DNA of 24,961 bases from a virus, in the IMG/VR virus record IMGVR_UViG_3300044631_002612, positions 1 through 24,961 of that record; one strand, 5' to 3'. The position numbers and the translations under genes were made by a program. Below, in pieces: positions 1 to 24,961 of the stretch (the stretch's first letter is position 1; each line of letters opens with the position of its first letter). Below the pieces are notes generated by a model, which saw only the letters and a list, made by a program, of their open reading frames with translations, was not told the DNA's origin and made no database searches.

Positions 1-1
1 C

Positions 2-310
2 ATCGAAGATGGCGAATACTTAAACAAAAAAGAGGCAAAGTTAAGGTTTAGGCAATCAATCCTGAGCGATTGGGATAACTGCTGCGCGTATTGCGGGGAT
101 GACCTGGGGCGTGCAGCAACGCTGGATCACGTTCACCCAAAAATGAAGGGAGGGTTGACGCACCAGCAGAATTTGGTGGCGTGCTGTTTTGCCTGCAATA
201 TCGCTAAGTCGTCGGAGGATTGGATTGAGTGGTACCGGCGCCAGCCGTTTTGGACAGAGGAGCGGGAGGATCAGATTATTTATTGGGTTACGGGAGGTCT
301 TGTTGCTTAG
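2..310 (+). CDS. HNH endonuclease, 5'-truncated by the window edge
   Basis: The frame is open from base 2 to a TAG at 308-310, giving 102 residues with no start inside the window. The sequence shows CAYCGDD, then LDHVHPK, then CFACNIAKS. This is the zinc-binding CxxC, the central Asp-His metal-binding pair and the second CxxC-Asn of HNH nucleases. Such enzymes nick or cut double-stranded DNA. In phages they are either homing endonucleases or partners of the terminase in packaging. It is the only credible plus-strand gene, and its 3' end overlaps the convergent minus-strand gene by 23 bases. It lies at the far end from the terminase genes here, but could be near them if the genome is circularly permuted. 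The family is clear from the motifs; the biological role is inferred. Confidence 0.88.
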   Translation: MEDGEYLNKKEAKLRFRQSILSDWDNCCAYCGDDLGRAATLDHVHPKMKGGLTHQQNLVACCFACNIAKSSEDWIEWYRRQPFWTEEREDQIIYWVTGGLVA

Positions 311-473
311 GGTCCCAGCCCATGCCTTCGAGGTACATCATGGCGATGTAATGGTCTTCGGCGTAACGGCATACACCACCTTTGCAGGCGCGGTAGTAGA
401 TGTCGCCCGAATCGCCGATGAGTTGATCCAGGGAATAACCGCCGTGATATTCGGTGGTGTGGATGACGGACAT
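288..473 (-). CDS. small hypothetical protein, 61 aa
   Basis: A 61-residue protein with many Tyr and His residues and two cysteines (ACKGGVCRYAEDH). The Cys-x4-Cys spacing with nearby His could bind a metal, but I recognise no family. It starts with ATG inside a TGATG overlap with the stop of the upstream membrane protein gene, so the two are probably translationally coupled. Its 3' end runs 23 bases into the convergent HNH gene. It is the last minus-strand gene of the late cluster in this window. It is accepted because of the coupling and the tight packing; function unknown. Confidence 0.55.
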   Translation of the reverse strand: MSVIHTTEYHGGYSLDQLIGDSGDIYYRACKGGVCRYAEDHYIAMMYLEGMGWDPKQQDLP

Positions 474-715
474 CAGCGTCTCAGCTCCAGTTTGATGATA
501 CGAACGTCGTGATCTTTAACGGTGTCTTCTAGTTCACCAACGCGGGTTTTGAACTGTTCTTGATTTTGGATGACTCGCTCTAGTTGGGATGGAACTGTGT
601 ACACCAAGTAGCCGATGCCGGTGATGCCGCCGCCGGCGAGAAGTACCAGGAGACCGGCTGCGGCTTCTTGTTTGACGCCCCGCCAAAAACCAGTGTCAGA
701 CGGGGTTTCGGCCAC
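473..715 (-). CDS. holin-like small membrane protein with C-terminal coiled coil
   Basis: An 80-residue protein. Residues 18-40 form one hydrophobic segment rich in Ala, Leu and Gly (AAAGLLVLLAGGGITGIGYL). A charged stretch from about 45 to 80 follows, with heptad-like spacing of Leu, Val and Ile typical of a coiled coil. This is the layout of XhlA-like holin accessories and of several cyanophage membrane proteins encoded after the tail fibres, so a role in lysis is possible. No endolysin lies next to it in the window. The start is GTG at 715, because the frame is closed by the TAA at 734-736 that also ends the upstream gene. Its stop overlaps the next start (TGATG). A Gly-rich transmembrane helix plus coiled coil could equally be a membrane-anchored structural protein. 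Confidence 0.68.
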   Translation of the reverse strand: MAETPSDTGFWRGVKQEAAAGLLVLLAGGGITGIGYLVYTVPSQLERVIQNQEQFKTRVGELEDTVKDHDVRIIKLELRR

Positions 716-733
716 GGGTCCCAGCGGATCTAC

Positions 734-883
734 TTATATCTTATTCGGCGTTGGAAAGTCTTCCGGGTCGCGCCCGGTTTTTAGTATTGCGACCGCACGA
801 CGGTAGAAAAAGGAGTCGGTTTTGCCGGTGGCTTCAAGCGCCAGGCGAACTTTTTCCCAGTTCTGCCGCGTGCGGTCGTCCAT
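734..883 (-). CDS. small hypothetical protein, 49 aa
   Basis: A 49-residue protein beginning MDDRTRQNWEKV and ending in a Pro-rich tail (DFPTPNKI). It is predicted mainly helical, with mixed charge and no membrane segment. It resembles short proteins I have seen in cyanophage late regions (an 'xxWxKVxxALExxGKT...FYxRA' pattern), but I cannot name a family. The ATG at 883-881 overlaps the TAA of the upstream gene as TAATG, which strongly supports both short genes. The next gene starts 18 bases downstream. Function unknown. Confidence 0.6.
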   Translation of the reverse strand: MDDRTRQNWEKVRLALEATGKTDSFFYRRAVAILKTGRDPEDFPTPNKI

Positions 884-1020
884 TAACCCTTACCTTGGCC
901 GCGCATCTTTTTGCGGCCGTGGTTGGGCAAGGAATTTTGCCCTTGCCCTTGACGGGTGCGCTTCGGTTTGCCGGGCGTGTGCTCGACGGTCTTGGCGCCA
1001 GTCTTTGCTTTGACTGCCAT
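883..1020 (-). CDS. small very basic protein, 45 aa
   Basis: A 45-residue, strongly basic protein made of Lys/Arg, Gly, Gln and Pro, with a tail of RKKMRGQGKG. It has no hydrophobic core and is probably disordered. Proteins of this kind may bind nucleic acid or coat packaged DNA; that is inference. The start ATG overlaps the stop of the upstream gene (TGATG at 1018-1022) and its own TAA overlaps the next start (TAATG at 881-885). It is thus embedded in a chain of coupled genes, which is the main reason to accept such a short frame. Confidence 0.6.
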   Translation of the reverse strand: MAVKAKTGAKTVEHTPGKPKRTRQGQGQNSLPNHGRKKMRGQGKG

Positions 1021-1358
1021 CAGCTAGCCCAGGGAACGCCGGCGGCTTTAGACGGGTGGCGCTGCTCGTCCAGTTGAGCCTGGAGGGCAGCTTGGATTTC
1101 GTTGACTTTTTCCTCGCCGCCGATGGCTTCTTGGACCCAAGAAATGACTACATCCTCTTGGAGATCCGCAAATGGGATGAGGTTTTCGGGGCGCTCGAAG
1201 CCGACGGAGCCGTAAGCGCCAGAGCTGTAGGTGCCGTCATTGGCATCCACGGTGTAGTGGGCGGTGAAGACGAAACCGTCTGCGGTCTCGCGTTCCAGGT
1301 TGGCAATGTGCCAGGTGAACACCGTGGTGGGTGTCTCAGCAGCGGAGGCTTTGGCCAT
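1020..1358 (-). CDS. cyanophage-type small virion-associated protein (DUF7936-like)
   Basis: A 112-residue protein. The core reads as a beta-rich unit (VFTWHIANLERETADGFV, then AHYTVDANDG) followed by helical PFADLQEDVVISWVQEAI and a charged end. The pattern of 'W-x-V/I-x-N-L-E-R' followed by 'A-H-W/Y-x-V-D-A-x-D-G' and 'PFADL' matches from memory a small protein very common in cyanophage tail and fibre regions (DUF7936-like). It is often reported as a structural protein; its function is not known. The ATG at 1358 is the first in frame. The stop is coupled to the next gene (TGATG). Its place just downstream of the tail fibre fits a virion or fibre-accessory role. Confidence 0.72.
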   Translation of the reverse strand: MAKASAAETPTTVFTWHIANLERETADGFVFTAHYTVDANDGTYSSGAYGSVGFERPENLIPFADLQEDVVISWVQEAIGGEEKVNEIQAALQAQLDEQRHPSKAAGVPWAS

Positions 1359-1416
1359 GGGGAAAGTTGTTTCTGTTGGAGTTTAATGGTGATGCAACCT
1401 GTTGGAAATAGCCGGT

Positions 1417-1581
1417 TTACTCGTCCTCGTCTGCGTCTGACTCAAGCCAGCTCGGGTAAACCAAGGCGAAACACTCCGGGGATTCCACGAAGTCATCTTG
1501 GATTTCTTCCTTGCGCTGTTCGATGCGCTTTCGGCGCTCAGGACTGAAGTCCTTGGTGAGGTCTGAAAAGGGGCGCGTCAT
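1417..1581 (-). CDS. 54-aa protein with antitoxin-like leader but no HTH
   Basis: The protein starts MTRPFSDLTKDFSPERRKRI and continues EQRKEEI before a short middle segment and an acidic tail (SDADEDE). The first 27 residues look like the leader helix in front of the helix-turn-helix of HigA-type antitoxins ('F-x-x-L-x-x-x-F-S-P-E-R-R-x-R-I'). No HTH follows, so it is either a remnant or an unrelated helix. The ATG start at 1581 is 22 bases after the previous stop, with no clear ribosome binding site. The stop is the TAA at 1417-1419. It has no toxin-like partner nearby. Confidence 0.5.
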   Translation of the reverse strand: MTRPFSDLTKDFSPERRKRIEQRKEEIQDDFVESPECFALVYPSWLESDADEDE

Positions 1582-1603
1582 GAGCGTTAAAGAAGGTGAC
1601 TAC

Positions 1604-1777
1604 TCAATCTGGCCAGGCTTCATCGGCAGTAGCGCGCAACTGCTGGATAAAGACTTCCAGCTCTTCGCGGCTTCGGAACTCTTCGGTGTAGTAACTGTCT
1701 TCTTCATTGGCTAGAAAGACTTTTCCGTCTTTAGCCCAGGCTGTGTGGGGCGAGCCACGATATTCTTGTTTGGTCAT
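1604..1777 (-). CDS. small acidic hypothetical protein, 57 aa
   Basis: A 57-residue acidic protein. The first half looks like beta strands (TAWAKDGKVFLANEEDSYY), followed by a helix (FRSREELEVFIQQLRATADEA). I do not recognise it. It is the first gene after the tail fibre and is separated from it by a 91-base gap that contains a hairpin. The ATG is at 1777-1775 and the TGA at 1606-1604. The strand-strand-helix layout resembles small phage accessory proteins, but no function can be given. Confidence 0.5.
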   Translation of the reverse strand: MTKQEYRGSPHTAWAKDGKVFLANEEDSYYTEEFRSREELEVFIQQLRATADEAWPD

Positions 1778-1801
1778 GGTTTCTAGGGAACTGTGGCCGT
1801 G

Positions 1802-1825
1802 GGCACGAGCCGGAAACTCGCTGCC
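1802..1825 (-). promoter_or_regulatory. RNA hairpin between the tail fibre gene and the small-gene cluster
   Basis: On the minus strand GGCAGCGAG, a 7-base loop and CTCGTGCC form an 8-bp stem with one bulged G. No T-run follows, so it is not a classical intrinsic terminator. It may protect or process the 3' end of the fibre message, or be chance. It lies in the 91-base gap 1778-1868, which holds no gene. Confidence 0.35.
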
Positions 1826-1868
1826 CTACCACATTACAACACGGCGTCAAGCCCAGTAGGGAGTAGGA

Positions 1869-3689
1869 CTACAAGGCTTGGAGTTGAGCTTTGACTTCGG
1901 CCATCTCCGTTTCCAGTTGCTCGATGCGCTCCATCGCTTCCTGCAGCGCCTTCACCGCCTTCATGTAAAGAACGGACTGGTTAACACCCTTGGTGACTTC
2001 GCCTGTTTCGTTACCATCTGCATCGCGGTCTGGAGTTTCAAAAACAAGACCAGGGCAAACCTGCTCTAGCTCTTGAGCGATAGGACCAATCTGGCGATGG
2101 GTTTCGTGGCCGGTTTCAGCTTTGAAGTTCCAGTTGCGGATCTGAATTGCCTTCAGATCATTCCATTGAGAGCTTGAGTCAACAATGTTTTCTTTTAGCT
2201 TGGCGTCGGAAATAGCCGTATAGCTTCCGTTTGTATTTTGAACATTACCGTTGCTCCACACATAATAAACTGTTGTGCCGCCGCTTCCGTCTGTAGCCGT
2301 AGCTGACCTATTGCCAATAAAAAGTGCCGTTGAAGTTCCAGCGGCTGCGCTTACGTTTTGCAGAAAACCGGCGCTTGTGCTGTATGCCCAGATGTAGCCA
2401 GTATTACTAATCCTCATCCGCTCCGTCGGGCTGCTCGCTCCGTCGGCGGTAGTGGAGAACACTAGCCTGCCCGGCATGTCGTCAGTGCCGGGTGTGCCAT
2501 CAACCTCTGCAAGTATGGAAGCAGCACGAATGAAATTTGTTCCATCGTCGCCCTCAAACAAAAGGCAACCCAAATCATCATTCGCAGCGACTACTCCACG
2601 AGTACCGACTGCACCACTTTTGCTTTTTGCAAATGCAAGGCTTGCGGCACTAGTTACAGAGGTAGACCAGTTATTGAGCAAAATAGAGCTTGTGCTTATA
2701 CCTAACCCTCCAACTTGAAAGAAATTAGTTACAGCATTGTTGTTATTATCTGTGGAGGCAATAGCACTAGACGTGCCAACTAACAACCTGCCGGAGCTGT
2801 CGATGCGGGCGCGTTCTGTGTCGCTTCCCGTATTAAAAGTTAGAAAATCATTGCCATACACAGCGGCGTTAATAGATGCTTTTGTTGTGCCGCTGCTTCC
2901 GAAAGCTAGTTTGACTACCTGCGTGCCGGCCGTAGTATCACTATTGTTAAGCTGCAACACCTGCTGTGTACCTGCGCCGTTGCGGTTGGCATAGATCTGA
3001 CCACCTTCAACATGCAGTAAATAACCTGGCGAAGTAACACCAATCCCTACTCGGCCTATGGGGTCAATAACAAGTCGAGTTGCAGCATTGGTTGCATCAC
3101 GAAACGCAAGGCACCCAACTGGAGCGAGACTTGCGGCAGAACCAATCGAGAAAATGCTCCAGTTGTATCCGCCACTGCTTGTGTTTTCAAGCCGAACACC
3201 AGTGCCAGTAGTATCAGAACTATTTAGGGTCAACTGTGTGCTAGGGCTACTAGTCCCCAGACCTACGCGGTTGTTCGTGGCATCAACGTAGAGCGTGTTG
3301 CTGTCAATATCGACGTTGCCATTGGAGTCGATGGTCAGGCGAGCCGTGCCGCCCGTTGAAATTCCGACTTGGTTGGCACCGGGCGAATAGAAGCCTGTGT
3401 CGGTGCCGCTGTCCTTGAAGTAGATCGACGGGGCGGCGGCGGTGCCGTTTTCAAAGGCAATGTTGGTCCACTCGCCATCCAACTGGTACAGCGTGATCCA
3501 AGCGTTGTTGGCGCTGTTCCGCATCTTCATCACGCCAGCGGTCGTATCCGCCCAGCGCATGAAGGCGTAGGTGGTTGCTGGCTCGGTCGCTCCGCTGTTC
3601 TGGGTGACGATTGCGGAAAGACCGTTGTTGAGATCGGAACGGACGGCAGCGCCGGTGCCGTTAGCAATCACATAATCGTGTTGAGCCAT
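1869..3689 (-). CDS. tail fibre / receptor-binding protein with C-terminal S74 intramolecular chaperone
   Basis: A 606-residue protein. The N-terminal part and long middle consist of low-complexity beta repeats rich in Ser, Thr, Gly and Asn, including repeats of the type 'NRVGLGTSSPSTQLTL', 'GRVGIGVTSPGYLLHV' and 'GRLLVGTSSA'. These are typical of beta-helical phage fibres. From Ser494 (SDAKLKENIV) to the end is a peptidase S74 / endosialidase chaperone domain, with RNWNFKAE, IGPIAQELEQ and a terminal leucine-rich coiled coil. In this family the domain drives trimerisation, then cuts itself off before the conserved Ser. The ATG at 3689 lies 34 bases after J. Its place directly after the tip protein fits a fibre attached to J. 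The middle of the gene (about 2200-3000) looks more AT-rich than J, which is common for exchangeable receptor-binding domains. Confidence 0.9.
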   Translation of the reverse strand: MAQHDYVIANGTGAAVRSDLNNGLSAIVTQNSGATEPATTYAFMRWADTTAGVMKMRNSANNAWITLYQLDGEWTNIAFENGTAAAPSIYFKDSGTDTGFYSPGANQVGISTGGTARLTIDSNGNVDIDSNTLYVDATNNRVGLGTSSPSTQLTLNSSDTTGTGVRLENTSSGGYNWSIFSIGSAASLAPVGCLAFRDATNAATRLVIDPIGRVGIGVTSPGYLLHVEGGQIYANRNGAGTQQVLQLNNSDTTAGTQVVKLAFGSSGTTKASINAAVYGNDFLTFNTGSDTERARIDSSGRLLVGTSSAIASTDNNNNAVTNFFQVGGLGISTSSILLNNWSTSVTSAASLAFAKSKSGAVGTRGVVAANDDLGCLLFEGDDGTNFIRAASILAEVDGTPGTDDMPGRLVFSTTADGASSPTERMRISNTGYIWAYSTSAGFLQNVSAAAGTSTALFIGNRSATATDGSGGTTVYYVWSNGNVQNTNGSYTAISDAKLKENIVDSSSQWNDLKAIQIRNWNFKAETGHETHRQIGPIAQELEQVCPGLVFETPDRDADGNETGEVTKGVNQSVLYMKAVKALQEAMERIEQLETEMAEVKAQLQAL

Positions 3690-3723
3690 GCCGAGTCCTT
3701 ACCAGGACAGTATTTGTCCAACT

Positions 3724-6700
3724 TTAGCCGCCTCGGCCATAGCCAACCGCATTCCAGTTGAAGTTACGGCTAACGGCAGTCCCAGCCGAGTTTTTAAAGG
3801 TGACGGTAAAGCCGGTGCCGCTGACGCTGGTGACTTCAAAGAAATCGCCGGTTGCCATGTTTTGAGCGGTGATGCCGATGCTGGGAAGGTAGGCGTTAAC
3901 CCCACCGAGGCTTGTTGTTCCAGTCCAGAAGGCGTTGGTAAAGGTGATTGCCTTGGCGCCGGCTCCGCTGCTGACCGCTCCATCGCTGTTTTCCGTGCGG
4001 CGCTGAAAGGTGGCGTCGTAGCCCAGTTCGTCCACCAAGATGTTTTGGTCGATGGCGCTGCTGCTGAGATCGGCGCGGAATTGGAAGCCGCGACCACGGA
4101 AGGCGCCGTTGACGAATTCCTGGTATGCGGTCCAAGTTGGTGTGGCGCTGGGATTATCATTGGTGGAGCGCAACATCAGCTTGGCGTTCACCTTGTCCGT
4201 AATGGCGCCGTCCCAGTCGGACCAATCATCCACGGTGTTGGCGCGGGAGTCGATCAGGTCGGATGGGTAATAACCACGGGTGACGAAATACCGGCGAAGA
4301 TCCACAGAAAAGATGTTGCCCAGATCCAATGTGCTGGCGAATGTGTAAGTGCCAGAGCTAGCCACGGGTCCAAGTACATCCAGCGTTGGGATCAGGTCAA
4401 AATCAACAACCGAATCAATTAAGGTCGTGCCATCCAGCGTGAGCGCGTCGAACTCTTCGCTGTAGAAGGTGTCTGACTTTGTGCCTTGGAAAGACGGAAC
4501 GTCCTGATCTTCGCGGCGGGTTTGAATTGTTAGCGGCGCGATAGTGTCGGGCAGGTCGATGATTACGCTGGTTTCGCTGGCTGATTGCCGCCCACCGTCA
4601 TCTTCAAATTTCACCAGCACTTCGCCTTCTACAAGCGGAATGATTGCCTCTGTTGAGCTACCGGATTTGGCGGGAATTAGGTCAACGCTGTTGCTCCAAG
4701 TGCCGGTGCCATCGGTCAGGTTGGTGTGGCGGATATGGATTTTGCCGCCAACTTTTACGTCAAGGTCAACGGTTTCGGTCCAGCGAAGACGACCAGAGTT
4801 ATTGTTGATTGCCTCAAAGGTAAGGTTTAGAACATTGCCCGGAACGGCGGTTTTGCCGATGAGGTCGAACTGCGCGGTAGAAACATCGCTGGTTTTATTG
4901 AGATAGTTAATCGCGGTAATTTGGATGTAAAGCGTCCCTTTGCGTGTGCTGCGAATTTGCAGCGATGGCGAGGTGGTGTTTGCTTGGCTCCAGTTGTCGT
5001 TGTCGATCCGGTATTTGACGCGGAATTCGTTGACACGCTGTTTGGGGCTGGTCCAGCTCAGGTCAAAACCGGAAAAGACGCTTTGGCCGTCTTGGTATAG
5101 GTATTCGGTGCCATCAATGTTGGTTGGGGCATCAGGTTTGGCGGACAGGTTTGTAATGTCGCGCTCGGTAAGGGTGACGTCCGATTCGATGGCGTCGTAA
5201 ATGGAACTGTTGTATTCCAGTGCGGTTACACCGATTACTCCGTCTTCGCCTTCGGCAACACTCAGAACGCGATATTGCTGAGCTTCGATGTCGCTGGTTT
5301 GGATCAACCAAATGGCGTTGGCGTTGGGTGCTTCGCTAAATGCGCTGCTGACGTTGATCGTTGTGCCAGAGATGCTGCTGATGGTTTTGGTTTCCACCAA
5401 ACCAGTTGGCATCAGAACCGAAATTGTTGGGCTATTTGACAGGTTGACGGTGAGGTTGGTGCTGCTATCAACGGTGATGGCGGTTGTGGTGGCAGAACTG
5501 ACGCGGCCACTGCGGCGTGTTCCAGCTTTAAGCGGATCGGCAATGTCGATCACCATGCCGGGTCGTAGGATGATTCCGCTGTCAATGGAGACCGAGAAGG
5601 TGACGGTTTCGGTCAGGTTTTGTTCGCTCAACAGTGCCCATTTACCGGCGCGGTGGGCCTGACCTTGGCTGTAACAACCCAGCGCCTTAATGTCTTTGTT
5701 GATGATGCCGTATTTGGAAACGGCGTCTGCATCTTCAACGTATTCGTATTCAACTTCGCCCAGCGTGTCGTAGGACTGCCAAGCAACAGTTGCGGTGGTA
5801 TGGCGAGCTTTTTGTGATGTGCCGCTGTAGAGAAATAGCCCGTCGATGACGTTACTTGGTCCCAGCAGATATTGAGAATCGCCGGGTTTGTCTTGCTGCA
5901 GCACCAGCGAACCAGCGCCGTAGTACGCGATACCACGGAACAAACTGGTCATCTCTTGAATAACGTTATAAACCTCGTCGCGGCTGTTAATCAGCAGGTT
6001 GCAGGAGAAACGCGGCTCCAGTCCGCCTTTGCCGTTGCTGACCAGCGTGTTGCAGTATTGGCTGATTGCGTAAAAGTCGTATTTATCCAGGCTGCTGGCG
6101 GGGATGCTGGCGCCGTAGCGCGTGTTGGTCAACAGGTCATATAGGCACCAGGCGGGGTCGTTGCACCACGTAGCAGCACCAAAAGTGCCGTCCCAAACGC
6201 CGGCGTAAGTTACGCGCCCCGGATATGTAGTTGTATCTACGGTTGCGTTTGACGGCAAAGAAATTTTGATGCCTCGGATTAAATATTTACGGGTTGGAAT
6301 TGAATCAAACTGGCGCGAATCAAAACGAAGGTACGTAAGTGCGCTATTGGGATACCTGAGTTTTTCGTCGATAATTTCGGTATAGCTGAACCAGTAGGTT
6401 AGGTTTTGGCGGCGTGTTGTTATTTCGTCGTCGCTGACGCGAACAACTTTGATGTCAACGGGAAATGCTCCAGAAAGCGAGAGCATGTAATCCCGCTGGT
6501 AAGGATTGCTGGTTTTACCGCTGATAGTGTCAGTTACAACTGTTGTGTATCCACCGGAGTTGTACTGGACTTGGATTTCAATCTGAACGCTGTGGCCGAT
6601 GATGTCGCCGTTGTCTTGGAAGATTTGTAGAGCGGGTATTTGCAACGTTACGCGCACACGATCCACGTCGGAATCGGTGATAGTGCGGACAACTGGAGTG

Positions 6701-7491
6701 TCTTTGAAAACTTCAACGTTTACGCCCTTTTCGCTTTCAGTGCCAATCTGCTGGCTTATGTAACTCTGGGCTTGTGTACCGTTACGGGTTTCAATAGTGA
6801 AGCCAGAAAAATTGTTGTTTCCAGCATCATCTTCCAGTTGAGTACCAGCCAGATAGACGCCTTTGTTGCCGTTTTCGATGCCTTGAATTTCCCCTTCGGA
6901 CAGCAGATCCAGCACGCTGCCGTATTGGACGGACTGGAGTGAGTCGTCGGCTTCTGTTGGCGTGCGACTTCCACCGCCTCCGCCACCGCCACCTTTGCTG
7001 CCGCCACCTCCTCCACCGCCGCCACCAGAACCAGCAATGCCGAGCCCGAGGCCGGCGTTGTGTACGCGGATTCCACCGGCAATGAATGTGTGGTGGCCTT
7101 CGACGGTCAGGTTGTAAACCGTGCCAGTGCAGAATTCGGTTTTGCCAACGATGGGGCGAAGATGACCGTTGTGGTCAACGAGGCAGTCGTCAGAACCGAG
7201 CGTGTCAACTTCGACAAAGGCGTTGAACTGGTTGAGCACCCAGTGGTTCGGGGTGGCATCAAGATGCTGTCCGCCCCAGAGCGTGTAGCGGATGACGCGC
7301 TCGCCTTCGTGCTCGTGGACCTTGAGGACTTTGGCTTCGTGGATTTTGCCGGCGTCGTCAAAACTCCAGACAAGATCGCCTGGCTGCAGTTCATCAATGC
7401 GGCGATTGCCTGCAGGTGTGGCAACAGGTGTGTGCCCTAAAAAGCAGCCACCACCGCCACCGCCGCCACCAGCACCAACAATTCGTGTCAT
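3724..7491 (-). CDS. tail tip / host specificity protein (lambda J-like) with an N-terminal Hint insertion
   Basis: A 1,255-residue protein, close in size to lambda J (about 1,130) plus an insertion. From residue 177 (TPTEADDSLQS) it follows J: LSEGEIQGIENG, later WFSYTEIIDEKLRYPN, YAGVWDGTFG, AWCLYDLLTNTRYG and AISQYCNTLVSNGKGGLEPR. These match 'YSGIWDGTF', 'AWCLWDMLTHPRYGM' and 'GTEPRITCNAYL' in J. Fibronectin-III-like segments lie at about 800-990, and a beta-rich C-terminal part at about 1000-1255 probably contacts the receptor or fibre. Residues 6-15 and 156-174 are poly-glycine, and between them sits a 130-residue Hint domain (separate entry). The start ATG overlaps the I-gene stop (ATGA). 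J forms the trimeric tip that contacts the host surface and lets DNA out. The family assignment is firm; the insertion is the odd part. Confidence 0.95.
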   Translation of the reverse strand: MTRIVGAGGGGGGGGCFLGHTPVATPAGNRRIDELQPGDLVWSFDDAGKIHEAKVLKVHEHEGERVIRYTLWGGQHLDATPNHWVLNQFNAFVEVDTLGSDDCLVDHNGHLRPIVGKTEFCTGTVYNLTVEGHHTFIAGGIRVHNAGLGLGIAGSGGGGGGGGGSKGGGGGGGGSRTPTEADDSLQSVQYGSVLDLLSEGEIQGIENGNKGVYLAGTQLEDDAGNNNFSGFTIETRNGTQAQSYISQQIGTESEKGVNVEVFKDTPVVRTITDSDVDRVRVTLQIPALQIFQDNGDIIGHSVQIEIQVQYNSGGYTTVVTDTISGKTSNPYQRDYMLSLSGAFPVDIKVVRVSDDEITTRRQNLTYWFSYTEIIDEKLRYPNSALTYLRFDSRQFDSIPTRKYLIRGIKISLPSNATVDTTTYPGRVTYAGVWDGTFGAATWCNDPAWCLYDLLTNTRYGASIPASSLDKYDFYAISQYCNTLVSNGKGGLEPRFSCNLLINSRDEVYNVIQEMTSLFRGIAYYGAGSLVLQQDKPGDSQYLLGPSNVIDGLFLYSGTSQKARHTTATVAWQSYDTLGEVEYEYVEDADAVSKYGIINKDIKALGCYSQGQAHRAGKWALLSEQNLTETVTFSVSIDSGIILRPGMVIDIADPLKAGTRRSGRVSSATTTAITVDSSTNLTVNLSNSPTISVLMPTGLVETKTISSISGTTINVSSAFSEAPNANAIWLIQTSDIEAQQYRVLSVAEGEDGVIGVTALEYNSSIYDAIESDVTLTERDITNLSAKPDAPTNIDGTEYLYQDGQSVFSGFDLSWTSPKQRVNEFRVKYRIDNDNWSQANTTSPSLQIRSTRKGTLYIQITAINYLNKTSDVSTAQFDLIGKTAVPGNVLNLTFEAINNNSGRLRWTETVDLDVKVGGKIHIRHTNLTDGTGTWSNSVDLIPAKSGSSTEAIIPLVEGEVLVKFEDDGGRQSASETSVIIDLPDTIAPLTIQTRREDQDVPSFQGTKSDTFYSEEFDALTLDGTTLIDSVVDFDLIPTLDVLGPVASSGTYTFASTLDLGNIFSVDLRRYFVTRGYYPSDLIDSRANTVDDWSDWDGAITDKVNAKLMLRSTNDNPSATPTWTAYQEFVNGAFRGRGFQFRADLSSSAIDQNILVDELGYDATFQRRTENSDGAVSSGAGAKAITFTNAFWTGTTSLGGVNAYLPSIGITAQNMATGDFFEVTSVSGTGFTVTFKNSAGTAVSRNFNWNAVGYGRGG
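7057..7446 (-). other. Hint domain (mini-intein or BIL-type) inside the J gene
   Basis: Residues 16-145 of J. They begin at Cys16 (CFLGHTPVATPAG), followed by IDELQPGDLVWSFDD, which is splicing block A. Block B is present as ATPNHWVL, with the TxxH catalytic His. The end is VYNLTVEGHHTFIAGGIRVHN, block F with the penultimate His and terminal Asn. At 130 residues there is no room for a homing endonuclease. The residue after the Asn is Ala146, not the Cys/Ser/Thr needed by ordinary inteins, as seen in A-type bacterial intein-like (BIL) domains. All residues needed for N-terminal thioester formation and Asn cyclisation look intact, so cleavage or non-canonical splicing is possible. Poly-Gly lies on both sides. 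Confidence 0.9.
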
Positions 7492-8195
7492 TGGATTTGA
7501 TCCACGTCAAGGCCGCTGGAGAGAACAGCGGAGCCAACGAATACGCGCCCGTAGGCGATGGGAACAGGCAAACCTTGTTTTGCCGTGTTTACGATGCCAG
7601 AGAAACTAAACGATTCGAATTTGGCAGCATCCCGTCCGCGCTCAAATGAATTGACGGCTGCCGTTGAGTTAATTGGTGAGGGCGAAATAGCTTGGGCAAT
7701 GCCACCTAAAACTAGGCTGGCGCCAACCAAACTAAAAGCTGTGCCCAGTGCTGTTGCAAATGCTCCACCGGCTGTGCCTATCGCACCGACAAGCGGCACA
7801 GCTAACTGCGAGCCGGCGGCAACTTGACCAAAAATACTTGTTGTTCCAAACAATCCAGCGCCAGGGAGCAAGAACGACAAAGCAATCAAACCTACGCCAA
7901 TGCCAATTTGGGCGCCCGAACCGCCTGCGCCGGCCAAGATTGGTGTAATGCTTAATACTTCTTGCTCGCTATATGGACACCCTGCAAGCACAAAATTGTG
8001 TTCTTCAAGTTTTTCTTTTCCGATGGTCACGCGATAACTTATACCTTCTTTTTCGCTATCCAACAGCCATTTGTCTAAGCCGGGAAAATTTACGCACAGT
8101 GCTTTAAATGCCTGCGCTGGAGTATCCACGTCAAACTGGAACCGGCACTGACCCAGCTTTTTGCGAAGTGCGCCGTAGACCTTAACGACTTTCAT
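7488..8195 (-). CDS. tail tip assembly protein (lambda I-like)
   Basis: A 235-residue protein of the lambda gpI family. The first ~85 residues are the conserved fold (KVVKVYGALRKKLG, then DTPAQAFKALCVNFPG). A long hydrophobic Gly/Ala-rich middle follows (about 95-175; LIALSFLLPGAGLFG, GAIGTAGGAFATALGTA) that could insert into membranes, and then a short tail (NTAKQGLPVPIAYGRVFVGS). gpI helps build the tail tip and in lambda is not retained in large amounts. The ATG at 8195 overlaps the end of the K-like gene by 14 bases, and the stop overlaps the J start as ATGA. The order K-I-J is as in lambda. Confidence 0.88.
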   Translation of the reverse strand: MKVVKVYGALRKKLGQCRFQFDVDTPAQAFKALCVNFPGLDKWLLDSEKEGISYRVTIGKEKLEEHNFVLAGCPYSEQEVLSITPILAGAGGSGAQIGIGVGLIALSFLLPGAGLFGTTSIFGQVAAGSQLAVPLVGAIGTAGGAFATALGTAFSLVGASLVLGGIAQAISPSPINSTAAVNSFERGRDAAKFESFSFSGIVNTAKQGLPVPIAYGRVFVGSAVLSSGLDVDQIQ

Positions 8196-8895
8196 GCCGC
8201 AGGACTCGGGCGGTGCTTTTCAAATAATAGCCGCCAAACACATCTCTACTACTGAGCCGTCCTTGGAGGTGGTGCAGGATCAGCTGGTCGCCAAGATAGA
8301 CGGCGGCGTGATTGGGCAGGGGCGACTGGAGTTGCATCAGGATTGCGTCGCCGTACTGCAGTTCCTCCAGCGGGATGGGGTAGAAGCCTTCGTTGGCGAA
8401 GTTGTCTAGGTATAAATTCTCAGCCCGTAGCCAGAACTGGTCGCGCCGGTCGTAGTCGCGCAGGTTGAGGCCAAATTCGCGGTTGTACCAGTCGCGGCAT
8501 AGCGTATAGCAGTCCACAATCCCGAAGACAAACTCCCTTCCCACGTAAGGCAGCTCGAAGCCCTCGGGTTCGCAGTAGTCCCACTGCTCGGTCTGGGGAT
8601 TGACGATGTGCCACGGCAAGCCGGATTTTTCGCAGGCAACGCGGTCGGCTTGAGATGGTGCTGGGTTGGTCTTGGGGTGGCTATGCACCACCGCAACGAT
8701 CTCGCCTTGGTCTTCGGCGGCAACATAATCCGCAGGATCCAGCACAAAATGCTCGTCTGGGGTTTCGGCCATGTTGCGGCAGGGGAAATACCGTTTGCGA
8801 CCTTTGACCACCGCCACCAGCCCGCAGGATTCCTTCGGGAACTCGACCTTAGCGTGTTCCAGTGCGGCGGTTTTAATCGCTGGCGATAGCGTCAT
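8182..8895 (-). CDS. tail tip peptidase (lambda K-like): JAMM plus NlpC/P60 domains
   Basis: A 237-residue protein with two domains. Residues 1-110 form a JAB1/MPN (JAMM) metalloprotease: Glu22 in PKESCG, His71-x-His73 in HSHPKTNP, Ser81 and Asp84 (S-x-x-D) make a complete zinc site. Residues 115-237 form an NlpC/P60 cysteine peptidase: Cys129 in GIVDCYTLC, YGDAILM, and His196 in NHAAVYLG. In lambda-like phages gpK is needed for tip assembly and may cleave peptidoglycan or tail proteins on entry. Both catalytic centres look intact. The start overlaps the L stop as ATGA. Confidence 0.92.
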   Translation of the reverse strand: MTLSPAIKTAALEHAKVEFPKESCGLVAVVKGRKRYFPCRNMAETPDEHFVLDPADYVAAEDQGEIVAVVHSHPKTNPAPSQADRVACEKSGLPWHIVNPQTEQWDYCEPEGFELPYVGREFVFGIVDCYTLCRDWYNREFGLNLRDYDRRDQFWLRAENLYLDNFANEGFYPIPLEELQYGDAILMQLQSPLPNHAAVYLGDQLILHHLQGRLSSRDVFGGYYLKSTARVLRHESR

Positions 8896-9785
8896 TCGGT
8901 CAAACCTGCGCCCGGAAATGAACCGAACGGTAATTCAGCGGTAGCGCCGAAACGCAATTTGCAAGAACTGAGGCGCTTTCCGCATTTATCGGCTGCGAAT
9001 GTCCCCACTACGTTGTCGTTGACGTCCCAGTAATTGCTGCCGGTGTAGCCGCACTCGGTGCTGCGGTATTTCCACTGGCAAATATTGGCGATGATCTGGC
9101 GCTTGGGAATCATCACGCCAGCAAGGTCGAATTTGCTGGCTAGTTCGAAGCTCACGGAGTCGCGGTTTTCGCTCGCTTTTCGGTCCACGTACCAGATCTC
9201 GTCGGGGAATTTGGCGTGGGGATCTGCTGCGGTCTCGCCGTCAAGGTATTTTTTCAGGGTGCGGATCCGTTTGACCGTGGCGCCACCAAGATCATTGCCG
9301 GGTGTAGTGGCGTTGACCAGCAACAGCAGGGTGGTCATGGTGCCATCCAAGTTGCTGATGGTCAGCGTGGGGCGCGGCAGGGTGCCGGTGTTGCTGTACT
9401 CAAAGCCTTCAGCCTTGACGGGCAGGCGGGTGTAGGCATTGCCGTTCCACGTGATGTTGCCACTGACGTTGGCGTTGCAGCCGTTGTGCCAGCGGTAAGT
9501 GTCGCTGCTGCCGTGCAGGGTGGTGTCCAGCGTCATTTCGAACAGTTCGATGATGGCGCTCGGTGCCAGTGCGGCCAGCTCCTCGTAGACGCTGCTAATC
9601 GCCGTCCAAACGACCGTGCCATCCGTGATGATGCTGCCAATGTCTGTTGGCCAAGCTGGTTGGGAGCTGGAGCTGGTGCCAGCCGTGGTGCATTGGAAGA
9701 CGAGGCCGGATGCCTGCAGGCTGCTAGCGCGGACAATATCGCCAATAACGTATGCAGTTGAACTAGCCCAAGCCGAGTACGCCAT
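8892..9785 (-). CDS. minor tail protein (lambda L-like, Fe-S) with an extra N-terminal binding module
   Basis: A 297-residue protein. Residues about 70-297 match lambda gpL, ending with four cysteines (Cys236 in ICQWKY, Cys245 in ECGYTG, Cys268 in KCGK and Cys275 in SCKLRFG). This is the set that holds the [4Fe-4S] cluster in gpL at the tail tip. The first ~65 residues are not part of lambda gpL (232 residues). They read WASSTAYVIGDIVRA, GLVFQCTTAGTS, PAWP and DGTVVWTAIS, the signature of short carbohydrate-binding-like modules of chitinases and phage fibres. The protein joins the tube end to J. TGATG and ATGA couplings connect it with M and K. Confidence 0.9.
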   Translation of the reverse strand: MAYSAWASSTAYVIGDIVRASSLQASGLVFQCTTAGTSSSSQPAWPTDIGSIITDGTVVWTAISSVYEELAALAPSAIIELFEMTLDTTLHGSSDTYRWHNGCNANVSGNITWNGNAYTRLPVKAEGFEYSNTGTLPRPTLTISNLDGTMTTLLLLVNATTPGNDLGGATVKRIRTLKKYLDGETAADPHAKFPDEIWYVDRKASENRDSVSFELASKFDLAGVMIPKRQIIANICQWKYRSTECGYTGSNYWDVNDNVVGTFAADKCGKRLSSCKLRFGATAELPFGSFPGAGLTE

Positions 9786-10126
9786 CAGGGTTCAAATACT
9801 TGCTGGAAGGTGGCCGTTATGGTGGCGCGGTTTTTGTAGGGGACGGATTTGTTCCACTCGGGACAAATCCACTTGTAGGAGGTGGCTTCGTCGAGGGGGG
9901 TCCAGTCGAAGCTGGCGTTGTCGGCGGCGCGGTTGTTGAGGAAGGTCTCGATTGTGTCGGCGTCGGTTTCGGAAACTTCCCAGGTCAAGCTCCAGATCTT
10001 GGGGTTTTGGTTGAGGCCGTAGGTCAGGCGAGCTTGGTAGCCGTCGCCGAATTGGACCGTGCGGACATTGGGGCGGCTGCTTTTCTGGGCGCCGTAGGTT
10101 GGGGTGATGGCGGGGAAGGTGGCCAT
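9785..10126 (-). CDS. minor tail protein (lambda M-like)
   Basis: A 113-residue protein of the lambda gpM family, normally about 109 residues. It begins with FPAITPTYGAQKSSRPNVRT and has GDGYQARLTYGLN, WSLTWEVSETDADTIETFL and a C-terminal YKNRATITATFQQVFEP, all typical of the family. It forms the ring between the tail tube and the tip complex, and sits between tape measure and L as in lambda. Its start overlaps the tape measure stop (TAATG) and its stop overlaps the L start (TGATG). Confidence 0.92.
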   Translation of the reverse strand: MATFPAITPTYGAQKSSRPNVRTVQFGDGYQARLTYGLNQNPKIWSLTWEVSETDADTIETFLNNRAADNASFDWTPLDEATSYKWICPEWNKSVPYKNRATITATFQQVFEP

Positions 10127-12801
10127 TAGGCGAGCAAGCCTCCGGGACGTTTTTGTTTGATGAGTTCTTGCTGGACCGCGATGCCGATGGCTTTGCCAAG
10201 TTGATTGGCTTGGCCGGGATCGCCTCCCACACTAGAGCCGCCGGCATCGACGTTCACGACAATGTTTGCACCACCCATGCCCATCGCATCGTTGGGGTAG
10301 ATGCTGCCGCTGGTGCGCGGCATGAACAGTTCCGGGCCGCGCTCGCCGACGATGTAAGGGGTTCCAGCAGAGACAGGGCCGCCAGCGGCTCTGAATTGGA
10401 ATGGACCAGCGCCACTGAAAATACCCCCGCCTGCCACTGCGTTCGGTGCTCCGGAGCCATACAGTGCGCTCACACTGCCTCCGCCTGCACCAGGGATACC
10501 TGCGAAAGTACGGGCTATACCAATCGCGATGTACTGAGTAATAAGTTGTTTAGCGGTGTCAAATAGGATGTTTGCTATACTTTGCATAAAGTTTGCAAAA
10601 GCTTCTTCTGCTGTACGAGTGCTCTGAGCAACGGCCATAAAACCTTCAAAAATACTGTCTGTAACTGGACGAGTAAACGATAAAGTTGTATTGAAATGTT
10701 CTTGTGCCAGTGCAGCTTTGTTTACTTGTGTTTGGTACAAAACATATTCATCTTTAAGTTTTATGAGATTATTAACATCTGCCTGGGTAGCCATACCTCG
10801 TTCGACGTCAAGTTTACGAAGTTCTATCTCACGCTGGCGTCGGCCCATTTCGGAACGCATTTCCATTCCTTGCGTCTGCTGCATAAGAGATACATTTCCA
10901 AAAGGACCCATAAATGCTGGATCTGTAGCTGCTTTTAATCGAAATAGTTGCAACTGAAATGATTCTCGCTGTTCTTTTACAGCACCTCGACGTAAAATTG
11001 CGTTCTGGTCTTCTTGTAGGTTTAACTGCCGCTGACGTTCGTTAGTGATAGCTACTTGTAAATCGTAAGTATCTTTTAACTGATTAAGTTCTATACCGTG
11101 TACACGAGCAAGATCAGAGCGTACCTGTTGTTCGCGCACACCTACTAGATTCTGTTTTAAGCGCACGTCAAGAAGCTGCTTTTGTAAAGCATAGAGTCTA
11201 CTGTTTTCTTCTCGTTGTATACTTATACGCTCGATCTCTGTTTTACCAAGCTGTAAAACCTGAGATTGTGCATTTGTTCGTTTAATTTGAAAATTAAGTG
11301 CTGCATCTTGCACACGTAAATTACTGCTTGCTAATTCTTTATTTATATTCAGTTGTCTATCTCTTCGCTCCAGGTCGAGCTGCCGTATTTTTGCTTCGTA
11401 CTGCAGTTGAGCTTTATTTCTTTCATCGTTATATCTAGCTATATCCTGATCGACATTAAGTTTTTCACGCGCATCAGTAATCGCCTTGTCCCTTTCTTGT
11501 ACAGCAATCCGCTTTTGCAATGTCTGGTAGCGATCAAACTCTCGCTCACTACTTACTCCGGCTGCTTCTGCCTGTAGGCGTGTAATGCTTAGATCTTGTT
11601 GGCGTGCTCTGGCTGCAGCTTGAACTTGTCCAGTAACATCGGCACCTGGTTGGGTACGAGGTCCAGCGCCAAAAAATAAATTACCAAAAAATGTGGATAA
11701 TTTAGCTAGCTCAACAAGTCCCACGAGACTGAGTTCTTTTAGTTTATTTTGTAGTTTTTCTGAAGCCAGGCCAAACCGCTCCAGAGCAACAACACCTTCT
11801 GTGCCAACTACTTTGGATAGTTGTGCTTTGGTAAGAGCAGCAGCTTTAGCTGTTTGACCCGCTTGCTGAAGATTATTTATAGTCTTTTTAAGTTCGGGAT
11901 CTAAAGAACCGAGGGTTTCTTCTAAATAGCCGACCGCATTACCATTTTCACGTAAAGCTTTTACAAAGGAACGCGCAGATTCAGTTGCAATATCTAGTTG
12001 CTGGCCGATAGCAGAAAGACCGATCTGGAAGGCAAACCCGCCAGCACCTCCACCGACTAGCGCACCGGCTGCTCCACCCAAAACAGCGCCTGGTCCACCG
12101 CCAAAAAGCAATGGGAAGCCCGCACCAAGCAGAAGATCTTCTTGTACTTGCTGGGCTGCTTGCCTTTTTTGTTGTGCAGCCCGAAGACGATCATCGAACT
12201 GCCGCAACTGTTGCCGATGTGTTGCATCGTTTAACTGCTGTTCTCGTTTAGCTTCTTTTTCTAAATTATCTAAACGTTTTTCATGCTCAATTTGATCTAA
12301 TTTAGCTTGCTTAAGTGCAGACTGTTCATTTAATTTAACTTCCAGCTCTGCAACTCTGCGACGAGCTTCAAATTCCGCTTGAGCCCCATTATCAATAGCA
12401 TCCTGAATATCTTGGGCCCGTCTGTTAAGTTCCTCATTACTGGGTCCACGCGCTGACATGCTTTCCAAGCGCTGGCGCTCTTCTAAAAGTCGTAAAGACT
12501 CTTGTATTTCTTTTTTACCCTGTGCCTGGGCTTCTAGAGTTTGCCTTGCGCTGTTACTTTGAATCTGCGCCTGTTCCCTGAGTACACCCGCTATCTCTTT
12601 AAGGATAGTGAGACGCTGCCTATCACTTTCGGTTACCTGACGTGCACCTGCGGCATCATAGGGATTTGTCTGTTTAATATTTGCATAAGCTTTTTGCAGT
12701 TCTTCTACCTTTCCAAGAGTATTTCCAAGTACGCGATCAAACTCGCGTAGCTTTTCTACACCTTTTAGTGCTACTTCAATGTCTACGCCGTAATTGGCCA
12801 C
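10126..12801 (-). CDS. tail tape measure protein
   Basis: An 891-residue protein. Residues about 40-215 are a Gln/Glu/Arg-rich coiled coil. Residues 220-275 form a Gly/Ala-rich hydrophobic stretch (LLLGAGFPLLFGGGPGAVLG, GGGAGGFAF) expected to cross the host membrane. Residues 390-700 are again helical and charged. The end (about 765-891) is the lambda tape-measure C-terminal domain, with AAGGPVSAGTPYIVGERGPE and MPRTSGSIYPNDA. The protein sets tail length and leaves with the DNA. At about 1.5 angstrom per residue it predicts a tail near 130 nm. The start is GTG at 12801. The gene from about 10530 to its start is clearly more AT-rich than its neighbours, while its last ~130 codons are GC-rich. 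Confidence 0.93.
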   Translation of the reverse strand: MANYGVDIEVALKGVEKLREFDRVLGNTLGKVEELQKAYANIKQTNPYDAAGARQVTESDRQRLTILKEIAGVLREQAQIQSNSARQTLEAQAQGKKEIQESLRLLEERQRLESMSARGPSNEELNRRAQDIQDAIDNGAQAEFEARRRVAELEVKLNEQSALKQAKLDQIEHEKRLDNLEKEAKREQQLNDATHRQQLRQFDDRLRAAQQKRQAAQQVQEDLLLGAGFPLLFGGGPGAVLGGAAGALVGGGAGGFAFQIGLSAIGQQLDIATESARSFVKALRENGNAVGYLEETLGSLDPELKKTINNLQQAGQTAKAAALTKAQLSKVVGTEGVVALERFGLASEKLQNKLKELSLVGLVELAKLSTFFGNLFFGAGPRTQPGADVTGQVQAAARARQQDLSITRLQAEAAGVSSEREFDRYQTLQKRIAVQERDKAITDAREKLNVDQDIARYNDERNKAQLQYEAKIRQLDLERRDRQLNINKELASSNLRVQDAALNFQIKRTNAQSQVLQLGKTEIERISIQREENSRLYALQKQLLDVRLKQNLVGVREQQVRSDLARVHGIELNQLKDTYDLQVAITNERQRQLNLQEDQNAILRRGAVKEQRESFQLQLFRLKAATDPAFMGPFGNVSLMQQTQGMEMRSEMGRRQREIELRKLDVERGMATQADVNNLIKLKDEYVLYQTQVNKAALAQEHFNTTLSFTRPVTDSIFEGFMAVAQSTRTAEEAFANFMQSIANILFDTAKQLITQYIAIGIARTFAGIPGAGGGSVSALYGSGAPNAVAGGGIFSGAGPFQFRAAGGPVSAGTPYIVGERGPELFMPRTSGSIYPNDAMGMGGANIVVNVDAGGSSVGGDPGQANQLGKAIGIAVQQELIKQKRPGGLLA

Positions 12802-12836
12802 AGCTGTGCGTAGAAGGGACTAGTAGCAGTTTACCG

Positions 12837-13025
12837 CTACCGCAACGGTCTGGACCTGTTTTGGCGTTTAGCCTGCTCCAAGGCTTTTTCCTCCTGTTCA
12901 TTCTTTAGTTCGTAAAAAGCTGCCCACCCCAGCATTTCTTCGTGTGTTAGACGAAGACTCAAATCTGCTACTGTACTTCCTAGTTCCTTAGCTAGGAAAA
13001 ATAAGAAGTACCAGTCGCCATCAGC
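12837..13025 (-). CDS. tail assembly chaperone T extension, reached by ribosomal frameshift
   Basis: A 62-codon frame with no start codon of its own at its 5' end. It begins exactly at the end of the G gene and runs to TAG at 12839-12837. It reads ADGDWYFLFFLAKELGSTVA, then DLSLRLTHEEMLGWAAFYEL and KNEQEEKALEQAKRQ. The helix 'T/S-x-x-E-x-x-x-W-x-x-x-Y-x-L' is the hallmark of the T part of gpGT-type chaperones. It lies in the +1 frame relative to G, so a small share of ribosomes would make a G-T fusion of about 178 residues. In lambda the T part brings tube subunits to the chaperone-coated tape measure. Base composition is AT-rich like the tape measure, unlike G. Confidence 0.87.
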   Translation of the reverse strand, partial: ADGDWYFLFFLAKELGSTVADLSLRLTHEEMLGWAAFYELKNEQEEKALEQAKRQNRSRPLR

Positions 13026-13032
13026 TTTTTAG
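13021..13032 (-). promoter_or_regulatory. programmed frameshift site at the G/T junction
   Basis: The coding strand reads CTA AAA AGC TGA in the G frame. The T frame is entered as AAA GCT GAT, one base forward. The +1 frame upstream is blocked by TAA overlapping CTA, so the shift must fall in the A-run. A tRNA-Lys on AAA can move one base to an identical AAA within the five A. A -2 shift gives the same frame but would leave the P-site tRNA on TAA, which pairs poorly. The G stop follows at once. Confidence 0.72.
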
Positions 13033-13371
13033 GGCGGCTTTCGCTTCCTCCACCTTGGTTTCGGAGCCGGAGGTCAGCATTGCCAGTTGGATTTCTTGGA
13101 GGATGCTGGCTTCGACTTCGCGGCGGAGGGCGGCGCGGTCGCCGTCTTGGAACAGGCGCTTGCCGTCCTTGTCGAGGGCTTTCTCGATCATCAGACTCAG
13201 CGCGAAGTCACCAGCATCATCAGTGCCAGACTTTTTCTGGATGGACTCGCGCTCGGCGATGGTCAGGGGGTGCCAGTAGATCTCCAGCAGGGTCTCGTCG
13301 CCGGACTTGACTTCGTGCTTGTAAAGCTGGCTGACTCCGAATTTGTTGCGGAGCAGTTCGACGGCTCGCAT
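13021..13371 (-). CDS. tail assembly chaperone (lambda G-like)
   Basis: A 116-residue, mostly helical, charged protein: KSGDETLLEIYWHPLTIAER, FALSLMIEKALDKDGKRLF, then AALRREVEASILQEI and a Lys/Glu-rich end (VEEAKAALKS). Size, charge and position directly before the tape measure fit the G-type chaperone, which coats the tape measure during tube assembly and is not in the virion. Its stop TGA lies 7 bases after a run of five A on the coding strand, where the T frame takes over. The ATG at 13371 is used. Base composition is GC-rich (65% in one 60-base line counted by hand), in contrast to the T part. Confidence 0.87.
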   Translation of the reverse strand: MRAVELLRNKFGVSQLYKHEVKSGDETLLEIYWHPLTIAERESIQKKSGTDDAGDFALSLMIEKALDKDGKRLFQDGDRAALRREVEASILQEIQLAMLTSGSETKVEEAKAALKS

Positions 13372-13400
13372 GGAGCGGGTGCAAGTTGTTCAATAATACA

Positions 13401-13829
13401 CTAGGCGTTTGCTGTGAATTCGCAAGAGATGATGCCCACAAAGTGCGAGCGGTCCTCAATGTCTAGCGGCGTGGGACCGACGATGTCGCGTACTTTGGGC
13501 TTGCAGGTAAAGGTGTCGGTGTAGCCCGAGGCGTTGACGGAGGTGAGGCCGTCGATCACGGCTTCGCACAGGGAGGAGAGGGTGGACGTCCCAGCGTTCT
13601 TGGGGACGTAGATGTTGCACTGGACGACGCCGCTGTAGAAGTCGGAGGCGGCGCCCATGTTTTGCATGGTGGCTTGGGTGAAGTTCACCGTCATGGCCAC
13701 GTACTTGGTGGTTTTGCTGGGTGTGGTGTAGGGGACGTTGTCGTACACCATGGTCACTGTTGGATCGACGGCAGCGACAGCATCGGTGACGGCTTTTTCA
13801 AATGCAGCGCGGGTGCTTACAAGTGCCAT
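13401..13829 (-). CDS. tail terminator protein (lambda U-like)
   Basis: A 142-residue protein with an N-terminal helix (STRAAFEKAVTDAVAA), a strand region (VTMVYDNVPYTTPSKTTKYV) and beta strands such as YSGVVQCNIYVPKNAGTSTL, ending in VGIISCEFTANA. This is the layout of gpU-like tail terminators, which form a hexameric ring that ends tube growth and joins the head. It lies after the gp10/Z-like gene (3-base gap) and only 29 bases before the chaperone. No tube gene sits between the two, where lambda has V. The assignment rests on fold pattern, size and position. Confidence 0.75.
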   Translation of the reverse strand: MALVSTRAAFEKAVTDAVAAVDPTVTMVYDNVPYTTPSKTTKYVAMTVNFTQATMQNMGAASDFYSGVVQCNIYVPKNAGTSTLSSLCEAVIDGLTSVNASGYTDTFTCKPKVRDIVGPTPLDIEDRSHFVGIISCEFTANA

Positions 13830-13832
13830 GAC

Positions 13833-14336
13833 TTAAATCCTCTCGTAGGAAACATAATCGCGTCCGCCGAGAAAGCCCAAACCGCCAGTTCCTCTGGTCG
13901 TTCCAACAAGAACTTGCGGGGCGCGTTTTTCACTAAAGGTGGAGGCCAGAAGCGGGCGGAGTTGGCTTTGGACGAAGGTGGCAACTTTGGGATTTTCAAG
14001 GGCGTAAGCGGCGTACTTTGTGCTGTTACCAATGAATACTTTGTCGGTATAACGGAAAGCTGGAGTAGCAAAACGTGGTGTAATTTTGTAGGCGGTTGTG
14101 TCGCCTTTATCGCGGCGTTTTTTGAGTCCTGCCCAAGGCTCGAAGTCTTCGACGCGGTCTGTTGGCTTGGTGCGTTGAGTCGAGGCTTTCCAGCTGGAGG
14201 CGAAAAAGCCGGTGTAGACAGGGCTGTGGTCCTTGCTGGCGAGACCTTCAAGCGCCAGTTGGATAAAAGTGTTGTAGTCGGCGCTGAGTTTTTTATTTAA
14301 GTCGGGAAGAATATCCCGAAGTCCGCGGCGTGCCAT
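13833..14336 (-). CDS. head-tail joining / tail completion protein (HK97 gp10 or lambda Z-like)
   Basis: A 167-residue basic protein. The key segment HSPVYTGFFASSWKASTQ matches the 'S-P-V-x-T-G-x-x-x-x-S-W' pattern of gp10/Z-like proteins. It is followed by YRYT-like strand segments (FRYTDKVFIGNSTKYAAYAL) in which the protein contacts its neighbours, and by a helix (ATFVQSQLRPLLASTF). These proteins complete the tail end before joining to the head. The ATG overlaps the upstream stop as TAATG. Its position between head closure and tail terminator is the usual one. Confidence 0.8.
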   Translation of the reverse strand: MARRGLRDILPDLNKKLSADYNTFIQLALEGLASKDHSPVYTGFFASSWKASTQRTKPTDRVEDFEPWAGLKKRRDKGDTTAYKITPRFATPAFRYTDKVFIGNSTKYAAYALENPKVATFVQSQLRPLLASTFSEKRAPQVLVGTTRGTGGLGFLGGRDYVSYERI

Positions 14337-14722
14337 TAGAAGCGCACCAGCAAGATGAAGAGGTAGGTTTGGCCGCCGCGGTAGGTGCGGATGTCGGTGA
14401 TTTGGGCGCTGCGGCTGGAGCCGGCGTAGGTGAAGCTGACTTCGTCGCCGAGGGTGGGTTGGTTGTTGCCGATTAGGTCGGGGGTTATGTAAATCTTGGC
14501 TTGGCGTTGTTCGCGGCCTTCCTCTTCCTCAGAGACCACAAATTCGATGGGAACTTTGATGTTGGAGTAGTTGGTGTTGGTTGTGGTTAGTGCGCCAGTG
14601 CTGGTGTTGTAGGTGGGGGTGGCTTTGCGGGTGTAGGTGATGGTGGTGTCGAGGGACGTGCCAAGTTCGGCGACGACGTCTTTGGCGACGGACTTGAACA
14701 GGGAGTCGAGTGCGCCAGCCAT
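14336..14722 (-). CDS. head closure / connector protein
   Basis: A 128-residue protein with an N-terminal helix (GALDSLFKSVAKDVVAELG) followed by beta strands: TTITYTRKATPTYN, IKVPIEFVVSEEEEG, then GDEVSFTYAGSSRSAQITDI and YLFILLVRF. This matches the small beta-barrel head-closure proteins (gpFII / SPP1 gp16 type) that seal the connector after DNA packaging. The Lys/Glu-rich loop is typical of the region that closes the channel. It lies between the adaptor and the gp10-like gene. Family assignment is by layout and context, not by a specific motif. Confidence 0.72.
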   Translation of the reverse strand: MAGALDSLFKSVAKDVVAELGTSLDTTITYTRKATPTYNTSTGALTTTNTNYSNIKVPIEFVVSEEEEGREQRQAKIYITPDLIGNNQPTLGDEVSFTYAGSSRSAQITDIRTYRGGQTYLFILLVRF

Positions 14723-14723
14723 T

Positions 14724-15254
14724 TCAGCCTCTGTAGACGCGGAGTTGGAAGGAGCCCGAGCCGCCTAGGCAGTAGGGGCCGAGGTAGGTCTGTAGCCAGG
14801 GGTAAACATCAAAGACGTTGTTGATGGTGCCGACGGCTTGGCTGGTTTTGCTGTATTTGACTTGGAGGTCGCCCAGTTTGACTTCGTCGTAGAGGCCGGT
14901 GGTGCCAGTGCTATCAGTGATAGCACCAGTGTCATTGGCGAGGGCGCGTGCCAGTTCGTAGGTGGCGTACTTGATTTGGGCGGGAATTAGGGAGCACTCC
15001 AGCTCGACGCCGTCAACGTCGTAGTTGTTGCGGGGCCATTTGAGGGCTTGGTCTTCGTCGCAGCGGTCGCCCAGGTAGTTGAGGCTGTCGATCCAGCGGG
15101 TCGCTGAGATCAGGGCGCGGTTTTTCTGGTCGTCAGTCTTGTTGGTCCAGGTGGCGGAGTCGGGGACCGTTTCGAAGTACGAGTTGGCGTCGGCCAGCGT
15201 GACGTAGCTGTTGGCCGTGGCGCTACTCAAGGTGGCGTTAATTGTCGCGGCCAC
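14724..15254 (-). CDS. head-tail adaptor protein (DnaT-like/gp6-like)
   Basis: A 176-residue, mainly helical protein: SYVTLADANSYFETVPDSAT, KNRALISATRWIDSL and LGDRCDEDQALKWPRNN, then a helix ECSLIPAQIKYATYELARAL. The pattern '(S)YVTLADANxYF...ALxxATRxID' with 'Q-x-L-x-W-P-R' is shared by a large phage family, labelled either DnaT-like or head-tail adaptor, that always lies after the capsid gene. The adaptor binds under the portal. The start is GTG at 15254, downstream of the capsid terminator, so its expression needs read-through or its own promoter; none is clear. Confidence 0.8.
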   Translation of the reverse strand: MAATINATLSSATANSYVTLADANSYFETVPDSATWTNKTDDQKNRALISATRWIDSLNYLGDRCDEDQALKWPRNNYDVDGVELECSLIPAQIKYATYELARALANDTGAITDSTGTTGLYDEVKLGDLQVKYSKTSQAVGTINNVFDVYPWLQTYLGPYCLGGSGSFQLRVYRG

Positions 15255-15292
15255 AGCAACTGTTCATTCTTTATTGCAGTGTAGCGGCAATG

Positions 15293-15318
15293 AAAAAGCC
15301 CCACCCGAAGGTGAGGCT
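15293..15318 (-). terminator. intrinsic terminator directly after the major capsid gene
   Basis: On the minus strand AGCCTCACC, a TTCG loop and GGTGGGGCT make a 9-bp stem with one G-U pair, followed by TTTTT. This is a textbook intrinsic terminator with an extra-stable UUCG loop. It lies 23 bases after the capsid stop and would keep capsid mRNA higher than that of the downstream connector and tail genes. Confidence 0.9.
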
Positions 15319-15340
15319 TGAGTCGTCCACGGTCTGATTA

Positions 15341-16438
15341 TCAGATGGTGGAGGTGTCGAGGGGGCTGTTGACAACGATCCGCACCAGGGGGATGAGGTC
15401 GATGTCGTAGGTGGCCTGCCAGTTGTCCTTGTCGTACAGCTGGGCGTTGGTCGGGTTGTCGGAAGCGGAGATCCACTTGGTGCCCATCACGTGGTAGGCG
15501 CTGTGGTAATCCACCGAGAGCACGTCCTGCTTGGACAGGATGTTGCGGTCGGCTTCGATGCGGAGATCCTGCTGCACGCCTTCCAGGATGGTGCCGGACT
15601 TGGTGAGGTAGCAGTTGAACTCACGCTGGTCGCCGGAGTCGCCAGGGGCAACGGTGTTGACCAGGGGGTCGATGATCACGCGGCAGCCGGCGAATTCGCC
15701 GATGCTGCGGGCACCGATGCCCACACCGCCACCGCCCCACACCACGGAACCGGCAGCAGCCAGAGCCGAGGTGGAGAAGGTCAGCAGACCCACCTGATAC
15801 AGGTAGTAACCCACGGAGGGGTGAACAACCAAGGTGTCCAGCTCATCGCCGCGCTCGCCCAGCTTGGCGCGGGCTTCAGCGATGGTGGCGCCGGTCAGGA
15901 AGTTGGCTTCGGTAGCACCAGAAGCGGTGCCCTTGCCCTTATACATGCCGTTGGCGCCCAGAGGACCGTTGTTGGTGTCGGAGGCACCAAACAGGCCATA
16001 GAGGTGGCTGAACAGACGCTGGCTGCTCAGTTTGTTGATGGCGTCGGCCAGCTGGTTACGGATGTGAAGCATGGGGTCTTCACCAGCCGCAAGCATTGCG
16101 ACGTCGTCCACTGCATACGCGAAACCACGGTGGCAGATGGTGGCGATCTGGGTGGCGGTGCCGATCTTCTGAGGGGTCAGATAACCGGCGTTGCTGGTGC
16201 CCCAGGTGGCCGTCCCGTTCATGATCTCCTCGGTAGGAGACACGGGGTTGAATTCGGGGACTTGGATGCGGGTGCCGCCTTCGCGGGCGTCCAGCAGGCT
16301 GTTGCGAACCACAGCGCCGCTCTTCAGGAAGAGGCTGCGCTCTTTGATGGCCTCAGACACATAGGTGCTGAGGTTATTGCGCTTGACGATGTCCGCAAGA
16401 AGGACACCGCCGGAATAGTTCTGAAATGGTGCGGCCAT
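15341..16438 (-). CDS. major capsid protein (HK97-fold)
   Basis: A 365-residue protein. It begins APFQNYSGGVLLADIVKRNN and LSTYVSEAIKERSLFLKSGA, then EGGTRIQVPEFNPV, GYAYAVDD-like AYAVDDVAMLAAGEDPM, LVVHPSVGYYLYQVGLL, and near the end EGVQQDLRIEADRNILS. This is the pattern of HK97-fold coat proteins of the kind found without a separate protease: N-arm, spine helix, P-domain with 'D-T-L-V-V-H-P', and the late A-domain. Hundreds of copies form the shell. A separate scaffold gene lies just upstream; no protease gene was found, so maturation cleavage is not evident. Codon use is heavily GC-biased. A terminator follows the gene and a hairpin precedes it. Confidence 0.92.
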   Translation of the reverse strand: MAAPFQNYSGGVLLADIVKRNNLSTYVSEAIKERSLFLKSGAVVRNSLLDAREGGTRIQVPEFNPVSPTEEIMNGTATWGTSNAGYLTPQKIGTATQIATICHRGFAYAVDDVAMLAAGEDPMLHIRNQLADAINKLSSQRLFSHLYGLFGASDTNNGPLGANGMYKGKGTASGATEANFLTGATIAEARAKLGERGDELDTLVVHPSVGYYLYQVGLLTFSTSALAAAGSVVWGGGGVGIGARSIGEFAGCRVIIDPLVNTVAPGDSGDQREFNCYLTKSGTILEGVQQDLRIEADRNILSKQDVLSVDYHSAYHVMGTKWISASDNPTNAQLYDKDNWQATYDIDLIPLVRIVVNSPLDTSTI

Positions 16439-16470
16439 TTCTTAGTACCAGGGTTGGGGGTTTGCGGGGT

Positions 16471-16487
16471 CCTAGTCACGGACTAGG
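16471..16487 (-). promoter_or_regulatory. palindromic hairpin in the capsid gene leader
   Basis: CCTAGTC, a 3-base spacer and GACTAGG form a perfect 7-bp inverted repeat in the 69-base gap between scaffold and capsid genes, 33 bases before the capsid ATG. No T-run follows on either strand. It could stabilise the abundant capsid mRNA (5' hairpin after processing) or bind a regulator. Confidence 0.5.
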
Positions 16488-16507
16488 TGAAGCGCCACAG
16501 ACGCAAT

Positions 16508-17215
16508 TTAGAGTCCTGCTTCTCTCTTCAGCACAGCTGCGAGATCAGGGTCTTGACTAGAAATTAGCATCTGCTGGGTAAGGTTGATTGAACCTTCTTT
16601 CCAGGGGTTTGCTACTCCAGTCGAGGCAACTCCGACGGGAACGGGTTTGGCGCCCATTCCAGCGGCGGAGCTGGGTTTGAAGTGATGCTCGTAGCCCGAA
16701 CCAGGGGCTTTCAGGGTGGCTAGATAGGTCGTGAGATCCTGCTCTACACCGCCGTTGAGCACGACGACGGCGCCTGAATCGTTTTTGCGAAGGTTGTTCT
16801 GCACCAGTTGCAGCATTTGCTCGGCGTTAATAGCGCCGGCTTGGCTGATTGCGGCCATTGCGCGTGTACGAATGGCGGCGTTTTCGTTGGACTGGCGCAA
16901 GTCCTCCAGCTGTTTTTGCAGGTCGAGGATTTGTTGGTCCTTTTCCTGTGCGGTGCGGTTGGCCTCTTCCCAGAGGTCCTTCCACTGGCCTTGGTCTTCC
17001 AGCGTCTTTTTACGCTGTTCGTCCTGTTTTTTGTAGACTTCGTCGAGTTTTAGCTTGATGCCTTGGAAACGTTCCTCAGCTTCGACGGCTTGGTTTTTTA
17101 GGGCGTTGATTTGAGCCTCATACTCGGCTCGGAAATCAAGTTGTGGAGCGTCGGTTCCAGCCACGGGCTGGGTAGGAGACGCCACGGGCGTTTCCTGGAT
17201 GACTTGCTCTTCCAT
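16508..17215 (-). CDS. capsid scaffold protein
   Basis: A 235-residue acidic protein. The middle (about residues 30-110) is a long coiled coil rich in Gln, Glu, Lys and Asp (EAEERFQGIKLKLDEVYKKQ, EDLRQSNENAAIRTRAM). It is followed by a helical part (AINAEQMLQLVQNNLRKNDS) and a C-terminal region with PVGVASTGVANPWKEG and a final helix that may bind the capsid. This layout and its place directly before the capsid gene are those of phage scaffolds. Scaffold directs shell size and is lost before packaging. It starts 3 bases after the small acidic gene. Confidence 0.85.
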   Translation of the reverse strand: MEEQVIQETPVASPTQPVAGTDAPQLDFRAEYEAQINALKNQAVEAEERFQGIKLKLDEVYKKQDEQRKKTLEDQGQWKDLWEEANRTAQEKDQQILDLQKQLEDLRQSNENAAIRTRAMAAISQAGAINAEQMLQLVQNNLRKNDSGAVVVLNGGVEQDLTTYLATLKAPGSGYEHHFKPSSAAGMGAKPVPVGVASTGVANPWKEGSINLTQQMLISSQDPDLAAVLKREAGL

Positions 17216-17218
17216 GAA

Positions 17219-17404
17219 TTAGAACTCTGGGGTTTCGGTGGTTTCGGGGGCTTCGTAAGAAGCGGGTTCGGCGGTGGCTTTGCGGGTGCGCTTTGGCTTG
17301 TCTTCGGCGGGCGGTTCCGGCTTAGCCTGTGCCGCTTCATCCAGTTCGACCATCTCCCAGCGAGTGGAGCCGTCGGGTTGGATGACTTCAGCAAGTGTTT
17401 TCAC
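17219..17404 (-). CDS. small hypothetical protein with acidic/Pro-rich tail
   Basis: About 61 residues: KTLAEVIQPDGSTRWEMVEL, then a low-complexity stretch of Pro, Glu, Lys and Thr ending APETTETPEF. The first 25 residues look like a short beta unit ('x-V-I-Q-P-D-G-S-x-R-W'); the rest is probably disordered. I prefer the GTG at 17404, since the longer frame starts only with a TTG at 17419 inside an inverted repeat. It is 3 bases ahead of the scaffold gene and probably co-translated with it. Similar short proteins occur in the head clusters of related phages; function unknown. Confidence 0.6.
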   Translation of the reverse strand: MKTLAEVIQPDGSTRWEMVELDEAAQAKPEPPAEDKPKRTRKATAEPASYEAPETTETPEF

Positions 17405-17412
17405 TGCCAAAA

Positions 17413-17436
17413 GTATCAACTACTTTTGTAGTATAC
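17413..17436 (-). promoter_or_regulatory. inverted repeat upstream of the scaffold/capsid unit
   Basis: ACTAC-N4-GTAGT (17419-17432) extends outward to GTAT/ATAC with a two-base offset. On the minus strand a TATACT (17435-17430) could serve as a -10 element, but no good -35 is seen. It lies in a 42-base gap between the collagen-like gene and the small gene before scaffold. It is either an operator/promoter or an mRNA hairpin. Confidence 0.35.
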
Positions 17437-17446
17437 AACAAAAGAA

Positions 17447-18409
17447 TTAAATGGTCGCTCCAACGTCATCAACAGTGGCTGGCGAAAGGTTTACCCATGC
17501 GCTCCCGGTGTAGCCCTCAAAGCAGCCGGCTGTGGTGTTAAAACGAATCATTCCGGTGGCGGGTGTGCCGGGGCGCTGGAGTGTTGTTCCAGTAGGCGCC
17601 TGGATGTATTGGTTGGCTGTGTAAAACGAGGTTGCAAGGGAGACGACGCCGTCGGTGACGTTGATGCCAGTTCCGGCGGTGACGGTGGCGTTGGAACCAG
17701 CAGGACCTGTTGCGCCTGTAGCGCCAGTAGGTCCGGTAGCGCCTTGGGGACCAGTGGCGCCGGTTAAACCTTGGGGGCCAGTGTCTCCTGTGTCGCCTTT
17801 GTCTCCCTTGTCGCCTTTGGGGCCGGTGGCGCCTGTTGCTCCAGTTAGGCCGGTTTCGCCTTGGGGACCTGTTGCGCCTTGAGGTCCGGTGGCACCTTGG
17901 GGGCCCTGTTCACCTTGGGGACCTTGTTCGCCTTGAGGTCCTTGAAGACCAGTAGCGCCTTGGGGGCCGGTGGCTCCAGTTGCGCCAGTTGCTCCAGTAG
18001 CGCCTGTGGTGCCGGTGTTGCCACGGGGGATGGTGAAGTTGAAGATTGCGGCGGACTCGGTGCCGACGTTGGTGACCGTGGCGGAAGTTCCGGCGTCGCC
18101 GGTGGTGACGGTGCCGATGGTGATTGATGCTCCACCGCCGCCTTCTTCGGTGCTGAGGTTGCCGTTGATGAGGAGTTCGGAATTACGGCCGGTGCCGCCG
18201 AGGGCTAGTGGGCTGTCGTTCCAGCCGGTGGAGGATTTGGGGCCGTAAAGCTCGGTGGTGCGGGTGTTGATGTACCAGTCGCCGGTGCGGCCTTCGGTGG
18301 TTGGGGGACCGTCGCCGGAAAGCAGGCTCTGGAATTGTTTGACGTCACGCGCCAGCTTGACCAGTGCGGTGACCTGGGCAAGCGTCAGGTATTCCTGCTT
18401 GGTGGCCAT
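17447..18409 (-). CDS. collagen-like fibre protein in the head module
   Basis: A 320-residue protein. Residues 1-60 contain a helical start and [20 protein letters not shown], a unit known from collagen-like and fibre proteins of phages. Residues 60-129 are beta-rich and end FNFTIPR. Residues 130-240 are about 37 uninterrupted Gly-x-y triplets ([12 protein letters not shown]), expected to fold as a collagen triple helix. The last 80 residues ([20 protein letters not shown]) look like the small C-terminal trimerisation unit of phage fibres. It is encoded between portal and scaffold, 3 bases after the portal stop, so it may be a capsid or neck fibre rather than a tail fibre. Location on the virion is inferred. 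Confidence 0.88.
17690..18022 (-). repeat. collagen Gly-x-y coding repeat
   Basis: About 37 consecutive Gly-x-y codon triplets in the collagen-like gene. The commonest are GAT and GPQ, with a charged block [16 protein letters not shown] near the middle. The 9-bp units vary in the third base, so they are not recent perfect copies. Confidence 0.9.
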
Positions 18410-18412
18410 CGC

Positions 18413-19954
18413 TTACTGAAGCAGCGCGTTGAGGAGCTGCTCCATGCGGTCTGGGGTCAGTTCTTGGTCGTCGTTTTCTTCGCCGGGGGATTCTTCCGTT
18501 TCGGATTCGTCTTCGACTTCGCCGGGTTCTTCGCTGGGGAGGCTGCCGAGTTCCATCGAAGGGAGGATTTCGCCTTGGGTCAGGATGGCGCGGACTTCTT
18601 CGAGGGTGATGACGCCTTTGTCGAAGAGGGCTGTGATGGCGGTGACATCTTGGCCGATCAGGCGGTCGATGTCGAAATCGCGGCTGATGCTGACTTCAGG
18701 GGGTTCGATGCCGAGGTAAGCGCCAGCGAAGTCAAAAGCCTTTTGGAGGGTTTGTTCGAGGTCGAGGCTGACGGAGGCCAGCATGGAGTTGGTATCGACG
18801 CGGTCGAGGCGGCGAGCGTCGGCAGATTCGGCGACAAATTTTTGCTGGCTCAGCGTGCTGATGCCGAGCGTGGCCATTTGTTGCTGGAGTTCTTTGATCT
18901 CGTTGGATTGGGCTTCAAAGGCGCTGGAAGCGGGCTCCACGTAGTAGACCTTGTTGCCGGGGGCGGTGGCCATCGCGTAGTTGACGCTGATGGCCATGTC
19001 CTTGGTTTGGTCGTCCCAGCCCTCAAGGACGAGCATCGGTTGGGAGGCGATGTGGAGGCTGTGGATAAGGTCGGCTTGGCGTTGGAAGTGCGCCAGGTTT
19101 AGGTAGGCGATGTCGATCAGCGGTGGGCGGCTGATCATCGTGTCCACCTTGTTGGAGTAGGTGGTGACGAGAGGGATTTGGTTGAGGCTGTAGGTGCCGG
19201 TGTCGATGAGTTCGTAGTCGCCGCTTTGGGCGTTGGGCTCCATGAAGCCGGGGCCGAGGGGTTTGATGGCTTGTTTTTGGCGGTAGACCTCGTAGCGACC
19301 GGGTTCGATGACGCGGATTTGTTCGTAGGTTTTTTCGCCGAAGCGGCCTTCGGGGACGATGGCTTTTTCGTAGATGCGGACTTGGGTGAGGGTGCCGTAG
19401 GCGGCGTCGCGGTCCAGGCGCCAGCCGTAGATGTTGTAGGGATCGACTTCGACCCAGTAGGGGCGGCGGCCCAGGGCGCGTTCTTCGGCGAGGCTGCGGA
19501 TTTCGGTGGGGGCTGGGAAGTCGATCAGAGTGTGGGCTTGGCCGTAAGTCAAGCTGCAGATCAGGAGGCGGCGGGCGTACTCGTCGAGGTCGGAGCCACA
19601 GCCGTCAACGTCGCGGGCGAAGACTTCGCGCCAGTAGGGGTCGCCTTCGAGGGCGATGGGTTTGCGGAGGATCAGGCCGGCGGCGGCGCGGATCAGGCGC
19701 TGGGTGTAAGGCGAGAAGACAGCGCGGTTGACCCGGCTCATGTAGGCCCGGTAGTCCTCTCGGGGCTCCAGTGGGAGGAAGGCTTCGCTGTTTTCGCGCA
19801 GGTACTCGGTGCCGCGGGTGACGGCTTTCATGATTTCCCAGCCTTTCATCATGTCCAGCACGGCGGCTGTGCGAATGAAGGGGCTGTCGCCACCGTTTTG
19901 GTACGTCGTGGCGACGATGTGGGTGGGAAACTGGCCGGGTACTGCGTAGGTCAT
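18413..19954 (-). CDS. portal protein (DUF4055-like)
   Basis: A 513-residue protein, the usual size for a portal. It shows DMMKGWEIMKAVTRGTEYLR, FLPLEPREDYRAYMSRVNRA, FSPYTQRLIRAAAGLILRKP, YARRLLICSLTYGQAHTLID and RPYWVEVDPYNIYGWRLDRD. This matches the DUF4055 portal family. The long helical region at about 340-430 (EAQSNEIKELQQQMATLG) forms the stem and crown, and the C-terminal tail is very acidic (EEPGEVEDESETEESPGEEN). Twelve copies form the ring through which DNA enters. The start ATG is immediately after the stop of the upstream gene (TAAATG), with a GGAG a few bases before. Confidence 0.92.
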   Translation of the reverse strand: MTYAVPGQFPTHIVATTYQNGGDSPFIRTAAVLDMMKGWEIMKAVTRGTEYLRENSEAFLPLEPREDYRAYMSRVNRAVFSPYTQRLIRAAAGLILRKPIALEGDPYWREVFARDVDGCGSDLDEYARRLLICSLTYGQAHTLIDFPAPTEIRSLAEERALGRRPYWVEVDPYNIYGWRLDRDAAYGTLTQVRIYEKAIVPEGRFGEKTYEQIRVIEPGRYEVYRQKQAIKPLGPGFMEPNAQSGDYELIDTGTYSLNQIPLVTTYSNKVDTMISRPPLIDIAYLNLAHFQRQADLIHSLHIASQPMLVLEGWDDQTKDMAISVNYAMATAPGNKVYYVEPASSAFEAQSNEIKELQQQMATLGISTLSQQKFVAESADARRLDRVDTNSMLASVSLDLEQTLQKAFDFAGAYLGIEPPEVSISRDFDIDRLIGQDVTAITALFDKGVITLEEVRAILTQGEILPSMELGSLPSEEPGEVEDESETEESPGEENDDQELTPDRMEQLLNALLQ

Positions 19955-20230
19955 TTAGCTCCACTTGTGCTTGTCTGCCCAGTACGCGGCTGACATTTTT
20001 CCTTTCTTGATGTTAGCCGCGTGCCTAGCTTTGAACGCTTCGCGGCGTTTGCGGTCGGCCTCGGATTCTCCAGCAGTCTTGGGGGAGCCGGAGACGCCTT
20101 GTTGTCCGAAGCGGATAAGTTTTACTTCGCCGTTCTCTTTTGCGAGGACGGCGTGTGATTTAGTGGGGTGTTTTGGGGTGCGTTTCGGTTTGTTGTAGCC
20201 GTCGAATTTTTCGCCGCGGTATTCAATCAT
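19955..20230 (-). CDS. small basic conserved phage protein (DUF6321-like)
   Basis: A 91-residue basic protein: YRGEKFDGYNKPKRTPKHPT, KSHAVLAKENGEVKLIRFGQ, GSPKTAGESEADRKRREAFK, ARHAANIKKGKMSAAYWADK and HKWS. This sequence pattern is highly conserved among cyanophages and other environmental phages (I believe DUF6321). Its function is unknown; the abundance of Lys and Arg suggests that it touches DNA or the capsid interior. It overlaps the upstream gene end by 8 bases and ends at the portal start. In related genomes it also lies near terminase and portal. Confidence 0.85.
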   Translation of the reverse strand: MIEYRGEKFDGYNKPKRTPKHPTKSHAVLAKENGEVKLIRFGQQGVSGSPKTAGESEADRKRREAFKARHAANIKKGKMSAAYWADKHKWS

Positions 20231-20420
20231 CGTCGTCCTCCTCGTCGGCGGGGTCTTCGATGGGCACCAGCACTTCGATGCCCATGGCGAGCATTCGTAT
20301 AAAGTTGCCTAATGTGTCGGGCACAGAGGGAGTTTTGAAGACGAAGGTGGCATGGGTGATGCCCTCTTCGCCGTCAATCTCGATGTGTAGGCAGTTGCCG
20401 GTGACCGTTTGAATAGTCAT
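20223..20420 (-). CDS. small acidic hypothetical protein
   Basis: A 65-residue protein: MTIQTVTGNCLHIEIDGEEG, HATFVFKTPSVPDTLGNFIR, then a hydrophobic unit and an Asp/Glu tail (PADEEDDDD). It appears to be a small beta unit followed by a disordered acidic tail. The ATG at 20420 is preferred to the GTG six bases upstream. Its end overlaps the start of the basic DUF6321-like gene by 8 bases, so an acidic and a basic protein are probably made together; whether they bind each other is unknown. Confidence 0.6.
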   Translation of the reverse strand: MTIQTVTGNCLHIEIDGEEGITHATFVFKTPSVPDTLGNFIRMLAMGIEVLVPIEDPADEEDDDD

Positions 20421-20434
20421 TCGCACCAGCTGGT

Positions 20435-20851
20435 TTAGATGGAGGCGGTGATGGCGCCGCTGGTGATGAAGTTGCAGGTGATCACTTCGAGTTCGCCCAC
20501 CGTGGCGCTGAAGTCGGCGCTGGTGATGATGCCCGAGAAAGCGATCTTTTTGCCGCCGCTGGTGTCTAGGAACAGTTCGAAGGCAGCGTTGGCGCTATCT
20601 TCGGTGGTAAGGACGTCTTGCAGGAAGGCGGCGGTTTCGTCAGCGCTGGAGGCCGTGTACATCAGCTCGACGGTGCCGGAGCCGGAGATGAGGCCGCCCA
20701 CGAATTCGCGGCTGGTGGAGCCGTGGTCAGTGGTGTCGAGCGTGTCCTTGTTGATGGTCAGGGACCAGCTGCGGGTCGAGGTGATTGCAGCAGGGGTGGA
20801 ACCGTCGTTTTCGAATTTGACGGAGCCCTCTTCGCCACGAAAAAAGGCCAT
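20435..20851 (-). CDS. tail tube-like protein, copy 1
   Basis: A 138-residue protein: MAFFRGEEGSVKFENDGSTP, AITSTRSWSLTINKDTLDTT, then GSTSREFVGG, a beta region and FSGIITSADFSATVGELEVI. The pattern 'S-W-S-L-T-x-x-x-D-x-L-D-T-T-D-x-G-S-x-x-R-E-x-x-x-G' is that of the beta-barrel tail tube proteins of TP901-1-like phages, whose hexameric rings stack to form the tube. The ATG at 20851 is directly preceded by a 7-bp hairpin that would cover the ribosome landing site. It is about 72% identical to the next gene over the full length (hand count). Location upstream of the portal is unusual. Confidence 0.84.
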   Translation of the reverse strand: MAFFRGEEGSVKFENDGSTPAAITSTRSWSLTINKDTLDTTDHGSTSREFVGGLISGSGTVELMYTASSADETAAFLQDVLTTEDSANAAFELFLDTSGGKKIAFSGIITSADFSATVGELEVITCNFITSGAITASI

Positions 20852-20853
20852 AG

Positions 20854-20877
20854 CTGGAGCGGGGTGCTTTGCTCCAG
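20854..20877 (-). promoter_or_regulatory. hairpin over the start region of tail tube copy 1
   Basis: CTGGAGC (20854-20860) and GCTCCAG (20871-20877) form a perfect 7-bp inverted repeat with a 10-base loop. In the minus-strand RNA it ends 2 bases before the ATG, in the place normally taken by the Shine-Dalgarno sequence. It may lower translation of this copy relative to copy 2, or act as a processing site between the two. Confidence 0.5.
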
Positions 20878-20908
20878 TCTACGGCCTAAGTCGAGGGGTG
20901 TTTAGTTA

Positions 20909-21325
20909 TTAGATAGAGGCGGTGATTGCGCCAGAGCTGATGAAGTTGACGGTGATGACTTCCAGTTCGCCGACGGTTGCGCTGTAATCAGCACTGGTGA
21001 TGATGCCGGTGAAAGTGATTTTCTTGGTGCCGGAGGTGTCCAAGAAGAGTTCGAATTGGGCGTCGGTTTGGTCCTTGGTGGTCAGGACGTCGTCGATGAA
21101 GTTGAGGGTTTCGCCCGAGCCGGGGGCGGTGTACATGACTTCGGCGCTGCCGCTTCCAGAGAGGAGGCTGCCAATGAATTCACGGCTGGTCGAACCTTGG
21201 TCGGTTACGTCCAGAGTGTCTTTGTTGATGGTGAAGCTCCAGCTGCGGGTGGACGAGACTGCGGCCACGACGCCGGAGCTGTCTTTGAAGCTGATGGAGC
21301 CCTCCTCGCCGCGAAAGAAAGCCAC
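20909..21325 (-). CDS. tail tube-like protein, copy 2
   Basis: A 138-residue paralogue of the following gene, with the same length and no gaps: MAFFRGEEGSISFKDSSGVV, STRSWSFTINKDTLDVTDQG, EFIGSLLSGSGSAEVMYTAP, and the same C-terminal AITASI. The N-terminal 10 residues and the last 24 are nearly unchanged; differences cluster at residues 11-25 and 67-90, likely exposed loops. The start codon is GTG (21325-21323). Tandem tube genes may give a mixed tube, or one copy may have become a tube-end or decorative protein. Confidence 0.84.
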   Translation of the reverse strand: MAFFRGEEGSISFKDSSGVVAAVSSTRSWSFTINKDTLDVTDQGSTSREFIGSLLSGSGSAEVMYTAPGSGETLNFIDDVLTTKDQTDAQFELFLDTSGTKKITFTGIITSADYSATVGELEVITVNFISSGAITASI

Positions 21326-21356
21326 GGGTCGTTATGCAGTAGGGGATGTTTTGAGT

Positions 21357-21539
21357 TTAGTTGATGATTTCTTCGACGAGTTCCAGTGCAAGGGCGACTT
21401 CTTTTTTGGTTTTTGCGGGGGTAACGGCGATGACGGCCTGTTTGGCGAGGAAGCGGGCGCAGCGGGGGTCCCAGAGCTTTGGGTTGCGCTTGCCCTTGAC
21501 GGCGAAGATCGCGTCAAGCATTACGGAGGTGATTTCCAT
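21357..21539 (-). CDS. small helical hypothetical protein, 60 aa
   Basis: A 60-residue protein, mostly helical: MEITSVMLDAIFAVKGKRNP, KLWDPRCARFLAKQAVIAVT, then KTKKEVALALELVEEIIN. It is basic in the middle and acidic at the end, with no membrane segment. I do not recognise the family. It lies between the putative decoration protein (4-base gap) and tail tube copy 2. Tight spacing supports translation. Confidence 0.6.
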   Translation of the reverse strand: MEITSVMLDAIFAVKGKRNPKLWDPRCARFLAKQAVIAVTPAKTKKEVALALELVEEIIN

Positions 21540-21543
21540 GGGA

Positions 21544-21888
21544 TTAGCCGTGGTAGGCGACGGCGATGTGGGGGACGACGTCTGGGGTGCCAGAGTTTAC
21601 TTCTGAGATTCGCATACGGATTTTGGCGGCGGGTTTGCCGTCGTAGAAGTAAACGTAGGTGCCAGCTGAGTTGATGGTTTTTGCGGTGTCAATAGTGAAC
21701 CACGTGCTGTCGAAGCTGCACTCCAAGGCGAGTTTGAAGTTGGCGCTGCCTGTAACGGTGGCGGCAAAGGTATAGCTAGAGGACTCAGCAGGGACTTCGA
21801 ACCACTCGTCGACGGCGTCCATGGTGGCGCCGGTGTATTCCACGAGGTTGGTGAAGCGGTCTTTGGCGGTGATAGAGACGGCGGCCAT
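21544..21888 (-). CDS. putative capsid or tail decoration protein, beta-rich
   Basis: A 114-residue protein rich in beta strands: AAVSITAKDRFTNLVEYTGA, WFEVPAESSSYTFAATVTGS, ANFKLALECSFDSTWFTIDT, YVYFYDGKPAAKIRMRISEV. It has the look of a jelly-roll or Ig-like domain with aromatic-rich strands ('F-x-L-x-L-E-x-S-x-D-x-x-x-W'), similar to small phage surface proteins that bind the shell or tube. No specific family motif is clear, and decoration is inferred from fold pattern and position between terminase and tail tube genes. The ATG at 21888 is the first start. The gap to the next gene is 4 bases. Confidence 0.55.
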   Translation of the reverse strand: MAAVSITAKDRFTNLVEYTGATMDAVDEWFEVPAESSSYTFAATVTGSANFKLALECSFDSTWFTIDTAKTINSAGTYVYFYDGKPAAKIRMRISEVNSGTPDVVPHIAVAYHG

Positions 21889-21890
21889 GG

Positions 21891-22061
21891 TTACTTGCTC
21901 CGTTTTTTGGGTTTTTTGGCGGTTTTGGCCGCGGCTTTGAAGGCGGCATCGGTGGGGGCGCCTTTGGTGCCAGGCTTACGCATTTTTTCGCCGCTGCCGG
22001 CTTCGATGCGCTTGCGTTTGGCTGCGATGTTGGCGTAAAGGCCCTTTTTCTTGGCGGCCAT
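21891..22061 (-). CDS. tiny very basic phage protein, 56 aa
   Basis: A 56-residue protein that starts AAKKKGLYANIAAKRKRIEA and continues GSGEKMRKPGTKGAPTDAAF and KAAAKTAKKPKKRSK. The segment 'G-L-Y-A-N-I-x-A-K-R-x-R-I-x-A-G-S-G-E-K-M-R' is strongly conserved among unrelated phages, always next to terminase or portal genes. The function is not known. The high Lys and Arg content suggests DNA contact or packaging inside the head. The ATG at 22061 overlaps the stop of the upstream gene (TAATG). Confidence 0.82.
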   Translation of the reverse strand: MAAKKKGLYANIAAKRKRIEAGSGEKMRKPGTKGAPTDAAFKAAAKTAKKPKKRSK

Positions 22062-22243
22062 TACTTTTTGCCTCCCTTTTTGGTGGGTTTTTTGCGCGCC
22101 ATGCCTGCTTCGCTGAGGGCAATGGCGATTGCCTGCTTGCGGGAGGTCACTTTTTTGCCCGAGCTGGATTTAAGGGTTCCAGCAGAGTATTCGGACATGA
22201 CCTTTTCGACCTTTTTCTGGCCTTTTGTAGGTTTCTTGGCCAT
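22061..22243 (-). CDS. small basic phage protein (DUF6496-like)
   Basis: A 60-residue, Lys-rich protein: KKVEKVMSEYSAGTLKSSSG, KKVTSRKQAIAIALSEAGMA, RKKPTKKGGKK. The core 'K-V-M-x-E-x-x-x-G-x-L-x-S-S-G-K-K-V-x-x-R-K-Q-A-I-A-I-A-L-S-E-A' is that of DUF6496, common in phages next to terminase and portal genes; no function is established. It is coupled to the next gene through TAATG and lies 32 bases after the large terminase. Confidence 0.85.
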   Translation of the reverse strand: MAKKPTKGQKKVEKVMSEYSAGTLKSSSGKKVTSRKQAIAIALSEAGMARKKPTKKGGKK

Positions 22244-22275
22244 GTTTTGCGGGCTTTTCTGCAGTCTACGGAGGG

Positions 22276-23526
22276 TTAGTAGAGGCGGTAGGAGGTTTGG
22301 CCGAGGGTGCCGTGTTTGGCGAGGTTGAATTGTTGGAGGCAGAGGTAGCCGAAGGCGTCGAAAGCGTGGTCTACGCCTAGGTTTTTGTTGGGGAGGCCAG
22401 TTCCAGGGGCGTAGGTGAGGGTGCGGAGGGACTTGATTAGTTCTTTGCAGCGGGGGTGGATGTAGGTGCGGCGTGTTCCAGTCGCATCCAAGAGGGCGGT
22501 GTTGACGGCGGTGATTTTGTCGCGGATTTTCCAGGGGGCTTTGGGGCTGGAGACGTTAAAACCGCTGCGGCGGAGGATGTTGTGATCGGTAAGTCCCACG
22601 CCGGAGGTTTTGCGAGCGCCGCCGGTGGGGTCGGGACATGCGATGACGCGGCGATCCACGCCGAAGCGGCGGGTGACTTCTTCGGCGAAGTCCCAGGTGG
22701 TGGCGCCACCAGTGAGCATGATTTCGTCGAAGACGTAGAGGGTGTCGTCTTTGAGGACGGCGCAGATGCCGGACATGGGATCCACGTTGAAGTCCACCCC
22801 CAAAAGGAGTGGAAGTATTGAAATGTCGGCTGCGTCGGTGGAGATATTGGCGTCGCTGAAGGAGACGGCGACGAGGCCGCTCAGGTTTTCGAAGCTGGCT
22901 TCAAATTCTTGGCGGAAGGTGCGCGAGTCGAGTTGGCTGCGGGCGGCTTCGATTTCTTCCGGTGGGACGTTGTCGCCTTCGATGGTGGTGAACTGCCAGC
23001 GGCTCCAGTCGGAATCGCCGGAGTCGGCGTATTGCCAGAGTTCGTAGAACCAGCTGGCGGTGCCGTCGGGGGTGGAGATGAAGAGGGCCCAGCCCTGTTT
23101 GTCGGCGAGGGCGGGGCGGATGACCTCGAACCAGACGTCGCTGGACATGAACGCGGCTTCGTCGAGCACCACGCCAGCCAGACTGCGGCCTCGGAGAGCC
23201 ATGGCGTTTTCAGTGCCCTTCAGTTCGATTGTTGAGCCGTTGACGAGTTCGATCTTGAGGTCGGTTTCGTTTTTGGATTTGATCCAGGCTTTGGGGACGA
23301 GCTTTTTTAGTACCTTCCAGGCGATGTCTTTCGCCATGCGGTAGGTGGGGGCGGCGTAGAAAAAGGTTTCGCCGGGGCGTTCGATTGCCCCACGCAAGAG
23401 TTCGATGCAAGAGAGGTAGCTCTTGCCGAAGCGGCGGCCGGCAACCAAGACACGAAAGCGTTTGCGGCTGGAGAACACTTGCCCCTGGGCGTAGCGGAGC
23501 GAGAGGGTTCCAGCCGTTTCGGTCAC
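22276..23526 (-). CDS. terL: terminase large subunit
   Basis: A 416-residue DNA packaging motor. The ATPase part has Walker A VAGRRFGKS (28-36), Walker B GVVLDEAAF (118-126, with Asp122-Glu123) and a coupling motif FISTP (149-153). The RNase-H-like nuclease part has GVDFNVDP (Asp245), CPDPTG (Asp299) and DHAFDAFGYL (Asp386/Asp390). All catalytic groups are present, so it should both pump DNA into the capsid and cut it. The start is GTG (23526); a partial AGAAGG lies about 18 bases before. Upstream is a 220-base regulatory region with LexA-like boxes. It is shorter than many TerL proteins (450-600), mostly at the N-terminus. Confidence 0.95.
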   Translation of the reverse strand: MTETAGTLSLRYAQGQVFSSRKRFRVLVAGRRFGKSYLSCIELLRGAIERPGETFFYAAPTYRMAKDIAWKVLKKLVPKAWIKSKNETDLKIELVNGSTIELKGTENAMALRGRSLAGVVLDEAAFMSSDVWFEVIRPALADKQGWALFISTPDGTASWFYELWQYADSGDSDWSRWQFTTIEGDNVPPEEIEAARSQLDSRTFRQEFEASFENLSGLVAVSFSDANISTDAADISILPLLLGVDFNVDPMSGICAVLKDDTLYVFDEIMLTGGATTWDFAEEVTRRFGVDRRVIACPDPTGGARKTSGVGLTDHNILRRSGFNVSSPKAPWKIRDKITAVNTALLDATGTRRTYIHPRCKELIKSLRTLTYAPGTGLPNKNLGVDHAFDAFGYLCLQQFNLAKHGTLGQTSYRLY

Positions 23527-23633
23527 TTTTTCGGGTACGGGTACCTTCTAGGGTATTACAGGAATTCGACCCCTCCCCCGGGTGTGTAACAGAGGGAGGA
23601 AATGCGAATGTATCAGTAGGTTCCCTGCCCCCC

Positions 23634-23744
23634 GGTACGTACGTACTATTTCTGCCACCCTCCCCCCGGTCGCTGGTACGGTTGTATTGTAGTACAGCTG
23701 TACTCGCAGGAAATTAGGAAAATTCTTGGGAGTACAACTGTGCT
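23634..23744. promoter_or_regulatory. cluster of four cyanobacterial LexA-like operators upstream of terL
   Basis: The cyanobacterial LexA box is AGTAC-N4-GTACT (RGTACNNNDGTWCB in Anabaena). AGTACAGCTGTACT at 23691-23704 is a perfect 14-bp palindrome that fits it fully. Three weaker sites lie nearby: GGTACGTACGTACT (23634-23647), GGTACGGTTGTATT (23675-23688) and AGTACAACTGTGCT (23731-23744). Start-to-start spacings are 41, 16 and 40 bases, so the second and fourth sites fall near whole helical turns from their neighbours. The region holds no gene from 23527 to 23749 and also has three C5-6GG(G)T words. Confidence 0.7.
23686..23691 (-). promoter_or_regulatory. candidate -10 element overlapping the strongest LexA-like box
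   Basis: TACAAT on the minus strand ends where the perfect palindrome begins, so a repressor bound to the box would cover the spacer between -35 and -10 and block RNA polymerase heading for terL. The only candidate -35 at the right distance (TTTCCT) is weak. Confidence 0.35.
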
Positions 23745-23749
23745 AGCCC

Positions 23750-23896
23750 TCAGCGGCCCAGTACCAGCAGCCGGCACTCCGCTGGGCCGCGGCCGGTAGC
23801 CTCGCAACGTGCCAGCTGGCGAGAATTGTCAAAGCCCATCGCCAGCACTGCAGCGATCAGCAGCACGGCGGCCAGGGTGAGGGTGCGTGAAGTCAT
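23750..23896 (-). CDS. small single-pass membrane protein between terS and terL
   Basis: A 48-residue protein: MTSRTLTLAAVLLIAAVLAM (a hydrophobic helix, residues 5-20), then GFDNSRQLARCEATGRGPAE and CRLLVLGR. The two cysteines lie 10 apart (C31, C41), so a disulfide outside the membrane is possible. Proteins with the same layout ('short TM, x-D-N-x-x-x-L-x-x-C ... C-R-x-x-V-L-G-R') are known to me from cyanophages; their role is unknown. Its stop is at 23750, directly next to the LexA-like site cluster. The start ATG at 23896 is 71 bases after terS. Signal or anchor, not clearly cleaved. Confidence 0.65.
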   Translation of the reverse strand: MTSRTLTLAAVLLIAAVLAMGFDNSRQLARCEATGRGPAECRLLVLGR

Positions 23897-23967
23897 GGGG
23901 GTAGCGTGGTGGGCTTGCCCCTATTGTTGCACAGAATCAGCCCGAGCGGAAGCCCTGGCGCGTGAGT

Positions 23968-24444
23968 CTACTGAGTCTCACCGCCGCCCCGCTTGTCGTC
24001 AATCTCCACACGCAGCACGGGGGCCGCGGCGGCTTGCTGTTCTGGTGCAGCTTCGCCGATGACAGCGCCCATGTCTTTGAGCAGCATCGCCACAGTCTGC
24101 AGCTGGCCTTTCGCCATGGCCTTTCTGCAGGCAGACAAGCGTAGCGCTTGGATTTGGTTCAGCAGATCGCCACGCGTTGCGATTTGCTCCGTTTTGAGCA
24201 TCTCGGCTGCGCGGCTGTAGTCGTCGTCTGCTGTTCTGACAGACACCCCGAAGCGATCCGCTAGTTTCTGGGTGATCTGCCGACGCGTGCCACCGTTCAG
24301 AATTTCGGCATAGCACCAGTTAGCCCGCTCCTCTACGCGAACACTTGAGCCCTTGCCGCCACGCCACCGCTTGCTCTCGTCATTGGCGACGGTTCGCGGT
24401 TCGGTTACTTCCTGGCCGTCAAAATCCGCCACGGTTAGAATCAC
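23968..24444 (-). CDS. terS: terminase small subunit
   Basis: A 158-residue protein. Residues 38-80 are an N-terminal helix-turn-helix of small terminases (ERANWCYAEILNGGTRRQIT, then LADRFGVSVRTADDDYSRA). Residues 80-125 are helical (oligomerisation) and the C-terminal part is Ala-rich, then acidic and basic (VEIDDKRGGGETQ), where it would touch TerL. It recognises the packaging start of the phage DNA and recruits TerL, two genes downstream. The start is GTG at 24444, with a second GTG four codons later. It is the first gene after an intrinsic terminator, so its own promoter must lie in the ~70 bases between, which are GC-rich and show no obvious motif. Confidence 0.82.
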   Translation of the reverse strand: MILTVADFDGQEVTEPRTVANDESKRWRGGKGSSVRVEERANWCYAEILNGGTRRQITQKLADRFGVSVRTADDDYSRAAEMLKTEQIATRGDLLNQIQALRLSACRKAMAKGQLQTVAMLLKDMGAVIGEAAPEQQAAAAPVLRVEIDDKRGGGETQ

Positions 24445-24512
24445 AAACTATCTGCGCCAATGATAAGCGGCCCTGCTATCACGTTTCGCAAGCGAGCGAA
24501 GCGAGCGCCGCG

Positions 24513-24537
24513 AAAAAGCCCGACACGATGGCCGGGC
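24513..24537 (-). terminator. intrinsic terminator upstream of terS
   Basis: Minus-strand GCCCGGC, a 6-base loop and GTCGGGC form a 7-bp stem with one G-U pair, followed by TTTTT. It lies 23 bases after the stop of the 82-residue gene and 69 bases before terS. It ends the upstream unit and separates it from the packaging genes. Nearby plus-strand repeats GCGAGCGAAGCGAGCG are not palindromic. Confidence 0.88.
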
Positions 24538-24559
24538 CGTTGATCGGTGGGTGCGCCAG

Positions 24560-24808
24560 TTAATAGGACGGCAAGACAAAAGCAACAGTGCACGAGCCAA
24601 CCGGGCGAAGCTCAAAGCCCTCGCCGTGCTCGAACGTCCGGCACCGGCAACCTGTCAGTCCCAGGGCAGCCTTGGCAGCCGTCACAACCTGCCTACGGCT
24701 GGCATCCTGGGGCAGTACCAGCTGATCGCGTCGCACCCAGCTGTGGTTAGCCTCGCCGCCGAACGTATCGGTCAGCTCCACATCCCAAACGGTCAGAGTT
24801 TTAAGCAT
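24560..24808 (-). CDS. conserved hypothetical cyanophage-like protein, 82 aa
   Basis: An 82-residue protein: MLKTLTVWDVELTDTFGGEA, NHSWVRRDQLVLPQDASRRQ, VVTAAKAALGLTGCRCRTFE, then a C-terminal strand ending FVLPSY. It looks like a small alpha/beta fold with 'W-D-V-E-L-T-D-T-F-G-G-E-A-N' as signature, which I associate with cyanophage and Synechococcus prophage genes of unknown function. The ATG at 24808 is chosen because it lies 2 bases after the stop of the upstream gene and matches the usual start of the family; a longer frame to 24868 would overlap that gene heavily. It is the last gene before the terminator. Confidence 0.75.
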   Translation of the reverse strand: MLKTLTVWDVELTDTFGGEANHSWVRRDQLVLPQDASRRQVVTAAKAALGLTGCRCRTFEHGEGFELRPVGSCTVAFVLPSY

Positions 24809-24810
24809 GA

Positions 24811-24961
24811 TCAGAACCCCACAGCGTAGGTATCGGCATCGATGCTGTGACAGGTGAGGGCCTGCCATTCGACGCCAGCCTTACCCGCTGCCCTAAGTGC
24901 AGCAGTTATGGGGCCTTCTTGGAACGTGGCAGAACCACGCCAGGTAGTGGTGGAATCACGT
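24811..24961 (-). CDS. C-terminal part of a gene cut by the window edge
   Basis: 49 residues, open to the right end: STTTWRGSATFQEGPITAAL, RAAGKAGVEWQALTCHSIDA, ending DTYAVGF with TGA at 24813-24811. No start codon is inside the window. The ending resembles a small phage protein of unknown function that I cannot name. Its stop lies 2 bases before the start of the next gene, so both are in one transcription unit that ends at the terminator. Confidence 0.55.
   Translation of the reverse strand, partial: RDSTTTWRGSATFQEGPITAALRAAGKAGVEWQALTCHSIDADTYAVGF

Follow-up and report, generated by a model that had tools for sequence, protein, structure and literature searches.

The analysed stretch (hereafter the window) is 24,961 nt of viral DNA, IMG/VR record IMGVR_UViG_3300044631_002612. 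Four of its genes, all on the minus strand, follow one another in the order tail terminator, G, T, tape measure, which is the gene order of a lambda-type G/GT pair. The tail terminator gene (13401..13829), 5' of G, matches phrog_179 ('tail terminator', E 3.6e-13) and has a match to the Pfam Phage_tail_terminator_5 slightly below the cut-off. G (13021..13371), the 116-aa tail assembly chaperone, matches phrog_20784 (E 1.1e-22) and phrog_344 ('tail assembly chaperone', E 1.8e-5). The T extension (12837..13028) lies in the +1 frame relative to G; its 63 codons, beginning KADGDWYFLFFLAKELG, end at a TAG (12839-12837), and it matches phrog_337 ('tail protein', E 4.1e-5) and phrog_26456. The tape measure protein gene (10126..12801) has a GTG start and matches phrog_1538 ('tail length tape measure protein', E 1.6e-14). 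These profiles place G in a tail chaperone family and T in a tail protein family; the scores are modest, and those for T are stronger in relatives. Gene order and PHROG matches together bear out the tail chaperone G-T identity that an earlier note had given this pair from the sequence alone. In relatives T has a further match, to phrog_14766 (profile residues 122-164 of 224), and this position is where a match would be expected were G and T one chain in that family. A search for a solved-structure match to the G/T pair found none.

Among cultured phages, relatives of G occur in cyanophages and Pelagibacter phages (KBS-S-2A, S-H1, S-2L, MED4-117, P-HS2, HTVC202P, HTVC026P), and a further relative is AG-345-A17, a single-cell marine virus. 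Within the phage collection the sole +1 member is a single-cell virus. Where cultured relatives are annotated, T is mostly left out, so that G is followed by a gap before the tape measure gene, or it stands unjoined to G; in S-H1 a small ORF of its own lies between these two genes. No relatives were confirmed in 84,980 bacterial and archaeal genomes.

Other genes of the window, again on the minus strand, also drew attention. Two tandem major tail protein paralogues (20435-20851 and 20909-21325; 72% identical; phrog_10528) sit between the terminase and portal genes, distant from the tail module. A J-like tail tip protein (3724-7491) contains at residues ~16-147, within a glycine-rich stretch near its N terminus, a Hint/intein-like domain (Intein_splicing 5e-7, PT-HINT 2e-5) whose first residue is Cys and whose end is His-Asn-Ala. 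A collagen-like Gly-X-Y repeat protein (17447-18409) is encoded between portal and the gene preceding the capsid gene.

At the junction of G and T the minus strand reads ...GCC GCC CTA AAA AGC TGA TGG CGA..., with CTA beginning at 13032, AAA at 13029 and AGC at 13026, and with the zero-frame stop TGA of G (13021..13023) directly after AGC. The putative slip site is AAA AGC (13024..13029), where the P-site AAA would re-pair on the AAA one base 3', making GCT the next T codon. The +1 frame is closed upstream by a TAA (13029..13031), which pins the shift to AAA or later; after this stop the frame reads AAA GCT GAT GGC GAC TGG TAC TTC... and is open until the TAG that ends T. The window T has no ATG, GTG or TTG before its conserved core. 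The -1 frame meets a TAG at 12994, 12 codons past the A run, and no -1 heptamer leads into T, such that the usual XXXYYYZ route of a lambda-type pair is absent. The earlier note had described the T frame opening at the end of G at CTA AAA AGC TGA, the upstream TAA, the stop in the -1 frame and the lack of a -1 heptamer; its frames and coordinates proved correct throughout, and the junction peptide that it predicted, A-L-K-A-D-G-D-W-Y-F, is the right translation for a +1 slip.

From eight scans of IMG/VR and from cultured phages we collected 456 loci that include a G homologue together with its stop, and located T by profile in either shifted frame; three truncated loci were left unclassified. 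T lies in the +1 frame at 260 loci, and all 260 have AAA AGN in frame near the end of G (AGC in 253, AGT in 4, AGG in 2 and AGA in 1). T lies in the -1 frame at 193 loci, with a slippery heptamer in 187 (AAAAAAC in 145, AAAAAAA in 20, AAAAAAG in 5, GGGAAAG in 17). The six heptamer-less loci are S-2L-like and MED4-117-like; S-2L (L086) and MED4-117 (L087) themselves, for example, have no recognisable heptamer near the G end. To avoid scoring only the expected motif, we sought both motifs in both classes, at 207 +1 and 150 -1 non-redundant loci. Counted over related loci, whose events are not independent, AAA AG was present at 207/207 of the +1 loci versus 0/150 of the -1 loci, and a heptamer at 146/150 of the -1 loci versus 17/207 of the +1 loci. 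These 17 belong to the A17 sister clade and carry UUUAAAA one codon ahead of the site. At 22/81 loci of the A17 clade GAT TTA AAA stands just 5' of the +1 site, which by letter is the -1 heptamer UUUAAAA; T is still in +1 there.

The invariant part of the +1 site is AAAAG. The run of five A, which the earlier note had stressed, is incidental, the run being A4 in 200/260 of the +1 loci and A5 in 60/260. That note had proposed aligning relatives to see whether A5 and the stop position are kept: A5 is not, and the G stop usually comes directly after AGN, with a range of 0 to 7 codons downstream among the distinct +1 loci. A G stop adjoining the slip site is not required. Pinning of the shift by an upstream stop in the +1 frame holds for the window and for 173/215 distinct +1 loci, where that stop overlaps the codon before AAA, and is not universal. 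At 81/215 distinct loci the T frame is shut just before AAA and the G stop stands right after AGN, leaving only the pair AAA (P site)/AGN (A site) for the shift. The lysine codon of the slip site is AAA in 70/70, 75/75, 61/61 and 9/9 distinct loci of the window, A17, L192 and L204 clades, respectively; among the other Lys codons of G the share of AAG in these clades is 53%, 25%, 47% and ~70%. Full P-site re-pairing one base 3' (XXX X, here AAA A) is available at 260/260 of the +1 loci.

T is constrained as coding sequence in the +1 frame, with mismatches between relatives distributed over codon positions 1:2:3 as 28904:14163:67272. No start codon precedes the T core in 135/157 distinct loci, and in the remainder none lies at one fixed place. 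The conserved +1-frame protein, its codon rhythm and its PHROG match make the T frame more than chance. In -1 relatives (KBS-S-2A, S-H1, Pelagibacter phages) a homologous T is reached via A AAA AAC, and this retention of T suggests that the fusion itself is conserved.

We conclude that G and T very probably form a lambda-type tail chaperone pair, joined by a +1 slip of the P-site tRNA-Lys at AAA AGC. Most ribosomes would end at the G stop, producing gpG, and a minority would slip forward one base at AAA|AGC, the peptidyl-tRNA-Lys in the P site shifting from AAA to the overlapping AAA (...CTA AAA A GCT GAT...), to produce gpG-T as the rarer and longer product. As in lambda, gpG-T would link the tape measure protein to the subunit of the tail tube. 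Lambda-type pairs produce a few percent of fusion, on which tail assembly depends. The +1 direction, which the earlier note had also chosen, is favoured because only the AAA-to-AAA slip gives complete re-pairing; it is further in keeping with a T that is in +1 in every close relative and has no start before its core.

A possible objection is that two bases back leads to the same frame as one base forward, such that a -2 shift would also reach T, adding one residue at the junction. G-T shifts of -2 do exist, as in coliphage 9g at CCCUUUUUUU (PMC4276943), and the SD-like block described below lies far upstream, a geometry that would pull the mRNA backward rather than push it forward. After a -2 shift, however, the Lys tRNA would meet TAA, TGA, TCA, TTA or CCA, with at least one mismatch, as against a perfect AAA with +1 in every locus, and the preceding codon varies freely (TTA, TTG, CTC, CTA, CTT, CTG, ATC, ATG, TCC). 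We infer a +1 slip and regard a -2 shift as improbable. Even less probable is that RNA polymerase, rather than the ribosome, slips at the site, losing one A or gaining two, with normal translation then yielding the fusion. The site is indeed an A run, but the long homopolymer expected for such slippage is not found in these stretches of A4 or A5. A run of four A is generally too short for polymerase slippage, which moreover would need neither the flanking G, here invariant, nor the phase of the Lys codon, here kept.

Coupled re-initiation can make use of SD-like sequences close to gene ends (PMC5009743), and T might accordingly be a separate gene, begun by re-initiation or at an unusual start; alternatively it might be disused. 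Against this stand the general lack of a start before the conserved core, or of a fixed one elsewhere, the coding constraint in the +1 frame, and the retention of the same junction region in -1 relatives; we consider this reading about as improbable as polymerase slippage. Finally, the window is a single metagenomic contig, and the earlier note had named a sequencing indel as what would overturn its claim. This is excluded by many independent assemblies with the same +1 layout, from many metagenomes and from AG-345-A17, which include loci with an identical G protein yet a very different T; the probability left to an indel is negligible.

Given the +1 slip at AAA AGN and the -1 heptamers of relatives, the slip direction appears to have switched several times within one homologous G-T family. 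Our G tree (42 rows, 111 columns, with the last G residues left out) needs four changes between +1 and -1, counted without telling gain from loss, and three of these are forced by supported branches. A single origin of +1, with all +1 rows held together, is rejected (AU p=0.0016; 0.0075 without long outliers). An earlier 39-row tree also needed four changes, and so does a T tree (64 columns), but the latter has few supported forks. The clearest switch is that of the L192 clade (87 loci, mostly ATG AAA AGC), which is nested among KBS-S-2A-like loci that have -1 at GTA/GCA/CCA AAA AAC. In the alignment the fusion has K-N-L-K where the shift is -1 and K-A-L-K where it is +1, suggesting that the switch would barely alter the fusion product.

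What might stimulate the +1 slip? The window phage uses AGC more than any other Ser codon (29.5 per 1000) and more than GCT, the +1 codon (21.4 per 1000); a rare zero-frame A-site codon is thus not found, by a codon usage that is the phage's own and from which host tRNA levels may differ. Nor is AAA AGC avoided in other genes of the window clade (18 observed vs 22.7 expected). The common AGC and the unavoided AAA AGC suggest that the hexamer by itself probably causes little shifting, and that a further factor must help. No conserved 3' pseudoknot or hairpin was found; consensus folds around the site are weak hairpins with almost no covariation, and mean fold z-scores are about 0.4 to -1.3, except for -2.3 over 100 nt in the window clade. 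Some members of that clade have a hairpin around +45, which is absent from the window itself. The window has no phage tRNA that might steer the shift.

A candidate stimulator lies upstream of the site. The block GTG GAG GAA GCG (13042..13053, minus strand), which contains the SD-like GGAGG (13051-13047; its end is 17 nt 5' of the slip codon), is frozen at the codon level. It occupies codons -8 to -5, and in the window clade its four codons make up 69/69, 70/70, 65/65 and 67/70 of the codons used for the respective residues, with codons -9 and -4 to -1 variable; synonymous diversity in the block is ~0 where 0.5-0.7 is expected (70 distinct relatives). The block is the best anti-SD match in 35/35 non-redundant window-clade loci (mean -9.3 vs -6.5 kcal/mol for synonymous recodings); as no single locus falls beyond the best 5% of its own synonymous null, the SD-like case in this clade is made by the positional agreement of these 35/35 loci and by the frozen codons. 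The A17 sister clade has another purine block (AAGGAGG, AGAGGAG, AAGGGGG, AGGGAGG) ~23 nt upstream in 19/20 loci, which is retained while the residues vary (KE, RG, KG, RE) and averages -9.5 vs -5.8 kcal/mol. Also frozen in the A17 clade, where the region concerned spans codons -10 to -3, is GAG GCT AAA GCC (codons -6 to -3), for which we found no reason. Most genes of the window have no SD-like sequence at their starts, and this holds for G and for the tape measure gene (median anti-SD energy -1.6 kcal/mol).

Of the four +1 clades, L192 and L204 show no enrichment of an SD-like block, and we reject an SD-like stimulator as a common trait of all +1 loci. Known SD stimulators lie 3 nt upstream for +1 and 9-14 nt upstream for -1 (PMC5009743). 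The evidence on the block is suggestive: it may be a stimulator of new geometry, or it may have another role, such as ribosome pausing or retention. In its fullest form our interpretation is tentative, and we hold it to be possible though somewhat doubtful: AAA AGN would be a dedicated +1 signal that was adopted more than once, alternating with the -1 signal A AAA AAC, and in the window clade and its sister the frozen SD-like block 17-23 nt upstream would stimulate the shift from a distance that is neither the 3 nt of +1 nor the 9-14 nt of -1 systems.

The resemblance to the lambda gpG/gpGT tail chaperone frameshift model (PMC5009743) extends to gene order, a two-frame chaperone before the tape measure gene, a start-less T, and the families of G and T. 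The difference is that the window shift would be +1 at AAA AGN with no -1 heptamer into T, whereas most of the -1 relatives do have heptamers. G-T pairs with +1 have been reported before: that of the haloarchaeal myovirus HSTV-2 is described as very likely +1 (PMC5009743). They are also implied for actinobacteriophage tail chaperones, with both -1 and +1 shifts stated for the SEA-PHAGES set (PMC10885494); -2 is on record for 9g (PMC4276943). HSTV-2 shares the direction with the window but is an archaeal virus, and the part of the source that treats it reports neither family-wide conservation nor a change of direction (PMC5009743). The AAA A of our site is the forward 'four' motif of PRFect (PMC10885494), four identical bases read XXX X. 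PRFect further asks that the A-site codon of the +1 frame be used more often than that of the zero frame (PMC10885494); here GCT is rarer than AGC, and the rule as described would therefore miss the window site.

Other +1 shifts likewise involve a P-site tRNA that slips beside the zero-frame end, namely those of Listeria phage and SPP1 structural genes at CCC UGA/CCC UAA and of bacterial prfB at CUU UGA (PMC5009743, PMC6316719). These use a rare Pro codon or an A-site stop, whereas the window site has the common sense codon AGC; prfB in particular combines an A-site stop with an SD 3 nt upstream, and here AGC fills the A site and the SD-like block stands 17-23 nt upstream. The +1 shifts of yeast Ty1 (CUU AGG C) and Ty3 (GCG AGU U) (PMC5009743) share AGN in the A site, but are eukaryotic and work with scarce AGG/AGU tRNAs; we see in them a likeness only, not kinship. 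In the open-access literature that was searched we found no report of AAA AGN as a site, of direction changes within one homologous pair, or of this G-T family.

The slip site is also a boundary of another kind. We compared the window with 17 close relatives (L002-L018). DNA identity is about 90-100% along G up to AAAAGC, and in most relatives also over the preceding 900 nt; past the slip site it drops abruptly in all but L002, and beyond the first ten codons of T most 30-nt windows are down to about 43-77%. At the protein level G is 97-100% identical to those of the relatives, T is 49-62% (about 57%), and the tape measure protein is 29-43% over its N-terminal 250 residues; L002 is the exception, with 90% for T and 94% for the tape measure protein. 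This joint divergence suggests that T and the tape measure gene tend to be swapped jointly, at the slip site. The frozen block could be thought to serve as homology for such recombination, but this is less likely, because the codons between it and the slip site vary. The slip site may thus be an exchange point for T and the tape measure gene between phages, with the recoding signal marking a module boundary.

A homologous gene pair that slips backward in some lineages and forward in others would amount to a large natural experiment in recoding, in which each direction is tied to a particular invariant site and the fusion junction is kept almost unchanged. It makes testable why a family changes its slip direction and how few bases suffice. 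A +1 site whose A-site codon is a common sense codon is unexplained by the usual 'rare codon or stop' account, and tools built on such rules would miss sites of this kind.
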